DNA from: Candidatus Binatota bacterium
GTDB taxonomy: Bacteria > Desulfobacterota > Binatia > UBA1149
Assembly (NCBI GenBank): GCA_012960245.1
Contig: DUBO01000044.1
Coordinates: forward strand, 1-64,000
Reading direction: 5' to 3'
DNA: 64,000 nucleotides
Part shown: piece after piece, positions 1 to 64,000 of the stretch
Layout of the letters: each line of letters begins with the position of its first letter
Numbering within the stretch: the first letter of the stretch is position 1
Notes under the pieces: model-generated
Seen by the model: only the letters and a program-made list of their open reading frames with translations
Databases searched by the model: none
Told to the model about the DNA's origin: nothing
Made by a program: the position numbers and the translations under genes

Positions 1-330
1 CATCCCGAGGCAATGAAAAAGCACACGAGCCATTTACACAACAACCTGCTGAACATCGCGGCCGAACGCGGGATTCCGGGACTCTTGGCCTGGATGTGGT
101 TCATGGGCGCGTTTTTCGCCGCCGCGTTAAGGCGCTTGAAAGGATACGGCGAATCGGGGTTCGAGAAGCGTTATTTGAGCGTCGCTGGGCTCTCGGCGAT
201 TACTGGATTTTTCATCGCCGGACTATTTGAATATAACTACGGCGATTCGGAAGTGGTCATGCTCGCCTACTTCGCCATGTCGCTTCCGTTCATGGGAGCG
301 CGAGAGACGGGTTCTACCGGAGGCGGATGA
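1..330 (+). CDS. O-antigen ligase/polymerase family protein, C-terminal part
   Basis: The reading frame is open from the first base of the window, so this is the 3' end of a longer gene; about 109 residues are visible. The stretch HLHNNLLNIAAERGIPGL is the periplasmic-loop signature of the WaaL/Wzy O-antigen ligase family, which transfers or polymerises undecaprenyl-linked glycans at the periplasmic face. Hydrophobic segments follow (LLAWMWFMGAFFAAAL and a second one around GFFIAGLFEYN), as expected for the last membrane helices of the family. The stop overlaps the convergent carboxypeptidase remnant by 17 bp. Ligase and polymerase cannot be told apart from this tail alone. Confidence 0.8.
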   Translation, partial: HPEAMKKHTSHLHNNLLNIAAERGIPGLLAWMWFMGAFFAAALRRLKGYGESGFEKRYLSVAGLSAITGFFIAGLFEYNYGDSEVVMLAYFAMSLPFMGARETGSTGGG

Positions 331-706
331 TCGTTTGCAGGAAGCTGAGGCGATCAACCGATTCGCCGGCGGTGAGTAAAACCTCACCCATTTTTTCCCC
401 GTGAAGTTCGTACACGAGACGGCCCACTTGCTGTCCTGCCCGGACGGGAGCGGAAACCGAGGCGGGGATTTCTTTGCGGACAGAAATATTTTTCTCTTGC
501 CCCCGCCGGACCAGTTTGCGAAATCTGCTTTTAGACTTCAGATGGATAATGTCCTTCTGGCCGCGTTTGACTTTCACCGTATAGCCGGTTTTATTCTCGG
601 ATTTTTGTCCTTCATACCAACGAAAGTTAGCGAATCCCCACGCGAGCAGGCGTTTCGCCTCGAATTCGGTCAAGAGACCGCCTACCGTGTTGTCCGCCAC
701 GCCCAT
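314..706 (-). pseudogene. Truncated D-Ala-D-Ala carboxypeptidase (PBP5 C-terminal domain only)
   Basis: The 130 residues match the end of DacA-type penicillin-binding proteins: EAKRLLAWGFANF corresponds to the helix closing the peptidase domain, and the beta-rich part (VRRGQEKNISV, then SAPVRAGQQVGRLVYELHGE) matches the PBP5_C domain of E. coli DacA. The serine peptidase domain with SxxK, SxN and KTG is absent. The open frame starts 16 bp after the stop of the upstream cytochrome gene, so the 5' two thirds of the gene have been lost, probably by deletion. A free-standing expressed PBP5_C domain is possible but less likely. The usual amphipathic membrane anchor at the C-terminus is also not evident. 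Confidence 0.6.
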
Positions 707-722
707 AGCAGGGCCCGTCGTG

Positions 723-3296
723 CTACCGAGCCGACACGCCCAGGAAGGCGCCCAGCGAGTCAGCCCCCGCCGGGGGAGCTGCTTTTTCTACGCCCAGGTT
801 TTCTTCCATCCAGCGGTTCGCCTGGGGTTCGGTCAAGGGCTTTCGACTGACCGCAAAGTGTTCCAAGGCCAACTTACCCTTGCCCTCTGCGTGGCAAGCC
901 GCACAGTCCAGGCCCGACGGATTAGCGTGAGCGGCCGGTACGCCGGCCGGTCCAGCCTCCTCGTCCCCCTCGGTAATCACGGCACCCAGCTCGTAGCCGT
1001 CTACACCGGAAAAATACTTGACGACGGAGTCGGCTTCTTCCGAGCTCATGCCGAAGGTAGGCATCCTCACGTCAAGCCAGGGGCGCAAGCGTACGGGCTT
1101 GAGAAGGAAATCAAAAAACCAATCCTGTTGCAGCTTGGTACCCTCGCCCTCGAGTATCGGCGGAGCATTTTCGAGGTTTTCGTAGTACTTACGAATCTTC
1201 CCCTCGCTGCCTTCGAGCGTATGGCAACCATTACAGTTGTAGTAGTTGACGACCTCGCGACCGCGGGCTACCTCGATGTCGCCGGCCCCGTGGGCCATGA
1301 AACGACTGTTGGTTTTTGACTCGGTACGACTGGAAAGAAACGCGACCAAGGCCAGTGCGTCTTCTTCTGACAGGTTGAAGTCAGGCATCACTGCACCGAT
1401 TCGATCAGTGGCGTAGCCCCTCGGCTCAAGAACCTTGTGGTAGGTGTAGTCGTACCAGGTATGGGCAACGTCGGTGCGGTTGCCGAAATACAACTCCTCG
1501 TCAAACTTCGAACCAAAGAACGAAAGCTCCGCCCCAATACGAACCTGCCCTTTCATGCCGTCGATTTCATGACAACCAAAGCAACCGTACTTGCGAATGA
1601 GCTCTTCGCCCTGTTCCACGGTTGCCGCTTCGGCGAGTCGACCGCGCAACGCGCCGTCTGCTTCCCTCGGGTCCCCCTCTCGCAGTGTAAGGAGGTAAGA
1701 AGTAATAGCTCCGGCTTCCTTTTCAGCGAGCCTCAGGTTCGGCATCTTGGTGTGCGAAGAAAATCCTCTCGGGTCACGCACCCAGTTGTACAACCACAAT
1801 CCCGTGGTCTTTTCTGCAACACGCGCCAGGTTCGGTGCAACGTCCTTGCCGTCGGCCACGTGGCTCGCGAACTCATCAGCCGCAAAGCCGTGACAGCCCA
1901 GACAGCCCAGAGAACGGGTGAGAGCTTTGCCTTCCGCCACCAGCCCGGCGTTGCCTGGATCAACACCCACGGGACTGTCAGCCGCGTCCAACCAGGTCAC
2001 CGATTCTTCGAGGGAGTCCGACAACAGGTAGGCCACTATAGCCTCAGCCTCGTCCCTCTCCAGCAAAAAGTCAGGCATGCGCGTGCGCGGCCGGAAAGCG
2101 GTCGGGTCAGCTACCCAGTCGACCAACCATTCGGGGTTGTCCTTGGCCGCGACTCGCTTGAGAGAAGGAGCCACCTTCGCCAGGTGGTCGTAGCCATAAG
2201 CCAGATGGCAACCGTGGCAACCCAGTTCCTGAAACAGACGTTCACCGCGAGCACCCGCGTCCTGTTTCTCCATTCCCTGCAGCGACACGTGACAACTCAG
2301 GCAGCGTGCTTCCAGTCCGCCTTCAAAAGTAACGAGAGGATCTTCCCAGTAGTGGTCTCCACCGTGGGCCCGCTCTACTTCGTTCATCGCCGCCCCCTCT
2401 CCACCGTGGCAGGGAGTGCAACCAAACTTGCGCACTTCGTGGTTGCCCAGGTAGTACTTGCGGTCGGGATGGGTGCGGAAAGGGTTCTCTTCTTCTTCGA
2501 AACCGCTCTTGTCGATGGCCACGTGGCAGTTCTGGCAACGCTCTACCTTACTGACCAGTTGATCGAAGTTGTTGCGCTCGAAGTCGGCAAGGACCACCTG
2601 TTCAACGACCGGTATATTGGGGACCCTCATGCCTAACATCTCAAAAGAAACCGAATCGAGCTTCTGCCCGATGCTCCCCAGTTCAGCCATGAAAGGCCGC
2701 AAGTCGGATTCGGCCTGCTCTTCGCGCTCGCGAATCTCCCTCGCGGCAGCTTCCAAGGCGGCAACGGCAACCTCGGCCCCTTCGAAGGCAGCCAGGGTGA
2801 CTTCCAGGCGGTCCTCGAGGGCTGCAACCGCGGCCAGTTCAGAATCCCCGCTCTCGCCGTGAAGCTTGGCAAACTCGACCCTGTACCAGGCTTCCTCAAT
2901 CTCGCTCTTGACCACGCGGTTGTCGAGATCGGTCTCCATGGCAGTTACTTCAGCGCGGGATTTTTCCCTGGCCAGCCGACTGAGTTCTTCGGCGGCCTCG
3001 CCCGACGCGAGATCAAGTCTCGTCTGTTCAAGGGCGGCAAGTGCTTCACCGTAAGCTGGGTCTTCGGCTAGACGGACCAGCTCAGTTTCGCGCTGAAGCT
3101 CGTACTTATCTATCGCAAGCCTGTAAAAATCAGCCTTGTACTTCTTCCACTCGTGCCGAGAGAAAGTATCCTGCCACACGGCCCACACAGTGCAGGCCAC
3201 CAGTACGCCTATGACGAGAAGAAAAACTGCGCCGTAAGAACGCTTTTCTTCTTCTTCGACTAAGCCGCGGTTGCTTGTAAATTTGCCCTTGGCCAT
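723..3296 (-). CDS. Membrane-anchored octaheme c-type cytochrome of the bc complex
   Basis: 857 residues. One membrane helix lies near residues 22-41, followed by a long charged coiled-coil-like region (about 45-215), so the protein is anchored with a periplasmic body. Eight CxxCH haem c sites are visible: CQNCH (~254), CTPCH (~293), CLSCH (~332), CHGCH (~360), CLGCH (~465), CFGCH (~572), CNGCH (~688) and CAACH (~798). Several are followed by a PxMP-like segment (TRMPDF, TKMPNL, AVMPDF, VRMPTF) that could supply axial methionines. It is the last gene of the Rieske/cytochrome b operon and presumably takes electrons from the Rieske centre in place of cytochrome c1. Confidence 0.85.
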   Translation of the reverse strand: MAKGKFTSNRGLVEEEEKRSYGAVFLLVIGVLVACTVWAVWQDTFSRHEWKKYKADFYRLAIDKYELQRETELVRLAEDPAYGEALAALEQTRLDLASGEAAEELSRLAREKSRAEVTAMETDLDNRVVKSEIEEAWYRVEFAKLHGESGDSELAAVAALEDRLEVTLAAFEGAEVAVAALEAAAREIREREEQAESDLRPFMAELGSIGQKLDSVSFEMLGMRVPNIPVVEQVVLADFERNNFDQLVSKVERCQNCHVAIDKSGFEEEENPFRTHPDRKYYLGNHEVRKFGCTPCHGGEGAAMNEVERAHGGDHYWEDPLVTFEGGLEARCLSCHVSLQGMEKQDAGARGERLFQELGCHGCHLAYGYDHLAKVAPSLKRVAAKDNPEWLVDWVADPTAFRPRTRMPDFLLERDEAEAIVAYLLSDSLEESVTWLDAADSPVGVDPGNAGLVAEGKALTRSLGCLGCHGFAADEFASHVADGKDVAPNLARVAEKTTGLWLYNWVRDPRGFSSHTKMPNLRLAEKEAGAITSYLLTLREGDPREADGALRGRLAEAATVEQGEELIRKYGCFGCHEIDGMKGQVRIGAELSFFGSKFDEELYFGNRTDVAHTWYDYTYHKVLEPRGYATDRIGAVMPDFNLSEEDALALVAFLSSRTESKTNSRFMAHGAGDIEVARGREVVNYYNCNGCHTLEGSEGKIRKYYENLENAPPILEGEGTKLQQDWFFDFLLKPVRLRPWLDVRMPTFGMSSEEADSVVKYFSGVDGYELGAVITEGDEEAGPAGVPAAHANPSGLDCAACHAEGKGKLALEHFAVSRKPLTEPQANRWMEENLGVEKAAPPAGADSLGAFLGVSAR

Positions 3297-3356
3297 CTCG
3301 TGTTCCCGGTTGGTCCTGATCTACTTCAATTAGAGGAGCAGCGGCCGTAACCGCGC

Positions 3357-3527
3357 TCAGTTCCCACGTCCTTCTATCAAGCGGCCGACATAAAACAGCC
3401 CGGCACCCGAAGCCGCCAATCCCAGTTCCCTTAACAAGGTCACGGCACCGGTTATCCCCGCCACAAGCCCGAAGCCGACCACGCAGAGGCCGGCGACCTG
3501 CAATCCCCTGGCGAAATAGAACTCCAC
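3357..3527 (-). CDS. Small hydrophobic protein in bc-complex operon
   Basis: A 56-codon frame begins with GTG 4 bp after the stop of the subunit-IV gene and ends before the octaheme cytochrome gene. The predicted protein begins VEFYFARGLQVAGL and is hydrophobic almost throughout, with two short membrane-spanning stretches (around residues 8-30 and 35-48) and a charged tail ending EGRGN. It fills the only gap in an otherwise tightly packed operon and lies in the same direction, which supports it being real. It is probably an accessory membrane subunit of the bc complex. I do not recognise a named family. The GTG start is inferred from position and lacks a strong ribosome-binding site. Confidence 0.55.
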   Translation of the reverse strand: MEFYFARGLQVAGLCVVGFGLVAGITGAVTLLRELGLAASGAGLFYVGRLIEGRGN

Positions 3528-3531
3528 TTCG

Positions 3532-4374
3532 TCAGATATTAATCCAGGGTGTAACCATGATGTACTTGATATTGAAGCCCATCCTCATGATGAGCTTGAT
3601 AACAACCGCGATCATGTTGAGGAACAGAAAACTCGCGAGGCCGAACCTCGCCATCCCCCAACGTTCCATGAATTCGCGGCCCTTGGCCCGCACGATCAGC
3701 CAGTACATCAAGCCGGTACCAAGGACGAAATAGCCGCCCACCACCGCCAGGCCGAACAGGGCAGACAGGGTGTAATCCCTGAATCCGAACAGGTATGGCA
3801 AGTCGACGTTGCTCATGGCGACGACCTTATGGCTGTCCCACACTTCCCACGGCCAGAACCAGTTCCACCCCGGGCCGCGGAGAAACGTCCCCACCACGAT
3901 CAACACGATCCAGAGAACATGGAAGCCACCAAAAAACGTAAGGATCTCCCACTTACGGTCGGCGTAACAGAAATAGCCGTTGCCCTTGGGATTGATGTCT
4001 ATGTAGGGCAACACCATGAGGCCCACGATTATAAACGACGGGAGCACCACGCCGGCGTGCCAGGGGTCAAAGAAAACCAGGATTTCCTGCAGTCCGAGGA
4101 AATACCAGGGCGCCTTCGAAGGGTTGGGAGTCCTGGTAGGTGCCGCCGGCTGTTCCAGCGGCGCATCCACGAGCAATGACCACACAAGCATGAAAGCCAG
4201 TACAGCCAGGAAACAGATAAACTCCGCCCTGACGAGATGCGGCCAGGTGTGAATCTTGTCGTCACCCGGCCCCTTGGCTCTCAGCAGGGTCTTTTCCACT
4301 CGCCCGCCGTCGGAAACCTGCGGCGCGGCTTTGCCAACGTCCGCCATGGTCTTGATCTGTTTAGATTCAGCCAT
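3532..4374 (-). CDS. Cytochrome b C-terminal domain protein (subunit IV/PetD-like)
   Basis: 280 residues corresponding to the C-terminal half of cytochrome b. KAPWYFLGLQEILVFFD contains the quinol-oxidation-site loop (PEWY of mitochondrial cytochrome b, here APWY), followed by PYIDINPKGNGYFCYADRKW and several membrane helices. A cytosolic N-terminal extension of about 60 residues carries KIHTWPHLVRAEF, which I know from similar split bc complexes of deltaproteobacteria. It lies 6 bp downstream of the haem-binding cytochrome b gene. Together they form the split cytochrome b of a menaquinol:cytochrome c oxidoreductase. The C-terminal portion after the core helices is longer than in plant PetD. 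Confidence 0.85.
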   Translation of the reverse strand: MAESKQIKTMADVGKAAPQVSDGGRVEKTLLRAKGPGDDKIHTWPHLVRAEFICFLAVLAFMLVWSLLVDAPLEQPAAPTRTPNPSKAPWYFLGLQEILVFFDPWHAGVVLPSFIIVGLMVLPYIDINPKGNGYFCYADRKWEILTFFGGFHVLWIVLIVVGTFLRGPGWNWFWPWEVWDSHKVVAMSNVDLPYLFGFRDYTLSALFGLAVVGGYFVLGTGLMYWLIVRAKGREFMERWGMARFGLASFLFLNMIAVVIKLIMRMGFNIKYIMVTPWINI

Positions 4375-4380
4375 GTCGCC

Positions 4381-5151
4381 TCACAGTGCCGGGCCGGATA
4401 GGCCGTCCCGCCTAATTCTCCAGAAGTGAACGATCAACAGCAGCGTTGTCACCAGGGGAAAGAAGATGCAGTGCAGGATGTAAAACCGCAGGAGCGTGTG
4501 CGGGCCAATCTCGCCGCCGCCGAATATCAACGCGCGCGCATCGTAGACCGCGTTTACCCCGGCAAACTCAGCAAAGGGCCCTTCGTGCCCCAGCAACGGT
4601 GTAGCGCGGGCCATGTTTGACCCCACGGTCACCGCCCAGATCGAAAGCTGATCCCAGGGCAGCAGGTAACCGGTAAAACTGAGCAGCAAGGTAAGCACGA
4701 GCAGGATCACTCCCACGACCCAGTTAAACTCGCGCGGGGGTTTGTACGAGCCGGTCATGAACACCCGGAACATGTGTAGCCACACCGCGATGACCATTGC
4801 GTGCGCGGCCCAGCGATGCATGTTTCTCATGAGCATACCGAAGGGCATGTCGAACTCGAGGTACTTCATGTCGGCGTACGCGTACTCGGCAACCGGTCGG
4901 TAGTAGAACATGAGATAGACACCGGTCACCACGGTAATAAGAAACATCAGGAAGGTTATACCGCCCATGCACCAGGTGAACTTCAAGCGAATCCCGTGCC
5001 GTCTCACCTTCGAAGGATGAAGGTGAAGCCAGACATTACCTGAGACCATCAACACGCGGTTGCGCGGAGTGTCGTCGTAGCCGTGCCGGAAGATCGACTG
5101 CCACACCGGGCTCTCGACGATCTGCTTTTTGATTTCCTCCCACTTGCTCAT
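4381..5151 (-). CDS. Cytochrome b N-terminal domain protein (b6-like, dihaem)
   Basis: 256 residues with four membrane helices. The haem-ligating histidine pairs are visible: [15 protein letters not shown] in helix B, and [17 protein letters not shown] in helix D. The segment [21 protein letters not shown] is the conserved cd-loop region around the quinone site. The protein carries both b haems of the bc complex in the cytoplasmic membrane. It stands between the Rieske gene and the subunit-IV gene, in the order Rieske, b6, IV found in split-type complexes. The start at 5151 gives the usual cytosolic N-terminus before the first amphipathic helix. Confidence 0.9.
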
Positions 5152-5194
5152 AAGTATTGTTTCTATCCCCGTCTGCGGTCAGGCCGCTGCAGAT

Positions 5195-5794
5195 TCAGAC
5201 CGTCAGGTACGACCCGGGCTTGCCCCAGTCGCCTCTTTCCGACCGATACTTCACGCCCACGTCTACCAGCAACTCGCCTTCTTCGGTCAAGGTGATGCGC
5301 ACCCGCTCGAGCGGCCGCGGCGCCGGACCTTCAAAATTAACCCCGCTACGGTAGAAGCCGCTGCCGTGGCAGGGACACTTGAACTTGTTCTCGGCCGTCA
5401 GCCAGCGCGGCGTGCACCCAAGGTGAGTACACTTGGCGTAAAGGGCGTAAAACCCTTTCTCGTCCCTGACGATCCAGACTCGAAAGTCCTTCTTGAATTT
5501 CTCACTGACCTCGCCAATGCCAAAATCATCGGGTATGCCGGCCTTGAAGGTCGTGTCGGGCTTGAACAGCACCCGCGGAAAGCTGGAACGCATTCCCGCA
5601 AGCAGGGTCGCCAGCGACACAATTCCGAAACCCGACCAGCCCAGCCGTCCGAAAAAATCGCGCCTCGACCACACGCTGGCCATCTGCTCTTTGCCACGCT
5701 TGCGGCGGTCAGCCTCCTGTTGCTGCTCGACGCGTCGCTGCTCATGGATGCCGGCGATTTCTTCTGCGCTCAGTTCCTCTTTATCTTTCGCCAT
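5195..5794 (-). CDS. Rieske [2Fe-2S] iron-sulfur protein
   Basis: 199 residues. A twin-arginine-type segment, SRRDFFG, precedes a single hydrophobic helix (FGIVSLATLLAG), so the protein is probably exported folded by Tat and stays membrane-anchored. The cluster motifs are CTHLGC and CPCHGSGF, supplying two Cys and two His ligands and the disulfide cysteines. It shuttles electrons from quinol at the cytochrome b site to the multihaem cytochrome. The N-terminal 60 residues are cytosolic and charged. It lies 9 bp downstream of an acidic membrane protein that begins the operon. Confidence 0.92.
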   Translation of the reverse strand: MAKDKEELSAEEIAGIHEQRRVEQQQEADRRKRGKEQMASVWSRRDFFGRLGWSGFGIVSLATLLAGMRSSFPRVLFKPDTTFKAGIPDDFGIGEVSEKFKKDFRVWIVRDEKGFYALYAKCTHLGCTPRWLTAENKFKCPCHGSGFYRSGVNFEGPAPRPLERVRITLTEEGELLVDVGVKYRSERGDWGKPGSYLTV

Positions 5795-5803
5795 CGCTAT
5801 TTC

Positions 5804-6370
5804 TTATTCCCGGTCCGATCCTGCTGCAGAACTTCCGTCGTCTCCGCTCTCAGCCCAAGCTCCTGTCATCCCGCTCCAGAACTTCTGGAGCAACATCACC
5901 AGCAGTCCCCAGGCAAGCAGCCCCCCCCCGAAGGCGAGGATGAGCATCCCAATCGGCGGGAAAACCGGTATCAACAACGGGCCCACGATGCACAAGAGCA
6001 CCCCCAGGCCAAAACTGCTTACACCAGTGCCTCTTCCTCTTAGTGAATCCTCGCGCTCTTCATTACTCGACGCCCGCCCTGCCGATGGCTCGGCCACCGG
6101 CAATCGGTCTCGCACCAGCGCGACCGCATAATCGTGAAGCCCTTCCTGCTCAGCGGCCTCCGCTCGGCCTATGACTTCGGCCAACTCATCGGCCATGTCT
6201 TCGAGCCATGTCTCGACCTCGGCAACCTCGGCTACCCGGGGCACCTCGACCGACGCTTCCCCGGAAGTTGAACCAGGGGCAGTTTCCTCGGCCTTATCCT
6301 CAGCCGCGTCCTCAGCCAACAGGCCTTGTCCGCTATCTCCGACTCCCCTGTCGGTTTCTTCACCAGCCAC
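5804..6370 (-). CDS. Acidic protein with C-terminal membrane hairpin, first gene of bc operon
   Basis: 188 residues, family not recognised. The first ~110 residues are rich in Glu, Ala and Ser and probably disordered or helical. Two hydrophobic segments follow (VSSFGLGVLLCIVGPLLIPVF and GMLILAFGGGLLAWGLLVMLL) in a hairpin arrangement, then a short polar tail. It is immediately upstream of the Rieske gene with 9 bp between, so it is probably co-transcribed with the bc complex. An assembly or accessory role is plausible but only an inference from position. The 152 bp upstream are shared with the divergent comF-like gene and presumably hold both promoters. Confidence 0.6.
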   Translation of the reverse strand: MAGEETDRGVGDSGQGLLAEDAAEDKAEETAPGSTSGEASVEVPRVAEVAEVETWLEDMADELAEVIGRAEAAEQEGLHDYAVALVRDRLPVAEPSAGRASSNEEREDSLRGRGTGVSSFGLGVLLCIVGPLLIPVFPPIGMLILAFGGGLLAWGLLVMLLQKFWSGMTGAWAESGDDGSSAAGSDRE

Positions 6371-6528
6371 GTTCTATCCGGGTCGCCCCGCTCAAAGCTG
6401 CGTCGCTACCGACTGCTACCTCCGCTGAGCTATTACAAACCATCGACCTCGTCAACCACGCATTAGCCAACGTTTATATGTCTAAAAAGTTATTGCGCGA
6501 ACGCTAATACATGGGGTAGAACTTGAGT

Positions 6529-7230
6529 ATGTCAGCGGCAGAGCCTTCGTATTACCTGCGTCTGCTCGCAGCGCTTGGGAGCCACTACTGCCCCGCGTGC
6601 TTCTCCCCCGCTGATTTCGCAAAAGAGTCCCGGTGTTACGGTGCCTGCTCTACCAGGGCGCGGATGGATCCGCTGCTCCCAAGCCACCCTGCTATCGCAA
6701 GCGCGGGCTTCGTAGACTTTTACGAAGCTGAACCCATGCCTGGCCTTTCGGCCTCACTGCGGGCTTTCAAATACGGCGACCTGCGCAGCAGGGGGCGGGC
6801 CTTGTGCCTGCTGTTTGCCGCCGCAGTGGCCGACTGGGCACCCGCGATAGACTTCGTGGTGCCGGTAGCCTCGATACCCGAGCGCCAGAAAACAAGGGGC
6901 TTCAACCAGGCCGGCTGGCTTGCCTGCTCTGCCGCACGAGCACTAGCCATCCCCTGCCATACCACCCTGCTCAGACGCAGGCCCGGACAGGCCCAGGCTC
7001 GCAGCAGCGGTGCCCAGCGGCGTAGCTTACGCGGCCAGTTCTACTGTACGCGGCAAATGCCCACCGGGGCCCGGGTACTGCTGGTCGACGATGTCTACAC
7101 AACGGGTGCAACCGCCGGCGACAGTGCCCAGGCACTGGCCCGGGCCGGAGCTGGAAGCGTTCACTTTGCCTGCCTGCTGGCCACGCCCGAGACGCGATCC
7201 GCCAGGAGAATTGAACCAACGTGTCTTTGA
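6529..7230 (+). CDS. ComF-family phosphoribosyltransferase-like protein
   Basis: About 233 residues. The N-terminus has CPAC followed by CYGAC, a reduced form of the zinc-binding region of ComF/GntX proteins. The C-terminal half is a type I phosphoribosyltransferase fold with the PRPP-loop motif VLLVDDVYTTGAT, and RGFNQA is the typical ComF motif. ComF proteins take part in DNA uptake or DNA metabolism; the enzymatic activity is generally not established. I chose the ATG at 6529; a TTG two codons upstream is an alternative. The gene precedes purM by 31 bp on the same strand and may be co-transcribed with it. Confidence 0.8.
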   Translation: MSAAEPSYYLRLLAALGSHYCPACFSPADFAKESRCYGACSTRARMDPLLPSHPAIASAGFVDFYEAEPMPGLSASLRAFKYGDLRSRGRALCLLFAAAVADWAPAIDFVVPVASIPERQKTRGFNQAGWLACSAARALAIPCHTTLLRRRPGQAQARSSGAQRRSLRGQFYCTRQMPTGARVLLVDDVYTTGATAGDSAQALARAGAGSVHFACLLATPETRSARRIEPTCL

Positions 7231-7261
7231 CTACTCGCGCCCGCTCCGATAATCGCGGCAC

Positions 7262-8308
7262 GTGGCTTCCGCAGGCTCGCACACTTACCGAAGCGCAGGC
7301 GTTGACGTCGCAGCGGCTGACAGGCTGGTAAAACGAATCGCCGCGCTCGCGGGGTCCACCCGCACGGCAGACGTTCTATCGGGCGTTGGACCCTTTGCCG
7401 CCGCTGTCCGTGTTCCCTCCCGCTACCGCAAGCCGGTGCTGCTGTCCTCGTCCGACGGCGTGGGGACCAAGCTCGAAGTAGCAATACTGTCCGGCCGCCA
7501 CAACAGCATCGGCATCGACCTCGTGGCGATGAACGTGAACGACTTGATCACGGCCGGGGCGAGCCCGCTGTTCTTCCTTGACTACCTCGCTGCGGGCAAG
7601 CTCGCGTCTATCGACGCGGAATCGATCATCGCCGGCATCGCCGAAGGCTGCCGGCAGTCGAAGGCCAGCCTGGTCGGCGGCGAGACGGCAGAAATGCCCG
7701 GCTTCTATCCCGACGGGCACTACGACCTCGCGGGTTTCTGCGTAGGCGTTGCCGAAGAGAAAGACCTTATCGACGGGAGCGCTGTGCGCGCGGGCGACTT
7801 GCTCGTGGGCTTGCACTCATCGGGCCTGCACAGCAACGGCTACAGCCTGGCGCGCAAGGCGCTGGGTGTCACCAACCGACGCTCGCTCGGACGCTTTCGC
7901 CGCGAGCTGGGGCGCAGCCTGGAAGACGAGTTACTCGAGCCAACCCTGGTTTATGTTCGACCGGTGCTGGGCGCCCTGTCGAGATTTCGTATCCATGCGA
8001 TGGCGCACATCACCGGCGGAGGACTGCCCGGCAACCTGCCGCGGGTTCTGCCCGAGGGAGTCTCGGCAGTGGTCGATCGCGACTCCTTCCCGTCCCTCCC
8101 GATATTCGAATTACTCGCCAGCAAGGGAGGCATATCGCGTGCAGAGATGGATCGTACCTTCAACTGCGGCATTGGTTACGTGATGGTCGTTGCAGCCAGC
8201 CAGGCGAAGCGCGTCGTTACCTACCTCCGAAGGGCCCGCTGCGGGGCGTCGATCATGGGAGAAATCATTCCGGGCAACCGAAGCGTCCGCTATCGCGGCA
8301 AACGATGA
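7262..8308 (+). CDS. purM: Phosphoribosylformylglycinamidine cyclo-ligase (AIR synthetase)
   Basis: 348 residues, the usual PurM length. It catalyses ATP-dependent ring closure of FGAM to AIR in purine synthesis. Typical segments are YRSAGVDVAAADRLVKRI at the start, SSDGVGTKL, the MNVNDLITAGASPLFFLDYLA region, GGETAEMPGFY, LVGLHSSGLHSNGYSLAR and HITGGGLPGNLPRVL. The start codon is GTG. The stop overlaps the purN start by 4 bp (ATGA), so the two are translationally coupled. Together with the following gene it forms a conserved purM-purN pair. Confidence 0.95.
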   Translation: MASAGSHTYRSAGVDVAAADRLVKRIAALAGSTRTADVLSGVGPFAAAVRVPSRYRKPVLLSSSDGVGTKLEVAILSGRHNSIGIDLVAMNVNDLITAGASPLFFLDYLAAGKLASIDAESIIAGIAEGCRQSKASLVGGETAEMPGFYPDGHYDLAGFCVGVAEEKDLIDGSAVRAGDLLVGLHSSGLHSNGYSLARKALGVTNRRSLGRFRRELGRSLEDELLEPTLVYVRPVLGALSRFRIHAMAHITGGGLPGNLPRVLPEGVSAVVDRDSFPSLPIFELLASKGGISRAEMDRTFNCGIGYVMVVAASQAKRVVTYLRRARCGASIMGEIIPGNRSVRYRGKR

Positions 8309-8964
8309 AGAAAGCCTTCCGCATAGGAGTAATGGCCTCGGGCAGCGGCACCAATTTTGGCGCCCTCGCCAAGGCTTGCGCCGATGCTGATTTTCCAGCG
8401 ACCATAGGCCTGCTGCTGTGCAACAGGCCTGGGGCGGGAGCCCTTACCATCGCCGAGGAGTTCAACGTCCCCACCGCTGTGCTTCAACAAGCCGATTACG
8501 ACGACCGGGAATCCTTTGACGCGGCGGCGGCCGGAGAATTAAAATCGGCGAAAGTGAACCTCGTAGTCATGGCCGGCTTCGACCGGCTGGTCACGCCTGC
8601 CCTGCTCGACGAATTCCCCGGCGGGATAATTAATATACACCCGGCAATCCTTCCGGCGTTTCGTGGAGCCGAGGCCCAGACGCAAGCCGCCGAGTACGGG
8701 GTCACCCTGACTGGTGCCACCGTGCACTTCGTAGACCGGGACGTAGACCACGGCCCTATCATCGTACAGGCAGCCGTCCCCGTATTGGCCGGCACCGACG
8801 CCGCCACACTGAGAAAGCTCGTGCTCACCGAAGAACACCGCATCCTGCCCTGGGCGGTAAAAGTACTGGCGGAGGGCAGGGTCAGTGTAGATGGCCGGGT
8901 GGTAAAGATAAGCGGGGCGAGCCTTCCATCAAGCGCCCTGACCAGCCCCGACGTGGACGCTTGA
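8305..8964 (+). CDS. purN: Phosphoribosylglycinamide formyltransferase
   Basis: 219 residues. PurN transfers a formyl group from 10-formyl-tetrahydrofolate to GAR. MASGSGTNFGAL is the phosphate-binding start, and NIHPAILPAFRGAEA and GATVHFVDRDVDHGPII contain the catalytic Asn-His region and the conserved Asp. The usual PAFPGxHA is here PAFRGAEA, a mild deviation in the substrate loop. It overlaps purM by 4 bp. Its stop abuts the stop of the convergent glycosyltransferase gene. A second formyl-tetrahydrofolate enzyme, PurU, is encoded 1.4 kb away. Confidence 0.93.
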   Translation: MKKAFRIGVMASGSGTNFGALAKACADADFPATIGLLLCNRPGAGALTIAEEFNVPTAVLQQADYDDRESFDAAAAGELKSAKVNLVVMAGFDRLVTPALLDEFPGGIINIHPAILPAFRGAEAQTQAAEYGVTLTGATVHFVDRDVDHGPIIVQAAVPVLAGTDAATLRKLVLTEEHRILPWAVKVLAEGRVSVDGRVVKISGASLPSSALTSPDVDA

Positions 8965-9714
8965 TCACCGCCGGCTGTCGGCAGGATAGTAGAACCTTTC
9001 CAGGCGGTCGCCTGACACCCCGGCAAGGTAGAGCAACTTGAGGGACCACATGAGCAGTGTGGTCCGTAGCAGACCCCGCTGAGTCCATCTCCGCGACGAA
9101 GTAACAACCCGAGACAGGGGAACAGCCATCGCGGCCATGCCCCTTAAACGTCGCGACAAGCCGATGTCTTCAAAGAGGTAGCTTTCCTGGTAACCACCGG
9201 CCTCGTAAAACAAGTCTTTCCTCGCAAAGATCGCCTGGTCCCCCGACGCGCTCCTCGTCAACCTGGAGCGATGATTGATAAGGAACGCTATCAGCTTCAA
9301 AAGGGCTCCCGCTTGATCGAAATCAATGTCAAAGCGTCCCCAGCCAGCCCCTGCCCCGCTTGAACTCTCACTGGCCAAGAGTCGACCAACTTCGTTCTCG
9401 AAACCCGGGGGGAGCATGGTATCGGCGTGCAGGAAGAGCAGGACCGGGCTCGTCGCGGCGGCGGCCCCCGAATTCATCTGCAGGCCCCGGCCCCTGGACG
9501 CTGTCACCACGAGCGCACCCGCGCTCTCGGCCCGCAGGCAGGTCCTGTCCTCGCTGCCTCCATCCACAACTATTACCTCGGCCGCTGCCGAAGCGCAGCG
9601 CACGACAGCCCCGATTGACCCTTCTTCGTTCAAGGCCGGGATAATAACGCTGATCGGCAGGCACGCCGAGCTGCCTCCACCGGGGGAAGCACCTACAATG
9701 CGGGTCTTCGTCAC
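8965..9714 (-). CDS. Family 2 glycosyltransferase, TIGR04283-like
   Basis: 249 residues. The GT-A fold is shown by ISVIIPALNEEGSIGAVV, VIVVDGGSEDRT, FLHADTMLPPGF (DxD-like HAD) and the acceptor-site segment ESYLFEDIGLSRRLR. The overall pattern (FDIDFDQAGALLKLIAFLINHRSRLT, SGDQAIFARKDLF) is that of the TIGR04283 subfamily of GT2 enzymes, whose substrate is generally unknown. It stands apart from the polysaccharide cluster and is convergent with purN. The 56 bp upstream separate it from the divergent ACT-domain gene and must contain both promoters. Confidence 0.85.
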   Translation of the reverse strand: MTKTRIVGASPGGGSSACLPISVIIPALNEEGSIGAVVRCASAAAEVIVVDGGSEDRTCLRAESAGALVVTASRGRGLQMNSGAAAATSPVLLFLHADTMLPPGFENEVGRLLASESSSGAGAGWGRFDIDFDQAGALLKLIAFLINHRSRLTRSASGDQAIFARKDLFYEAGGYQESYLFEDIGLSRRLRGMAAMAVPLSRVVTSSRRWTQRGLLRTTLLMWSLKLLYLAGVSGDRLERFYYPADSRR

Positions 9715-9770
9715 TGGGTTGTCGCCCCCGGGTGCTTTGACGGCTGTAGCGGGACTGCTAACATCCGCAC

Positions 9771-10328
9771 GTGGCAGAAAAACAATGGTTCACTATAGTC
9801 GCGATCGGAAGAGATCGTCCCGGGATCGTAGCCGACCTCGCGCAGTGCGTTTACGATTGCGACTGCAACCTCGAGGACACTGCCATGACAGCCCTCGGTC
9901 AGGAATTCGCCACGTTGGTGCTCGTCAGCGGCACATCTGATTCGACTGGGGAAACCCTCGCGACCGCGGTCCGACGCCTCGAATGGGAACGCCACTTGAC
10001 CGTCTACCTGCGACCGCTGGACGAGGCCCCCAGCCATGCGACCCCCAGCGACGAACCCCAACTGCGCATTCGGGCCGTGGGCGTAGACAAGGCGGGCATC
10101 GTTGCCGGCGTTGCGCGGGTGCTCGCCGAACGCGAAATGAGTATTCGAGATCTGCGCGGTCATATATCACCTGCTCCGCAAAGCGGCACTCCTATCTACA
10201 CGCTCTCGGTACTGGTCGATGCCCGGGGCACCACCGCCGCAGAGTTGGAGCAATCCTTTGCGCCGGTATCGGCGCGCCTCGAAGTCGAGATCACCGCAAG
10301 GGCGGAACCCTCGCCTGGCGCGAACTGA
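9771..10328 (+). CDS. Tandem ACT-domain protein, GcvR-like
   Basis: 185 residues forming two ACT domains: the first begins FTIVAIGRDRPGIVADLAQ, and the second LRIRAVGVDKAGIVAGVAR. This is the architecture of GcvR, the glycine-cleavage-system regulator, and of related amino-acid-sensing proteins. ACT domains bind small ligands such as glycine; a regulatory, non-enzymatic role is likely. The start codon is GTG. It is convergent with purU, whose own N-terminus is also an ACT domain, with only 5 bp between stop codons. The placement with purN and purU suggests a one-carbon/glycine theme, which is an inference. Confidence 0.8.
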   Translation: MAEKQWFTIVAIGRDRPGIVADLAQCVYDCDCNLEDTAMTALGQEFATLVLVSGTSDSTGETLATAVRRLEWERHLTVYLRPLDEAPSHATPSDEPQLRIRAVGVDKAGIVAGVARVLAEREMSIRDLRGHISPAPQSGTPIYTLSVLVDARGTTAAELEQSFAPVSARLEVEITARAEPSPGAN

Positions 10329-10333
10329 AGTTT

Positions 10334-11200
10334 TCAGTCGACCCTGCCGGGCCTGAACAGCACCTTGCTCTCCGACGCCACGAGTTCGTCGTTTACAAAC
10401 AGGCTGACCGCCCTGGTCAGGGTGCGAGCCTCGAGCTCCTGCCCACGTCGCCTCACGTCCTCCAGTCCATCCTGTCCCACGTTGATGTGAAACACGTCCT
10501 GCAGAATGATCGGTCCCTGGTCGAGATCTTCGGTTACAAAGTGGGCGGTACAACCACACACCCTGACGCCGGCCTCCCAAGCCTGGCGGTACGCCTTGGC
10601 CCCCGGGTAATAAGGCAGCAGTGAAGGGTGGATGTTAACCATCTTGTTGCGATACCTGCCAACGAGATCCGGAGGTACTACCTGCATGTAGCGCGCAAGC
10701 ACGACGAGGTCCGGATCGACGGCGCCGAGCTGGTCGCCGAGAAACTTCATGTGGGCTTCCTTGTCGGTTGAGGGAAAATACCTGAAAGGCAGCTGGTATT
10801 GCTGAGCGAGCGGCTCAAGGTCCTGGTGGTTGGACAACACCAACGAAATATCAGCGTCCAGGTCTCCCGAGCGGTGGGCGGCCGCGATGGCCTGCAGGCA
10901 GTGGGGCTCGCGCGAAACCAGGATGGCGATCTTCTTCCGAGACCGTTCGCCGTGCAGCCTTACGCTGACTTCCATGTCGAGCTCTTCGCCGACCCGCTTG
11001 AGGTCGAGAACCAAGGAGTCGAGGCTTCCTGAGAGATCGGCGAGATCCACGAGCATGGTCATGATGAACATACCCTCCATCACGGTCTGCTCGATGTTCT
11101 CTATGTTGACCTGCCGCTCGGCCAGGTAGGCTGACACCCGGGCCACCACCCCTTTCTGGTCACGACCAAGTACAGAAATTACCGCTGGATTGACAGCCAT
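10334..11200 (-). CDS. purU: Formyltetrahydrofolate deformylase
   Basis: 288 residues, typical PurU length. An N-terminal ACT domain (AVISVLGRDQKGVVARVSAYLAE) is followed by a formyltransferase-fold domain starting KKIAILVSREPHCLQ. The active-site elements are visible: MVNIHPSLLPYYPGAKAYRQA with the Asn and His, and GCTAHFVTEDLDQGPII with the Asp. The enzyme hydrolyses 10-formyl-THF to formate and THF, balancing one-carbon pools. The ACT domain is expected to sense methionine or glycine. The 171 bp upstream hold no gene and presumably its promoter. Confidence 0.93.
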   Translation of the reverse strand: MAVNPAVISVLGRDQKGVVARVSAYLAERQVNIENIEQTVMEGMFIMTMLVDLADLSGSLDSLVLDLKRVGEELDMEVSVRLHGERSRKKIAILVSREPHCLQAIAAAHRSGDLDADISLVLSNHQDLEPLAQQYQLPFRYFPSTDKEAHMKFLGDQLGAVDPDLVVLARYMQVVPPDLVGRYRNKMVNIHPSLLPYYPGAKAYRQAWEAGVRVCGCTAHFVTEDLDQGPIILQDVFHINVGQDGLEDVRRRGQELEARTLTRAVSLFVNDELVASESKVLFRPGRVD

Positions 11201-11371
11201 TTAACGAGCTTAACCAGACAATGCCTGGCTCGCAAGTTCTACTGTGCCTGTCGATCGAGTCTGGCAGCCGGAGTGGGCTGCTCGCGGGGGAAAAAGGGGC
11301 TGCCGCACCCCGGGTTGAGTCGTCCAGCAAAGTTCGCTCGGACGCCCGGGGCGCGACAGCCAGGGGAGACT

Positions 11372-11752
11372 TCAGCCGATCTGTCCTTTCCAGCCTCGGC
11401 GCGAGTAGATCCTTTCTCGCCTCAGGCCAGGCCCCACGACTTCACCCGGAGCGCCACCGAGGGCAAGTTTCTTTATTCGCCGCAATCCCTTGCGTATGTA
11501 CTCAGGATCAATTCTCAGCGACGTGCATATGTTTTCAAAAGCGAAAGCCGAGTCCGTGTCCTGACTAGCTATCCAGCTATCGACCTCAAAGAAGCGATGC
11601 CTCGCTTCTGGCCGTGGCGAATCCAGACCCGCCTGGAAAGTCACAAGGGCCTCTTCCAGTACTGCGAGCATGAGACGATTGGCCGGCTCTGAAGAGATTT
11701 CGGGAGTATCCGACCCTACCGATACGAGTTGTAATGTCTGGCTTCCATTCAT
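11372..11752 (-). CDS. Small protein, paralogue of the 62687-63076 protein
   Basis: 126 residues, with a strong ribosome-binding site AAGGAGG 9 bp before ATG. Family not named. The core RLMLAVLEEALVTFQ, then RHRFFEVDSWIASQD, FAFENICTSLRIDPEYIRK, aligns without large gaps to the protein encoded at 62687-63076 (ALMLAILEDAIACFR, RQAEFWIKTND, FSFNNVCEGLGLGSVATRQ). The last segment looks like a helix-turn-helix, so DNA binding is possible but unproven. The C-terminus is basic (GLRRERIYSRRGWKGQ). It appears monocistronic, with 448 bp of non-coding DNA upstream. An 8-bp-arm inverted repeat (11590-11609) lies within the gene. Confidence 0.7.
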   Translation of the reverse strand: MNGSQTLQLVSVGSDTPEISSEPANRLMLAVLEEALVTFQAGLDSPRPEARHRFFEVDSWIASQDTDSAFAFENICTSLRIDPEYIRKGLRRIKKLALGGAPGEVVGPGLRRERIYSRRGWKGQIG

Positions 11753-12200
11753 GGCGACGTTCCTCCTTGTTTAAAACCCCACGCTCCCCTCGCGGTGTTT
11801 CCTTCCTCTCTGCTTGCAGCCTACTGCTGAGCGCCACCCTCGGTCAACGAAATAGAGAGCTCGGAACAGATTTTTTGCCCGGAGGCTCCAAGAGCATAAG
11901 ATTGCGTGTATCGTATGGAAACAAACTGGAATGCTTTGCGATGGCGCAGAGCAACTGCCCTGTTGCCTGACCGATACACTTGGGAGCGAACTCCATCCCT
12001 CGTTGCGCTTGCCTCAATGCAAAAACCGAATTGGCCCCGCCCTTTATGAACCTGATTCGGAGCGAGCGGAACCTGGCTTAAATCCCTTGGACTCGGGCTT
12101 TTCTGGCCAGTGGCTTGCCCCCCTCCCGGCTCGGCTGCTAGACTGTCTAGTCGGCCTGCCATAACCCCTCGGACCCCTACCCGGCCAAAAGAGACCAGCC
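11753..12200. other. Non-coding interval of 448 bp
   Basis: No convincing gene is present; short frames here have no ribosome-binding site or recognisable product. It separates two divergent genes and should contain both promoters. I see weak versions of the TTGCA-N4-YGCAA palindrome at 11936-11949 (TTGCGATGGCGCAG) and 12009-12022 (TTGCCTCAATGCAA), an inverted repeat GCAAC-N6-GTTGC at 11951-11966, and CTAGACTGTCTAG at 12138-12150 next to a promoter-like sequence. Confidence 0.5.
12115..12144 (+). promoter_or_regulatory. Possible sigma-70 promoter for the TPR-protein gene
   Basis: TTGCCC and TAGACT are separated by 18 bp, with TG shortly before the -10 box; each box matches 4 of 6 consensus bases. 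The -10 box is inside the palindrome CTAGACTGTCTAG (12138-12150), which could be an operator. The TTG start codon of the TPR gene lies 57 bp downstream. This is a pattern match only. Confidence 0.3.
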
Positions 12201-12866
12201 TTGAAAGACCACCAACAGCTCGCTCACGCACGAGGCGTAGTATTTTCAGCCTTGACGGCGATGATTTGTGCCTCCCTGTTACTAGGGCCCCTGCCAGCCC
12301 TGGCCTCGAGCGGCGAGGATACCCTTTACCGCGCCCGCCGCTACATACGAGCGGCCGAGCTCTGCGATTCGGTGCAATTGAAAGACCGCCTCTACCGCGA
12401 AGCGGAAGAACTGGCGAGAGAAGTCCTGCTCGAAAACCCAAGGGAAGCCGATGCCCACTTCCTACTGTTTGCCTCGGCTGGCGGCAGGGCCATGGCTAAG
12501 GGCCCGGGGCTTTCGGCCATTGTCCAGATGTCGCCCCTGAGACGACACCTCGACACCGCGCTGGAAATAGACCCCCAGCACGCGCACGCCCTGGGCGTGA
12601 AAGGTGGCATCCTACTGGGACTGCCCCGACTACTCGGCGGCAATCTCGACAAAGCGCTCTCCTACCTGAAGCGCGCGGTTGAACTCAACCCCACCGGCGC
12701 CAATACAAGGCTGTCACTCGCCAGGGCTCTACTGAAAAAAGGCGACCGCAACGGGGCCAAGCTAAACGCCCAGCTTGCCGGCCACTACGCGAGCCTGACC
12801 AAGCGAACCCCGGTACTGGTTGCTGCCGACAAGCTCTTGAATTCGCTGGACGGCAGCTCAACCTGA
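12201..12866 (+). CDS. Secreted/periplasmic TPR-repeat protein
   Basis: 221 residues. The N-terminus has a signal peptide (a few charged residues, then ALTAMICASLLLGPLPALAS, probable cleavage after ALAS). The rest is helical with tetratricopeptide-like repeats: AEELAREVLLENPREADAHF, then LDTALEIDPQHAHALGVKG, then ALSYLKRAVELNPTGANTRLSLARAL. No catalytic residues are evident; a scaffold or assembly role in the envelope is likely. The start is TTG; it gives a good signal peptide and no ATG lies before the hydrophobic core. mazG follows after 28 bp on the same strand. Confidence 0.7.
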   Translation: MKDHQQLAHARGVVFSALTAMICASLLLGPLPALASSGEDTLYRARRYIRAAELCDSVQLKDRLYREAEELAREVLLENPREADAHFLLFASAGGRAMAKGPGLSAIVQMSPLRRHLDTALEIDPQHAHALGVKGGILLGLPRLLGGNLDKALSYLKRAVELNPTGANTRLSLARALLKKGDRNGAKLNAQLAGHYASLTKRTPVLVAADKLLNSLDGSST

Positions 12867-12894
12867 AGGCCCAGGCAGCGGACAACGACCCGCC

Positions 12895-13683
12895 ATGGAC
12901 ACCGGCGACACTTTCGCTCAGCTCGTCCGCCTCATGCACCGCCTGCGCGCGCCAGGCGGTTGTTCCTGGGACGCGGCGCAGACCCACCAATCACTGAAGC
13001 CCTACTTCGTCGAGGAAACTTACGAAGCTCTGGAGGCCATTGATTCGGGCTCCGACCGCGAACTGCAGGAAGAACTAGGCGACGTCCTGCTGCAGGTTCT
13101 TTTCCATTCTGAAATCGCTGGAGAGAGACTGGCCTTCACGATCGATGACGTGGTGGAAGGTTTGAGCTCCAAGCTCATTCGCCGACATCCACACGTCTTT
13201 GCTGACGGCGACGCTGAAACCCCTGAAGAAGTCGCCCGCAACTGGACCCGCCTCAAACTCGAAGAACGAAAAGCCACAGCAACCCCGGGTCAGCAGCCTT
13301 CGGTTATAGACGGGGTACCAGCCGCCCTTCCCACCCTGCTCAAAGCTCATCGCCTGGGAGAAAAGGCAGCGGGCGGTGGTTTTGACCGCGCCAGCGCCGA
13401 CGATATGCGCTCACAGCTCGACACGGGCCTCACACGCCTCGATGCCGCCCTCGCAGCCGACGACGACCAGCAAAGCGAACTTGTCATAGGCGAGGTACTG
13501 TTATCGCTCGTCGACCTGGCGCGCAAAATCGGGGTAAACGCAGACACGGCACTAGCCGGGCGGCTGCGTCGATTTGAAAACCGCTTCCGACTCTTGGAGA
13601 CCAGCTTTGCCGGCCGCGAAGCCAGCGATATCGGCGCGGGCGAACTGGAACACGCCTGGAAAAAAACCGACGATCAGGGTTGA
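12895..13683 (+). CDS. mazG: Nucleoside triphosphate pyrophosphohydrolase MazG
   Basis: 262 residues, matching the E. coli enzyme (263). It hydrolyses NTPs/dNTPs to monophosphates and pyrophosphate. The N-terminal domain begins FAQLVRLMHRLRAPGGCSWD; the metal-binding helices EETYEALEA and ELQEELGDVLLQVLFHSEIA carry the ExxE...ExxD pattern. A second, related domain (LLKAHRLGEKAAGGGFD, then ELVIGEVLLSLVDLARKIG) completes the tandem arrangement of full-length MazG. The gene overlaps the convergent murJ by 10 bp. Confidence 0.93.
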   Translation: MDTGDTFAQLVRLMHRLRAPGGCSWDAAQTHQSLKPYFVEETYEALEAIDSGSDRELQEELGDVLLQVLFHSEIAGERLAFTIDDVVEGLSSKLIRRHPHVFADGDAETPEEVARNWTRLKLEERKATATPGQQPSVIDGVPAALPTLLKAHRLGEKAAGGGFDRASADDMRSQLDTGLTRLDAALAADDDQQSELVIGEVLLSLVDLARKIGVNADTALAGRLRRFENRFRLLETSFAGREASDIGAGELEHAWKKTDDQG

Positions 13684-15365
13684 CGAGGCCCTGACCGGGC
13701 GCGATCTATCATGGAGCGCGTTATCTCGCTTCCCAGCACGAACGACACCACCATGTAGCAAGCGCCCCCGGCTCCCACCAACAACGGCAACGCCGTTAAA
13801 GCTCCACCCGGCAGCTGGGCGACCAGGGGCTTAGCGACAAAGAGCACGGCGCCCATGACCGCAGTGGCCACGAGTTGAACCATCAGCTCGCGGTTAATAA
13901 TCCTTCGGCCGAAATCCGGAAACTGCCGGGCCACGAAAAAGAACAGGACCGCAGCGTTGCATATTGAAGCCAGTGCGGCCCCCAGGGCGAGCCCTGCGTG
14001 GTCGAAGTCGGCCACTCCCATAAACTCAACCGCGCCGGCCAGAGCCTGGCCCGCCCACCAGTCCACGGGCCTGACAGCAGGCCCCATGAAAGCAACGTCA
14101 AAAACTACATTCGCTACCAGTGCGACAACAGCCGCCATTACCGGCAGCGATGGCTTTTTCATGGCGTAGAACACGTTAACAAGCACCCGGACTGAAGCCA
14201 CGCCAAGTAGGCCCAGGCTGCTCGCGCGCAGCGCGAGCGCCGTGGCAGCGGTGTCAGCGGCAGAAAACTGCCCGCGCTCAAAAAGAGCAGACACTATCTC
14301 CGGCGCCAGCAACCACATAGCCAGGGCCGCGGGAATACACAGCGACCACGCCATCTGCAGCGACCAGGCGAGGCTGGCTGCCATGCCCCGGGTATCGCCG
14401 GCTGCAGCCTGCTCACTCAAACGGGGCAGCGCTGCCGTTCCTATGGCAACGGCGATTATGCCCAGCGGAAACTCAAATATTCGATCAGCGTACCAGAGCC
14501 AGGATACGCTGCCCTCCTGGAGCACAGAAGCCAGGATGGTCGATACCAGCACGTTGATCTGGTAGACCGCTGCTCCAAAAACTGCGGGGCCCAGGAGCAC
14601 ACCCACCTGCCTGACAGCCGGATGGGTCGGCCGCCACGAAGGCACTGGGTTTATCCCCTCCTTCAGCAGCGACTTGATCTGTACAGCAAACTGGAAAACC
14701 CCGCCCACGAGGACCCCCACGACCAGAGCCATCACGGCGGGTACAAGCCTCTCGGCCAAGGCGACCGCCGCGATAATAATGCTGATATTCAATAGCACGG
14801 GGCCGGTGGCGGGCGCTGTGAAGCGCCGATAAGAATGCAATGCCCCCATGGCCCAGGCTGCCATCCCCACCAGTAACAAGTACGGAAACAGCGCCCTGGT
14901 AAGCATTACCGCCAGTTCAAACTGGCCCGCATCAGCCGAAAAACCCGGGGCAAAAACCGAGACCACTTCATCAGCAAATAAGACCCCAGTCAGCGTCAGG
15001 AGAAGCAGGCCAAGCAACGCGGCGCCGCCCACAGCAGCGATGGCGCGATTGCCCTCAAGTCTCCCCTGCCTTCCGATAATCCCACTGAAGACAGGAACAA
15101 AAGCGATGCTTGCCGCCCCTTCGGCCGCTACACGGCGAAACAGATTGGGGATACGAAAGGCAACAAAAAACGCGTCCATGCCACCCGAAGCGCCAAAAAG
15201 GCCGCCAAGAACGATATCCCGCGCGAGACCGGATACCCGGCTCACCGCGGTCAACGCCCCCACCCTGACAGCGCCGCCTGCTATTCCGCCCGCAGCGTCA
15301 CTGTCCGCCTCGTGGCTGGCTTGACCGGACCCGCCGCGCTTGTTAATGTCTGCGATTCCGGTCAC
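13674..15365 (-). CDS. murJ: Lipid II flippase MurJ (MviN)
   Basis: 563 residues and about 14 membrane helices. The N-terminal part ALTAVSRVSGLARDIVLGGLFGASGGMDAFFVAFRIPNL is the MurJ signature, including the Arg residues of the central cavity. The MOP-superfamily protein flips undecaprenyl-linked peptidoglycan precursor across the inner membrane. About 30 charged or polar residues precede the first helix, slightly longer than usual, so an internal start is possible. It is divergent from rpsT, a neighbour found in many proteobacteria, with 83 bp between. Confidence 0.93.
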   Translation of the reverse strand: MTGIADINKRGGSGQASHEADSDAAGGIAGGAVRVGALTAVSRVSGLARDIVLGGLFGASGGMDAFFVAFRIPNLFRRVAAEGAASIAFVPVFSGIIGRQGRLEGNRAIAAVGGAALLGLLLLTLTGVLFADEVVSVFAPGFSADAGQFELAVMLTRALFPYLLLVGMAAWAMGALHSYRRFTAPATGPVLLNISIIIAAVALAERLVPAVMALVVGVLVGGVFQFAVQIKSLLKEGINPVPSWRPTHPAVRQVGVLLGPAVFGAAVYQINVLVSTILASVLQEGSVSWLWYADRIFEFPLGIIAVAIGTAALPRLSEQAAAGDTRGMAASLAWSLQMAWSLCIPAALAMWLLAPEIVSALFERGQFSAADTAATALALRASSLGLLGVASVRVLVNVFYAMKKPSLPVMAAVVALVANVVFDVAFMGPAVRPVDWWAGQALAGAVEFMGVADFDHAGLALGAALASICNAAVLFFFVARQFPDFGRRIINRELMVQLVATAVMGAVLFVAKPLVAQLPGGALTALPLLVGAGGACYMVVSFVLGSEITRSMIDRARSGPRQP

Positions 15366-15448
15366 CTCGGGGCCTGTTTAGAGGGCCGCTCGAGTTTGCG
15401 GCAGAAGCCGTTTTCTCCGAGGGAGCCCATTTCGCTAGAGGAGTCATA

Positions 15449-15718
15449 GTGGCAAACCATAAATCAGCACTGAAGCGTCACCGGCAGTCTTTACGCCGCC
15501 GCACGGCCAATCGTGTGGTTCGTAGCCGTGTTGGCACGGTTGTGCGCCGCCTGCGCGCCGCCATCGCCGCCGGCGACTCGGATACTGCCAAGCAAGAGCT
15601 GCTGGCAGCAGAAAGTATGCTCGGTAAAGCAGCCGGCAAAGGGGTGCTCCACCGCTCGACCGCCTCGCGGCAGACGTCGCGTCTCGCTCGACAGGTCGCC
15701 GAGCTCTCAAGCAACTAG
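15449..15718 (+). CDS. rpsT: 30S ribosomal protein S20
   Basis: 89 residues, basic and helical, beginning MANHKSALKRHRQSLRRR, the conserved 16S-rRNA-binding N-terminus of S20. The start is GTG, preceded by GAGGAG 6 bp upstream. A GTG or TTG start is common for rpsT and serves in autoregulation in E. coli. The gene stands alone between divergent murJ and convergent lptE. The holA gene often found beside rpsT is missing here. Confidence 0.95.
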   Translation: MANHKSALKRHRQSLRRRTANRVVRSRVGTVVRRLRAAIAAGDSDTAKQELLAAESMLGKAAGKGVLHRSTASRQTSRLARQVAELSSN

Positions 15719-15827
15719 TCCCCTTTTGCACAGGCCGCGCTGAGACAGCCCAGCGGTATCCGTCCGGGTGTGCCCCCCCCTTGGCCGTGCGCAGCAGCCT
15801 ACCAGCGCTCATTTTCCCCCGTTACTC

Positions 15828-16487
15828 TCAGGGCTGTGTTTCTCCCCGCGAGACTTTCGCCCGTACCGTTCCGACAGCATCCAACGGATACACGATCGAT
15901 AGCGATGACATTACTGCGTCGACCAGGTCCTCCACGAGGCCATCGACAGCAGCGGCACGGGTGTAAACACCCAACTGCACGCCATCGAACTCGGTCAGGT
16001 CCCCGGCAGCAACCTTGCGGTCAGCGACAAAAGCCGCACTGCTGGCGACGATGGCATCTCGCACGGCCGGGTGGCCTCGCGAGACCGACAAGTCCCTTTC
16101 CATCAGGGTGTCCCCGGCCCGGTTCTTCATCAGCACCCGAACCCGGAGCGTGGTGTCGTAGTCCAGCACTTCGTCGAACTGGTTGAACGCCACCGGCTGG
16201 GTAAGGTATCCCGATACAGTGAGTTCAAGAATTGAGTCAGCGCGAAGCGGCGAGTCGACAACACCGAGACGTCCCTGCCTACGAAAGCGAACCCGCAATT
16301 CCCGGCGTAGCTTGTCCGCGAGGACCGGATCACCCTCGTCGCCGACAACCTGGGCCACGTAGACACTCCGCACGGAATCTGGCAGCGCAGCACCCGGCCG
16401 CAGCACCGTATAACCACAAGCCGACAGCAGGATTGCCGACGCGCAAGCCGATACGAATAAGAGAAGACCACCACCCCTGTTGATCAT
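15828..16487 (-). CDS. lptE: LPS-assembly lipoprotein LptE-like
   Basis: 219 residues. A lipoprotein signal peptide ends in the lipobox LLSAC, so the mature protein starts CGYTVLRPG, like LptE (CGFxLR). SIYVAQV-type residues and the LRADSILELTVSGYLTQPVAF region fit the alpha/beta fold of LptE, which plugs LptD at the outer membrane and helps insert LPS. It overlaps leuS by 4 bp, the leuS-lptE pairing known from E. coli. Sequence similarity within this family is low, so the assignment relies on the lipobox, start of mature protein and position. holA, the usual next gene, is absent. Confidence 0.8.
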   Translation of the reverse strand: MINRGGGLLLFVSACASAILLSACGYTVLRPGAALPDSVRSVYVAQVVGDEGDPVLADKLRRELRVRFRRQGRLGVVDSPLRADSILELTVSGYLTQPVAFNQFDEVLDYDTTLRVRVLMKNRAGDTLMERDLSVSRGHPAVRDAIVASSAAFVADRKVAAGDLTEFDGVQLGVYTRAAAVDGLVEDLVDAVMSSLSIVYPLDAVGTVRAKVSRGETQP

Positions 16488-18946
16488 ATCACCACGTTTA
16501 CCAGCCGGCCCGGCACAACGACCACTTTGCGAGGGTCAGCGCCGTCGAGGTAAGCAACGACCTTCGAGTCGGCCAGCGCCAGGCGGCCCAGCTCATCCCG
16601 GTCGGTATCGGGGGATACTTGTATTCTGGACCGTATTTTACCGTTAACCTGCAACACTATTTCAACGCTGTCCCGCAGCATCGCTGCCTCGTCGTAGACG
16701 GGCCAACCCTGTTGGTCCATATCTTCTTTACCCGTCAGCTCACCCCATAGCTCGTTGGCGACGTGCGGCACGAAAGGCCCGAGCAGCAAGAGCACCGTGG
16801 CAAGCCCGAAGCGATGAAGTCGTTCGCCATCCGCGAGCGCAGCAAAATCAACCGACTGGTATTCATTGACCAGCTCCATTATAGCCGCGATAGCGGTGTT
16901 GAAGCGCAGGCGTGTCCCCACGTCGCGACTAACTCGTTGAATCGTTTCGTGCACGACCCCGCGGAGACGCCGTCCCTCTTCGTCCAGGCTTTCGGGCCCC
17001 GGGTCAGAACAGTCACCGCTAGTTTCTTCGGCAGCGGCGATTACCTGCCGCCAGACCCTTGATATGAAGCGGCTCGCCCCTTCCACGCCCTTCTCGCTCC
17101 ACTCGAGATCTTTCTCGGGGGGAGCAGCAAACACCGAGAACAGGCGCGCAGTGTCGGCGCCGTAACGCCCGATAAGTTCATCCGGGTCAACAACGTTCCC
17201 CTTCGATTTACTCATCTTGGCACCGTCCTTGATCACCATGCCCTGGGTCAACAGATCACCGAAAGGTTCAGACAGGTCCAGCCAACCAAGGTCCCTGAGA
17301 ACACGAGTGAAAAACCGGGAGTAGAGAAGATGCAGAACCGCGTGCTCGACCCCACCGACGTATTGGGAAACGGGTAGCCACTCGGCCACCGCCACCGGGT
17401 CGAAGGGGCGCTGGTCGTCCCCTGTGCTGGTGTAGCGAAGAAAGTACCAGGACGACTCCATGAAGGTGTCCATCGTGTCAGTTTCCCGGCGGGCTTCTCC
17501 ACCACAACTGGGACATGAAACCTGAGCGAACTCGGCCAACGACGCGAGCGGCGATGCCCCGCTTGCTGCCATGGTCACGTCCTCCGGCAGGACGACCGGG
17601 AGGTCCTTTTCGGGCACCGCTACCGTGCCGCAACTGTCGCAGTAGATAACCGGAATCGGACAACCCCAGTACCGTTGCCGCGAAATACCCCAGTCCCTCA
17701 ACCTGTAGTTGACGACCGCCCTGCCACGCTGAGTCTCGACGAGCTGCTTGCAGATTCCTTCCCGGGCGTCGCGGCTCGCCAACCCGTCAAAATCACCGCT
17801 GTCAAAGAGTACTCCGTCCTCCACCATGGCCTCGGTCATATCGGCGGCTACGAGGGCACCGTCGGGGGGAGCGATCACCGGCCTGATTGCGACACCATTG
17901 CCGCGGGCGAACACAAAATCTCGTTGGTCGTGGGCCGGCACCGACATCACTGCCCCGGTCCCGTAGCCCATGAGAACAAAGTCCCCCAGGAAAACCGGAA
18001 CTTCTTCACCGTTGACCGGATTGACCGCCCGGCTGCCGGTGTCGAAACCCTGTTTGCCCTGCGCGCGCTCTACGTTGCTTCGCGAGGCCACGGCATCCAC
18101 GAACTCCCGGGCTTCCTTCTCGCGCCCCCCGGCTTCGGCCAGCTTCATTGCCGCCGGATGCTCGGGAGCAATACACACAAAGGTGGCTCCAAAAAGAGTA
18201 TCAACCCTGGTAGTGAACACTTGCAGGGTTTCACCAAGGGCAGGCAGTTCGAAAAAAACTTCTACGCCCTCGCTGCGGCCGATCCAGTTGCGCTGCATGG
18301 TGAGGACCTTGTCGGGCCACTTGCCCTTGAGCTGGTCCAGGCCGTCGAGCAGCTCGTCGGCGTAATCGGTAATCTTCAAGAACCACTGGTCAAGCTCGCG
18401 GTTGGTTACCGGGCTGTGCCCTCTCCAACAACTATCCCCGTCGACCTGCTCGTTGGCGAGTACCGTACCACAGCCTTCGCACCAGTTGACGACAGCGCTC
18501 TTTCGGTAGGCTATGCCACGCTCAAGCATCTGCACAAAAAACAGTTGCTCCCATCGATAGTAGTCAACATCGCAGGTCGCCAGTTCAGTGCCGGGGTCAT
18601 AACTGAAGCCCAGGCGCCCCAGTTGTTTCTTCATTTCCTCGATATTGGCCCGCGTCCACGAAGCCGGCGCTACGCCCCTCTCGATGGCAGCAGCCTCGGC
18701 TGGAAGTCCGAAGGCATCCCAGCCCATGGGATGAAAAACCTTGTGCCCCCGGGCCGCGTGAAAGCGCGCGAGCACGTCGCCGATGGTGTAATTCCGGACG
18801 TGCCCCATGTGGATGCGCCCCGAGGGGTACGGAAACATCTCGAGCTGGTAGTATGGCGTGCCATCACCAGCAGGCTTGAAACTGTCGTTATCCTGCCAGT
18901 GGCGCTGCCACTTATTCTCGATGACCGAGGGGTCGTAAAACTTCAC
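16484..18946 (-). CDS. leuS: Leucyl-tRNA synthetase
   Basis: 820 residues, full length. The class I signature HIGH appears as HMGH in PYPSGRIHMGHVRNYTIGD, and the KMSKS loop in AKMSKSKGNVVDPDEL. The CP1 editing domain is inserted (TTRVDTLFGATFVCIAPEH, then the GTGAVMSVPAHDQRDFVFA region with the editing Asp). The zinc-binding insert (CEGCGTVLANEQV) and the C-terminal anticodon-binding domain are present. It charges tRNA-Leu. It overlaps nusB upstream and lptE downstream by 4 bp each. Confidence 0.97.
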   Translation of the reverse strand: MKFYDPSVIENKWQRHWQDNDSFKPAGDGTPYYQLEMFPYPSGRIHMGHVRNYTIGDVLARFHAARGHKVFHPMGWDAFGLPAEAAAIERGVAPASWTRANIEEMKKQLGRLGFSYDPGTELATCDVDYYRWEQLFFVQMLERGIAYRKSAVVNWCEGCGTVLANEQVDGDSCWRGHSPVTNRELDQWFLKITDYADELLDGLDQLKGKWPDKVLTMQRNWIGRSEGVEVFFELPALGETLQVFTTRVDTLFGATFVCIAPEHPAAMKLAEAGGREKEAREFVDAVASRSNVERAQGKQGFDTGSRAVNPVNGEEVPVFLGDFVLMGYGTGAVMSVPAHDQRDFVFARGNGVAIRPVIAPPDGALVAADMTEAMVEDGVLFDSGDFDGLASRDAREGICKQLVETQRGRAVVNYRLRDWGISRQRYWGCPIPVIYCDSCGTVAVPEKDLPVVLPEDVTMAASGASPLASLAEFAQVSCPSCGGEARRETDTMDTFMESSWYFLRYTSTGDDQRPFDPVAVAEWLPVSQYVGGVEHAVLHLLYSRFFTRVLRDLGWLDLSEPFGDLLTQGMVIKDGAKMSKSKGNVVDPDELIGRYGADTARLFSVFAAPPEKDLEWSEKGVEGASRFISRVWRQVIAAAEETSGDCSDPGPESLDEEGRRLRGVVHETIQRVSRDVGTRLRFNTAIAAIMELVNEYQSVDFAALADGERLHRFGLATVLLLLGPFVPHVANELWGELTGKEDMDQQGWPVYDEAAMLRDSVEIVLQVNGKIRSRIQVSPDTDRDELGRLALADSKVVAYLDGADPRKVVVVPGRLVNVVI

Positions 18947-19380
18947 CCCGACTTGCCGTCCTGTTTCTCCAGCAGCTTGCGCTCCATCGCAACCGAGTCG
19001 AGAACCCCGTTAACAAAAGCTGGGCTGGTGGTGTCACAAAATTTCTTGGCAACCTCGACAGCTTCGTTTATCACCACCGCCGCAGGCGTGTCGCCCACGT
19101 ATATCATTTCGCCAAGAGCGACCCTGAGCAGGCACAGATCCACACGCGCTATGCGTTGGATGTCCCAATTTTCTGCCGCGCCTGAAATCAAAGCGTCGAG
19201 TTCTTCCTGGTGCTCGAGCGCCGCCGTCGCCAATTGCGAACCGAAACGGCGAACGGTCTCACCGACGGTTGGAAGTTCAGCCCAGAACAGCTCTATGGCC
19301 TCGGGCGAGCGCTCACCGCCAAGCTCCACCTGGTAGACAAGCTGCAAGGCCGCTTCGCGCGCTTTGGTTCGTGCCCCCAT
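18943..19380 (-). CDS. nusB: Transcription antitermination factor NusB
   Basis: 145 residues from the ATG at 19380 (MGARTKAREAALQLVYQVE), the normal NusB N-terminus; a longer frame begins upstream inside ribH but would be a poor fit. NusB with S10 binds boxA RNA and promotes rRNA antitermination. The conserved C-terminal helices are visible: RVDLCLLRVALGEMIY and PAAVVINEAVEVAKKFCD, SPAFVNGVLDS. The start is 7 bp after the ribH stop, the usual ribH-nusB order, and the end overlaps leuS by 4 bp. Confidence 0.93.
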   Translation of the reverse strand: MGARTKAREAALQLVYQVELGGERSPEAIELFWAELPTVGETVRRFGSQLATAALEHQEELDALISGAAENWDIQRIARVDLCLLRVALGEMIYVGDTPAAVVINEAVEVAKKFCDTTSPAFVNGVLDSVAMERKLLEKQDGKSG

Positions 19381-19387
19381 GCGACCT

Positions 19388-19828
19388 TCAGCCTGCGGCC
19401 AACCGGCGCATCTCCAGTAATGTGTCGACCGCGCTGACCACCGCATCGTACCCCTTGTTACCAAACTCTCCGCCTGCTCGGGCCAATGCCTGCTCTATGT
19501 TGTCGGTCGTGAGTACCCCAAAAGACACGGGCATGTTTTCCTCCAGTGCGACCTGCTGAACACCAGCAGCAGCCTGGGCACACACGTAGTCAAAGTGCGG
19601 GGTCTCTCCCCTGATGACAGCCCCCAGGCAGACAACGGCGTCATAACGCCCACTCCGGGCAGCACTCGCGGCCAACAAAGGCAGTTCGAACGCCCCCGGC
19701 ACGCGATAGACCTCGGTATCTGCTTCGTGCTTGTCGGCCGCCAAAAGCGCCCCTTCGAGCAGACTATCGGTCACAGCCGAATTAAAACTGGCGACGACCA
19801 CCGCGATTCGAGTCTTGTTATTCGCCAC
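19388..19828 (-). CDS. ribH: 6,7-dimethyl-8-ribityllumazine synthase
   Basis: 146 residues. RibH condenses the pyrimidinedione with dihydroxybutanone phosphate, the penultimate step of riboflavin synthesis. Conserved elements are VVASFNSAVTDSLLEGAL, VPGAFELPLLA, VCLGAVIRGETPHFDYVC with the catalytic His, and GVLTTDNIEQALARAG. The start overlaps ribBA by 11 bp. Because the partner riboflavin synthase gene ribE is not in this cluster, the last step must be encoded elsewhere. Confidence 0.95.
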   Translation of the reverse strand: MANNKTRIAVVVASFNSAVTDSLLEGALLAADKHEADTEVYRVPGAFELPLLAASAARSGRYDAVVCLGAVIRGETPHFDYVCAQAAAGVQQVALEENMPVSFGVLTTDNIEQALARAGGEFGNKGYDAVVSAVDTLLEMRRLAAG

Positions 19829-21074
19829 CGCTGTTCTCCCTGGAAACGATCTCCAGCGCCCCGCTGTCGAGAAGGTGGCCGAGTTTCTGCTTCTTGGTCT
19901 TGAGGTAGTCCACGTTGTGAGAACGAGCCGGTGGCTGGAGCGGGCGCCGTTCGATCACATTAATACCGTGCTTCTTGAGCCCGCTTACCTTCGCTGGGTT
20001 ATTCGTAAGCAGGCAGACCCTGGCAACGCCAAGGTCCTTGAGTATCTGTGCCGCCATTCCGTAATCCCTGAGGTCCTCGCCAAAGCCGAGGTCGAGATTG
20101 GCCTCAACCGTATCCCTGCCTTGGTCCTGCAGGTGATAGGCCTTGATCTTGTTCGCAAGGCCTATGCCACGCCCCTCCTGGTGCATGTAGACGACGACGC
20201 CGCGACCACTGCGCGCAATCATCTCGAGCGACATGGCGAGCTGTTCTCCACAGTCGCAACGCGCCGAGCCGAGCACGTCACCGGTAAGACACTGTGAATG
20301 AACTCTCACCCAGATCGGTTCCGGGCCGTCAAGGACTCCCGCTACCAGGGCCACGTGTTCGTGTTCGTCCATCTCGTTACGATAGACAACGGCGCGATAG
20401 CGGCCACCGTAGGCGCTGTCGATTTCCCTTTCGGCAACCCGCTCAACCACCAGCTCGGTTTTGAGTCGCATATCCACCACTTCCGAGACGTCGACCATGG
20501 GAAGCGAAAAGCGTTCGGCCAAGGATCGTAACTCTGCTTCATCAGCCACTTCGCCATCGTTACCCAGCACGCAACAAAAGGCGGCAGAGCGCGGCGAGCC
20601 GGTCATGGCAACAAGGTCAGCAGCAGCTTCAGCGGGGGCCGCCGTAACCAGAGACCCCCTGTCCGAAACACGAACCGAGTGCACGTGGCCGGGCATGACC
20701 AGGGAGGCCACGTCAGAATCTGGATGCGAAGCCACCAGTATCGTCCGCGCCCGGTCGGCCGCGGAAATTCCGGTGCTCACTCCTTCCGCCGCTTCAATGG
20801 ACGCGCCGAAGACCGGCCTACCTTCCGCCGCCGAATCGTCGGCCAGCAGCGGAATGCCCAGCTGTTGCATGCGCTGCTCAGTCATCGCCAGGCATACCAG
20901 ACCGCGGGCGTGGCTCACGAAAAAATTGATCGTATCGGCATCAAGCAGGCCCGGATTTACGCAGACGCTGGCCCCCCGCTCCGGGTGCTCACGGTCAGTC
21001 AAGAGCACGACCCGGCCAGCGGCCAGAGCGCTCACGGCAAGCTCTACCGGTTTTTCTTTTTTGACCTCAACCAT
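19818..21074 (-). CDS. ribBA: RibBA-type protein: GTP cyclohydrolase II with degenerate RibB domain
   Basis: About 418 residues from the ATG at 21074. The C-terminal GTP cyclohydrolase II domain looks intact: zinc ligands in SQCLTGDVLGSARCDCGEQ, the catalytic YMHQEGRGIGL, and LRDYGMAAQIL. The N-terminal DHBP-synthase domain keeps the fold (ARGLVCLAMTEQRMQQLGIP, SIEAAEGVSTGISAADRARTI) but lacks key catalytic groups: the DDEDRENEGD motif of E. coli RibB is TDREHPERGA here, RGGHTEAT is TAAPAEAA, and the Glu of CELTNDDG is replaced by Cys. It may therefore supply only the GTP branch. It overlaps ribD by 8 bp. Confidence 0.85.
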   Translation of the reverse strand: MVEVKKEKPVELAVSALAAGRVVLLTDREHPERGASVCVNPGLLDADTINFFVSHARGLVCLAMTEQRMQQLGIPLLADDSAAEGRPVFGASIEAAEGVSTGISAADRARTILVASHPDSDVASLVMPGHVHSVRVSDRGSLVTAAPAEAAADLVAMTGSPRSAAFCCVLGNDGEVADEAELRSLAERFSLPMVDVSEVVDMRLKTELVVERVAEREIDSAYGGRYRAVVYRNEMDEHEHVALVAGVLDGPEPIWVRVHSQCLTGDVLGSARCDCGEQLAMSLEMIARSGRGVVVYMHQEGRGIGLANKIKAYHLQDQGRDTVEANLDLGFGEDLRDYGMAAQILKDLGVARVCLLTNNPAKVSGLKKHGINVIERRPLQPPARSHNVDYLKTKKQKLGHLLDSGALEIVSRENSGGE

Positions 21075-22170
21075 TCTTTTCAAAGCGACCGCGCCACACG
21101 AAGTCATGGCCGACCCTGTCTATCGTGCCATCACTCAGCATGGGTGCTCCCGCCGGAGAGCTGACCCCAAGGGAATCAAGCATTGGCACCCCATCGCCGC
21201 CGAGCAGCCGTGTACTATAGAACAGGGTCAGTTCAGAAACCACGCGGGCTTTAACGGCGCTCGCGGCGACCCCGGCTCCGCCCTCTATCAGCAATTCGTG
21301 CACATCGCGCCTGCCCAGTTCGGCCAGCAACCGGTGCCACGCACCCCGCCCGCGCCCGCGTATGCCGTAGATCTCCGCACCGGCAGTTCGCAGGGCATCG
21401 GCCTTGCCGCTACTGACTTCGCCGGGGGCACAAACCAGGAGGCAATCTCCCCGCCCCGCAACTACCCGTGACAGGGGTGACACCGCGAGGCGTTCGTCGA
21501 GAACCACGCGCAACGGTTGTCTCGCACCGCGAAGCCTGCAGCTGAGCCGAGGGTCATCAGCAGCTACTGTGCCCGCGCCGACGAGCACGGCGTCCGCTTG
21601 TCGCCGCATCTGCTGTACCAGGGCACGGGAGGCCGGCCCCGAAATCCACTTGGAAGCTCCGCCCCTGGCGGCTATACGCCCATCGAGACTGACGGCGAGT
21701 TTCATGCCCACCAGCGGGGAGCCAGTCTGGACCCACTCTCGGTACCCCTTCACAAGTTGGTCGCACGCGGGCTGTTCGACACCCGCGACAACTTTGATCC
21801 CGGCTGCCCTGAGTTTGCGGCCACCACGACCGTTGACCCGCGGGTTGGGATCGCGGCTTCCGTAGACCACCATCTTGACGCCGGCTGTGATCAAGGCCTC
21901 GGTGCAGGCCGGCGTGCGTCCCTGCTCACAGCAGGGTTCGAGCGTCACGTAAACCGTAGCCCCTCGCGCCGCAGCACCCGCATCGGCGAGAGCCGCGACC
22001 TCGGCGTGCGCCTGCCCGGCGACGGCATGAAAGCCCCGGCCCACCAACCTGCCGTTTTTGACCACCACGCAGCCGACCGCCGGGTTCGGCGAGGTCTGGC
22101 CAAGACCAAGTTCGGCCTCTTCGCAGGCCTGAAGCATGCGCCTGCTATCAGCGGCCGCTACCGTGCTCAT
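21067..22170 (-). CDS. ribD: Bifunctional riboflavin deaminase/reductase RibD
   Basis: 367 residues. The N-terminal cytidine-deaminase-like domain has the zinc motif HAEVAAL and PCCEQGRTPAC (usual PCCHxGRTPPC), and SPNPAVGCVVV. The C-terminal reductase domain is shown by GMKLAVSLDGRIAARGGASKWISG and VLVGAGTVAADDPRLSCR. It deaminates and reduces the pyrimidine intermediate after GTP cyclohydrolase II. It overlaps nrdR by one base (TAATG) and ribBA by 8 bp. In related genomes ribE usually lies between ribD and ribBA; here they are fused end to end. Confidence 0.93.
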   Translation of the reverse strand: MSTVAAADSRRMLQACEEAELGLGQTSPNPAVGCVVVKNGRLVGRGFHAVAGQAHAEVAALADAGAAARGATVYVTLEPCCEQGRTPACTEALITAGVKMVVYGSRDPNPRVNGRGGRKLRAAGIKVVAGVEQPACDQLVKGYREWVQTGSPLVGMKLAVSLDGRIAARGGASKWISGPASRALVQQMRRQADAVLVGAGTVAADDPRLSCRLRGARQPLRVVLDERLAVSPLSRVVAGRGDCLLVCAPGEVSSGKADALRTAGAEIYGIRGRGRGAWHRLLAELGRRDVHELLIEGGAGVAASAVKARVVSELTLFYSTRLLGGDGVPMLDSLGVSSPAGAPMLSDGTIDRVGHDFVWRGRFEKNG

Positions 22171-22640
22171 TATTGCTTATCTCCCTGACCCTTTTCGCGC
22201 ACCAGGCTTTCCAGTGCTGACATGAACTCGTCTATGTCGCGAAAAGAACGGTAAACCGATGCAAAACGCACATAGGCTACTTCGTCGAGCCCCTTGAGGG
22301 AGCGCATTACCGCTTCACCAACTACCGAACTGTCGAGTTCGGCCAGGCCAAGTTCCTGCACTTCTCGTTCTATCGCATCGGCGGTGGATTCGACCGCTTC
22401 AACCGAAACCGGGCGTTTCTCGCAAGCCTTGAAAAGCCCCCGAACGATTTTTTCACGGTCCCAGCTTACGCGGCGCCCCCCCTTCTTCACAACGTGGGGC
22501 ATGATCGCGTCGATGCGCTCGTAGGTGGTAAAACGGCGTCCGCAGCCTTCGCATTCCCTGCGCCGCCGGACGGTGTCATCACCGCTGTCGCGGGAATCAA
22601 CGACCCGGTTACCGTCGACGCTGCAGAACGGACACTTCAC
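22170..22640 (-). CDS. nrdR: Transcriptional repressor NrdR
   Basis: 156 residues. A zinc ribbon (MKCPFC and [15 protein letters not shown]) is followed by an ATP-cone domain ([30 protein letters not shown]). NrdR senses (d)ATP and represses ribonucleotide reductase genes. Position between glyA and ribD is conserved in many proteobacteria. The 24 bp between it and glyA show no separate promoter, so it is likely part of the long minus-strand operon. Confidence 0.95.
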
Positions 22641-22664
22641 GTCAGCCTCACCGGGCCACGCGCT

Positions 22665-23930
22665 TCAGGCGCGGGCTTGTCGGGCCGGTGCCGATGAGGG
22701 ATAGAGGGGAAAAGAGGCGCAAAGACTCGCCACTTCGGTTCCCACCGCGACTGCGACCGAGGCATCGTCTATCGCTGCCAGTACCCGTTCGATGAAAGCG
22801 GCCACCGCTGCCATCTCGCCGGTCCCCATGCCCCGCGTGGTGACGGCGGGTGTACCCAGCCTCAACCCGGAGGTGACAAAAGGCGAGCGTGGATCATCGG
22901 GAACCGAGTTCCTGTTGGTAGTAATGTTCGCACGGTCGAGAGCATGCTGCGCAACCTTGCCGGTAATCTCGCTCTTTCGAAAATCGATCAACAGCAGGTG
23001 GTTGTCGGTACCGCCCGACACCAGGCTGAAACCGCGGCCAAGCAAGCCGTCAGCGAGAGCGCGCGCGTTATCGAGCACCGCCTGCTGGTAAACCTTGAAG
23101 CTGGGCTCGAGAGCTTCTGAAAACGCGACCGCCTTGGCGGCGATGACGTGCATAAGGGGACCGCCCTGATTCCCCGGAAAAATGGACGAGTCTATGGCCT
23201 TGGCAAATTCTTCCCGACACAAGATAACGCCACCACGTGGACCGCGCAGGGTCTTATGCGTGGTGGTGGTCACGAAATCGCAGTAGGGCACGGGAGACGG
23301 ATGCAGACCGGTAGCCACCAGCCCCGCAACGTGGGCAATGTCAGCCATCAACAGCGCCGATACCTCGTCGGCGATTTCTCTGAAGCGCTTGAATTCAAGC
23401 TGCCGGGGATAAGCGCTGTGACCGGCAACTATCATTTTAGGCTTGTGCTCTCTCGCGAGCTCGGCCACCTCGTCGAAGTCGATCAGTCCATCCGGCTCCT
23501 TGACCCCGTAGGGGATAACGTTGAAGAACCGCCCCGAAAAATTAACCGGGCTGCCGTGGGTGAGGTGCCCGCCGTGGGCGAGGTTCATGGCCAGTATCGT
23601 GTCTCCCGGCTGAAGCTGCGAAAAATAAACCGCCATGTTGGCCTGCGAACCGGAGTGGGGTTGCACGTTGGCGTGGTCAGCGCCGAACAATTCGAGCACC
23701 CGGTCTATGGCCAGCTGCTCGACAACGTCAACGTGCTCGCAGCCACCGTAATAGCGACGTCCTGGGTAACCCTCGGCATACTTGTTGGTGAGCACAGACG
23801 ACATCGCTTCGAGCACCGCCTCGCTGACCACGTTCTCAGAAGCGATGAGTTCGAGATTGCGCTCCTGCCGAGCAAGTTCGTCGCCCACGGCTTTGCTGAT
23901 TTCAGGATCCTGTTGTGCAAGCAGGCTCAT
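22665..23930 (-). CDS. glyA: Serine hydroxymethyltransferase
   Basis: 421 residues, full length. The PLP lysine lies in [13 protein letters not shown], and [36 protein letters not shown] and [11 protein letters not shown] are family hallmarks. It interconverts serine and glycine, charging THF with a methylene group. The start overlaps the rpiB-type gene by 4 bp. It supplies the one-carbon units used by PurN and degraded via PurU, both encoded 12-15 kb away. Confidence 0.96.
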
Positions 23931-24397
23931 CGGCTGCTACCTCGCCCCGCACTTTCAAGCGCGGTTATCTTGTTAACCCGTCCCTGGTGTCGGCCTCCCT
24001 CAAAAGAGGCGCTCGCCCAGGCTTCTACTACGTCCTTGATCAATCGATCGCCCATCATTCCACCGGCCAACACCAAGACATTCGCGTCGTTGTGTTGCCG
24101 AGAAAGTCGTGCCCCGGTTACATCATGCACAAGGGCAGCCCGGACACCCGGGATCTTGTTGGCGGCAATCGACATCCCGATGCCGCTGCCACAAAGCAAC
24201 ACACCCAGTTCCGATTTTCCGCTACCCACGGCCTCGCCTACGACCTGGGCATAGTCGGGGTAGTCCACCGAGTCCTCTCCCGTGGGACCGGCATCGGCGA
24301 CGACCTATCCCAGCGAAGCGAGCGTTTTGACAACCAGCGCTCGCGCGGCAACCGCGGCGTGATCCGAGGCCACGATAACTTTGGTCGCTGACGCTAT
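23927..24397 (-). pseudogene. rpiB: Ribose-5-phosphate isomerase B with in-frame amber codon
   Basis: Reading the minus strand in one frame from 24397 gives IVASDHAAVAARALVVKTL, then ASLG, then TAG (24305-24307), then VVADAGPTGEDSVDYPDYA and the rest of a normal RpiB. The stop sits where RpiB has the Tyr of LGY. Upstream, the position expected for the start codon is ATA (24395-24397), preceded by AAGGGG; no ATG exists there, and the first conventional start is GTG at 24371-24373. The downstream part (23927-24268, GTG start, 113 residues) contains the catalytic CGSGIGMSIAANK and HNDANVLVLAGG but lacks the substrate-binding SDHA. It is probably a pseudogene; a base error or readthrough cannot be excluded. 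Confidence 0.75.
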
Positions 24398-24410
24398 CGC
24401 TGATTACCCC

Positions 24411-24647
24411 TTACTTCTGGTCGGCCTGGACATAGTCGATGACGTCCTGGACCGTGCGGATTTTTTCAGCGTCTTCGTCAGAGATTTCAACCTCGTACTC
24501 TTCTTCCAGGCCCATGATCAGCTGAACGATATCAAGTGAATCGGCGCCCAAGTCATCAAGGAAAGAGGAATCGAGGGATACCTGCGACGGGTCAACCGTC
24601 AGGTGTTCGCAGATAATTTTGAGCACCTTTTCGTTTACAGAACCCAT
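24411..24647 (-). CDS. acpP: Acyl carrier protein
   Basis: 78 residues from the ATG at 24647, which has a good GGAG site 8 bp upstream; an open frame reaches further up but overlaps fabG. The 4'-phosphopantetheine serine is in [15 protein letters not shown], and the rest ([19 protein letters not shown]) is the acidic helix III region. It carries acyl chains in fatty-acid synthesis and provides 3-hydroxyacyl groups for LpxD. It lies 71 bp after fabG. fabF, which normally follows, is absent. Confidence 0.95.
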
Positions 24648-24718
24648 ACTTCTATCTCCCTCCGGTCGAACGGCAACCCTGCGGTCGCCGCCTCGCGACA
24701 GCGTCGCGGGAACGCCGG

Positions 24719-25426
24719 TTACATATACAAGCCACCGTTGACATGCAACACGGCACCGGTGACATAAGAGGCCCCTGTTTCGCACAAAAAGCTTATCGCA
24801 TGGGCTATTTCGGCGGGCGTGCCGGCCCGACCTACCGCGGTGGAATCGAGCACTGACTGCAGCCGTTGTTCATCGATTGCCGAGGTCATATCGGTCTCGA
24901 TGAAACCCGGGGCCACACAGTTTACGGTGATGCCCTTACCACCCACTTCGCGAGCGAGCGCCCTCGTGAAACCCTCAATTCCGGCCTTCGCGGCAGCATA
25001 AGCGGTCTGGCCCGCGTTGCCGGTCGAAGCCACCACCGAACTCACGTTGACGATCCTGCCAAAACGAGCCTTGAGCATGGCCGGCAACAGTACACGACAT
25101 ACCGAAATGGAAGACTCCAGGTTGTCGGCAAGGACACCGGATACGAAATCGCCCTTCGACCTCAAGAGTAAGCCATCGCGCGAACGGCCGGCACAATTCA
25201 CGACCAGTTCGGCGCCGATGCCGCTCAATTCTGCAACCGCCCCGGTTTCTGAGAGGTCAAGCTTCCGGGATTCAAAAGCCTTTGCCAGATCGCCGAGTGA
25301 AGATGCAAACTCCTCGGCGGCGTCCAGGTCTGTCCTGTAGACCCCGACTACGCGGGCGCCTCCCTCGAGCAGCGACCGAGTAACGGCTGCTCCTATGCCC
25401 CGGGTACCGCCGGTGACCAACGCCAA
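24719..25426 (-). CDS. fabG: 3-oxoacyl-[acyl-carrier-protein] reductase
   Basis: 235 residues. The NADPH-binding motif is [12 protein letters not shown], with [13 protein letters not shown]; the catalytic residues are Ser in [12 protein letters not shown] and Tyr/Lys in [12 protein letters not shown]. The C-terminus ends HVNGGLYM, the classical FabG end. It reduces 3-oxoacyl-ACP. The TTG at 25426 leaves a very short lead before the first strand; the frame is open to CTG codons at 25459 and 25456, just after the rpmF stop and its AGGAG, so a non-canonical CTG start giving [18 protein letters not shown] is worth considering. plsX, fabH and fabD, usually between rpmF and fabG, are missing. Confidence 0.93.
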
Positions 25427-25460
25427 CCGCCCCGCAAAACGAGCAGTCGGATCCAGCAGA

Positions 25461-25640
25461 CTACTCCTGGGTGCCGGCTACAGCGCGGCCCTTATAGTGG
25501 CCACATGCGGCGCAGGCACGGTGCGGAGCTCTTTTTTCACCGCAATTCGGGCAATCCGCCATGGGCGGAGTTGAAAGGGAGTCGTGGGAGCGACGCGAAT
25601 CTCTCTTTGACTTCGAAGTTCTTCTCTTTGGTACAGCCAT
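25461..25640 (-). CDS. rpmF: 50S ribosomal protein L32
   Basis: 59 residues from the ATG at 25640 ([19 protein letters not shown]), with AGAGGAAG upstream. The zinc-binding cysteines are in CPNCG and CAACG (CxxC...CxxC), so this is the zinc-containing form of L32. A longer frame upstream is not needed. It follows the DUF177 gene by 50 bp, the conserved yceD-rpmF pair, and fabG begins at or shortly after its stop. Confidence 0.95.
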
Positions 25641-25690
25641 CTCGGTATCTTCCTCTCTTCTAAACTCGGCAACCCTTGCTCTACCGACAA

Positions 25691-26155
25691 TCAATCACAA
25701 GTGCACGGTGCCCGGTTGAGGTTGGACCCACAGCCGAAACACAGGCCCCTGCAATCTTCGTTGCAGGGCGTAGTATCATCAACTCCCAGCAACAGCTCTT
25801 CAACTACCAGTGGTGACAAGTCGAGCCTGTCGCCGTCGTGACTCGCGACCGCGCTGCTTTCAGCACCGGCTCCACGGTCAAACCGTTCAACGACAAGGCG
25901 AAAATCCCGCTTGATACCCCTGAAAAACTCGTCGAGACAACGCGGGCAATCACCCATCACGCCGCCCTCCAATCGCCCTGTGACGACCACGTCGTCGCCA
26001 CAAAGCTGCACCTCCGCAGCTACCTTGAGCTCTTCGTCAAAATGCTGGCCCGTACACCCGGGACTCAGCGCGAGCTGCCGGTTCATGCCTTCAACGGGTT
26101 CAAAAAACTCTACCCGCCTGGGAACCGACCCAAGGTCTGCTATGCGGACTTCCAT
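25691..26155 (-). CDS. YceD/DUF177-family protein
   Basis: 154 residues. DUF177 (YceD) proteins are found upstream of rpmF in most bacteria and are implicated in 23S rRNA metabolism or L32 production. The conserved features are [18 protein letters not shown] and the C-terminal cysteine-rich [17 protein letters not shown] with CTCD at the end, a probable zinc site. Translation start at 26155 gives a typical N-terminus (EVRIADLG). It is the first gene of the series after an 86-bp gap from lpxD. Confidence 0.88.
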
Positions 26156-26241
26156 TCTCGCCTACAAAACCATGTGCTTACCGCACCGGAACGCCTCGAC
26201 AGCCGCGAACTCTACACCGAGCTGCCGAGGAAGGCAACGAA

Positions 26242-27267
26242 TCAATTCATCCCGTCGGACCCCGTTTCCAGCGCTTTTTCGAGCCGGGCTACCCGTTTAA
26301 ACAGCTCGGGTAAGCGTTTGAGCAGCACCGAACAGCGCCGCCACAGGCCAATGTTTACCGCGGGCGTTCCGGCAACTATCTCGCCACTTTCGACATCGCC
26401 CAGCACGCCGGTCTGCCCTGCGCACTGCACGCCGGCGCCGATTTCGAGGTGTCCACCGAATCCGCACTGCCCACCGGTCATTACCCCGGCCCCCAGCCTG
26501 GTGCTCCCGGCCACACCGGTCTGTGCCGCCAGTATGGTGTGATCGCCCAGTTCGCAGCCGTGCGCAATCATGACGAGATTGTCCAGCTTGACGCCGTCTC
26601 CAAGTGTGGTAACTCCCACCGCGGCCCTGTCTACCGTGGTGTTGGCTCCCAGATCAACGCTGTCGCCGATCTCTACCGTGCCGGCCTGGGGAACGCTGAG
26701 CGCCACGCCCTGCCCGGTGGGCAGAAAGCCGAAGCCGTCGCCGCCAAGCACCACTCCAGGCTGAAGAGTGACATCGTCACCCAGCACGACCCGCTCGCGG
26801 ACGACTACTCCCGCGTGGGCCGTAAAATTATGCCCGGCCTTGACCTCGGGATAGATAACGACGTGCGGATGTATCCGCGCCCCCGGACCGAGCACTACAT
26901 TTTCGCCCAACACAGCAAACGGGCCTACGTAGGCGCCTTCTCCAAGGCGGGCGGTATCGGCAACGACGGCTGAGGCATGTATGCCCTCAACCGGCTGTGG
27001 CCGATCGTCAAACAGGGCAATTGCTGTCGCGAATACAAACTGGGGATTGTCGCACCTGAGTAACTGCAGCCCCTCCGATTCAACCGAGCGGTCTACGAGC
27101 ACAGCGCCGGCCGAAGACGACCGAAGCAACCGCCGGTATTTGAGACTGGAGACGAAAGCTAGATCCGCGGGGCCGGCAGTCTCTATCGGGGCTACACCCG
27201 TTATTTCTATCGCCGGATCTCCATCGAGCTCAGCGCCGAGCTTTTCTGCAAGTTCATCAAGCCGCAT
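26242..27267 (-). CDS. lpxD: UDP-3-O-(3-hydroxyacyl)glucosamine N-acyltransferase
   Basis: 341 residues, the usual length. LpxD adds the amide-linked hydroxyacyl chain from ACP in lipid A synthesis. An N-terminal UDP-binding domain (RLDELAEKLGAELDGDPAIEITGVAPIE) precedes a left-handed beta-helix of hexapeptide repeats. The catalytic His is in LVMIAHGCELGDH, and GGDGFGF is the conserved loop. A C-terminal helix ends the protein. It is not in the common bamA-ompH-lpxD-fabZ-lpxA cluster. It is divergent from hisI with 110 bp between, which must hold two promoters. Confidence 0.95.
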   Translation of the reverse strand: MRLDELAEKLGAELDGDPAIEITGVAPIETAGPADLAFVSSLKYRRLLRSSSAGAVLVDRSVESEGLQLLRCDNPQFVFATAIALFDDRPQPVEGIHASAVVADTARLGEGAYVGPFAVLGENVVLGPGARIHPHVVIYPEVKAGHNFTAHAGVVVRERVVLGDDVTLQPGVVLGGDGFGFLPTGQGVALSVPQAGTVEIGDSVDLGANTTVDRAAVGVTTLGDGVKLDNLVMIAHGCELGDHTILAAQTGVAGSTRLGAGVMTGGQCGFGGHLEIGAGVQCAGQTGVLGDVESGEIVAGTPAVNIGLWRRCSVLLKRLPELFKRVARLEKALETGSDGMN

Positions 27268-27377
27268 ATTGGTCGTTTACCCCTGTCGCGACAGCAGAAC
27301 AAGGGATTGCGTTTCTCGATACCCCCTGCAAACATCCCCGACGCGCGAACGGCAACACGCCACTTCGCTAACAAGTC

Positions 27378-27755
27378 ATGATAGACGTCGATTTCGCCAA
27401 GGGGGACGGGCTCGTTCCCGTCATAGTCCAGGACCACGAGGACGGTACCGTCCTTATGGTTGCCTACATGAACGAGCAATCGTGGAAACACACCCTTGAG
27501 ACCGGCACCGCCACCTTCTGGAGCCGTTCACGCGGCGAGTTGTGGATCAAGGGTCAATCAAGCGGCAATACCCAGCTGGTAAAAGACGTTTTCGTCGACT
27601 GTGACTCCGACACGATATTGCTGCAGGTTGAGCAAGTGGGTGGAGCCGCGTGCCACGAAGGTTACCGCTCCTGTTTCTTCAGGCGGGTGGTAGACGACGA
27701 GCTGCAGGTACAGGGCAAAAGGATATTTGACCCGGCCGAGGTGTACAGCAAGTGA
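27378..27755 (+). CDS. hisI: Phosphoribosyl-AMP cyclohydrolase
   Basis: 125 residues, the monofunctional HisI form without the HisE domain. It opens the adenine ring of PR-AMP in histidine synthesis. The magnesium and zinc sites are visible: [15 protein letters not shown] supplies Asp ligands and one Cys, and [12 protein letters not shown] the other cysteines; [17 protein letters not shown] is also conserved. It overlaps hisG by 4 bp (GTGA), so the two are coupled. Confidence 0.95.
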
Positions 27756-28624
27756 GCGTTCTCAAATTTGGTGTGCCCAAGGGCAGCCTCGAAGATTCAA
27801 CTATAGAGCTACTGCGCAAGTCCGGCTGGAGAATCACAAAATCCTCGCGCAGTTATTTCCCCTACATCGACGACCCCGACATCACCTGTTCGCTTGTGCG
27901 AGCCCAGGAGATGTCACGTTACGTTGAACTGGGAGCTCTCGACTGCGGTATTACCGGCAAAGACTGGACCGAAGAAAACCACTCCGACGTCGAGGCGGTT
28001 TGCGATCTTGTGTACTCCAAGGCCTCTTTCCGTCCCACCCGCTGGGTGCTGGCGGTACCGGCGGGGTCTGAGATAAAGTCGCCCGAAGACCTCGAAGGAA
28101 AACGCATCGCGACCGAACTGACCGGGTTTACGGCCCGGTACTTTGCCGACAAAGGCATCAAGGTAGACGTGGAGTTTTCCTGGGGAGCCACCGAGGCCAA
28201 GATCAGCCAGGGCTTGTGCGACGCCATAGTCGAGGTCACCGAAACGGGGAGCACCCTGCGGGCAAACGGCTTGGAAATCATAGCCGACCTGATGGAATCC
28301 AACCCCCAGCTGATAGCCAACCGCGAAGCCATGGCGGATCCGGTCCGCAGCGCCAAGATCGAACAGATCTCAACTCTGCTCAAGGCCGCCCTGGCCGCCG
28401 AGGGAGTGGTCGGCCTCAAGATGAACGTCCCACGGGCCCAGCTCGAAGCGGTCACCAGCGCGCTTCCCAGTGTAACCGCGCCGACAGTTGCCGATCTGCT
28501 GGAAGGCGATTGGGTATCAGTCGAGACGATAATCTCTGAGAAAGCCGTGCGCGACCTCGTACCGCTGCTGCTCAAGGCGGGGGCCGTGGGCATAGTTGAG
28601 TACCCGTTGAACAAGCTCATCTGA
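27752..28624 (+). CDS. hisG: ATP phosphoribosyltransferase, long form
   Basis: 290 residues, the long form with a C-terminal ACT-like regulatory domain, so no HisZ partner is required. It catalyses the first step of histidine synthesis and should be feedback-inhibited by histidine through that domain ([21 protein letters not shown]). The catalytic part starts [18 protein letters not shown], and [18 protein letters not shown] is the PRPP-binding region. The start codon is GTG. Three 15-bp tandem repeats lie directly after its stop. Confidence 0.95.
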
Positions 28625-28635
28625 GCTACAGGGCT

Positions 28636-28680
28636 CTGAACTACTGGATCCTGAACTACTGGATCCTGAACTACTGGAGC
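28636..28680. repeat. Three 15-bp tandem repeats after hisG
   Basis: CTGAACTACTGGATC occurs at 28636-28650 and 28651-28665 and, with one change (GAGC end), at 28666-28680. The 15 bp just before, which include the hisG stop, match the unit at about 10 positions, so the array may have grown from the stop-codon region. It lies in the 114-bp convergent gap between hisG and the ferredoxin gene. Confidence 0.85.
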
Positions 28681-28738
28681 CTGCGCTCACCACCCCGCAC
28701 TCATCAAGCGAGCGCTGTCGCAGGCGGCGGGCCTGTAA

Positions 28739-29227
28739 TCAGGCAGCCTTTTCCGAATCGCCGGCTTCGCTTTCGCCGAAGCCGAGGTCTTCGAGATAGT
28801 CGACCTTCTCAGCGCCGGTCATGATGTAAACGCCTTGCCAGCCGCAGACTTCTTCGCAGAGTTTGCAACCAACGCATTTTTTTTCGTCAACCTCGACCAG
28901 CCCCAGGTAGATGGGACCGGTGTTCCCCGGGGCCGGGTACAACGCGTCGAACGGGCAGACATCGATACAGACTCCGCAGCCATTGCAGCTGTCGGGGTTG
29001 ATCACGGCGATAGGACGTTCGACCTTCTTGAGCACCGAGGTCATCTGGCCGAAGGTGTCGAGAATCGAGTCGTCGGGGCAGATAACGCCGCAGGCACCGC
29101 AGTCAATGCAGCTGGCGGCTTCGATGATAAAAGCTTCGCCCTTCCGGCCACTTATGGCCTGTGTAGGGCAACGCTGCTCACAGGCGGTACAACCCGTGCA
29201 GTTCTCTGCGATTATTCGGTACGGCAT
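28739..29227 (-). CDS. Ferredoxin with four [4Fe-4S] sites
   Basis: 162 residues with four CxxCxxCxxxC motifs: CTGCTACEQRCP, CIDCGACGVICP, CNGCGVCIDVCP and CVGCKLCEEVCG; the last ends in Gly instead of Pro. It is therefore a polyferredoxin of two tandem 2[4Fe-4S] units, cytosolic, with a charged acidic C-terminal tail. It is 21 bp downstream of a small membrane protein, with which it may form a membrane-associated electron carrier. Both are at the distal end of the polysaccharide operon, but a functional link to polysaccharide synthesis is not evident. Confidence 0.88.
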   Translation of the reverse strand: MPYRIIAENCTGCTACEQRCPTQAISGRKGEAFIIEAASCIDCGACGVICPDDSILDTFGQMTSVLKKVERPIAVINPDSCNGCGVCIDVCPFDALYPAPGNTGPIYLGLVEVDEKKCVGCKLCEEVCGWQGVYIMTGAEKVDYLEDLGFGESEAGDSEKAA

Positions 29228-29248
29228 GTCTCGAGCTCGACGGCAGAA

Positions 29249-29461
29249 TTATCTCTGCATATCCACCAGTATTTCTTCTTCACGGCCTTCGCGGATCAGC
29301 TTGTCGTTGTGCAGCGCCTGCCGCATCCCCACCCAGGTAAAAAACCCGACCAGCAGCAGCGCTCCCGCTACCGGCATATTGTCGGGCTTGGAAATGATCT
29401 CGACGAACTGACCCCAAGCGGTCATCTGGTGCGGCGAAGCTGCTGCAGACAATAAAAACAA
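29249..29461 (-). CDS. Small single-span membrane protein next to ferredoxin
   Basis: 70 residues if started at the TTG at 29461, which has GGAGG 7 bp upstream; the frame is open to 29527 and also has an ATG at 29425. The conserved-looking core is WGQFVEIISKPDNMPVAG, then a membrane helix (ALLLVGFFTWVGM), then a charged cytosolic tail RQALHNDKLIREGREEEIL. I recall similar small proteins near respiratory or ferredoxin genes in deltaproteobacteria but know no function. Position suggests it anchors the adjacent ferredoxin. Confidence 0.6.
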   Translation of the reverse strand: MFLLSAAASPHQMTAWGQFVEIISKPDNMPVAGALLLVGFFTWVGMRQALHNDKLIREGREEEILVDMQR

Positions 29462-29549
29462 AACGAAACCTCCGTGGACAGCCCCTCTATAAAGGGAACC
29501 AGAAAAGCAGCCTACGCAGCCCGCCAAGGGTTGTCAATAAAGTAGATTC

Positions 29550-30497
29550 TCACGCTGAAGAGCCTTCGTGGCGCAAAGCAAATGCTTGCCAGGTAAGGCC
29601 CATACCTTCGCCGAAACTGACGACAGGTGAGTAGTCCAGTGATTTTTCAGCCTTGCTTATGTCCGCCAGCGAGTCGCGCACGTCCCCCTGTCGGGGGGGG
29701 CCATGAACCCGCTCTACCCGTTTACCGGAAGCGTCTTCGATGGCGGCCAGTATATTGAGCAACGAATAACGTTCGCCACAAGCGACATTGAACACGTCAC
29801 CCACGGCGTCGGCCCCGGCTTCCAGAGCGAGCAGGTTGGCGCGGACGACGTTGGCGACGTAGGTGAAATCCCGTGTCTGTTCACCGTCGCCATCAATGGA
29901 TGCACTGGTAGCGGCCAGGGCGCAATGCATGAAAGCCGGTATCACGGCCGCGTATGCTGAGTCCGGCCGCTGGCGAGGACCAAAAACGTTAAAATAGCGA
30001 AGCGAGACCGTTTCGAGCCCGTAGATACCTGCAAAAACCCGTGTATAGTTTTCGGCGGCCAGTTTACTTGCCGCGTAGGGCGAAACCGGCGCCGTAGGCA
30101 AGGTTTCAACCTTGGGCAAAGCAGGGTTGGCTCCGTAGACGGACGATGAAGACGAATATACAAGGCGCCGAACGCCGGCATCTCGAGCGGCGATCAACAC
30201 GTTAAGTGTCCCGTTGACGTTCACGGCATGACTAGTCGCGGGGTCATCTATCGAACGCGGAACCGAACCAAGAGCAGCAAGGTGCAAGACGCTGTCAACT
30301 CCGACCATGGCCCGCGCTACGGCATCGCTGTCGCGTATGTCACACTCCCTCAGGTCTACCTCGCCGCCGAGATCTTCGATGTTGGATCGCAAACCATTAG
30401 AAAAATCGTCGACCACCCGCACTTCGTCCCCGCGCGCGAGCAACGCCTCTACAATATTCGAACCGATGAAGCCGGCTCCGCCCGTTACCAGGATCAT
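29550..30497 (-). CDS. NAD-dependent epimerase, UDP-hexose(NAc) 4-epimerase-like
   Basis: 315 residues, extended short-chain dehydrogenase fold. NAD binding is by VTGGAGFIGSNIVEAL; VDDFSNGLRSN and LAALGSVPRSIDDP are typical of the WbpP/GalE branch, and the catalytic residues are SSSSVYG and YAASK. The C-terminal region FNVACGERYSLLNIL fits UDP-N-acetylglucosamine/UDP-galactose 4-epimerases. It would supply a galacto-configured sugar for the polysaccharide. It is the last sugar-related gene of the operon, 13 bp after a GT2 gene. Confidence 0.85.
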   Translation of the reverse strand: MILVTGGAGFIGSNIVEALLARGDEVRVVDDFSNGLRSNIEDLGGEVDLRECDIRDSDAVARAMVGVDSVLHLAALGSVPRSIDDPATSHAVNVNGTLNVLIAARDAGVRRLVYSSSSSVYGANPALPKVETLPTAPVSPYAASKLAAENYTRVFAGIYGLETVSLRYFNVFGPRQRPDSAYAAVIPAFMHCALAATSASIDGDGEQTRDFTYVANVVRANLLALEAGADAVGDVFNVACGERYSLLNILAAIEDASGKRVERVHGPPRQGDVRDSLADISKAEKSLDYSPVVSFGEGMGLTWQAFALRHEGSSA

Positions 30498-30510
30498 GAC
30501 TGCTCGGGTT

Positions 30511-31275
30511 TCAACCTGCCGCCTTGTCGGGCGGTTTGGCGGCCGCCAGCACCTCGCGGGCGAGAGGCCGTCTCATGCGGTCGAAGACGTTGAACTTGAA
30601 GATGTGCCAGAACGCAGCCACACCATCCTTCCATGTGATTTTCTTTCCGTCCCCGTAATCACGCCCCCAGTAAGATATGGGAAGTTCGTAAATACGGCAG
30701 TGCATCTGAGCGACCCGCGCGGTGACCTCGGGCTCAAAACCAAAGCGATTACTGGTGAGCCTCATCGCCTGGATCACTTCCCTACGAAATGCCTTGTAGC
30801 CTGTCTCCATGTCAGTGAGGTTCAGGTTGGTAAAAACGTTAGACATCAAGGTAAGGAACTGGTTACCCAGCTGGTGCCAGAAAAACAGGACCCTGTGGGG
30901 ACCGCCGAGAAAGCGGGAACCGTAAACGACGTCGGCCACGCCCTGCGCGATCGGCTCGAGCAAGCGAGGGTACTCGACCGGGTCGTACTCCAGGTCAGCG
31001 TCCTGGACTATTACCACGTCATTGGAAGCCACAGCCAGCGCCGTACGTATGGCGGCACCCTTGCCCCGGTTGACGGGATGAAAAAGCACCTCCAGGTCAG
31101 GCTGCTCGAGAGCAATAATCTCAAGCAGTTCACGGGTTCCATCGGTGGAACAGTCGTCGACCAGGATTATCTGCGTCTCGACCTCTACCGCGCGCACCTT
31201 TTCGACCAGGGAGCGGATCGTGGCGACTTCGTTAAAAACCGGCACGAGTACCGAAAGACTGGGAAGCTCGCTCAT
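30511..31275 (-). CDS. Family 2 glycosyltransferase, polyprenyl-phosphate mannosyltransferase (DPM1)-like
   Basis: 254 residues. [67 protein letters not shown] and [13 protein letters not shown] are the hallmark motifs of DPM1-like GT2 enzymes, which move a sugar from a nucleotide donor to polyprenyl phosphate. No C-terminal membrane helices are present, so it is a soluble or peripheral form. The polyprenyl-P-sugar could be the donor for the GT39-like membrane transferase encoded at 34736-36385. Confidence 0.87.
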
Positions 31276-31279
31276 ACTC

Positions 31280-32362
31280 TTAGTTTTTCGTCGCCTCCTG
31301 CGACAAGGAATCCCCGGACACTGCGTTCAAAATATCCGAATCAGCGTACCGAGGCTCCAGTTTAGTGGTTTTAGCGGCCGGCAGAAACCACCTGTTGGCA
31401 AATCTCAGCAAGCCCCACAGAAAGCCGACCCCCCAGGCATGATGAATCGTTGCCAGCGCTAGCACACCGGCAGCGCTCGCAGACGGTGTTTTTCCGTCTT
31501 TGCAGGCAACCGCGGCCGCAAACAGCAGGTAAGCCAGCACCGCGGTAGCGACCAACGGGCCCGCCAACGAAACAAATGGAGAGACGAGCAGGCCGAGCAA
31601 CAACGCAGCATCGAACAGGGGGGGAACAAAATGGCGCAGGCTCATCTGAGCCCTGTGCTTCTGGAGTACCCTCACCTTCCAGGTCCCGTACTGGAAGAAC
31701 TGGATGGCCAACGATCGCCAGGTCTGCCTGTTCTGGTACCACGACTTGATGTCTGGAGACAGGACGATCCTGCCCCCCTGCCCGCGCAAGCGATAGTTGA
31801 ACTCGTCGTCCTGGTTCCTCACCAGCTCTTCGTCAAAAAGGCCCTGCTCTTCGAACACCCGACGCGGCCAGGCCCCCATGTAGACGGTGTCGGTTTCCAT
31901 CTCTTCGCTCGCAAAATGAAACGAGGCGCCTACGCCGAAGCGGGACGCCATCGCCCGCGCAACCGCGTCGCCGAACACCCCTCCCCCGAGCGAAACCATG
32001 GGCCCACCCGCGTTGTCAGCAGCCGTGCGTTCGAGTACGTCAACCACTCTATCCAGATAATCAGCCGCCAACTGGGTATGAACATCCACGCGAACAATGA
32101 TGTCGCCCCGCGACTCGCGAATGGCCAGGTTGAGACTGCTGGGCACGATGCCGGCCGGGTTGTCCAGAATCCGAAGGCGGGAGTCCTGACTCGCGATTAC
32201 TTCGAGCAGGCCCCGCGTGTTGTCAGTAGAGCAGCCGTCCACAACGATGATCTCCATCCTGTCGGCCGGGTAGTCCTGCTTGAGTACTCCCCTCACACAG
32301 CCCTCGATCCAAAGGGACTCGTTACGGGCCGGTACGACTACACTTACAAAGGGCCTGTTCAT
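31280..32362 (-). CDS. Family 2 glycosyltransferase, ExoA-like
   Basis: 360 residues. The GT-A domain has [50 protein letters not shown] and [18 protein letters not shown], matching succinoglycan ExoA-type enzymes. Several C-terminal membrane segments follow ([37 protein letters not shown]). It elongates a lipid-linked oligosaccharide at the cytoplasmic face. It overlaps the upstream GT4 gene by 4 bp. Confidence 0.87.
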
Positions 32363-33441
32363 CCCGCGCCCCCTGACACCGCCAGCTCGTAGACTTTCCT
32401 GGTTTCACTCACCATCACCGGAATCGAAAACCTGTGCCTCGCTTCCTCCCGAGCCGCGGCACCTACCGATGCTGCGAGTTCAGTGTCCGCGGCCAGCTGC
32501 AGCGCCCGACCAGCGAGTGCCGACGCGTCACCGAAATCCACCAGCCAGCCGGTTCGACCCTCATCGAGGAGTTCGGGTGTACCGCCGGCCGGCGTCGCGA
32601 CAACCGGCAGGCCGGCTGCCATGGCCTCGAGTACCACGTTGGGCGCGCCTTCCCAGTCCGAGCAGAGCCAGAACTGCCCCAACGAAGCAAGCATGGACGC
32701 AATATCGTCTACATTGCCACGAAAACTGATGGCATGGGCGAGGCCCAGTTCGCTGGACCTGTTTTCAAGCTCTCCCCTGAGCGACCCGCCACCAGCAATA
32801 ACGAAACGAGCCTCGGGGTCACCTTCCAGTACCAATCGCGCAGCTTCGAGAAACATACCCAAGTTTTTCTGTGGCTGCAGCCGCCCCACAGTGCCGATGA
32901 CGAGGCCCTCGGACGGGGCCGGGTTATCTACAAAAAATTCTTCGCCCACGCCATTGTATACAATGCTGGACCGCTTGCGCTGGAGGCCATAATGCTCGAC
33001 TGCGTAATCGGCCATGGCCTGAGAATTACAGATGACCGCGGCCGAACCCTGAAACGCGCGGCGGATTACCCACCGTCTCAGGAGTGAAGGCTCGGGCTTG
33101 CAGTTCCTGGCTGAGCCCACCAGAAGAACTCCCGGCAACAGCCGTGTGGCCAGCCAGGCGTAAGAACTCGCAATAAAAAGAAACGCATGCACGAGCTCGA
33201 TACGGTCCTGCCTCAAGCTACTGGCGAGCGAGACCACCCGGCGCAAGCTCAGGCCTCCCCGGCTAGCGATTATTCGTAGCTCTACTCCAGCGTCACTCAG
33301 TCTTTTGCCCCAGGGCTCAACGACATCTGACAGGCAGTACACTACAACATGATCAGTAGCGGCCAGGCCGACTGCGAGATTGTAGAGTTGCCTCTCGGCA
33401 CCTCCGTAGCCCAGCCCGCCTATTACCAGTCCGACTCGCAC
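32359..33441 (-). CDS. Family 4 glycosyltransferase
   Basis: 360 residues with a GT-B fold. The N-terminal acceptor half begins RVGLVIGGLGYGGAERQLYNLA; the nucleotide-sugar half has GTVGRLQPQKNLGMFLEAA and the E-x7-E motif in EGAPNVVLEAMAAGLPVVATPAGGTPELL. The donor and acceptor cannot be predicted. It is 12 bp after the nucleotide-sugar dehydrogenase gene and overlaps the next GT2 gene by 4 bp. Confidence 0.9.
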   Translation of the reverse strand: MRVGLVIGGLGYGGAERQLYNLAVGLAATDHVVVYCLSDVVEPWGKRLSDAGVELRIIASRGGLSLRRVVSLASSLRQDRIELVHAFLFIASSYAWLATRLLPGVLLVGSARNCKPEPSLLRRWVIRRAFQGSAAVICNSQAMADYAVEHYGLQRKRSSIVYNGVGEEFFVDNPAPSEGLVIGTVGRLQPQKNLGMFLEAARLVLEGDPEARFVIAGGGSLRGELENRSSELGLAHAISFRGNVDDIASMLASLGQFWLCSDWEGAPNVVLEAMAAGLPVVATPAGGTPELLDEGRTGWLVDFGDASALAGRALQLAADTELAASVGAAAREEARHRFSIPVMVSETRKVYELAVSGGAG

Positions 33442-33453
33442 GGCATCTAGGTC

Positions 33454-34749
33454 TTATATTTTGAACACGGTCGAGGTTGGGAATTCTTTCATTCCGTTGC
33501 GGGTATCGAGCACAACACAGCCACTGTCCGACACCAGGCCGAGGTCAAAGACACGGTGGTTGGTGAGCAATATCACCAGGTCAGCGGCTCGAAGCACGCT
33601 ATCTTCCAGGGGAACCGAAGACATCGGCTCACCTTCGAGGACAACCTTGTCCACGTAGGGATCACAGAACGAGATATTGGCACCCTTGCGCAGCAACAAG
33701 GTCATCACGTCGAGGGCCGGAGATTCGCGCACGTCGTTGGTATTAGCTTTGTAAGCGACACCGAGACAGAGGATGCTGGCCCCTCGCACCGCTTTCTCCT
33801 GCTCGTTTAGAAGGTCAACGGTCCGCGAAACAACGAAGGCCGGCTTCTCCGCGTTGATCTCGGCCGCGAGTTCGATAAAACGCGCTGAGAAACCCTCGGC
33901 ACGGGCCTTCCAGGTGAGGTAATGGGGATCCACCGGTATGCAGTGCCCGCCCAGCCCCGGCCCGGGGTAAAACGGCATGAAGCCGAAAGGCTTGGTAGCC
34001 GCAGCATCGATAACCTCCCAGACATCTATGCCGAATCGATCGCACATCTGGCTCATCTCGTTGACGAGCGCAATGTTCACACTACGAAAAGTGTTCTCCA
34101 GCAACTTTACCATCTCGGCCACGCGGGTCGTGCTAACCAGGACAACCTCGTCTATGCAACGACCGTACAAGGCGGCAGCCGCCTCGGTGGCGATAGGCCC
34201 GTGTCCGCCCACGACCTTGGGAATATTGCGAGTGGTGTAGTCCTTGTTGCCGGGGTCGGTCCTCTCCGGCGAAAATGCGACGAACACGTCCTGGCCGGGG
34301 TCGAAACCAGCGTCCCTCAGCATGGGCAGCACCAGTTCCTCGGTTGTTCCCGGGTAGGTGGTACTCTCTAGTATCATCAATTGCCCAGGTTTCATGTGAG
34401 CCGCGATACTTTTGACAGCATCGACCACGAACGACAGGTTAGGTTCCTTGGTTTTGCGCAAGGGAGTCGGCACACAGATATTCACGGTGTCGAGCTCAGC
34501 CACCATCGAAAAATCAGTCGTGGCCTGCAAGCGCCCCGATGACACCAACGGTGCGATGGTCTCGTCGGGCACGTCCATTATGTACGAATGACCGGCGTTG
34601 ATGGCGTCAACCTTGTCCGCCTGGACATCAAAGCCGATCACCTTCAGACCCCCGGCCGCCATTTCAACAGCAAGTGGTAAACCGACATAGCCCAATCCAA
34701 CTACACCGGCGCAAGCCTGACCGCTGCGAATGCGTTCAATGAGATCCAT
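33454..34749 (-). CDS. UDP-N-acetylglucosamine 6-dehydrogenase-like
   Basis: 431 residues. Nucleotide-sugar dehydrogenase with NAD-binding GVVGLGYVGLPLAVEMA, the catalytic Cys in GLGGHCIPVDPHYL (~260), and C-terminal domain VAYKANTNDVRESPALDV. The motifs FSPERTDPGN and GGHGPIATEAA fit the WbpA/TviB-type branch (UDP-GlcNAc to UDP-GlcNAcA) rather than UDP-glucose dehydrogenase. Product uronic acid would make the polysaccharide acidic. It overlaps the GT39-like gene by 14 bp. Confidence 0.88.
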   Translation of the reverse strand: MDLIERIRSGQACAGVVGLGYVGLPLAVEMAAGGLKVIGFDVQADKVDAINAGHSYIMDVPDETIAPLVSSGRLQATTDFSMVAELDTVNICVPTPLRKTKEPNLSFVVDAVKSIAAHMKPGQLMILESTTYPGTTEELVLPMLRDAGFDPGQDVFVAFSPERTDPGNKDYTTRNIPKVVGGHGPIATEAAAALYGRCIDEVVLVSTTRVAEMVKLLENTFRSVNIALVNEMSQMCDRFGIDVWEVIDAAATKPFGFMPFYPGPGLGGHCIPVDPHYLTWKARAEGFSARFIELAAEINAEKPAFVVSRTVDLLNEQEKAVRGASILCLGVAYKANTNDVRESPALDVMTLLLRKGANISFCDPYVDKVVLEGEPMSSVPLEDSVLRAADLVILLTNHRVFDLGLVSDSGCVVLDTRNGMKEFPTSTVFKI

Positions 34750-36385
34750 TGGACGACTCCTCCTTCTTCATTAACGTGTTGTCTCCGAGAAATACTTTTT
34801 CCTGTTTCATGATGCTCTCCAGCAGCGGCGCCGTAAGGGGCTGCCCTCCCTGCCTGTCGAACCAGATATTATACCTGCCCACACCAGCACGGTTCCAACT
34901 GCTCTCTCCAGCCGAAAGCCACTTGCCCAGCGCCAGGTGCTGGCGCTTCATTTGCTGGTCATCCCTGAACACGTAGCAGAATCTCTCCGCCTGCAGTGCC
35001 ATGCTGGTGTAGGGCGGGTAGCGCTCCTTCTGCAGTGGCGCCAGGGTCACGGTCTCGCCCGCAGCAAAAACAACATGGTACAAGGGTCCAGCCGAAAAGC
35101 AGTGTTCAAGGCCCTGGTCCTGCAGAAACGCCAGCAGCTCTACCCTCTCGGCCGCTTGCTCACTAGGCTTGCGAAAAGCAGCGTCAGCCCAGCTCGCCGC
35201 GTTGAACGCAAGTACACTAACAAGCCCAACTACCATCCAGGTCCGACGCGTACCGACCAGCCTGCTCACCAGTATACCCGCGGCTACCGACGCCAGGGGA
35301 TAAGCCGGGAGCATGTAACGCGGACTCACGTAGCCGATTACGACAGTTATCAACAACATCGCGCCGAGTAATTGGTCGGCCCCCATCAGTTCCCAGCCCC
35401 GCGAGCTTCGCCTGGGCCTGCACGCCCAGGCACTCACTCCGAACACCAACAGCGGCAGAAACGAAACCACCCTGCGCAGCGTGACAAGTGGCCCAGCCTC
35501 GGTGTAGCCCTTGATTTCACCGAGTCGCTCCAGTCCCGAACCGGGAGGTACGCCGAAGACCAGGCCCAGTTTGCCTGTCCCCTGCCCCAGCGCTTCGATC
35601 CTCTTTGCGACCCCTCGCGCAACCCAGGAATCGTCGCGCTCTTCGACCGGGACTCGATTGAGCACCACTGCTTTTCGCCCCAGGGCCCTCAGGGTTGCTG
35701 CCGGGTAAACCACGTTGTAGGCGACCAGTAACGAGCACCCGAGGGCGAAACCAACAAGTAGCCGGTCCCAGGCTCGACGATCCTCGTGACGTAGTAAGAT
35801 CAGCACGCCCATTAGCACGAGGTAACCACCGACCAGCTGGTTGACCCACAGGGCAATACCGGCCGTCAGTCCCAGTGCGAGGCCAATGCCGTTACGACGA
35901 TCGTAGGCCATGTAAAAACGCCAGAAGAGCAGCAGCAGCAGGAACAACAACACCAGGTGTTCCACGAAGCCCCCCCTCGCCTTGAGATTCCACTCGAGGA
36001 AGTACATCGGCCCAAGTGCTACGAGGACAGCCGCCCAACGGGCAGCAGGCAACGAGTAAGCCGTGGCCGTGTACTTGTAGACCAGGGCCAGCAGCGCCAG
36101 CGAAAAGACCAGGGTCGCCATGTGCATGGCACCGGCACCCACCCCGAAAAGCAGAAAGAACAGTGCAACGCACCAGGCTTCCAGCGCCCCGAGGTAAGCC
36201 TGCCCATAGAAGAACACCGGGGCCGCGCGGCCCTCGCTTATGTGTGTTGCCATCAGGCCGACAATGCCCTCGTCGGAAAGGTAGACGTCAACGTCGCCGG
36301 CTGCGATCAATTCGGGCTGGACGACCATCCACAGGCGTAGACCGATACCAAGGAGCAACAGACCTATAAAACCAGCACGATTCAT
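34736..36385 (-). CDS. Multi-span glycosyltransferase of the GT39/ArnT (PMT) type
   Basis: 549 residues with about 11 membrane helices. The first periplasmic loop contains DVDVYLSDEGIVGLMATHI, an acidic pair as in GT-C enzymes; FFYGQAYLGALEAW and LEWNLKARGGFVEHL are also seen. These enzymes use polyprenyl-phosphate sugars on the periplasmic side. The soluble C-terminal domain of about 150 residues (from AERVELLAFLQDQGLEHCF) is periplasmic. Donor could be made by one of the two polyprenyl-P GT2 enzymes in the operon. Similarity to specific members is weak, so the name is by fold. Confidence 0.7.
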   Translation of the reverse strand: MNRAGFIGLLLLGIGLRLWMVVQPELIAAGDVDVYLSDEGIVGLMATHISEGRAAPVFFYGQAYLGALEAWCVALFFLLFGVGAGAMHMATLVFSLALLALVYKYTATAYSLPAARWAAVLVALGPMYFLEWNLKARGGFVEHLVLLFLLLLLFWRFYMAYDRRNGIGLALGLTAGIALWVNQLVGGYLVLMGVLILLRHEDRRAWDRLLVGFALGCSLLVAYNVVYPAATLRALGRKAVVLNRVPVEERDDSWVARGVAKRIEALGQGTGKLGLVFGVPPGSGLERLGEIKGYTEAGPLVTLRRVVSFLPLLVFGVSAWACRPRRSSRGWELMGADQLLGAMLLITVVIGYVSPRYMLPAYPLASVAAGILVSRLVGTRRTWMVVGLVSVLAFNAASWADAAFRKPSEQAAERVELLAFLQDQGLEHCFSAGPLYHVVFAAGETVTLAPLQKERYPPYTSMALQAERFCYVFRDDQQMKRQHLALGKWLSAGESSWNRAGVGRYNIWFDRQGGQPLTAPLLESIMKQEKVFLGDNTLMKKEESSNGSH

Positions 36386-37395
36386 CGCGCTTGGGGCCAG
36401 GCCTCCGCGCTGGAGGTGTCGCCTTCCAGCCCGAGGAGGTCCTTGACGACGTAGCGCGGTCGCATCTTTACCTCGTCAAAAATACGGCCAACGTACTCAC
36501 CGATAATGCCCAGGGAGAGCAGTTGCACGCCACCTATGAAAAGAACGATGACGACCGTCGAAACCCAACCCGAAACAGGCGAGGTCTGGCCCAGGAACAA
36601 GCGCCCCACGAGCAGGTAAGCCATGTAAGACAGCGCGGACACCGAAACCAGCAAGCCCATGTTGCTGACCAATCGCAGCGGAAGAAAGGAATAGGACACC
36701 AGGCCGTCGAAGGCGAGCCTGATCAACTTGGCCACGCCGTACTTACTCTCTCCAGCGTAGCGTTCCGCCCGCTCGTACTCGATGCCGGTCTGACGAAAGC
36801 CCAGCCAGGTACGCAAGCCGCGCACGAAACGATTACGTTCCGGCATACGCTTGAGCAGCGCGACCACGCGCGCATCGATCAACGAGAAGTCGCCGGAATC
36901 CAACGGTATGTCGAGGTAAGAAACCTTGTTAAGCAGCCAGTAGAAGCCCTTGTAGCCAGCACGCTTCAAAAGATTTTCCTTGCGCTTGCGCCTCACCGCG
37001 TAGACGACCTCGTAGCCCTCGCGCCAACGCTCAAGCATCAACGGCAGAACCTCGGGCGGATCCTGCAGGTCAGCGTCCATGCAGACCACGGCACGCCCGA
37101 TCGCGAAGTCCAGGCCGCAGGAGATCGCCAACTGGTGACCAAAATTGCGAGAGAGACACAGCAGCTTGACGCTGGGGTTTTCGCCGTGCAGCCGCCGAAT
37201 GATTTCGACAGAGCGATCGTTGCTACCGTCATCAACGAAAATCAGCTCGTAGCCGCCAGCTACCACTGTCAAAGCCTGGTGCAGGCGCTCGACCAACAGC
37301 TCAAGGGTTTCTTCTTCGTTGAAGACCGGTATTACGACCGAAAGCTCTGGTGGGCGAACGACACCCTCTTCCTTGTTTTCTGAAAATGTACTCAC
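36382..37395 (-). CDS. Family 2 glycosyltransferase, GtrB/ArnC-like with two membrane helices
   Basis: About 337 residues from the GTG at 37395, 5 bp after the preceding stop; a longer frame would overlap the upstream gene by 67 bp. LSVVIPVFNEEETLELLVERL, FVDDGSNDRS, SRNFGHQLAISCGLDFA and DADLQDPPEVLPLML match bactoprenol-phosphate glucosyl/arabinosyl transferases. Two C-terminal helices (LVSNMGLLVSVSALSYMAYLL and VVIVLFIGGVQLLSLGIIGEYVG) are typical. It makes undecaprenyl-P-sugar, a likely donor for the GT39-like protein encoded next (4-bp overlap). Confidence 0.88.
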   Translation of the reverse strand: MSTFSENKEEGVVRPPELSVVIPVFNEEETLELLVERLHQALTVVAGGYELIFVDDGSNDRSVEIIRRLHGENPSVKLLCLSRNFGHQLAISCGLDFAIGRAVVCMDADLQDPPEVLPLMLERWREGYEVVYAVRRKRKENLLKRAGYKGFYWLLNKVSYLDIPLDSGDFSLIDARVVALLKRMPERNRFVRGLRTWLGFRQTGIEYERAERYAGESKYGVAKLIRLAFDGLVSYSFLPLRLVSNMGLLVSVSALSYMAYLLVGRLFLGQTSPVSGWVSTVVIVLFIGGVQLLSLGIIGEYVGRIFDEVKMRPRYVVKDLLGLEGDTSSAEAWPQAR

Positions 37396-37400
37396 TGCTC

Positions 37401-38678
37401 TCAACTCGGGCTGTCCCGTCCCTTCAGGCGTGACTTTTCGGTCCGACCGGTCTTTTCCCCCGGCCAAAGCGAACCCCTTTCAGTATGAACGTTTTTCATG
37501 CGGCGGTACACAGTTTCCAGCGCCGGTGTACCGTTTTTCCACGTCATTTCACGCTCGAAACGGTCGCGAGCCGCCGCAGCGAGTCGCTCGGCGAGGCCAC
37601 TCTCCTTTTCCAACCGCTCTATACAAAAAGCCATCGCGAGCGCATCACCGTCAGCAAACAGCAGCCCGTCCTTGTCGTGAACCAGAACTTTGCCCCCACA
37701 ACCCGCGCTCACCACCGGCCGACCACTAGCAAGGTAGTTGAGCAGCTTAACCGGGTAACCCGAACCCACCGGCCTCGGTAACACCAGCAGGTCGGCCGCG
37801 GCAACCACCAATCGGGTGTCGGCGTAAGTGCGGCAATGGTGGACTTCGAACAAACTGCGCTCCGATTCCGAACACCGCTCGCGCAGGCTCTCCACGCGCC
37901 GTCCCTGTTGGTGAGTTGCAAGCAGCAGCACTGCCTCTCTCGCGGGCCTCGACCGCTTGTACGCCAGAATACCCCCGATCGCCGTTTCAATATCCTGGTA
38001 GGCGTCAAGGTTACCGCAATAAGCTATGACCAGGCGACCGTCGGCCAGTCCGAGTTCGCGCCGTGCCGCCTCGCGGTCGGCAGCCGGCTCCTGGGCCTCG
38101 ACAGACGGGGCGAGCACCGTCATTCTCTCGCTACTTACCCCGGCTTGTTCGAGAATCCCCGCCGAATAATCACAGAGCGCAACCACGTGGTCGGCGCGCC
38201 GAGGCAACTGGCGGTCGACCAACTGTCCCGCCCGGGTCGCAAGGCGGCGCGCAGCGGAACGTCGAAAGTATGTCGGGAGTTCGTCGCCCATGAGGTTGTG
38301 ACTGTGGTAAAGCAACTTGAAGCGCGAGAATTTCCTCGCGACCAGTGCAACGGCCAGTGCTTCGTAATTGTGCGCGTGAACTATTTCTACATGCCGATTC
38401 TTTACCAGCTTGAGCAGGGCCACGACCATGGCGAGATCAAGAAAGGGCTTGGCGAGGGTCGGACCCGAGCGGACACGAGAATCTCCAGGCAAACGTGGCA
38501 GGCGCAGATGCTCACAACCCGCGGGTGATTTACCTTCGCCGCTGCCGTAAGTGAGCAGGCTCACGCAATGGCCACGCGCCGCGAGACTCTCCGCCATCTG
38601 ACCCACAAAAACCTGCGAACCCTGGGGGGCCGGAAACGGGCAAGCCGCGACCAGGGCAATACGCATCCTGTCACTCAC
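37401..38678 (-). CDS. Family 4 glycosyltransferase
   Basis: About 425 residues from the GTG at 38678, which overlaps the preceding stop as GTGA; an ATG lies four codons later and a longer frame upstream runs through the neighbouring gene. N-terminal half: MRIALVAACPFPAPQGSQVFVGQMAE. Donor half: IAYCGNLDAYQDIETAIGG, LVLPRPVGSGYPVKLLNYLASGRPVVSAG. The motif pattern is GT4 with a lysine (GYPVKLLNY) in place of the first Glu. The C-terminus is rich in Lys, Arg and Gly and probably disordered. Confidence 0.85.
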   Translation of the reverse strand: MSDRMRIALVAACPFPAPQGSQVFVGQMAESLAARGHCVSLLTYGSGEGKSPAGCEHLRLPRLPGDSRVRSGPTLAKPFLDLAMVVALLKLVKNRHVEIVHAHNYEALAVALVARKFSRFKLLYHSHNLMGDELPTYFRRSAARRLATRAGQLVDRQLPRRADHVVALCDYSAGILEQAGVSSERMTVLAPSVEAQEPAADREAARRELGLADGRLVIAYCGNLDAYQDIETAIGGILAYKRSRPAREAVLLLATHQQGRRVESLRERCSESERSLFEVHHCRTYADTRLVVAAADLLVLPRPVGSGYPVKLLNYLASGRPVVSAGCGGKVLVHDKDGLLFADGDALAMAFCIERLEKESGLAERLAAAARDRFEREMTWKNGTPALETVYRRMKNVHTERGSLWPGEKTGRTEKSRLKGRDSPS

Positions 38679-40360
38679 GGGAGATAACCCAGGTCGCGTA
38701 AACGATCGGCCAGCTCGTTCTCTGCTGCCGGTGAGCGCTGCCCATCGACGGTAGCAGGCGCCACCTCGACCTCGCGAAGAGCGCGATCCGGGACCCTGAG
38801 CTGCTCCTGCCACGGTTTTCCGTCGGCGCCGTCTAAACGGGATATGCCCGCCGGAGCAGATGGTACACCGAGGCCAAGCAGCGCGAGCATGGTCGCGCCA
38901 GCGTCGGCAAGACGGCCCTCTTCGCCCCGCCCCGGCAAAACGCCTGGGCCGACCATGGCAAACATCCCGAGATCGCGGTGACAGCCCGGCATGCTGCTGC
39001 CACGTTCGCCACTCATCTCGCGCGAGGTCATCCGACGAATCGACTGCCGCTCTGCCCCGGCCCGGCTGTTGCCTCCCGCGTAACTGTAACCTCCAGGTTC
39101 GCGAAGCTCCAAGACAAGGTCGGGCGCTAACTCCGCGTGGGGGCCGTCAAATAATTCAGCCCTGCTTCGCACCCGTTCGACCACGGGGAGTCCGTCTTCG
39201 GGATCCCGCCACTCGAGCAACTCGGCAACAAGCTCCCCGGTCATCGCCGGCAGGTCGGCGGGGTCAACGATCCCGCCCGGCTCTCTTCCCTTGAGGTTGA
39301 ACCATAACGACGGGTAGTAGTTGAGTTCCTCGCTGTAGACCCTGGTCCCGCTCCAATCGATACCGCCGAAGCGCGACGCGCTTTCCATCCTGTTGACCAG
39401 GGGCCGCAAGCGCGAAAACAAGCTCGCCTGCAAAGAGGGCGGAGCCACTGCCATAGCTGTTCGCTTGGCGACCGAAGCCAAGGCCCCGAGCCCACCTGTT
39501 TTCTTGAACCCGAGCCAGCCGTTGTCGGCCAGGAAGCGATTGAAGAACAAGGTCCTGTTCGAGCTACCACCGCTGCCGTGGTCAGACAGGAGAAGCAGGT
39601 CGCTGTCCTTCCCCGTTGCTTCCAGCAGGCGGCCGAGAGCGCGGTCCACGGCGCGGTAAACCTGAGCGATAGCGTCGCCGGGTCCTGCTTCGCTGTAGCG
39701 CGGGGACTCACTATCGTGGAACTGCCAGAAGTGATGGCCCACCGTATCGGTTTCGCCGTAGTGCACCGCAAAACAATCGAGATCATTGGCGGCAAGGAGG
39801 TGCAGTGAGATCTCGGTACGGAGTTCGATGTCGCGAAGCATCTGTTCGAGTGCGCGCTCGTGCCAGCCGGCATCAATACGGGACTGCTGCGGACCACTGA
39901 CGGCCAGGTCACCAAAAAGGCGTTCCAACTCACCGGCCAGGCCGGGCGGCGATGACCTGCGTGCCTTGTCGCCGGCGCCCATAGGGGTGTCAAAGCCGCA
40001 AAGCTGGAACGCCGATAGCTCTTCGGGTGGCCAGGTCGCCGGGAAACCGTAGACGCCCACCTGCAAGCCGGCCGCCGACATGGCCGCCCAGGCCGATGGC
40101 AGACAACGGTCTGCCGAACTCGCAAATCGGACTCCGTATCCCTGCTTTCTCAGGGTGAAATCGAGTATACCGTGCCGCGACGGAGAAGCGGCGGTCATAA
40201 AAGACGTCCAGGCCGGAAACGTTACCGCCGGCACCGTAGAGCGCAGCGGCCTGCTCGCACCGCGGGCGAGGACATCGGCCAGCACCGGCATGCTACCGTC
40301 TGCGATCCACGGCCGGGCAAGTTCGAAGCTTGCTCCATCCCAACCGACTACGAGAAGCAT
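38675..40360 (-). CDS. Alkaline-phosphatase-superfamily protein, type I phosphodiesterase/nucleotide pyrophosphatase-like
   Basis: 561 residues. Metal ligands and nucleophile are visible: VVGWDGASFELARPW (Asp), PAVTFPAWTSFMTAASPSRHGI (Thr nucleophile region), HYGETDTVGHHFWQF (Asp, His) and LLLSDHGSGG (Asp-His). No signal peptide is evident, so it may act in the cytosol or at the membrane. Family members cleave phosphodiester or pyrophosphate bonds; the substrate here is unknown. The end mentions of MLALLGLGVPSAPAGISRL are typical for the family. It lies 2 bp after a sulfatase-fold gene. Confidence 0.85.
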   Translation of the reverse strand: MLLVVGWDGASFELARPWIADGSMPVLADVLARGASRPLRSTVPAVTFPAWTSFMTAASPSRHGILDFTLRKQGYGVRFASSADRCLPSAWAAMSAAGLQVGVYGFPATWPPEELSAFQLCGFDTPMGAGDKARRSSPPGLAGELERLFGDLAVSGPQQSRIDAGWHERALEQMLRDIELRTEISLHLLAANDLDCFAVHYGETDTVGHHFWQFHDSESPRYSEAGPGDAIAQVYRAVDRALGRLLEATGKDSDLLLLSDHGSGGSSNRTLFFNRFLADNGWLGFKKTGGLGALASVAKRTAMAVAPPSLQASLFSRLRPLVNRMESASRFGGIDWSGTRVYSEELNYYPSLWFNLKGREPGGIVDPADLPAMTGELVAELLEWRDPEDGLPVVERVRSRAELFDGPHAELAPDLVLELREPGGYSYAGGNSRAGAERQSIRRMTSREMSGERGSSMPGCHRDLGMFAMVGPGVLPGRGEEGRLADAGATMLALLGLGVPSAPAGISRLDGADGKPWQEQLRVPDRALREVEVAPATVDGQRSPAAENELADRLRDLGYLP

Positions 40361-40362
40361 CG

Positions 40363-42231
40363 CTACTCCATGTAGCCCAGCGCCCGCAATCTCTCGCGAG
40401 ACGCATCGTCCAGCTCTCCTTCACTGCCCTGTACCGCTGACGCTGCAGCCACGACCCGCAGGGCTTCGAGGTCCCCCAGCATCTCGGCGACAATCGCCGG
40501 CTGCTTCCCGGCCAGGTTGGCGATCTCCCGCGGATCGGCGAGCAGGTCGTACAACTCCACCGGTTCGAGGCCCCGGGGGTTACCCTCGTTTGCCAAGACG
40601 AGCTTCCATCGCTCGCCACGTATCGATTCGAGGACGTTTCCCTCGTGGTCTTCTTCGGCGTACACGCCGGTTGGCGCCTTGGTATGACCAAAAAGATCAC
40701 GACCCTGCCAACCCCCGGCAGCCGACAGGCCTGCGGCCGCCGCCACTGTAGGTGCAACGTCGAGTAATCTTGCCAGTCCATCGTCGCTGCTACCGGCCCG
40801 CGCTGCCCCTGGCAGTTTAATTATCAGCGGCACTCGCAGCTGCTCCTCGTACAAGGTGGTACCATGCCACCAGCCACCGTGCTCGTAGAACTCCTCTCCG
40901 TGGTCCGCCGTAAACACGATCAGTGTGTCATCGTAAGCGCCGGCTGTCTTCAGGGCGCCGATCAACTGGCCCACGAAAACATCGAGATACTCGACGTTTG
41001 AACGGTATAGATCTCGCAACTCGCCGGCCCTTGATGGGTCGGGGTGCGGCGTTTCAACCCGCGCAACCGCCCGGCCGTTGTATGGAAGCTCAAAATAAGG
41101 GTCGTGCGGATCCATGTAGTGCACAAGCGCAAAAAACGCCCCCTCGTCAGCCTGGTCCAGCCAGGGCAGCGACGCCCCGTTCACGGTGGTGCCGTCCTGG
41201 TAGTAGTGGTCAACCTGCTTGCTGCCAGACAAGAACCGCTCGCGGACCAGGCGCATGCCGCCGTAGAGAGCCAGCTTGGAACCGGAGTCGGTGGCGCCGA
41301 AGAAAAAGTTCGGTGCGAGGTAGCGATAGACATCAAAGCCCTGCTCGAAACTGAACGAAGGGGCCACGTTGATGTTAGTTACAAAACCACCGGTCGCGTA
41401 ACCGTTGTCCCCCAGGTGTTCGGCCAGCGTGGTCACCTCGGACGGCAACAAGTCGGTCTTGTGCATGACCTGGTGAGACGCGGGGTACATGGAGGTCAGG
41501 ATGGTCGCTATCGAGGGACGCGTCCATGACGACTGCGCCGTGGCGTTCTTAAAAACTACCCCGTCAGCAGCCAGCGCGTCCAGCGAAGGGGTCGTGGCCA
41601 ACCCGGCGCCGTAAGCTCCAACGTGATCCGCTCTCAGCGTGTCGGCGATTATCAGTAAAACATTTGGGCCCGTGGCGGAGCCAACATCAACCACGTCGTC
41701 ACCGCCCTCGCCACCAGCATAAAACGTCACAACGACTCCCAGCAACAAGGCCGCTGCAACAAGGCCGCCGCAGGTTCGCGCTGCCGTCAACGCGTCGCCC
41801 TTATCCTGAACCCGACGCTGGACGACCGCGCGCAGCAGCAGGAACAACAGCAGTGCGCCGACCAGGAGCCCCAGGTGCACTGCTATGCCGCTGGGACTGG
41901 CAAGCGGCAGGTTCTCGGCGAAGAGATCCCTGGTGATACGAAATTTCGAAACGACCAACCCCAGTGAAGCGGTCACCAGTCCGGCGGCAACAGCCTGGGT
42001 AGATTGTTTGAGCGCCGGTAGCGGCAACACCGCGCAGAGCAGCCCCCAGCCGCCACCCATGACTGCACCCAGCAGGCCGTAGCTACAGGCAGCAAAGAAA
42101 AACACCCAGTACTCGGCGGCACCACCACCGGATGCGATGACCCCACCCTCGACCACCCCGACAAGGGCCCCACCGGCAAAACCACCGGCAGCTCCCGCAA
42201 ATATTCTTCCCAGCAAGCTGTTCAAACCCAC
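40363..42231 (-). CDS. Membrane-anchored sulfatase-family protein
   Basis: 622 residues. About five membrane helices (first ~160 residues) are followed by a sulfatase/alkaline-phosphatase-fold domain starting NVLLIIADTLRADHVGAYG (metal-binding Asp). The nucleophile region is SSWTRPSIATILTSMYP, lacking the C/SxPSR formylglycine signature, so it is not a classical FGE-matured sulfatase. FTADHGEEFYEHGGWWH supplies further ligands. The topology resembles LTA-synthase or phosphoethanolamine-transferase-like enzymes. It could add or remove phospho- or sulfo- groups on the polysaccharide. The 55 bp upstream have no visible promoter. Confidence 0.82.
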   Translation of the reverse strand: MGLNSLLGRIFAGAAGGFAGGALVGVVEGGVIASGGGAAEYWVFFFAACSYGLLGAVMGGGWGLLCAVLPLPALKQSTQAVAAGLVTASLGLVVSKFRITRDLFAENLPLASPSGIAVHLGLLVGALLLFLLLRAVVQRRVQDKGDALTAARTCGGLVAAALLLGVVVTFYAGGEGGDDVVDVGSATGPNVLLIIADTLRADHVGAYGAGLATTPSLDALAADGVVFKNATAQSSWTRPSIATILTSMYPASHQVMHKTDLLPSEVTTLAEHLGDNGYATGGFVTNINVAPSFSFEQGFDVYRYLAPNFFFGATDSGSKLALYGGMRLVRERFLSGSKQVDHYYQDGTTVNGASLPWLDQADEGAFFALVHYMDPHDPYFELPYNGRAVARVETPHPDPSRAGELRDLYRSNVEYLDVFVGQLIGALKTAGAYDDTLIVFTADHGEEFYEHGGWWHGTTLYEEQLRVPLIIKLPGAARAGSSDDGLARLLDVAPTVAAAAGLSAAGGWQGRDLFGHTKAPTGVYAEEDHEGNVLESIRGERWKLVLANEGNPRGLEPVELYDLLADPREIANLAGKQPAIVAEMLGDLEALRVVAAASAVQGSEGELDDASRERLRALGYME

Positions 42232-42286
42232 GTTCTCCTTTTGTCCCGTCCGCTCTTTTCCATTGGCCCCTTGAGGCCTCAGCTGT

Positions 42287-43408
42287 CTACGCGCCTTTCG
42301 CGATCAGGGCTTCGTACATGCCTTCCATCTGCCGCACCATCGATTCGGCAGAAAAGCGCTGCTCGACCCTTTCACGAGCTTTGCGCCCCATCTCGGCGCC
42401 CAGCGACCGATCGTTAAAAATCGCCCTCAAAAGGCTAGCAGTACCCTGCACGTCGCCATACTCCACGAGGTAACCCGATATACCATGGTCGATCATTATA
42501 GGCGCTCCACCGACTGCGGTCGATACTACGGGCATCTGCATCGCCATTGCTTCGAGCAATGCGTTGGACATTCCCTCTGTTTCCGAGGGAAGCAGGAACA
42601 CGTCCGCCTCCGCAAAAAAAGCGGGCATATCATCCACGACGCCGCAGGGCTCGATCCTGTCAGCCACGCCACGCGCATGGGCCAGTTCGGCGGCCTCGCC
42701 GGCGAGCTCACGTTCTCCCGCCACCCTGACGCGCAGGCCGGGAAACTCCGTTGCCAATACCGAGATCACGTCGAGCAGAACCGGGTATCCCTTGCGTGGC
42801 TTGAACTGCATCACCACGGCCAGCACCGGGCCGTCAGCCTGCCGGTCTGTGGACTCCGCCGCCACCTGAAATCGACGCAGGTCTATCCCGCTGGGAATCA
42901 TTACCATTTTATCCCGCTTCACGCCCTCCACCCTCTCGGTGAACTCGAGCACTGCCGGTGAATTGCCCGTGACCAGGTTGGCGAGTGAGTTGGACACACT
43001 GACCGCGGCCCACTCAGACAGACCCGACGGCTCGTGCAAACCTCGGCGACTGGTAACCACCCACTTGACACCAGCCAAGCGACCACAAACCGCTGCAAAA
43101 AAATTGCCCCTCAGCAAGTAGCCGTGCACGAGGCTGGGCCCGAGTGCCTTCAGCTCCCCCACCAGCCGACGCGCGCCCTGCCAGTCGACAAGGCGACCAA
43201 GCCCACCGCTCATTCCCAGTGTAGTCACCGGAACATCCAGAGCAGCGACCCGGGACAGGAGATCCCCCTCGTCCCTGAGCGCAAACACGTGAGGCGCAAA
43301 GCGACCGCGGTCGAGCAACCTAAGAACCTGTAGCAGGTGGGTTTGCGTGCCACCTGTATGCATCGAAGCGACAACGTAGGCGATTGGAACTGGACGGCTG
43401 CTACTCAT
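42287..43408 (-). CDS. Family 4 glycosyltransferase
   Basis: 373 residues, GT-B fold. YVVASMHTGGTQTHLLQVLRLL begins the acceptor half; PVLAVVMQFKPRKGYPVLLDV and the E-x7-E motif in LPSETEGMSNALLEAMAMQMPVVSTAVGG identify the donor half. It probably adds one residue to the lipid-linked repeat unit. It is flanked by 50-bp gaps on both sides, slightly more than elsewhere in the operon, but no terminator is seen. Confidence 0.9.
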   Translation of the reverse strand: MSSSRPVPIAYVVASMHTGGTQTHLLQVLRLLDRGRFAPHVFALRDEGDLLSRVAALDVPVTTLGMSGGLGRLVDWQGARRLVGELKALGPSLVHGYLLRGNFFAAVCGRLAGVKWVVTSRRGLHEPSGLSEWAAVSVSNSLANLVTGNSPAVLEFTERVEGVKRDKMVMIPSGIDLRRFQVAAESTDRQADGPVLAVVMQFKPRKGYPVLLDVISVLATEFPGLRVRVAGERELAGEAAELAHARGVADRIEPCGVVDDMPAFFAEADVFLLPSETEGMSNALLEAMAMQMPVVSTAVGGAPIMIDHGISGYLVEYGDVQGTASLLRAIFNDRSLGAEMGRKARERVEQRFSAESMVRQMEGMYEALIAKGA

Positions 43409-43458
43409 GGGGTCAGGCTCTCGCCCGGACGGTCTTATTCTACCAGACGCGGGCCGCG

Positions 43459-44811
43459 CTAACCGTGGCTTCGCCCTCGGAGCTCAACCAGGGCCCGACG
43501 CCACGATGCGATGTCGCTCCGACGTAAAACCAGGACTTCTGACAAACCCAATCCCGATTCCCGAAGAAAGAATACCAGCAACAGTACGGCGGCCACGGTA
43601 TACGACAACGTGGTGGCCATGGCGGCACCAGCGATGCCGCGCGACGGAATGAGCAACAGGTTCAGCCCCAGGTTCCCGGCCAGGGCTATGTACGCCGCCA
43701 CGATATTGACCTGCTGCCGGTTGCGACTCGTGAAATTTCGCGACAGCAACACGTACAGAGACATCATGACTATCCCAGAGCAGATCCACGGAAGTGGGAT
43801 CGCCGCGGGTGCGAAATCACTGCCGTACCACAATGTTATAAACCACCGGCCGCTCAGGGCGAGCACAGCGGCCGCCAGGCCCGATATAACCAGGATCTGC
43901 CGGCAAGCCATGGCTGTCATCCGGTGGGCTTCCTCTTCACTGCTCCCCGCGAGGCGCGGAAACATTGCCATGCCCAACGACTGCGGAATGTACATCAAGT
44001 GCTCGGCAAGACGAGCAGCTATTGAGTAGAAAGCCACTTGCGCCGGGTTCAAAAAATACGCGACCATGTAGATGTCGGCCTTGAAGTGAAAATGGGAAGC
44101 GATGATCTGCACGTGGGACTTAATGCCGTAACGAAACATCCGGCGAAAAAGACCGGGGTCGAATCCGCGCGCGATAGGTGTCTCCTTGTTGACGGACCAT
44201 AACACCCAGGCTCCCATGAACATTCTCACCGTGATGACGACAGCCAGTGCTCCAGGCAAGCCTGCCTCGAAGCCCACCAGCACCACGGTCATGGCCACCA
44301 GCGTGATCAACGATTCGGCCAATAGCCTTGTGTTATACACCTTGAACCGGTCGGTGGCCTGCAAGGCCGAGTACAGGTAGCTCTCCATGAGCAGCACGGG
44401 CACCAGCGGCAGGACAACGGCAAGACTCCAACTCGAGGCACCCCTGAGTATGGTGCCCAGCAACTGCTCCCTGAAAATTATGATCGCGGCCACCAGCACC
44501 ACGGAACTACTAAGCGCCAGATAAAGAACGTTGGCTACCACCTGGCCAACGTCTTCCTTCTCGCGACGGATAAAATACACGGTCGCCTGGGCCTGCCCGA
44601 ACTTGGCCAGGGTTACCACGCTGGCGGGAAACAGCGCGACGAGCGCGAATATCCCTCGATGCTCGGGCCCGAGCATACGGGCAGTCACCATGCCGGTGAA
44701 CATGCCCACGGCCATGGTCAGTATTCGTGTGCCGAAGGTACCCGTGACGTCGCGGGTCAGGCTTCCCCCCGTCCAGGCCGGTTCTTTGTTGGTCGGCGGG
44801 GTGTCAGCCAC
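43459..44811 (-). CDS. Polysaccharide flippase (Wzx-like)
   Basis: About 450 residues from the GTG at 44811, which overlaps the previous stop by 8 bp; an ATG 27 bp upstream is also possible. About 12-14 membrane helices; the N-terminus GTFGTRILTMAVGMFTGMVTARMLGPEHRGIFALV is typical of RfbX/Wzx proteins of the MOP superfamily. LFRRMFRYGIKSHVQ is the characteristic mid-protein segment. It flips the undecaprenyl-PP-linked repeat unit to the periplasm for the Wzy protein encoded at 54280. Confidence 0.88.
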   Translation of the reverse strand: MADTPPTNKEPAWTGGSLTRDVTGTFGTRILTMAVGMFTGMVTARMLGPEHRGIFALVALFPASVVTLAKFGQAQATVYFIRREKEDVGQVVANVLYLALSSSVVLVAAIIIFREQLLGTILRGASSWSLAVVLPLVPVLLMESYLYSALQATDRFKVYNTRLLAESLITLVAMTVVLVGFEAGLPGALAVVITVRMFMGAWVLWSVNKETPIARGFDPGLFRRMFRYGIKSHVQIIASHFHFKADIYMVAYFLNPAQVAFYSIAARLAEHLMYIPQSLGMAMFPRLAGSSEEEAHRMTAMACRQILVISGLAAAVLALSGRWFITLWYGSDFAPAAIPLPWICSGIVMMSLYVLLSRNFTSRNRQQVNIVAAYIALAGNLGLNLLLIPSRGIAGAAMATTLSYTVAAVLLLVFFLRESGLGLSEVLVLRRSDIASWRRALVELRGRSHG

Positions 44812-45910
44812 CCCGCTGCTCCATAGCGGGAACCACAAGCTCCGTTACGAGCTCCTCCAGCTTCTCCTCCGGCCCGATCTGCAACCTGAAACACGGCACC
44901 CGTGATGCCAGCTGTTCAGCATCGGCGCGGGCGTCGGGCGCCGATGTTTCGGCCGCGAGATCGAGCACCTCGCCCATAATACCGATGCGGCGCACTTCCT
45001 GGGCCATGGTATTGCCGGAGAACATACGTTCTACGCAGGCCGACGCGTCAATTCTTTCGAGCAAAGTGCGACTGCCCCTTTCTACGGAAAAAACAGCAGC
45101 CGGATCGCAGGGGTTCATTTCGATCTCTGCGGGCACGTAGCCCTCCCGTGCAAAAACACGCCCCTCTCCAGTTGCTACCAACTTTTCAGCCCCGGCCCCG
45201 GCCAGGGCCAGGCTGTGCGAATCGAGTAATACCCTCTCGGGGCAGGCGAGCACCTGCGAAGCATTGTAGAGCAGCAGGTTGTCCGAAAGCATCGCCGACC
45301 CGTCCACACCAAGCATGGACACCGCCAGGGTAGACTTGCCGCAGCCGGGCATACCCGTGAGCAAGGCCGTGCCCGCCGGGGTGCGCACCGCTCCCCCGTG
45401 TAGAACATGCCAGCCTTCCTGGCGACTCAACTGCCAAAGCACAGGGTGGTAAAATAGATAGTAGGCCAAGGTGCTGAAGCGATGCGACATCAGGGCATCA
45501 AGACGTCGCCGGTAGCGAAGCCGACGCAGCCACTCCACCCCCTTCCGGTCACCCAGGCGAAAATAATATTTACCTTCCAGCGAGGTCGGTGTATCCGCCG
45601 CGTCGACATGCAGCTTGAGGTTGGCAAAGTCGTCGATGCGCATCCACCAAGCCTGGCCACCCTTCAGGTATAAATCCCGGTCGGGCTGCCGTTCCCAGTC
45701 TCCAAGGCCGAAGACCTCGCGCGGAGAACGCGGCGGTTTTCCCTCACACCAGGTCAGGCGCGACAGCAGGTCGGGTGGGCTGGAGTCTTCTACCAGTAGG
45801 CTTTTAAAAACGGAGGAGGCGTAGTCACGGAAAAGTACCGAGTCGCTGTAGAGGTCCAGCCGCACCCCGTGCAGCGCCAAGCGCAGTGCTTCACCTTGCT
45901 GATTCAACAT
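44804..45910 (-). CDS. HprK-like P-loop kinase-fold protein
   Basis: 368 residues. The central part has HGGAVRTPAGTALLTGMPGCGKSTLAVSML, a Walker A in the HPr-kinase-like arrangement (a His/Gly segment, then GxxGxGKS), followed by MLSDNLLLYN, resembling the HprK Asp segment. The N-terminal ~190 residues are unassigned and include many aromatic residues. HprK-like proteins recur in exopolysaccharide and PqqD-type clusters, with unknown targets. No HPr protein is encoded in the window, so the substrate may be a sugar or a protein in this pathway. Confidence 0.7.
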   Translation of the reverse strand: MLNQQGEALRLALHGVRLDLYSDSVLFRDYASSVFKSLLVEDSSPPDLLSRLTWCEGKPPRSPREVFGLGDWERQPDRDLYLKGGQAWWMRIDDFANLKLHVDAADTPTSLEGKYYFRLGDRKGVEWLRRLRYRRRLDALMSHRFSTLAYYLFYHPVLWQLSRQEGWHVLHGGAVRTPAGTALLTGMPGCGKSTLAVSMLGVDGSAMLSDNLLLYNASQVLACPERVLLDSHSLALAGAGAEKLVATGEGRVFAREGYVPAEIEMNPCDPAAVFSVERGSRTLLERIDASACVERMFSGNTMAQEVRRIGIMGEVLDLAAETSAPDARADAEQLASRVPCFRLQIGPEEKLEELVTELVVPAMEQRGG

Positions 45911-45924
45911 TTAACAGGCCCGAT

Positions 45925-47169
45925 TCAGGCCCGGACGCCGCGCCCCGGGCTACCATGATAGCGGTCGATCACGCCGTCATAAATAGCGCAAATGCTATCT
46001 ACGTGCCGTTGCAGCGAAAAAAGCTCCGCGTTAGCCCGTCCGCCGAGGGCCAGTGTTTGCGCGAGTTCGCCGTTCTCGAGTATTGACAAAAGGGCGTCGG
46101 CCAGTGCCGCGGGGTCGCCAGGCTCGACCAGGAGCCCATCCTTTTCATGGTGCACGAACTCGGGTACCCCCCCTGCCCTCGTGGCGACCACCGGCGTTCC
46201 GACGGCCATGGCTTCGATTATCACGCGACCAAAAGGCTCGCCGCGCACCGAGCTATGAACGACCACGTCGGCCGAAGCCATCACGTCGGGTACATCGCCA
46301 CGCGCACCGGTAAAAATAACCCTCGAGGATAGCTCGTGCTCTTCCACGAAACGCCGACAGCGCTCCGCGTAGTCGTGCCCACTCCTGTGCACTCCCCCGA
46401 CCAAGGCAATGGTCAAAGCCGGAATCCTGTCTTTGAGAAGAAGCAGCGCCTCGAGCACCACTACCTGCCCCTTCCACTCCTGGAGGTTGCCTACCACCAC
46501 GACCAGCCTGCCGCCCTCTCCTATACCGAGTTCGCGCCTTATTTCGCCGACAGGTTTCTCCGGCTTGAAGCGTTCAAGATCAAGGCCGTCGTAAATCACG
46601 TGATAGGACGGGGGGCGTATTCCCTGCGACACGCAGTGACTCTTAATGGCCTCGGTCATGCAGATCGACGCTGCGACACCGCCAGCCAGGCCGCGCTCTA
46701 CGAACGAGTGCTTGTCAAAGCCCTTGCTGTGCACCACGCAGGGGATACGACACAGCCGCGCGGCCACGATAGCATCAAGGTTGGCCCTGTAGCCATTGCA
46801 GACGTGAACGAGGTCCGGTTTTTCGGCCAAAAGCACCCGTGACAACCTCAAGGCTGTGGGCAAGGTTTCCAAGGCGAAGTCGCCGGCTCGGCGCACGACC
46901 TGCATGGCCGAAGCGACCGCCGAAACAGACTTGACCCGGCGGTAGCTGGGGTTTGTGTGCAAGCCGTGGTCCCGGGGCAAGCGTCGCTTGTTGAAAACGA
47001 TGACGCGTACTCCCAGCTGTTGGAGTTCCTCGACTACTTCCTTGTCCTCGTAAAGGACAACTACCGGTTCGTAGCGGGAACGGTCCAGTCCCCTGATGAG
47101 ATGGACCATCCCGGTCAGAGACCCACCGACCACGTGCCCGGATGAAGCCTCGAGAAAAAGGACTTTCAT
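45925..47169 (-). CDS. Family 4 glycosyltransferase
   Basis: About 414 residues from the ATG at 47169 (MKVLFLEASSGHVVGGSLTG), which overlaps the upstream SDR gene as ATGA; the longer frame is not needed. The donor half has VVVVGNLQEWKGQVVVLEALLLL and the E-x7-E motif in SSVRGEPFGRVIIEAMAVGTPVVATRAGGVPEF. Standard GT-B family 4. Basic residues around RRLPRDHGLHTNPSYRR could bind the lipid-linked acceptor at the membrane. Confidence 0.9.
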   Translation of the reverse strand: MKVLFLEASSGHVVGGSLTGMVHLIRGLDRSRYEPVVVLYEDKEVVEELQQLGVRVIVFNKRRLPRDHGLHTNPSYRRVKSVSAVASAMQVVRRAGDFALETLPTALRLSRVLLAEKPDLVHVCNGYRANLDAIVAARLCRIPCVVHSKGFDKHSFVERGLAGGVAASICMTEAIKSHCVSQGIRPPSYHVIYDGLDLERFKPEKPVGEIRRELGIGEGGRLVVVVGNLQEWKGQVVVLEALLLLKDRIPALTIALVGGVHRSGHDYAERCRRFVEEHELSSRVIFTGARGDVPDVMASADVVVHSSVRGEPFGRVIIEAMAVGTPVVATRAGGVPEFVHHEKDGLLVEPGDPAALADALLSILENGELAQTLALGGRANAELFSLQRHVDSICAIYDGVIDRYHGSPGRGVRA

Positions 47170-48146
47170 TTTTCCGCGTCCACCGATCGACGCAGTGCCT
47201 CGTCGGCGGCAACAGCGGGTGACCAGCCGAGGATCTCGCAAGCCCGCGTGCTCGAGTAACGCACGTTCCGGGCGGATCTCTCAAACTGGTAGGCGGGTGT
47301 CCATTGCCGACGCTTGAGCAGCTTGAACAGAAAGGCCACGGCTCTTATCGCTGGTAGCAGCAATGCCGGCGGCAGGTACACCACCTTCGCCCCGGACGAC
47401 TCGGCCGCTGCCAGCAGGCTGAAGTACTCTCGCTGCCGGAGCGAGCTATCGTCGACGAGATTAAACACCTGTCCGTCCACCCCGGGGGTCGTGGCCGCGA
47501 GGACCAGTGCGTCAGCGGCGTTTTCTACGTAACAGATAGGTACCGGGTAAGATGAGCGACTGACAACCACCAGCAGGGGCCCCAGGCGCTTGTTTACACG
47601 GCCCCTGAACAGCGGGCGCCCGGGTCCGTAGAGCACCCCGGGCCTGACAACTACAACAGGAGCACCGGACTTGAGCGCGGCCATCGCTGCGCGATCGGCA
47701 TGGATTTTTGAGCGGGTGTAGTGTCCCCTCAACAGTGGCTTGTGATCGTAGGCTTGATCTTCGTCGACCTCGATTTCAGAGCGTCCCCGGCCAAGGTCAA
47801 ATATTCCGAGCGAACTCACGTGCACGAAACGCCGGGCACCTGCGGCCAGCGAGGCTTCTATCAGCCGGTGAGTGCCCAGCACATTGCTGTTGTGAAAAAC
47901 GCTCCAGTCGCCGCTGGTCTGCACGTATGCGCCAGCGTGAATCACAGCTCCACATCCCTGCAATGAAGCGGCGAACCCGTCAACGTCCTCGAGTTCACCA
48001 ACAACAACGGTCGCGCCCAGCCGTTCGAGTTCCGTACCGTCAGAACCGACGCGCACCAGCGCAGCTACTTCGTGGCCGGCTTCACAGAGTCGGCTGACAA
48101 CGCGGCCCCCGAGAAAACCCGTCGCACCGGTAACGAAGACTTTCAC
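47166..48146 (-). CDS. NAD-dependent epimerase/dehydratase (extended SDR)
   Basis: 326 residues. VTGATGFLGGRVVSRLCEAG binds NAD(P); catalytic Ser/Tyr/Lys are in HVSSLGIFD and HYTRSKIHAD (YxxxK). RPGVLYGPGRPLF is the substrate-loop segment. It resembles the 3-beta-HSD-like branch often found in polysaccharide clusters beside a Gfo/Idh/MocA oxidoreductase, which is the case here (4-bp overlap). The sugar substrate is unknown. Confidence 0.85.
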   Translation of the reverse strand: MKVFVTGATGFLGGRVVSRLCEAGHEVAALVRVGSDGTELERLGATVVVGELEDVDGFAASLQGCGAVIHAGAYVQTSGDWSVFHNSNVLGTHRLIEASLAAGARRFVHVSSLGIFDLGRGRSEIEVDEDQAYDHKPLLRGHYTRSKIHADRAAMAALKSGAPVVVVRPGVLYGPGRPLFRGRVNKRLGPLLVVVSRSSYPVPICYVENAADALVLAATTPGVDGQVFNLVDDSSLRQREYFSLLAAAESSGAKVVYLPPALLLPAIRAVAFLFKLLKRRQWTPAYQFERSARNVRYSSTRACEILGWSPAVAADEALRRSVDAEK

Positions 48147-49189
48147 CGGCCAGCCCCGTCGCCGTCTTTGGCTATCGCCGCCCAGATCTGCTGCGTGACA
48201 TCGACCACCGCGCGGGCTTCATCCACGCTCACCGGCGACTCACCACCCTCGTTCACGGCGAAATAAAAACGAGCCAGGAGATTTCCCATACCGGGATAGA
48301 ACCTGGTTTTTCCAGTCAGAAATTCGACCGTGCTGCGCCCCGTCTGTGAAAACAGCTGCCAAGCCTCTTCGAGATTGGGTAGAGACTTACCAATCAGCTT
48401 TGGTACATTGCGAACGACACGCCTGATAATCGTCATGTTGTTCAGGTTCACGTCCACGGTCATGCGCGTTCCGTAAAGCCTGAGCGTGTTGCTCTGCGGG
48501 TGGGCATTCATCGAAATGGTCAACGCCCCACTCACGTCTCCTGATTTCATCAGCACCCGGAGCTCGCGCGGTCCTTTTTCATCCCTGCGATCAAAGGCCC
48601 AGGCCTGGAGTTCATCGACCGGCCCGAGGAAAGCCAGTTGAAGGTACAGCGGGTGTGGAAGCAGGTCGCCCAGGCCCCCACCCGTGAGCTGAGATAACCA
48701 GGCTCGTTCGCTCGCGTGACCAGCCTGGTAGCTCTCCACGCCCACGAGATCACCGAGCACACCGTCTGCAACGAGCCGTCGGGCTTCGAGCATAACGGGG
48801 TCGAACAGCCGATTGTGATCAACGCAAAGCATTCGACCAGCCTTGTCGGCGGCGGCGACCATGCGGTCAACTTCTTCTACCGATACAGCGGCTGGCTTTT
48901 CCACGACCACGTGTACACCGGCCTCCAGCGCGATTACCGCGACATCGGCGTGGGTGTGCGGCGGCGTCAAGACGTGCACTACATCAAGTTCTTCCGCCGC
49001 GAGCATCGAACCCGCATCGGCGTATGTTCTCTGCACGTCAAAACGATCGGCTAGATCATTGGCGGCACCAAGATTGGCATCGGCGATCGCGACAACGTCG
49101 GCACCGGCTTTGCGAATGTAGGGTACGTGCACACCCGAGATGATGCCGGCTCCTACCAAGCCGACCCTGGTGCTGGGCGATCTCTCCAT
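48143..49189 (-). CDS. Gfo/Idh/MocA-family oxidoreductase
   Basis: 348 residues. The Rossmann start is RVGLVGAGIISGVHVPYIRKAG; the family Lys-Pro is in VHVVVEKPAAVSVEEVD, and the catalytic-domain Asp-His-like residues are in LLPHPLYLQLAFLG. Such enzymes oxidise or reduce sugar nucleotides at C3 or C4. With the DegT-type aminotransferase and the UDP-GlcNAc dehydrogenase it could build a 3-amino uronic acid as WbpA/B/E do, but it is not a clear WbpB and no acetyltransferase is seen. Confidence 0.85.
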   Translation of the reverse strand: MERSPSTRVGLVGAGIISGVHVPYIRKAGADVVAIADANLGAANDLADRFDVQRTYADAGSMLAAEELDVVHVLTPPHTHADVAVIALEAGVHVVVEKPAAVSVEEVDRMVAAADKAGRMLCVDHNRLFDPVMLEARRLVADGVLGDLVGVESYQAGHASERAWLSQLTGGGLGDLLPHPLYLQLAFLGPVDELQAWAFDRRDEKGPRELRVLMKSGDVSGALTISMNAHPQSNTLRLYGTRMTVDVNLNNMTIIRRVVRNVPKLIGKSLPNLEEAWQLFSQTGRSTVEFLTGKTRFYPGMGNLLARFYFAVNEGGESPVSVDEARAVVDVTQQIWAAIAKDGDGAGR

Positions 49190-49264
49190 TGAATTTTTCG
49201 AGGGTATTTCAGCCCGCTCAGCGGACCGTTCACCGTTGCCGAGGTGGCCAACGGTAGAAACCTG

Positions 49265-50362
49265 CTATCCCGACTCGGCGATCTCCTTGCTACCTTCGTC
49301 CTCGCCTTCGAGGTCTACACGTTTACCGCCGAAACCGTACTGCCTGAGATAAACGAGATTGGAGTAAACCGGGTCGTCGACTTGAAGAGCCCCTCCCGAG
49401 AGCAAGCCCCGCAGCTGTTCAACGCCCTGTTGCACCGAGAACTTGGGTTTGAATTTCAAGACGTACTCGATCTTGTCAAAACTGACCTGGTAACTCCGCA
49501 GGTCATCGACCGCGGCTACGTGCTCCACCACGATGCCCAGGTCAGGGAGTGACGCGGCTACGATGTCGGCGGTCTCGCCGACGGTGTGATTCTGGGAGTT
49601 ACCTCCAACGTTGAAGATCTCTCCCGACACTTCTTCGGGCGGGGCTTCTGCAGCCGTAAGAAAAGCTCTTGCCACATCCTGCACGTGCACGTGGGGCCGC
49701 CACGCTTCGCCGCCCATCACGGTTACCTTGCCACCCGAAAGCGCCCGCGCTGTCATGGTGTTGACCATCAGGTCCAGCCTCATCCTCGGCGAGGTACCAA
49801 AGACGGTACCAAGCCTCAGCGTCACCACTGAGCAATCTTCGAGTTCGGCGTTGAGTATTCCTTCCGAAACGATTCGGCTACGGGCGTAGAACGAAACCGG
49901 GTTCAAAACCGACCCCTCGTTGAGAACCAATCCCTCGTTGGCCCCGTACACGCTGCACGACGAAGCAAACACGACCCGCTTGACCTCGGGGGCCAGGCGA
50001 ACCACCTGGCTCAGAAGCTTGGTCGACTCCACGTTGATTGCCAAGGTCTCTTCGTGATCCAGATCGCAGGCACCGTCACCGACCAGGGCAGCCAGGGCAA
50101 TGACCGCGCGCACGCCGTTCATACACCGAATCAGGTCGCGGATATTGCATATATCACCGCGAAGAACTTCCAGGCGCGGGTTCGAGTAGCACTCCTTGAG
50201 CCCCGCGTCACCGTAAAGAAAACAGTCAAGCACGCGAACCCTGTAGCCCTTGGCTAGCAGCATCCTTACCAGGTGACTCCCCACGTAACCGGCTCCACCG
50301 GTTACCAGGACCATATCCCCGGGGCTCAAAACTCCCCCCCCACCAGCATTGCTTTCGGTCAC
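49265..50362 (-). CDS. NAD-dependent epimerase/dehydratase with YxxxR in place of YxxxK
   Basis: 365 residues, extended SDR. The NAD site is VTGGAGYVGSHLVRMLL, with ASSCSVYGANEG (catalytic Ser/Thr region). The catalytic dyad position reads FYARSRIVSE: Tyr ~159 is present, but the expected Lys at +4 is Arg (~163). GTVFGTSPRMRLDLMVNTM and GEAWRPHVHVQDVARAFL are typical of sugar-nucleotide epimerases/dehydratases of the type near rhamnose or heptose pathways. Arg may keep partial function or mark a divergent reaction. It overlaps the sugar-transferase gene by 4 bp. Confidence 0.85.
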   Translation of the reverse strand: MTESNAGGGGVLSPGDMVLVTGGAGYVGSHLVRMLLAKGYRVRVLDCFLYGDAGLKECYSNPRLEVLRGDICNIRDLIRCMNGVRAVIALAALVGDGACDLDHEETLAINVESTKLLSQVVRLAPEVKRVVFASSCSVYGANEGLVLNEGSVLNPVSFYARSRIVSEGILNAELEDCSVVTLRLGTVFGTSPRMRLDLMVNTMTARALSGGKVTVMGGEAWRPHVHVQDVARAFLTAAEAPPEEVSGEIFNVGGNSQNHTVGETADIVAASLPDLGIVVEHVAAVDDLRSYQVSFDKIEYVLKFKPKFSVQQGVEQLRGLLSGGALQVDDPVYSNLVYLRQYGFGGKRVDLEGEDEGSKEIAESG

Positions 50363-51780
50363 GCTTCTCTCTCCCGTACCGCAGTAATAGCATCAAGGAT
50401 GCCAGTATCCATCTGTTCGAGCAGCCCAGAAAGCGCCGGCAACAACCGGTAAGGAATTCCTATCGCCTTGCAGGCCTCTGTAACATCGCGTACCTCGGTC
50501 GGACTGAGGTCGGCCAACGAAACCAGTACCAGCTTAATCTGGTGAGTGCTCGCGGCCATGGCCATGTCGGACGCGCCGCCAATGACCCTGACCCCATGTA
50601 TGAGACCGCCCCAGCTATCGGGCTCGTGGTCTATTATTCCCATGGGGATATAACGTGACTCCGGATCTTCAAGCAACGCCCGCAGTATGTTGTCCGCGCC
50701 GTGCCCCGATCCAGCAACGAGAACGTTGGCCATCGGCCCGGTCCAGCCGTCAGCAGCACCGCCGGCCCGAAAGGCCTGCATGAGATAACGACTGATCGTC
50801 AACATAAAAACGACCAGCATCCAGTCTATCAGAAAAATGGCCCGCGAATGCGCGCGAAAACCCGAAAAATAATCGGCAGCCACGATGAGCGCTGAGCCCA
50901 CGCTGACCGCCTTTATGATGGCCGCGAAGTCACGACGGGAAAACCTCTTCACCGCCCGCTGGTAGAGGCCGAAATAGACAAAGACCGGTGGCCGCAACAG
51001 CGTGATCCACAGCAGGGTAATCGACATGATAGGCACCGACCGACCTTCGAGCTGCCAGTCCATCTTCAACAGGTTGGCGAAGACATATGCCAGGATCACC
51101 AGCAGCAGGTCGCCCAACGCCATGTAAATACGTCCGCGGTTACGAGCGAAAAACCCCGCCTTAAACTGGTTCAACGCGAGCTTGAATACCCCGATTAGGA
51201 GAAAACCGATATCACCAGCAACCGAAAAATTGCGCACATACTCAAGGTCGCGCTGCAGTTTGCCCGGCAGCAGATGTTCGATGTAGTAGGACTCGGTATC
51301 GACGGTACCCTCGGGGTATTCGTCGGTCTCGTCACGCCCGTCCATCTGGCTGGGCCCTATCATGCCCGGCTTCACCTCGAGTACGCCGCGTTGTTCGCTC
51401 GAGTAGAAGTTTACGAAGTAGGGGTCTTCAGGGCGCGGGCCGACGAGCGACATGTTCCCCACGAAGACATTGATTAGTTGCGGCAGCTCGTCCAACTTCG
51501 TCCAGCGCAGAACATGCCCCACCCGGGTAACGCGGGGATCTCGCTTAACGGTCAGCCTTGCGCCACTGCGATACGCTCCCAGGACCATCGTCCTGAACTT
51601 AAAAATCCTGAAGGGCTGGCCGTTCCTGCCACTACGCTCCTGGCGAAAAAAAACGGGGCCACGGGTATCGAGTTTTATGAACAAGGCGATCAGCAGCAAC
51701 AGCGGCGACACCATCAGCAGTCCAGGCAGACAGAAGAGAAGGTCCACTGCCCGTTTTCCTATGGACGCGGCGTTCTTCAT
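50359..51780 (-). CDS. Phosphoglycosyl transferase fused to a PglF/WbpM-like membrane and Rossmann region
   Basis: 473 residues. The first ~205 form a monotopic phosphoglycosyl transferase: re-entrant helix (AVDLLFCLPGLLMVSPLLLL), GPVFFRQERSGRNGQPF, the catalytic Asp-Glu in WTKLDELPQLINV (97-98) and MSLVGPRPED. It transfers a sugar-1-phosphate to undecaprenyl phosphate, starting the repeat unit. The second half has about four membrane helices (~215-330) and a Rossmann-like domain (NVLVAGSGHGADNILRALLED, then GVRVIGGASDMAMAA), as in the N-terminal parts of WbpM/CapD/PglF or WbaP. The SDR catalytic domain that should follow in WbpM is missing. In WbaP the transferase is at the C-terminus; here the order is reversed. 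Confidence 0.87.
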   Translation of the reverse strand: MKNAASIGKRAVDLLFCLPGLLMVSPLLLLIALFIKLDTRGPVFFRQERSGRNGQPFRIFKFRTMVLGAYRSGARLTVKRDPRVTRVGHVLRWTKLDELPQLINVFVGNMSLVGPRPEDPYFVNFYSSEQRGVLEVKPGMIGPSQMDGRDETDEYPEGTVDTESYYIEHLLPGKLQRDLEYVRNFSVAGDIGFLLIGVFKLALNQFKAGFFARNRGRIYMALGDLLLVILAYVFANLLKMDWQLEGRSVPIMSITLLWITLLRPPVFVYFGLYQRAVKRFSRRDFAAIIKAVSVGSALIVAADYFSGFRAHSRAIFLIDWMLVVFMLTISRYLMQAFRAGGAADGWTGPMANVLVAGSGHGADNILRALLEDPESRYIPMGIIDHEPDSWGGLIHGVRVIGGASDMAMAASTHQIKLVLVSLADLSPTEVRDVTEACKAIGIPYRLLPALSGLLEQMDTGILDAITAVREREA

Positions 51781-52949
51781 GCCCGCTGCTCCCCTGCTAT
51801 TCTCCTGACACTATTGGCCACCGCGGCCACGTCATCGTCAGTCATCGTCGGGAAGAACGGCAACGAGATAGAGGTCTCGAACAGATTCGAGGCATTCTTG
51901 AAACTGTCGCGGCCGAGACCGAGCCGTTCCTGGAACCACGGGTGGTAGTGGGCAGGAATGAAATGGACACTGGTACCTATGTTGTCGGCCTTGAGCATGT
52001 CGATGAAATCGTTCCGCGAACAGCGCAGTTCTGCGGGCTTGAGCCTCATAATATACAGGTGCCACGCCGACACGCCATCGGTACAGGGCGCCGGCGTCTT
52101 GATGCCCGGTAGACCTTCGAGCAGCTCGGTGTAGAGCCTCGCCAATTCAACACGCCTTTCCTGGAACCCCTGCAGTCGGTCGAGCTGGTGAATGCCTATG
52201 GCCGCGTTGATGTCGGTCATGTTGTACTTGAAGCCCTGCCGCGAAACTTCGTAGTACCAGCTCCCCTCGGCCGAATAGCGTTTCCACGCGTCCCGCGAGA
52301 TACCGTGAAGCCGGATCATGCGCGCCGCGTCGGCCAGCTCCTCATCGTCGGTAGCCAGCACGCCTCCCTCCCCGGTGGTAATGTTCTTGCCAGCGTAGAG
52401 ACTGTACGCCGATACCCGGCCTAGGCCACCAACCGGGACACCCCGGTACTCGGTGCCCAGGGCGTGAGCCGCATCTTGCAGCACCCAGGCACCGCAGTTC
52501 TCGGCAAGCTCGCTGATCGCGGCCATGTCGCAGGGCACACCGGCGATGTGTATGGGCAGGATGACCCGCGTGGCATCATTGCAGCTCCGAGCCACGAGCG
52601 CTGGATTTATGTTGGGAGAATCCTCCAAAGTGTCCACGAGAACCGGCCTGGCGCCAGCCTGGAGAATAGTCGAGATGGTCGAGGGAAAGGTATAGGGGCT
52701 GGTTATGACTTCGTCGCCCTCTCCGACCTCACCGGCCACCATGGCTATATGAAGCGCTGCCGTACACGAAGAGACCGCGACGGCGTGGCGAACCCCGACC
52801 GCCTGTGCAAATTTCTCTTCGAAACGCACGGTCTTCGGCCCCATGGTAAGCCACCCGGACTTCAGGGTATCCACCACCTCGGCGATCTCCTCGTCCCCGA
52901 GGTACGGGCGATGGAAAGGAAGAAATTCTTTCAGCCTGCTGTCGCTCAC
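51777..52949 (-). CDS. DegT/DnrJ/EryC1-family aminotransferase
   Basis: 390 residues, PLP-dependent sugar aminotransferase. PFHRPYLGDEEIAEVVDTL starts the fold; the PLP lysine is in YSLYAGKNITTGEGG, and LQDAAHALG contains the PLP-contacting Asp. FKYNMTDINAAIG is typical of PglE/PerA-like enzymes. It aminates a keto-sugar nucleotide, made perhaps by one of the dehydratases in the cluster. It overlaps the sugar-transferase gene by 4 bp and the GT4 gene by 4 bp. Confidence 0.92.
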   Translation of the reverse strand: MSDSRLKEFLPFHRPYLGDEEIAEVVDTLKSGWLTMGPKTVRFEEKFAQAVGVRHAVAVSSCTAALHIAMVAGEVGEGDEVITSPYTFPSTISTILQAGARPVLVDTLEDSPNINPALVARSCNDATRVILPIHIAGVPCDMAAISELAENCGAWVLQDAAHALGTEYRGVPVGGLGRVSAYSLYAGKNITTGEGGVLATDDEELADAARMIRLHGISRDAWKRYSAEGSWYYEVSRQGFKYNMTDINAAIGIHQLDRLQGFQERRVELARLYTELLEGLPGIKTPAPCTDGVSAWHLYIMRLKPAELRCSRNDFIDMLKADNIGTSVHFIPAHYHPWFQERLGLGRDSFKNASNLFETSISLPFFPTMTDDDVAAVANSVRRIAGEQRA

Positions 52950-54271
52950 AATCCGCCCGCCTCGCCGGACCGCAGATAGCTGTTGATAATAGCCCCCAGT
53001 TCAACGAGGTTTTTCTCCCTGTCCCAGATATCTTCCACTTTCATTCGCGCCGCCGAACCAATGCGCAGGGCCAGGTCTGCGTCCCCGTGCAGGCGGGCTA
53101 TGGCATCAGCCAACCCCTCGCTGTCTCGTTGCTCAACGAGGATCCCGTCTACACCGTCATCGATGAGCTCGGGCACACCCGATATATTGGATCCGATAAC
53201 CGGAAGGCCCGTGGCCATCGCCTCTGCCAGTACATTGGGAATTACGTCCTGCTTACCGTAGCGCCCGAGCACGATACTGGGAAGGGCAAAAATATCAGCA
53301 GCCCTGTAGAGCCCTGATAATCGGTTGTGATCAATATAGCCATGGAATGTCACACGCGCTGAAATTCCAAGTTCTGTGGCTTTTTTTTCAAGAAAAGCCC
53401 GCTGTGGGCCGTCGCCGGCCACGTCGCAACTCACGCTTATGCCGCGCTGCGCCAGAACGGCGATGGCGTCGAACAGGTAGTGGATTCCCTTGTATTCTTC
53501 GAGGCTGCCGCAGGTCATCACCCTGAAGACCTCGTGCTCTTCCTTCCTGGCCAGGCTGAAACGTTCGAGGTCCGCGCCGTGGTAGTTCACGTGGATCTTG
53601 TCGGACTCATCCCGGTCTACCGTCGACGCGAGGTAGTTTGCGTTCACCCTCGCGCAGGTAACCACGAACTCAGCCGACCTGATCTTTTCCGGTAGCAGCC
53701 TGGCCACCACGTGGATGTCGTAGGCGTGGGCCGTGAAGCTGTAAGGAATCCCGCTCCACCTGCGTACGAGCATGGCCACCGTGGTGGGATAGGTGGCCCA
53801 GTGCGCGTGTACGTGTTCTATGCCCTCTCTCTCGAAAAGCTCGGCGAGGTAGAAAGCGTAGGGCAACATGGCAAAAGAACGCAGCAGGTAGAGCAGGTCG
53901 TTGCTCTTCAAGAACGCGTCTGCGCGTTCTTGAAGCCCCATAGTGCTTACACCCCCGCGGTCGCCCGCGACGCGCTCTGGCACATCTCTCCAGGCCGTGA
54001 ACACATAGCCGACCAGGCCCAGCGCCTTGAAGGGGCGGGAAGTTAATGCCCGCAGGGTTGCTGCGAGCATAGCCGGCGCAAGGATTCGCGGGCAGTAAGC
54101 AGTCTCTTCAATCAGCGGAAGAGCTTCGGGCTGTTGCTGGCCCTTGCTTCTTGGCTTCAGGGAAACCAGGCGCAGATCATAGCCACGTCGCTTCAGCCCG
54201 AGCACCTCACCCACGGTAAAGGTCTGGTGTAGGACCGGAAACGCCGGAAAGAGGTAGGCCAGGCGGCGCAT
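52946..54271 (-). CDS. Family 4 glycosyltransferase
   Basis: 441 residues. AYLFPAFPVLHQTFTVGEVLGLKRRGYDL begins the GT-B acceptor half; HVHAHWATYPTTVAMLVRR and FTAHAYDIHV are typical of the colanic-acid/WcaL branch. VMTCGSLEEYKGIHYLFDAI and RYGKQDVIPNVLAEAMATGLPVIGSN form the donor site. The coding sequence contains a perfect 13-bp inverted repeat at 53906-53935. It overlaps the aminotransferase gene by 4 bp. Confidence 0.9.
   Translation of the reverse strand: MRRLAYLFPAFPVLHQTFTVGEVLGLKRRGYDLRLVSLKPRSKGQQQPEALPLIEETAYCPRILAPAMLAATLRALTSRPFKALGLVGYVFTAWRDVPERVAGDRGGVSTMGLQERADAFLKSNDLLYLLRSFAMLPYAFYLAELFEREGIEHVHAHWATYPTTVAMLVRRWSGIPYSFTAHAYDIHVVARLLPEKIRSAEFVVTCARVNANYLASTVDRDESDKIHVNYHGADLERFSLARKEEHEVFRVMTCGSLEEYKGIHYLFDAIAVLAQRGISVSCDVAGDGPQRAFLEKKATELGISARVTFHGYIDHNRLSGLYRAADIFALPSIVLGRYGKQDVIPNVLAEAMATGLPVIGSNISGVPELIDDGVDGILVEQRDSEGLADAIARLHGDADLALRIGSAARMKVEDIWDREKNLVELGAIINSYLRSGEAGGL
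53906..53935. repeat. Perfect 13-bp inverted repeat inside a glycosyltransferase gene
   Basis: CTTCAAGAACGCG (53906-53918) and CGCGTTCTTGAAG (53923-53935) are exact reverse complements around a 4-base loop. It encodes LQERADAFLK within the GT4 protein. No T-tract follows, so it is not a terminator. It could be a short palindromic insertion that kept the frame, or chance. Confidence 0.8.
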
Positions 54272-54279
54272 AACTTTGA

Positions 54280-55824
54280 TCAGGTAGCCAAGGCAACCGT
54301 TGGCTGGCCACCGAGGACCGTTCCCGTTTCACGGTAGTGCTCGTGCAGCCTGATAAGACTCAGGCACAAGCCAACGATGATGTAGAAAACGATATTCACC
54401 CACATGTCCGCGAACAGGCAGAATACCACGAAACCGATAAGCGAGGTGTGCATGGCATCGACAGCCCACTTCATACCCACTGGAGCATAGGCGCCCTCGG
54501 CGTACTCGCGCCGCAGCACCCGTAACCTCCTGAAAAGGTTTATGAAAATGTAGAGGTACAGGATAAGGACTACCAGCCCCCCCTCTACCGTCGCCCAGAG
54601 ATAAGAATTGTGAGGAGGCGCGGCCTCTCCGTAGGGGTCTACGGCAGCACGCTCGGTTGAGAAATTGCCCAGGCCCACGCCGAAAACTGGGTGCCGGGGA
54701 ATCATGACCAGGCTCGATACGAGGTTCTGACCGCGTTTTTCGAACGATCCACGCGCGATCTGACCCTCGGCAAGAGCCTCGGGCCTAGCTCGAAACTGGG
54801 TCAGCCTTATCGCGACCTCTTCGGGCAATATCGCGCCGACCATATTCACCTGGAAACCAAATTGCAGCAGCAGGGCCAGCGAGGCCACTGTCATGCCCAC
54901 CACGCGCCTGAGGCCGAAACGTCCTTCCATCGATACAATCGTCAGGAAAAGCAGGAGATTGAGCACTCCGCTGCGCGAAGCGGTAAGGGGAATAATTATG
55001 ATCGGAATAACGACGGCCACGACCCAGGCGATGCGCCCAAACCAGTGCCGTACCTGGCCACGGTAGTACCAGGTCAGCGACAGGCAGAAAAGTGCAAAAT
55101 AGGCGAGCTTGTTTGGGTTGCGTCCGGTGTAAAGCGCCGTGCCGATGTCACCGAGCACCCGGACCCTACCCGTACCCCAACCGAAGGGGCCTGCCTCCGC
55201 ACTGATGCTGAAGTAGGTCATCACGAGACACGCGACCACGGTCGCCATTACCGCGGTGATCTCCCGGGGAGTACGCACGAAAAAGAAAAGAAAAACCAGA
55301 AACAAGTAGCGAGTGATCAGCTTCAAGCGCGGATCACGCATGTCGATGAGCACCGAGTAGTCGGCGGCCCTTACGCGCAACGTTTTCTCGACCACCACCC
55401 CCGACGCGCCCTCAATCGGAGGCATGTAGGCAAACGCCGATACGATAAAAATCAGCGCGGCAATAGCAAGAGCGATCATGACCGGATCAGTGAAAAGCCA
55501 ACCGGGACGCTCCCTGATAAAACCGATAGCCAGCATACCAAGGAACACCACCCCCAGCACGTTGTTGATGGTTATGTTACCTCCGGCAATCAGGAAGTTG
55601 GGGTAGGTAAAAAGGAAAGTAACCACGTAGATGCAGATGCCCACCACCGGGCGGCGCAGCACCAGAGAACCGGCGAGCAACGCAGAGCCGGCACCAAGCA
55701 CGACCATTCCGCCGCCCGTTCTCAAAGCCAAAGCGGCCACCGTGGCCACCACGACGGCTGCCACGTAGGCAGCGAGCTGCCCCCCGCGTGCCGCGGGCAT
55801 TGTTTGCTGGGTTATCATCGCCAT
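54280..55824 (-). CDS. O-antigen ligase/polymerase family protein (Wzy-like)
   Basis: 514 residues and 10-12 membrane helices. The Wzy_C/ligase region contains MIPRHPVFGVGLGNFSTE and AAPPHNSYLWATVEGGLVVLILYL, with the conserved His-Asn-Ser-Tyr. TASRSGVLNLLLFL holds the Arg of the helix bundle. In this operon, with Wzx, Wzz and Wza proteins, a polymerase role is most likely; a ligase role is the alternative. It lies 19 bp after the kinase-like gene. Confidence 0.88.
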   Translation of the reverse strand: MAMITQQTMPAARGGQLAAYVAAVVVATVAALALRTGGGMVVLGAGSALLAGSLVLRRPVVGICIYVVTFLFTYPNFLIAGGNITINNVLGVVFLGMLAIGFIRERPGWLFTDPVMIALAIAALIFIVSAFAYMPPIEGASGVVVEKTLRVRAADYSVLIDMRDPRLKLITRYLFLVFLFFFVRTPREITAVMATVVACLVMTYFSISAEAGPFGWGTGRVRVLGDIGTALYTGRNPNKLAYFALFCLSLTWYYRGQVRHWFGRIAWVVAVVIPIIIIPLTASRSGVLNLLLFLTIVSMEGRFGLRRVVGMTVASLALLLQFGFQVNMVGAILPEEVAIRLTQFRARPEALAEGQIARGSFEKRGQNLVSSLVMIPRHPVFGVGLGNFSTERAAVDPYGEAAPPHNSYLWATVEGGLVVLILYLYIFINLFRRLRVLRREYAEGAYAPVGMKWAVDAMHTSLIGFVVFCLFADMWVNIVFYIIVGLCLSLIRLHEHYRETGTVLGGQPTVALAT

Positions 55825-55843
55825 CGGGCGAGTGCCCTACCGG

Positions 55844-56569
55844 TCAGGCTACGAGCTCGGATATAGACACGGGTATGTACTCGCGCCGCTTGTTGAGAAC
55901 CGATCCCAGGACTTCGCCACCGGCCTTTCGCACGGCTTCTATAGTCCTCGAAGCTACTACGACGGGTGTCGAATCGGCCTCCACGACCAGGACCACTCCG
56001 TCGACCGCACCGGCAACCGTGGCGGCGTCCGGGTACAGCGCAAACGGCGGTACATCGATGAACACCTGGTCGGCCTGCGACGCGAGCTCTTTTACAAGGG
56101 CAGGCATGTCGGCTTTCTCGAGCAGCACAATTGCGTCGTCGCCGCCGGTCCCGGCGGTGACCAGGCGAACGCCGCTCTCCGCGGTGTCCTGTATCACCTG
56201 GTCCAGGGTCTTCTCGCCGGAGATAACATTCATGACACCTTCGGGCGAACCGGCCTGGGCCATGCGCCACAAGGAAGGGGTACGGAAGTTCATGTCGACA
56301 AGGAGAACCTTGTTTTTCCCCTTGGCGGCTGCCGCCCGGGCCAGCAACCACGCAACCGACGAGGCACCCTCGCCGTGCAGCGAACTCGAAACCACGACGG
56401 TTTTTACTTCGCCGCCGATGTTGACACTGGCCATGGCCTGCCGCAGTTCGAAATCCTCATCGGCCGTGGCCGTGGCGATCCCGGGTGCAGCGACGTCCCG
56501 CCGCCCGGTCCCGGCAGCTCCCGACCTGAGGTTCTCGGCTCTCTTCAGTGCTTCGTAAGTTCTGCTCAT
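55844..56569 (-). CDS. CpsD/CapB-like chain-length partner with altered Walker A
   Basis: 241 residues in the P-loop fold of bacterial tyrosine kinases (BY-kinases). The Walker A region reads SSSLHGEGASSVAWLLA: the lysine of GEGKS is Ala (~69). Walker A' is VLLVDMNFR, with Asn in place of the second Asp; Walker B FIDVPPF is kept. No C-terminal tyrosine cluster exists; the protein ends VLNKRREYIPVSISELVA. ATP binding and autophosphorylation are therefore doubtful. It overlaps the Wzz-like gene by 4 bp, as expected for a co-polymerase partner. The N-terminus SRTYEALKRAE is typical for the family. Confidence 0.85.
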   Translation of the reverse strand: MSRTYEALKRAENLRSGAAGTGRRDVAAPGIATATADEDFELRQAMASVNIGGEVKTVVVSSSLHGEGASSVAWLLARAAAAKGKNKVLLVDMNFRTPSLWRMAQAGSPEGVMNVISGEKTLDQVIQDTAESGVRLVTAGTGGDDAIVLLEKADMPALVKELASQADQVFIDVPPFALYPDAATVAGAVDGVVLVVEADSTPVVVASRTIEAVRKAGGEVLGSVLNKRREYIPVSISELVA

Positions 56570-58035
56570 GATTTTCTCGCTCCCGTTCCACTCGCACCGC
56601 TTTCACCGTACTCGTCTTCCGCCAGCTCCGCTATAACGGGAACCCCGAGGTTGTAGCGCACATCGGCGGCGCTATTCATCACCGGGGTCAACAGCTCCAT
56701 CGCCACCGCCGAACCAACGCTTATCAGCAGGGCGGCAAACAACGACAGCACCAAGGTAACGACCTTGAAGTCGGGCACCTTCTGCAGGGGAAGACCCGCT
56801 GCCTCGATGATGCTCACGCCCGAAATACCCGCCTGGTCCATCGCGCTCGAAACGCGCAGTTGGTCAAACTTCTGCAGAAGACCGCGGTAAGCGTCCTTCT
56901 TCTCCTGCCTGTTACGGCGCATTCTCATCACTTCGTAGTGCTGCTCGTGCATCGTGGCAATGCGTACTCCGTAGCCGCCGAGTTTCTCGGCGAGAAGTAC
57001 CCTGCGCGACTCCAGTGCCCCGATCTCCGCCTGGGAATCCAACAAGGACTCCTCGATACGCCGGCGAATACTCGAAGCGGAGATTTTCTTGCGACCGACA
57101 ATGGTCTTCTCCTGGATCTCCACCTGGGCCGCGAGCGCCGCTATCTCCCTGTCCACGTCCATGAGCAAGCGATGCTCGGGAGTGTAGAGCTGCAACAACC
57201 GTCCTCTTTCAATCTCAAGGCGCGAAAGGTTCTGGCGCAGGAAGCCAACCAGCGGGTTGGGCACCATGTCCACCTCGGAGGTACCGCTCTCCGGTACGTA
57301 CTCAAGCTCTGCCTCCAGCGCTACGATCCTCGTCCCCGTCTCGGCGATCGAAGCCTCGGTCCTCCGCAGGTCTGCCTCAACCTGGGCCTGCTGGCGGATG
57401 AGCGCATCCTTTTGTGTCGCCACCGCAGTGAGGCCGTGTTCCTTGTCAAAATCCTCAAGTTCCTTGTCCATGATCCCCAGGGAGGCACGGGCCATTAGGA
57501 GCTCTCGTTCAAAAAACTCGGCCGCGCCCCTCGAGCTGTGCAGCTCTATGGAGTAGTCGACATAAAGCCTGACCAGCGAGTTGACCACCAGTACCGCCGC
57601 CTCCTCGGAAGAACTTCGGTACGAAACCTCGACCACGTTGGAGTCAGCCTTGCGCACCACCCTCAAGGAAACCTGCAAGTCCTCTATGGAAGGAACGTCG
57701 GGGTCAGCCTCGCCATCGCCGGCCATCGCCGCGGCCAGATCGAAGTGCAACCTGCGCAGCAGTTCACGGCTCCTGAGAACCTGCATCTCCGAATTCACCA
57801 ACGAATCGTTGGGAAGACTGGAAACTTCTTCCTTGCGATCCATGGGCGAGACCTCGGGATAGACGCGGTCCTTGCCTATGAGAATCTTGGCCGACGCGCT
57901 GTAAGTCGGAGCCTTGAGCAGGTTACCCAGGTTGCTGGGCACGAAGACCAGCAAAAAGAGCAACACTACAAGGCGTCGGTGTTTGAAAACGGCCCCAGTC
58001 GCCTGGCGCAGCAGATATCCGGATCTTGCTTCCAT
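56566..58035 (-). CDS. Chain-length determinant/GumC-like polysaccharide co-polymerase
   Basis: 489 residues. Two membrane helices (LVVLLFLLVFVPSNLGNLL near the start and VVTLVLSLFAALLISVGSAVAMELL near the end) bracket a large periplasmic coiled-coil domain (about 60-430). YSASAKILIGKDRVYPEV and VNSLVRLYVDYSIEL are the Wzz-domain segments; QKVPDFKVVTLVLS is the proline-containing second-helix approach. The cytosolic kinase domain of Wzc is a separate protein encoded next. It sets polymer length and links Wzy to the exporter. Confidence 0.9.
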   Translation of the reverse strand: MEARSGYLLRQATGAVFKHRRLVVLLFLLVFVPSNLGNLLKAPTYSASAKILIGKDRVYPEVSPMDRKEEVSSLPNDSLVNSEMQVLRSRELLRRLHFDLAAAMAGDGEADPDVPSIEDLQVSLRVVRKADSNVVEVSYRSSSEEAAVLVVNSLVRLYVDYSIELHSSRGAAEFFERELLMARASLGIMDKELEDFDKEHGLTAVATQKDALIRQQAQVEADLRRTEASIAETGTRIVALEAELEYVPESGTSEVDMVPNPLVGFLRQNLSRLEIERGRLLQLYTPEHRLLMDVDREIAALAAQVEIQEKTIVGRKKISASSIRRRIEESLLDSQAEIGALESRRVLLAEKLGGYGVRIATMHEQHYEVMRMRRNRQEKKDAYRGLLQKFDQLRVSSAMDQAGISGVSIIEAAGLPLQKVPDFKVVTLVLSLFAALLISVGSAVAMELLTPVMNSAADVRYNLGVPVIAELAEDEYGESGASGTGARKS

Positions 58036-58051
58036 CGAACTTCGTCCTCTC

Positions 58052-58762
58052 CTAGTTTCCTATGTTCGGAAGCCGCGTGCTCGGCTCCCTGATGGGTATC
58101 AGTCCGCGAATGTACTGATCAACCCAATTGTTGGCGTTGGCGATCCAGGTACGGGGCACGAACACCACGTCATTGGGTCCCAGCAGCGCATCGGCGCTGG
58201 CATCTCCGTCTTTTATCATTGCTTCAAGGTCGAGCCTGTCGGCTTCGTAAGCACCGGGCCCCTTCCAGCGAACAAGCAGCACGCTGTCAACCTTGGCCGT
58301 GCGCTTGAGCCCGCCGCGCTCAACTATGGCCCTGAAGGAAGTCATACCGGGCCTCAGTGACACATAGCCGGGATCCCCGACTTCGCCACCCACGTAGACG
58401 CGCCTGACCGCCATCTCACGGATCACCACGCTCACAGTGGGTTCACGGTAGGTCACCGACGCCCTGCTCAGCAGGTCCCTGCTCAAGTCCCAGGTCGTCA
58501 GGCCGGCCGCCCTGAACTCCCCGAGGGAAGGCACGCCAACGTGGCCATCACTCCTGACGGTGGCCACGGTGTCCAGCTCCGGGTGGAAAGGAAACTTGAT
58601 ATCGATCACGTCGCCCACCACCACGCTGTACGGCAGCGTACTCCCGTCGGCCGCCAGGGCCTCCGAGGGGATAAATGGGCCTTTTGTTAATTCCATGGCT
58701 GCCGAGCAGCCCGAAAGCACAACCGCCGTTACCAGGATTAAAGTTCTGATTATCGTCATCAT
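58052..58762 (-). CDS. Polysaccharide export lipoprotein (Wza-like, SLBB)
   Basis: 236 residues. The signal peptide ends in the lipobox VVLSGC. PYSVVVGDVIDIKFPFHPELDTVATVRSDGHV is the Poly_export domain, followed by SLBB-like domains (RRVYVGGEVGDPGYVSLRPGM). The C-terminal helix of E. coli Wza is not evident, so the outer-membrane passage may need another protein. It is the first gene of the 30-kb operon; a sigma-54 promoter lies 71 bp upstream of its start (computed start point). Confidence 0.9.
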   Translation of the reverse strand: MMTIIRTLILVTAVVLSGCSAAMELTKGPFIPSEALAADGSTLPYSVVVGDVIDIKFPFHPELDTVATVRSDGHVGVPSLGEFRAAGLTTWDLSRDLLSRASVTYREPTVSVVIREMAVRRVYVGGEVGDPGYVSLRPGMTSFRAIVERGGLKRTAKVDSVLLVRWKGPGAYEADRLDLEAMIKDGDASADALLGPNDVVFVPRTWIANANNWVDQYIRGLIPIREPSTRLPNIGN

Positions 58763-58843
58763 AGTGTTCTTTCCGTTCTGTAGTCATTGCCCCGGCAGAC
58801 CGCATGGAGCGGCATCCGGGGCGAGATTTCTCTCCCCAGGGGG

Positions 58844-58859
58844 AGCAAATATAATGCCA
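58844..58859 (-). promoter_or_regulatory. Sigma-54 (-24/-12) promoter of the polysaccharide operon
   Basis: The minus strand reads TGGCATTATATTTGCT, matching TGGCAC-N5-TTGCW at all but one position, with correct spacing of GG and GC. The predicted start point is near 58833, 71 bp before the wza-like ATG. An NtrC-family activator is encoded 2.4 kb upstream. Confidence 0.75.
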
Positions 58860-59023
58860 CGATATCCCCCATCTGCGGGGACCTTTCTTCCCCCGACCGG
58901 GGGGGGATTCCCACCCATCTGGCCGCTCGGGCACCCCGCCCGGGTGGGTTTTTGTGATTATGGAGCTTCATCGATTAAACTGCCTTTATTCGTTGCCGGA
59001 GGCTCGGCCCCGACTCTGCGTCA

Positions 59024-59037
59024 TTGCATAAACGCAA
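59024..59037. promoter_or_regulatory. Activator-site candidate TTGCA-N4-CGCAA upstream of the wza-type promoter
   Basis: TTGCATAAACGCAA fits the motif TTGCA-N4-YGCAA found also before the sigma-54 activator gene. Its centre is about 198 bp upstream of the predicted sigma-54 start point, a normal distance for an enhancer-binding protein. Confidence 0.5.
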
Positions 59038-59066
59038 GGCTGGGCGTTTCCGCACTGCCGCGTCAC

Positions 59067-60899
59067 TCAAGCCCCGGGTATCGAGGCGGGCGAAACATCA
59101 GTGGCCAGCTGGCCCGCGGGCTCGAGGCTTGCTTCGTGTACCGCTGAGTTAACAACGAGATCGGCCACGCGAAGCGCCGAATCGCGATCGCCGAAGCCGA
59201 CCGCGAACAGACCCAGTCCGCGTCCGTCTTCCAACCTGCGAGTCTTCAAGGACACCCCTGCCTTCTGGCTCGTCACGAGATCGCGCATACCGTCAAGGCG
59301 TTCCAAACTAACGCTCGCCACCAACAGTACCTGCCAGCTGCCGGGCTTGCCGGTGCTGACCATTGCCCGCGCGTCGTTGAAAGGCAGGAACAGGGTACCG
59401 CCAACCGCCAGCTTCCTGGGGTTACCCAGCTCAGGGTTGGCTTCAAAAATACGATCCAGCGTTGCCGGAAGAGTGTTTCCGTAAGCCGCCTCGGCGATGT
59501 CCCAGATCGTATCGCCGTTTTTGACCACCACATCCCTACCCGCAGCTACACCTGCGCCCGCAGTTATGTGCAAGGCCGGGTTTGCCGGGCGACTGGTATC
59601 GTAGAGTCTCGCGGCGGTTGACCTGGCGAGTATCGCTGCGAGCCGCGTGCTGGCAGAAACACCATCGAGGCGTTCCTCGCTGGGCTTGCTGGCGAACGCG
59701 GTAGCGGCTGCTTCAGCGCCGAGCGCCTCAGGCGAGGGGCTTGCCAGGATACTGCCGGTCAATACGGGCAGCTCCGCGGTTTCGCTCGCCGTAACAACGG
59801 ATCGCGTGTCCACTTCCTCGACCCGGCTGACAACTGCAGCCGCCGAGGGAAAGCTTTTCTCGGCGACAAAAGAGAGCGCCTCGACCGCAGGGACTGGGGG
59901 GACAGCAAGCGCCCTCTCCTGCCCGGTGTCGGCCAATACGGGGTAAGCGGGACCTTCTGCCGCCTGCCCGGCCACGTTTGCCCAGGCGAAGCCCACTACC
60001 AACGAAGCGGCCACGGCCGCAAACGCTACACGACGGCCCTTTTGGCCCATAGCGCAGCGCATGCGGGCGATCGCCGCCCAGGAGCCAAGCCCGGTGGAGC
60101 CCTCCACATCGCGCACCGCTTCGTTCATCAGCCTGCACCCGACCCGCTTGCGTCCGGCGGCAAAAGCTATGAGCAGGGCGTTGTCACACACCACGTTCAC
60201 CAGGCGGGGTATCCCTGCCGAGGCCATCCACACCAAGCGGAGCGCCGTAGAACTGAACACGCCGACCTCTTTGCCACCCGCGCCCCTCAGGCGCGTGGTC
60301 ACGTAAGCGCTGATTTCGCTCTGGCTCAAGGGCTCCAGCCTCGCTCGAGTACCGATGCGCTGCTGCAGCTGCCGCAGCGAGGGATCCCTGAGTTTATCTT
60401 CGAGTTCGGGCTGTCCCGATAGAACTATCTGCAGCGTTTTTTCCTTGGATGTTTCAAGGTTGGTGAGCAACCTCAGGCCCTCGAGCACGGCGTTGGGCAA
60501 GGTCTGGGCTTCGTCTATGAGCACGACCACGTTGCGACCCTCGACCAGGGATTCAAGGAGAAAACCGTTTAACCTGTCGAGCATCCCGAGCCTGGCGCAG
60601 CCCTCAACGTCAAGACCGAGTTCCATGCAGATGTACTCGAGCAGTTCATCAAAACTGACGCCGGGATTAAATATAAACACCACCGTGCTCTCGTCCTGTA
60701 GCTCTTCGGCGACGCGTTTGAGCAGCGTGGTTTTACCAGTACCGGCCTCGCCCACCAGTGAGATGCAGCCCTTGCGCGCGCGTATCCCGTACAGCACTGA
60801 CGCCAATGCCTCCCGTGTAGTCGGGTTGACGTAATGAAAACGCGGGTCGGGTGTCAGGTTGAAGGGGTCTTCCGACAATCTGTAAAAATGAGCGTACAT
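59067..60899 (-). CDS. ExeA-like AAA+ ATPase with LysM and SPOR-like domains
   Basis: 610 residues. The N-terminal ~270 form an AAA+ ATPase of the ExeA/XrtA-associated type: YAHFYRLSEDPFNLTPDPRFHY, Walker A GEAGTGKTT (50-58), Walker B VVLIDEAQ (~125). A membrane helix (FAAVAASLVVGFAWANVAG, ~290-310) is followed by a long Ala/Ser/Pro linker, a LysM domain (VVVKNGDTIWDIAEAAYGN, ~458-508), and a C-terminal SPOR-like domain (SWQVLLVASVSLERLDGM, ~520-600). Topology: ATPase in the cytosol, LysM and SPOR in the periplasm binding peptidoglycan. It may couple export to the cell wall. It has its own sigma-54 promoter. Confidence 0.87.
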   Translation of the reverse strand: MYAHFYRLSEDPFNLTPDPRFHYVNPTTREALASVLYGIRARKGCISLVGEAGTGKTTLLKRVAEELQDESTVVFIFNPGVSFDELLEYICMELGLDVEGCARLGMLDRLNGFLLESLVEGRNVVVLIDEAQTLPNAVLEGLRLLTNLETSKEKTLQIVLSGQPELEDKLRDPSLRQLQQRIGTRARLEPLSQSEISAYVTTRLRGAGGKEVGVFSSTALRLVWMASAGIPRLVNVVCDNALLIAFAAGRKRVGCRLMNEAVRDVEGSTGLGSWAAIARMRCAMGQKGRRVAFAAVAASLVVGFAWANVAGQAAEGPAYPVLADTGQERALAVPPVPAVEALSFVAEKSFPSAAAVVSRVEEVDTRSVVTASETAELPVLTGSILASPSPEALGAEAAATAFASKPSEERLDGVSASTRLAAILARSTAARLYDTSRPANPALHITAGAGVAAGRDVVVKNGDTIWDIAEAAYGNTLPATLDRIFEANPELGNPRKLAVGGTLFLPFNDARAMVSTGKPGSWQVLLVASVSLERLDGMRDLVTSQKAGVSLKTRRLEDGRGLGLFAVGFGDRDSALRVADLVVNSAVHEASLEPAGQLATDVSPASIPGA

Positions 60900-60985
60900 A
60901 GCCTGCTGCCTCCGCGATGCTCGCTACCCGTTCGGTGCCTGCCTGGCTCCGAGCTCGGACGGGACTCCATCGCAGTGAGCAAATG

Positions 60986-61001
60986 AGCAACCGCCGTGCC
61001 A
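60986..61001 (-). promoter_or_regulatory. Sigma-54 (-24/-12) promoter of the ATPase gene
   Basis: The minus strand reads TGGCACGGCGGTTGCT, a full match to TGGCAC-N5-TTGCW. The predicted start point is near 60975, 76 bp before the ATPase ATG, which has GGAGG upstream. Confidence 0.82.
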
Positions 61002-61015
61002 TGCCCCCCCCTGTT

Positions 61016-61057
61016 GGGTAGGAGTTACCCCCCGAGTGGGTATTCCAGAAATACCCA
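61016..61057. promoter_or_regulatory. Two related inverted repeats upstream of the ATPase promoter
   Basis: GGGTAGGAGTTACCC (61016-61030) and TGGGTATT-N5-AATACCCA (61037-61057) share GGGTA/TACCC ends. They lie about 41-82 bp upstream of the predicted start point, between the sigma-54 promoter and the activator gene. They may be binding sites for a second regulator or for a DNA-bending protein; alternatively they are part of a transcription terminator for the activator gene, though no T-tract follows. Confidence 0.4.
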
Positions 61058-61148
61058 GTGTTTACGCGTCTTTCCAAGGATTTTACTGGACGGGACGCGA
61101 AAAGCCCTCCCCCCCTGTGGGTGGGGCGAGCCTTGCGAAATCAAGAGA

Positions 61149-62573
61149 TCATTGCAGGCCTGCACGGCCAGGCGGGTAGTTACCCGACTCCCGGAACTCC
61201 TCGCGACGTAAACCGTGGGATTTCATCTTGCGGTGCAAGGTGGCCGCGTCGATCATCGCGTGTCCCGCGCTGACCGCTATGGCTCCCGCGTTACGCGACA
61301 GAAGGGACTCCAGGTACTCTTTTTCAGCGCGCCGGAGGTACTCTTTGAGCGGTAAGCGAAGGGTTCCGCTCGCCGCCTGCCCACCCATACCGCGGAGTTT
61401 ACCCGGGGCGGTTGAGGGAATTTCAATCTCCGACAAGGCCGTCCCCCTGCACTTGATAATGGCCCGCTCAACCACGTTTCTCAGTTCACGGATGTTGCCT
61501 GGCCAGTGGTAACTCATCAGTTCACGAAGCGTCTTGTTCGAGGTGCTCTTGATATGCCGTTCCACGGCTATCGGGTTTGATTTCAACAGGTCAGCCACGA
61601 GCAGGGGCACGTCCTCGATCCTGTCCCTGAGTGGAGGCAGGTCAACCGGCACCACGTTTATGCGGTAGAAAAAATCTTCGCGCATTTCGCCGCGCTCAAC
61701 CATCTGGTCGAGGTTCTGATTGGTTGCCGTTATTACCCGAAGATCTACCTTCAACAGCCGATTTCCGCCGAGTTTTTCGATCTCCCTCTGCTCCAGCACT
61801 CGCAGCAGCTTGAGCTGCATGGCCAGCGAGATGCTCTCGACCTCGTCGAGAAATAAGGTGCCCCCGCTGGACAGTTCTACCTTGCCCACACGGTCGGCCA
61901 CCGCGCCCGTGAAGGCTCCCCTTTCGTAACCAAAGAGCTCGCTCTCGAGCAGGGTTTCGGGAAAAGCCGCGCAGTTGATAGCCACGAAACGGCCTTCTTT
62001 GCGGCGACCCTGGTAGTGGATCGCCCTGGCTATGAGTTCCTTACCCGTACCCGATTCTCCAGATATGAGAACCGTAGCATCGTTGTGAGCAAGAGACTCT
62101 ACGGTCTCGAAGAGTTCGTGCATGACCGGGTTGCGACTGATCATGTTGGCAAACGAAAAACGTTCGCTCAGCTGACCACGCAGGTAGCTGATCTCGTCGA
62201 TCAGCTTGCGCTTCTCCATGACCTTTTCGGCAGCAAGAAGTATGTCTTCGCGCTCAAAAGGCTTGGTGATGTAATCTTCGGCGCCGTGCCGCATGGCTTC
62301 GACAGCACCCTTTATAGAGGCGTAGCCAGTGACGATGATCACCGGCATATCCGGCCAGCGCTCGCCAACTTCGGTCGTGAGGCTCAAGCCGTCGCTGCCC
62401 GGCATTTTCAAGTCGACCAGGGCCAGTGAAAACGCCGAGTCTTCGAGTAATTCCAGCGCCTCGCGAGCAGTCCCCGCGCACTCCACGGTGGCATTTCGCT
62501 CCCTGAAAAGGTCTTCCATCTGTCGACAGATCAAGGGATCGTCGTCAACGACCAGTATTCTCGCATTTTCCAT
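61149..62573 (-). CDS. NtrC-family sigma-54-dependent response regulator
   Basis: 474 residues. Receiver domain (1-120) with phosphorylation site Asp ~54 in ALVDLKMPGSDG; AAA+ domain with Walker A GESGTGKELIAR and the sigma-54 contact loop GAFTGA; a C-terminal Fis-type helix-turn-helix (AGAIAVSAGHAMIDAATLHRKMKSHGL). The segment resembles PrsR-type regulators of exopolysaccharide loci. No sensor kinase is encoded in the window. It lies beside two sigma-54 promoters and two palindromes in its own upstream region, consistent with autoregulation. The HTH is slightly unusual, with an extra stretch before the recognition helix. Confidence 0.93.
   Translation of the reverse strand: MENARILVVDDDPLICRQMEDLFRERNATVECAGTAREALELLEDSAFSLALVDLKMPGSDGLSLTTEVGERWPDMPVIIVTGYASIKGAVEAMRHGAEDYITKPFEREDILLAAEKVMEKRKLIDEISYLRGQLSERFSFANMISRNPVMHELFETVESLAHNDATVLISGESGTGKELIARAIHYQGRRKEGRFVAINCAAFPETLLESELFGYERGAFTGAVADRVGKVELSSGGTLFLDEVESISLAMQLKLLRVLEQREIEKLGGNRLLKVDLRVITATNQNLDQMVERGEMREDFFYRINVVPVDLPPLRDRIEDVPLLVADLLKSNPIAVERHIKSTSNKTLRELMSYHWPGNIRELRNVVERAIIKCRGTALSEIEIPSTAPGKLRGMGGQAASGTLRLPLKEYLRRAEKEYLESLLSRNAGAIAVSAGHAMIDAATLHRKMKSHGLRREEFRESGNYPPGRAGLQ
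61152..61165. promoter_or_regulatory. Weak activator-site candidate upstream of the ATPase promoter
   Basis: TTGCAGGCCTGCAC matches TTGCA-N4-YGCAA in 9 of 10 positions. It overlaps the end of the activator gene. Its centre is about 184 bp upstream of the predicted ATPase start point, a distance similar to that of the site before the wza-type promoter. Confidence 0.35.
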
Positions 62574-62627
62574 TCTTTCTTACCCCGGGCTCTCGTTCAG
62601 TTATCCGCGACGCCGCGGCCACAACTA

Positions 62628-62641
62628 TTGCAGGTCTGCAA
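62628..62641. promoter_or_regulatory. Palindromic operator 1 before the activator gene
   Basis: TTGCAGGTCTGCAA, within the longer palindrome TATTGCAGGTCTGCAATA (62626-62643). It is centred 61 bp upstream of the activator ATG and 32 bp (three helical turns) from operator 2. Confidence 0.55.
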
Positions 62642-62659
62642 TAACGCTACGCGCCCCAG

Positions 62660-62673
62660 TTGCAGTCGCGCAA
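62660..62673. promoter_or_regulatory. Palindromic operator 2 before the activator gene
   Basis: TTGCAGTCGCGCAA, within GTTGC-N6-GCAAC (62659-62674). Its centre is 32 bp from that of operator 1, so two dimers would bind on the same face of the helix. Confidence 0.5.
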
Positions 62674-62686
62674 CCTCTTTCTCGTC

Positions 62687-63076
62687 TCAGGAATCGAGGC
62701 CGACGTAACTGTCGGCTTCATCTGCCGCTAGTATCCGCTGCCGTGTAGCGACCGATCCCAGGCCCAGGCCTTCGCAAACGTTGTTGAAAGAAAAGGGTGA
62801 GTTCCAATCGTTGGTCTTGATCCAGAATTCGGCCTGCCGTGCCAGTATCTCCGGGTTCTGCCGGGGGCGTCGGAGCTCAAGGCGAAAGCAGGCAATTGCA
62901 TCCTCGAGAATAGCGAGCATGAGCGCCTGCTCAGGCGTCCACTCGATGTGCTTGTTGAACTCGTCGGGCTCCGGTCCCCCGCCGTAGTGAAAAATCTGGC
63001 CGCTGAGCCTCTCGCCGTCTAACTCTTTGCCCGCGGTGGCTACTGCTGCCTGTTGCTCGTTACAAGTCGTGTTCAT
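62687..63076 (-). CDS. Small protein, paralogue of the 11372-11752 protein
   Basis: 129 residues from the ATG at 63076, which follows GGAGGAAAGGGA; a longer frame starts 39 bp upstream. Family not named. The core EQALMLAILEDAIACFR, RQAEFWIKTNDW, FSFNNVCEGLGLGSVATRQRIL matches the protein encoded at 11372-11752. The last segment resembles a helix-turn-helix. It lies 113 bp upstream of the sigma-54 activator gene on the same strand and has its own TTGCA-N4-TGCAA palindrome, so it could be a partner or regulator of that system. Confidence 0.7.
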   Translation of the reverse strand: MNTTCNEQQAAVATAGKELDGERLSGQIFHYGGGPEPDEFNKHIEWTPEQALMLAILEDAIACFRLELRRPRQNPEILARQAEFWIKTNDWNSPFSFNNVCEGLGLGSVATRQRILAADEADSYVGLDS

Positions 63077-63106
63077 TCCCTTTCCTCCCAGGATTGCGTA
63101 TTCGCC

Positions 63107-63120
63107 TTGCAGCATTGCAA
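63107..63120. promoter_or_regulatory. Palindromic operator before the small-protein gene
   Basis: TTGCAGCATTGCAA, inside the perfect 18-bp palindrome CCTTGCAGCATTGCAAGG (63105-63122), 31 bp upstream of the ATG. It has the same 7-4-7 layout as the palindrome at 62626-62643. Confidence 0.55.
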
Positions 63121-63272
63121 GGTCGCGGCCAGAAGGAGCTGCCGGATAAAAGGGGCTGTTTACCGGGGTAAACGCGGAAACCGCGCGCTATCAGCGCACG
63201 AACTTGAACGCTGGCGCAGGCTCGGCGCACAGCAATGAACGCGCGAACCGGACCCGGGCCGATCGCGTGCGC

Positions 63273-63293
63273 AAAAAAAGACCTGCGATCAGG
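63273..63293 (-). terminator. Possible terminator of the acyl-CoA dehydrogenase gene
   Basis: On the minus strand CCTG-ATCG-CAGG, which includes the stop codon, is followed by TC and seven T. The stem is only 4 bp, so the call is weak. The remaining 150 bp to the small-protein gene contain GC-rich repeats but no gene. Confidence 0.3.
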
Positions 63294-64000
63294 CGGCCAG
63301 CAGTTGCCGGCCGATGACCTTGAGTTCAAGTATGGGCTTGACGCCCTCGAAGATGGGTAGCACCTGGGCGTCGACAACGTAGCGCGAAATCGGGTACTCC
63401 TCGGCGTAGCCCCAGCCACCGTGCAGCAGCTGGGCCTCCTGGCTGACAGCAACCGCCACGTCGCAGGCCAACAGCTTGGCCATGGCCGGCACGAGCGAAG
63501 CTGACTCGTCCTTGTCGAACTCGAGGGCCGCGTGGTAAGTCAGCTGCCGCGCTCCCTGCAACCTGGAGGACATAAGTCCGAGCTTGTATTGCGTGAGCTG
63601 AAAATCGATGATCGGCCGCGAGAACTGGCTGCGGTCGCAGGCGTAACCCGCTGCCGCCTCAAGACAGGCCTGGCCCAGTCCGGTGGCGCGGCCGCCGGTC
63701 TGTAGTCTTCCTGCCGCAAAGCCGTTCATCTGCAGGTAAAACCCACGGTCGAGGCCTTTCTCCTCGCCGACCAGGTTTTCTGCCGGCACGAAGTAGTCTT
63801 CAAAAGCCAGCGTGAACGAGTGCATGCCCCTGTAACCCGGCGTGCGATCGGCCTTGCCCGAGAGGCTACCTCCGCCCGGTTGCTTCATTGTAAACTCGTG
63901 CCCGTCGAAACGATCTTTTTCGACCATGAACAGCGACAGTCCCTTAGCCCCGGCCGACATATCGCTGCTCGTTCGCAGCAGCACCGCCAGCACGTCTGCT
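63289..64000 (-). CDS. Acyl-CoA dehydrogenase, C-terminal part
   Basis: The frame is open to the right edge of the window, so the N-terminus is missing; about 237 residues are visible. Conserved segments are GMHSFTLAFEDYFVPAENLVGEEKGLDRGF (middle beta-domain to C-terminal helices), CDRSQFSRPIIDFQLTQYKLG and QLLHGGWGYAEEYPISRYVVDAQVLPIFEG, where the catalytic Glu may be that of IFEG. It oxidises acyl-CoA with FAD and passes electrons to ETF. Substrate chain length cannot be told from this part. It is not related to the adjacent polysaccharide system. Confidence 0.9.
   Translation of the reverse strand, partial: ADVLAVLLRTSSDMSAGAKGLSLFMVEKDRFDGHEFTMKQPGGGSLSGKADRTPGYRGMHSFTLAFEDYFVPAENLVGEEKGLDRGFYLQMNGFAAGRLQTGGRATGLGQACLEAAAGYACDRSQFSRPIIDFQLTQYKLGLMSSRLQGARQLTYHAALEFDKDESASLVPAMAKLLACDVAVAVSQEAQLLHGGWGYAEEYPISRYVVDAQVLPIFEGVKPILELKVIGRQLLAA

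Follow-up and report, generated by a model that had tools for sequence, protein, structure and literature searches.

The locus studied here raises the question of how a long exopolysaccharide operon and the ATPase gene preceding it could be switched on. The window, i.e., the whole stretch of 64,000 nucleotides of a Candidatus Binatota genome that was analysed, carries the ATPase gene at 59067-60899 on the minus strand. Its product, which has a LysM domain, is related to the XrtA-associated ATPase (TIGR03015); the match to TIGR03015 is full-length and scores 249 bits, below the cut-off of 324.5. The first-pass annotation had placed one sigma-54 promoter before this gene and another before a wza-like gene. 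Both 16-mers were found at the claimed positions when the minus strand was re-read, and both have the invariant GG at -24 and GC at -12 with the right spacing. The two sites had been called near-consensus, which is true of the first, a perfect match, whereas the second is weaker, with two mismatches to TGGCACGN4TTGCW.

The site before the ATPase gene, TGGCACGGCGGTTGCT (60986-61001, minus strand), lies 86 nt 5' of the ATG and fits TGGCACGN4TTGCW with no mismatches. A first-order model trained on the window predicts about 0.025 perfect matches for the window and about 1.1 for the genome, where 12 were counted. When up to one mismatch was allowed, the genome gave 36 matches vs. 46 for the reversed pattern, i.e., no excess, and therefore only the perfect class is informative. 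The site also occurs in two genomes of the same genus (G001 and G002) and, within family f4, in two genera (G007, TGGCACGGCTGTTGCT; G005, TGGCACAGGCGTTGCT), lying 65 to 88 nt upstream of the ATG among the genomes that have it. It is the sole clearly conserved block at that distance in the gap upstream of the ATPase gene in two families of the order. A scan of 645 kb of related loci, counting both strands, returned three sigma-54 scores of 8 out of 8, and these are the ATPase sites of G001, G002 and G007. A sigma-70 scan of 18.8 kb around both promoters gave a single weak match, at 58787-58758, which overlaps the wza start. With a perfect site that is well placed and conserved across genera of two families, there is strong support for the predicted control of the ATPase gene by sigma-54, and 60986-61001 is very probably its promoter. 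The degrees of confidence expressed in this paper for the two promoters, the activator and the transcript are the author's judgement and were not computed.

The wza-like gene (58052-58762, minus strand), which encodes a polysaccharide export protein, is gene 1 of a predicted 24-gene Wzx/Wzy exopolysaccharide operon of about 29 kb, extending on the minus strand to a galE-like gene (29550-58762). The operon contains wza, wzz, a tyrosine kinase gene, wzy, wzx and an initiating transferase gene, along with glycosyltransferases and sugar enzymes, and the set by which a Wzx/Wzy pathway is recognised (wza, wzz, kinase, wzx and wzy with the initiating transferase) is clustered together. An unbroken gene run from 58762 to 28739 had been described. 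It is indeed tight and on the same strand as far as 29550 (gaps of at most 75 bp), but the described end is one gene too far: a terminator-like hairpin of 11 pairs (29349-29375, minus strand) follows the last operon gene, lying in a gap of 322 bp that separates the galE-like gene from the ferredoxin gene at 28739-29227. Because the hairpin and the gap precede the ferredoxin gene, the operon is considered to end at 29550. A single transcript over 58762-29550 is plausible and, in our judgement, likely. The gene order acd-RR-ATPase-wza-wzz-kinase is kept within the order, and most of the class-level loci read retain RR-ATPase, with wza farther along. Two sulfatase/phosphodiesterase-like proteins are encoded inside the operon (38675-42231); in class-level relatives, the pair is located between the ATPase gene and wza, together with a glycosyltransferase.

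The second site, TGGCATTATATTTGCT (58844-58859, minus strand), lies 81 nt 5' of wza. At up to two mismatches the window holds 16 matches vs. 12.2 expected, so that the match alone is at about the level of chance. Moreover, in the related loci scanned the site was absent from the other families of the order, being restricted to the genus, and families f3 and f4 showed no convincing conserved blocks between the ATPase gene and wza. Both the quality of the match and the lack of such a site in the other families would suit the explanation that only the ATPase promoter depends on sigma-54, the wza site being a chance match and the operon being transcribed by read-through of the ATPase gene or from some promoter that escaped recognition; the gap between the two genes, which is without a terminator-like site on that strand, would also suit it. 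However, the distance of 81 nt to wza is the same in each of the three genus genomes, the site being kept in G001 and having in G002 a form (TGGCACTATACTTGCT) nearer to the consensus, and its pair of upstream dyads matches that of the ATPase promoter in kind and spacing, which makes that explanation quite improbable. The case for the wza site rests on position, conservation within the genus and the shared dyad, because the match itself is about as frequent as chance would give. Sigma-54 control of the wza operon is thus supported less directly than that of the ATPase gene, and 58844-58859 can be regarded as its probable sigma-54 promoter. Because of the many G/C hairpins upstream of wza, a riboswitch or other structured leader RNA was considered there and rejected: no Rfam family was found at cut-off and the folding was not clearly above that of shuffles (z -1.46).

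The dyads have the form CCC-N6-GGG. At the ATPase promoter, the proximal copy is at 61007-61018 and the distal copy at 61029-61040, 22 bp above it. At the wza promoter, the proximal copy is at 58868-58879, with arms invariant and spacer variable in the three genomes, and the distal one, CCCCC-N4-GGGGG, at 58890-58903, 22-23 bp above. The proximal dyad begins 17 to 20 nt before the T of the -24 element at both promoters, and the second copy 22 to 23 bp higher. Seven of the 28 CCC-N6-GGG matches in the window, some overlapping, fall in these two promoter gaps. Across the three genus genomes, the composite of dyad and sigma-54 site was matched 14 times and the reversed control not at all. These matches are partly intracoding (that on contig C12 and its G001 relative), while others precede a gene for a secreted-looking protein on contig C13, conserved in all three genomes, and a small-gene paralogue on contig C36; the composite also precedes LuxR-type genes that are orthologous between two f4 genera. 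A dyad was located in the corresponding zone at two of the 11 further perfect genomic sites, vs. 0.055 expected (P = 0.0005); the motif had been noticed after the fact, and the shuffle test of the dyad at wza alone gave P = 0.08. No dyad was present at the G005 ATPase promoter.

If the two promoters share an operator, the dyad pair beside each -24 is the foremost candidate for it. The dyad abuts the -24 element and is closer to it than typical enhancers are; because of this short distance, the post hoc nature of the motif and the P value of 0.08 at wza, the protein binding it may be the adjacent regulator or another factor. The composite was rejected as a class-wide element, since its counts in most genomes outside families f1 and f4 did not clearly exceed those of the reversed control. 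The distal ATPase dyad is overlapped by a 19-bp perfect palindrome, GGGTATT-TCTGG-AATACCC (61038-61056), which is an alternative operator candidate.

It had further been claimed that the window held no other match of comparable quality. This claim did not hold, as five exact matches to TGGC-N7-TTGCW were found vs. 1.4 expected. Those at 14308 and 34941 are within coding regions, but TGGCCGCGACCTTGCA (63116-63131, minus strand) is intergenic, lies 40 nt before the small gene adjoining the activator and does not vary among the three genus genomes, which makes the claim wrong. This site is without the ACG of the consensus, overlaps the palindrome CCTTGCA-ATGC-TGCAAGG and has no dyad, and its assignment as a sigma-54 site is less certain. 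The small gene itself (62687-63076, minus strand; 129 aa, family not assigned) is located upstream of the regulator gene, and its paralogue (G000:C36, L199) follows a perfect sigma-54 site. The two proteins, of about 130 aa, have RQAEFWI and SPFSF.NVC in common and no Pfam match, and both genes are preceded by a sigma-54-like site.

Further sites of this kind were seen elsewhere in the genome. A gene for a small LuxR/GerE-type regulator (G000:C50:198419-198787, L214) has the sigma-54-like site TGGCACACATGTTGCT. Its orthologues in families f1, f2, f3 and f4 have such a site at a similar place (sites read in 10 of 13 genomes), and because four families share it, sigma-54 control of the LuxR-type gene is suggested to predate that of the ATPase gene. 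At L012 (G000:C51:112716), a perfect sigma-54 site is followed by a short ORF which starts like a Flp-type pilin (MTKILKRLRDDEQGAS), as judged by eye. At L193:8041-8884 (G000:C13), a perfect site with a dyad occurs in all three genomes with the gene of a secreted-looking protein of 206 aa, family not assigned, which is adjoined downstream by an ABC transporter and glycosyltransferases.

The gene of the sigma factor required by such promoters, rpoN, is present in this genome and, this genome counted, in 57 of 58 related genomes. The GAFTGA activator reported next door was also recovered: the gene at 61149-62573 (minus strand) encodes an NtrC-type response regulator with a receiver, an AAA+ domain with GAFTGA and a Fis-like C-terminus, in which PF00072 and PF00158 score above cut-off. 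GAFTGA is present in every orthologue read. The Fis-type helix-turn-helix gave no Pfam match; the Fis-like C-terminal region is conserved in the orthologues. We infer that this regulator is the likely activator of both promoters. Another activator of the genome could drive both instead, the promoters still being sigma-54 dependent and the adjacent regulator acting elsewhere; the dyads would then be the operator of that other activator, or of a co-regulator or repressor blocking polymerase at -24. There are candidates for this, as seven further AAA+ activators in the genome have substantial matches to the PrsR model (TIGR02915), and a dyad abutting the -24 element would be an unusual place for an enhancer. 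In addition, the regulator of family f3, which is orthologous and lies beside the ATPase gene, has retained GAFTGA and a C-terminal region that is almost unchanged, yet neither a sigma-54 site nor a dyad was found at the f3 ATPase gene. Nevertheless, the regulator adjoins the ATPase gene in most class loci read and the window holds no other activator, so control of both promoters from elsewhere in the genome seems unlikely.

In five genomes of family f3, a sigma-70-like TTGGG[AT]-N17-GATAA is located 70 to 83 nt upstream of the ATPase ATG instead. Beyond these five, the pattern has no match in the 645 kb of related loci scanned above, a count that is descriptive because the pattern was derived from the same sequences. 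It is possible, though doubtful at present, that a natural change of sigma factor took place in the order, in which one ATPase gene with its activator would be under sigma-54 in two families vs. a sigma-70-like promoter in the third, and in which sigma-54 control in this genus was extended to the whole operon through the tandem operator abutting -24.

The published system closest in layout is the PEP-CTERM/EpsH (XrtA) system, for which a scheme with PrsK/PrsR and a sigma-54 motif was proposed (Haft 2006, PMC1569441). As in that scheme, an NtrC-type regulator lies near exopolysaccharide genes, the sigma-54 sites have an upstream motif, and an XrtA-type ATPase occurs with export genes (PMC1569441). 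The locus might accordingly be an ordinary XrtA/PEP-CTERM locus whose regulator is PrsR, acting as it does for PEP-CTERM genes, and the relationship of its neighbours to TIGR03015, TIGR03027, TIGR03007 and TIGR03018 would agree with this. However, no match to the exosortase (PF09721) was detected in the three genus genomes, that of the window being 96% complete. PEP-CTERM (PF07589) also gave no match, but the control genomes were equally silent. The regulator reaches 363.7 bits against TIGR02915, for which the cut-off is 502.6, and ranks fourth by PrsR score in its own genome, three other activators being higher. On its 74-kb contig there is no match to the PrsK kinase (TIGR02916); a PrsK-like match was found on contig C60, where more than 1 kb separates it from another activator. 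Unlike those of the PrsK/PrsR scheme, the sites here precede the ATPase gene and the polysaccharide operon and not PEP-CTERM genes, and the published upstream motif, which ends in TTTACA (PMC1569441), differs from the dyad. Because no exosortase was detected, the PrsR score is below cut-off and the contig is without a kinase match, the locus was not filed as PrsR, and a standard PrsR/exosortase locus, which these searches contradict, is very improbable. The region G000:C60:171938-177126 holds the best PrsK-like kinase of the genome, a few kb from an activator that outscores the window regulator as PrsR.

Sigma-54 control near or of polysaccharide genes has been described in other bacteria. In Aquincola tertiaricarbonis, the PEP-CTERM gene pepA depends on RpoN1, and the polysaccharide biosynthesis genes are seemingly not regulated by it (PMC9850573). 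The present locus likewise has a sigma-54 promoter amid exopolysaccharide and XrtA genes, but differs in that a site precedes the wza operon too. In Myxococcus xanthus, EpsI/Nla24 is a sigma-54 activator of polysaccharide genes (PMC8316039), and DVU0110 and DVUA0057 of Desulfovibrio vulgaris are GAFTGA response regulators assigned to exopolysaccharide and biofilm operons (PMC4641369), to which the regulator studied here is similar in having GAFTGA and, probably, an exopolysaccharide operon as its target. In 2011, sigma-54 was proposed to be linked in general to the cell exterior (PMC3162934). As sigma-54 control of polysaccharide genes is already known, this locus is a credible further case of it.

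What can be read from the sequence comprises the predicted sites and their conservation, the dyads, rpoN, the activator domains and the operon layout. In the mechanism proposed, sigma-54 RNA polymerase would sit as a closed complex at 60986-61001 and 58844-58859. The regulator encoded at 61149-62573 would be phosphorylated by a kinase that is presumably unlinked, would bind the CCC-N6-GGG dyad pairs, and most likely would remodel the closed complex through its GAFTGA loop. The two promoters would then co-express the ATPase and the 24-gene Wzx/Wzy operon (58762-29550). That sigma-54 and the adjacent regulator switch on both jointly is, on the whole, the reading we favour, with some reserve.

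If this is true, the 29-kb Wzx/Wzy pathway would have an activator-gated single start in a lineage which has XrtA-type partners and no detectable exosortase, and this would suggest that the regulatory module is able to exist apart from the sorting system. The comparison between the sister families would also offer a testable case in which a promoter changes its sigma factor while the gene order and the activator remain constant.

Follow-up and report, generated by a model that had tools for sequence, protein, structure and literature searches.

A TTGCA-N4-YGCAA palindrome conserved around a polysaccharide gene cluster of Binatota and its probable NtrC-family binder

The window, i.e. the whole stretch of 64,000 nucleotides that was analysed, belongs to a Binatota MAG (order of UBA1149) whose genome comprises 2,818,760 bp. 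It carries a polysaccharide cluster (glycosyltransferases, sugar epimerases, a Wzy-like gene, chain-length and tyrosine-kinase genes) headed by three genes hereafter called R, A and E. E is the first gene of the polysaccharide cluster, which extends down to about 29.5 kb. These genes, the small gene S and the predicted DNA elements around them are listed in Table 1. For comparison, we used 13 genomes of the order (own genome included) in four families, f1 to f4, where f1 denotes the window's genus, and 45 Binatia genomes of other orders. Since the 13 genomes are related and hence non-independent, families and control counts are reported in place of one p-value. The gene order acyl-CoA dehydrogenase, S, (X), R, A, E, chain length, kinase is kept in 12 out of 12 genomes of the order from the four families, and the 13th genome (G012) shows the same order minus S. 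The additional gene X, of about 200-280 aa, lies between S and R in f2, f3 and f4, at the place of the window gap 62574-62686. Its product has no match to any Pfam model; an H..N motif and a degenerate ATP-binding end give it a sequence resembling a histidine kinase core. In f2 and f4, a further gene of about 115 aa is found beside X. Both genes have been lost from the S-R gap in the window's genus, and a weak X-like gene is present on contig C2.

Table 1. Genes and predicted regulatory elements at the locus, with their positions in the window unless another locus is named
Feature	Position	Strand	Description
E	58052..58762	-	polysaccharide export protein (Poly_export + SLBB), profile matches
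sigma54 promoter of E, TGGCATTATATTTGCT	58844..58859	-	predicted +1 at 58833; 10/11 consensus positions
CCC-N6-GGGG, just upstream of the E sigma54 promoter	58867..58879	-	recurrent element
further CCC-N6-GGGG place	~58888-58906
putative enhancer site of E, TTGCGTTTATGCAA on the minus strand	59024..59037	-	about -198 from +1
A	59067..60899	-	XrtA/PEP-CTERM-type ATPase with LysM domain, profile matches
sigma54 promoter of A, TGGCACGGCGGTTGCT	60986..61001	-	predicted +1 at 60975; 11/11 consensus positions
CCC-N6-GGGG, just upstream of the A sigma54 promoter	61005..61018	-	recurrent element
R	61149..62573	-	activator, response regulator of the NtrC family with receiver, sigma54 AAA+ (GAFTGA) and a putative helix-turn-helix at the C-terminus
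putative enhancer site of A	61152..61165	-	about -183 from +1
operator site 2	62628..62641	-	reads 5'-TTGCAGACCTGCAA; covers +1, 2 bp downstream of the predicted -10
predicted sigma70-like promoter of R	62644..62673	-	TTGCGC (62673-62668), 18 bp, TAGCGT (62649-62644)
operator site 1, TTGCGCGACTGCAA	62660..62673	-	32 bp upstream of site 2; first half = predicted -35
S	62687..63070	-	small protein, 127 aa; class-wide multi-copy family
palindrome TTGCAATGCTGCAA before S	63107..63120	-	at this gene in genus f1 only
sigma54 promoter of S, TGGCCGCGACCTTGCA	63116..63131	-	9/11 consensus positions
f3 export-gene element GGATTTGTTGTAACTTT...ATGCTCTAT	L044 ~14612-14645 (operon orientation)		same place in L045, L046, L047, L048, L053

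The palindrome TTGCA-N4-YGCAA (TTGCANNNNYGCAA) occurs in four exact copies, namely the two operator sites, the putative enhancer site of E and the copy before S, and in one copy with a single mismatch, the putative enhancer site of A; one more such mismatch copy lies at a distance, at 12009. These five copies, as well as the spacing of 32 bp between the two before R, had been correctly given in the preliminary description. Six strand-wise exact matches were counted in the window for 0.27 expected, a number reached by none of 100 shuffles. Pattern scans of the whole own genome returned seven exact places, four of them within these 4.1 kb, against 3+3 for the reversed-pattern control. Exact copies are therefore not scattered: only three lie outside the window in 2.8 Mb (C27:23095, C43:74057 and C50:198882), and two of these three, in or beside open frames, were not counted as targets. 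When one mismatch was allowed, 46 places were obtained versus 43 with the reversed control, and the loose motif alone was discarded as a genome-wide signal. Because one-mismatch copies are at the genome background, specificity lies in the full motif together with its position and not in the bare word. The clustering of the palindrome is real, yet the bare word is insufficient for calling targets.

Two of the exact copies form a pair downstream of S, directly before R in f1 or before X-R in the other families. One lies over the -35 and the other just past the -10 of a promoter predicted, like all promoters here, from consensus matches. A TTG (-35), 17-18 bp and TA...T (-10) precede site 2 in every genome, with the layout TTGAAA/TTGCAA-N17/18-TANNNT in relatives. 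An equivalent of operator site 2 was found in all 13 genomes and thus in the four families, with GCA-N4-TGCAA invariant. Site 1 stands exactly 32 bp upstream, over the -35, in f1, f2 and f3; it is weakest in the two f4 genomes, where little beyond the -35 remains. Among all spacings from 15 to 100, that of 32 bp was the best (summed score of 209 vs. a mean of 158.6, sd 8.6), and six representatives only gave a score of 94 at this spacing (mean 73.7, sd 4.2). The genome that has lost S (G012) possesses GTGCAAATGTGCAA with TTGAAAAATTGCCA 32 bp before it. Site 1 is dictated in part by the -35, and site 2 is not. An extension of the operator to relatives of R outside the order (L096, L097) was rejected, as only single sites without a 32-bp partner were found there.

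The preliminary description had also claimed two sigma54 promoters, before A and E, with sites at enhancer range. Both are correct, with site centres at about -183.5 (A) and -197.5 (E) in the window, distances being taken from the site centre to a +1 set 12 bp after the C of the -12 box. A third sigma54 promoter, before S, had been missed; the three were compared with the consensus TGGCAC-N5-TTGCW, in which GG and GC are 10 bp apart (Table 1). The site of A is centred at -183.5, -182.5 and -182.5 in f1 (window genome, G001 and G002, respectively) and at -183.5 in both G005 and G007 (f4). That of E is centred at -197.5, -198.5 and -198.5 in the same three f1 genomes and at -198.5 in G003 (f2). 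The site-to-promoter distance is thus constant to 1 bp, for A in f1 and f4 and for E in f1 and f2. In the window, the site of A overlaps the last codons of R. The equivalent sequence is non-coding in G001, where R ends earlier (L038 10816-10851) so that the -183 site falls outside the gene, and in G007, where it lies beyond the stop codon of R. Conservation of the site is not a coding effect, since it is outside R in these two genomes, and on this comparison the overlap in the window genome is a matter of chance. No such enhancers were found at A and E in f3, although this family has kept the operator and most of the sites before the gene H described below. The f3 export gene has no sigma54 promoter, and most members of the family show a conserved GGATTTGTTGTAACTTT...ATGCTCTAT-like element that is probably another type of promoter.

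It is extremely improbable that the copies arose by chance or as by-products of the TTGCA of sigma54 -12 elements and of -35 boxes. The copy before S does overlap a -12 element and operator site 1 a -35, but operator site 2 and the enhancers form no part of a core promoter and are conserved at fixed distances across families, and the control counts are near zero.

The copy before S had been correctly located, and has to be down-weighted as a regulator site: the S sigma54 promoter has its -12 element in the left half of this palindrome. A sigma54-like promoter precedes S in the 12 genomes out of 12 that have this gene. With at least half of it explained by the -12 element, we rejected this copy as an enhancer or operator, and as a sign of regulator binding it would be weak evidence. 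Inverted repeats of CGTAC, e.g. CGTACGCTCTTGTACG, precede the S sigma54 promoter in f3 (D-S gaps L044-L048 and L053), which suggests a different activator for S in that family.

The preliminary description had proposed either the activator or the small protein as the binder of the palindrome. For S, this is very improbable. The gene adjoins R and has a copy at its own promoter in f1, but this promoter copy is half a -12 element, and the pair before R is retained in G012, which has no S ortholog; S was rejected as the binder on this ground. Moreover, the S family is present throughout the class, with roughly 1-17 matches per genome, including genomes where the composite signal described below is at background. 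This family (core E..LM.AxLEDxxxC...FSFNNVC) is matched by no Pfam model. The predicted structure of S (AlphaFold and Foldseek) has a well-modelled, four-helix core without a structural match in the PDB, and it did not convincingly match any DNA-binding fold.

To look beyond the window, we searched for composites of the palindrome and a sigma54 promoter. With TGCANNNNYGCA at 140-170 bp from TGGC-N7-TTGC, the 13 genomes gave 8 matches vs. 0 in the control, and 7 of the 8 fall within the cluster studied here. At 85-115 bp, 9 matches vs. 0 in the control were found within the order, compared with 4 vs. 5 in the 45 Binatia genomes of other orders. Another search combining the motif with a sigma54 promoter gave 6 matches vs. 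0. Gaps of 55-85 gave 6 matches vs. 2 controls; the f1 match and the G009 match inspected lie in open frames, and this class was set aside as background. Seven of the nine matches at 85-115 bp precede one gene, H, which encodes a GerE/LuxR solo regulator of the 101-aa type (C50:198419-198646 in the own genome). When the 13 H genes were inspected directly, 11 proved to have a sigma54 promoter and, between -127 and -143, a site; in the own genome this site is the exact copy C50:198882. No H site was seen in G006 and G008, in both of which the R operator is present. Sites also precede a second copy of H in G010 (-145.5), secreted-protein genes in G011 (-145.5) and G003 (-138.5), and, in G012 (-145.5), a gene whose secreted product contains NHL-looking repeats. 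By the preliminary description itself, random scatter of the copies or a lack of conservation before orthologous genes would have refuted its claim; neither was observed, and sites are kept before orthologous genes in four families. The putative regulon that it put forward is supported, and is larger than that description could see.

Some further genes around these loci deserve mention. A large gene lies downstream of H (L249, L250); in the own genome it encodes PDZ and S41 peptidase, and G003 has a similar gene. The neighbourhood of H also encodes a TPR protein and contains a VKOR/DsbA-like gene. A secreted family of about 180-206 aa with VDSP.P... has sigma54-like promoters in f1 and G011 (L191, L203, L204, L231); its TTGCA site was found only at the G011 gene, and the one protein tested has no Pfam match.

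A regulon with several loci could be in the hands of a global regulator encoded elsewhere and unlinked to the cluster. We consider this quite improbable: in every genome the most constant operator is that of the R operon, as is typical of autoregulation, and no enrichment was detected in other Binatia.

A second element, CCC-N6-GGGG, recurs near sigma54 promoters, with 18 matches vs. 1 in the control across six genomes. A, E, H and one secreted-protein gene have it a short way before the -24 box, and it was also seen at L187, L188, L191, L203, L204 and L210, i.e. at several loci in several families. The R promoter lacks it, and it comes as near as -45, which is unusual for an enhancer. H or some other factor may bind this element.

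As a DNA-binding protein with a site before its own gene, H could itself bind the palindrome, and it is the main alternative to R. It would then control R, the polysaccharide genes and itself, while R would act through CCC-N6-GGGG. The site before H in 11 of the 13 genomes and the enrichment of CCC-N6-GGGG near sigma54 promoters are in line with such an arrangement. H is, however, a GerE-only protein with no AAA+ domain, and it would be unusual for such a protein to act at sigma54 promoters from sites 127-198 bp away; G006 and G008 have the R operator without an H site. The absence of CCC-N6-GGGG from the R promoter and its position as near as -45 also speak against this reading. This exchange of roles is unlikely. 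A feed-forward arrangement of R and H at the same promoters can be proposed tentatively: R, bound to its TTGCA-N4-TGCAA enhancer at a base-pair-exact distance, would switch on H, and H or another factor would bind CCC-N6-GGGG by the -24 box.

The protein R has features expected of an enhancer-binding activator. Its receiver domain (Response_reg, 97.5 bits) has the phospho-acceptor D54 and its AAA+ domain (Sigma54_activat, 229 bits) the GAFTGA motif, both invariant in the alignment of the order. For a C-terminal Fis-type helix-turn-helix, no Pfam HTH match was obtained; profile matches of AtoC, NtrX and PrsR reach residue 455, and the helix DAATLHRKMK is invariant across the order. Regulators of the NtrC family have defined DNA sites before their sigma54 promoters, and here such sites are predicted at conserved positions. 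At distances of over 100 bp from a sigma54 promoter, an AAA+ enhancer-binding protein is to be expected; as R is one and its gene always accompanies the most constant operator, we infer that R is the binder. Across the genomes, no other candidate DNA-binding protein is linked to the operator throughout. Of the two binders that had been proposed, the activator is thus supported, by this linkage, by its enhancer-binding kind and by the enhancer distance of most sites, and the small protein is disfavoured. Against R, two more distant relatives (L096, L097) with a recognition helix nearly identical to that of R show no clear 32-bp pair. The lack of enhancers at A and E in f3, the two genomes with no H site, the site before H and the part of operator site 1 owed to the -35 also count against R, as does the missing Pfam match for its C-terminal helix-turn-helix.

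R probably binds the palindrome, activates from a distance and represses its own promoter; binding by R, activation through the distant sites and repression through the proximal pair are all three inferred from comparative evidence. The sites with their positions and conservation, and the control counts, are observed. A single site at about -127 to -198 of A, E and H, and of secreted-protein genes in relatives, would serve as an enhancer for R, from which R would reach the sigma54 polymerase through a loop in the DNA. On the sigma70-like promoter of its own gene, R would sit as a pair of dimers on two sites 32 bp, i.e. three turns, apart, and R bound over the -35 and the start point would limit its own synthesis.

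NtrC represses its own promoter, as is proposed here for R. The two also share the type of protein (a response-regulator enhancer-binding protein) and, as proposed for R, a palindromic site with TGCA arms and sigma54 activation from a distance. In enterobacteria, the NtrC consensus is TGCACCAnnnTGGTGCA (PMC8743547). The arms are 9 bp apart in NtrC sites but 4 bp apart here (TGCA-N4-TGCA), and the putative targets here are genes for polysaccharide export and secreted proteins and that of a LuxR-type regulator. In addition, R scores 375.3 bits with the NtrC model TIGR01818, under its equivalog cut-off of 558.6. PrsK-PrsR of PEP-CTERM/exosortase systems likewise has an NtrC-type regulator beside XrtA-type polysaccharide genes, with sigma54 promoters and an upstream motif read as an activator site (Haft 2006, PMC1569441; PMC9850573). 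Motif 1 of PrsR has TTTACA at its end, about 63 nt ahead of the motif of the promoter (PMC1569441), whereas the motif here is TTGCA-N4-TGCAA at -127 to -198. R reaches 363.7 bits with the PrsR model TIGR02915 (equivalog cut-off 502.6), and no exosortase was found among the cluster genes scanned. With this misfit of both score and motif, R was rejected as a PrsR/PEP-CTERM regulator. The best-scoring NCBIfam model for R is AtoC (NF008469), with 413 bits, again under the equivalog cut-off (714). AtoC of E. coli binds inverted repeats before a sigma54 promoter, but its verified site consists of two 20-bp repeats that together form a 40-bp palindrome, and its targets are acetoacetate genes (PMC3118216). 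DVU0110 and DVUA0057 of Desulfovibrio vulgaris, two-component sigma54 activators of exopolysaccharide/biofilm genes, resemble R in their type and in the link to polysaccharide genes (PMC4641369); no matching TTGCA/TGCAA motif appears in the text of that paper. By the curated models, R is not NtrC, AtoC or PrsR itself; it is a member of the broad NtrC family, in which it would work as an autoregulated activator.

The comparison shows how a motif claim made on one genome fares: the operator and the enhancers survive, while the copy on the -12 element and S as binder fail. Enhancer sites usually tolerate shifts in distance. The distances of 183 and 198 bp, constant to 1 bp between families, are therefore unusual for enhancers and raise a question about the intervening DNA. 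From sequence only, a regulator from an uncultured phylum is thus given a putative DNA site, operator layout and list of targets, and the genes predicted to move together are those for polysaccharide export, the LuxR-type regulator and secreted proteins. If the feed-forward arrangement is true, extracellular polysaccharide and secreted proteins of Binatota would be controlled by a sigma54 switch with two inputs.
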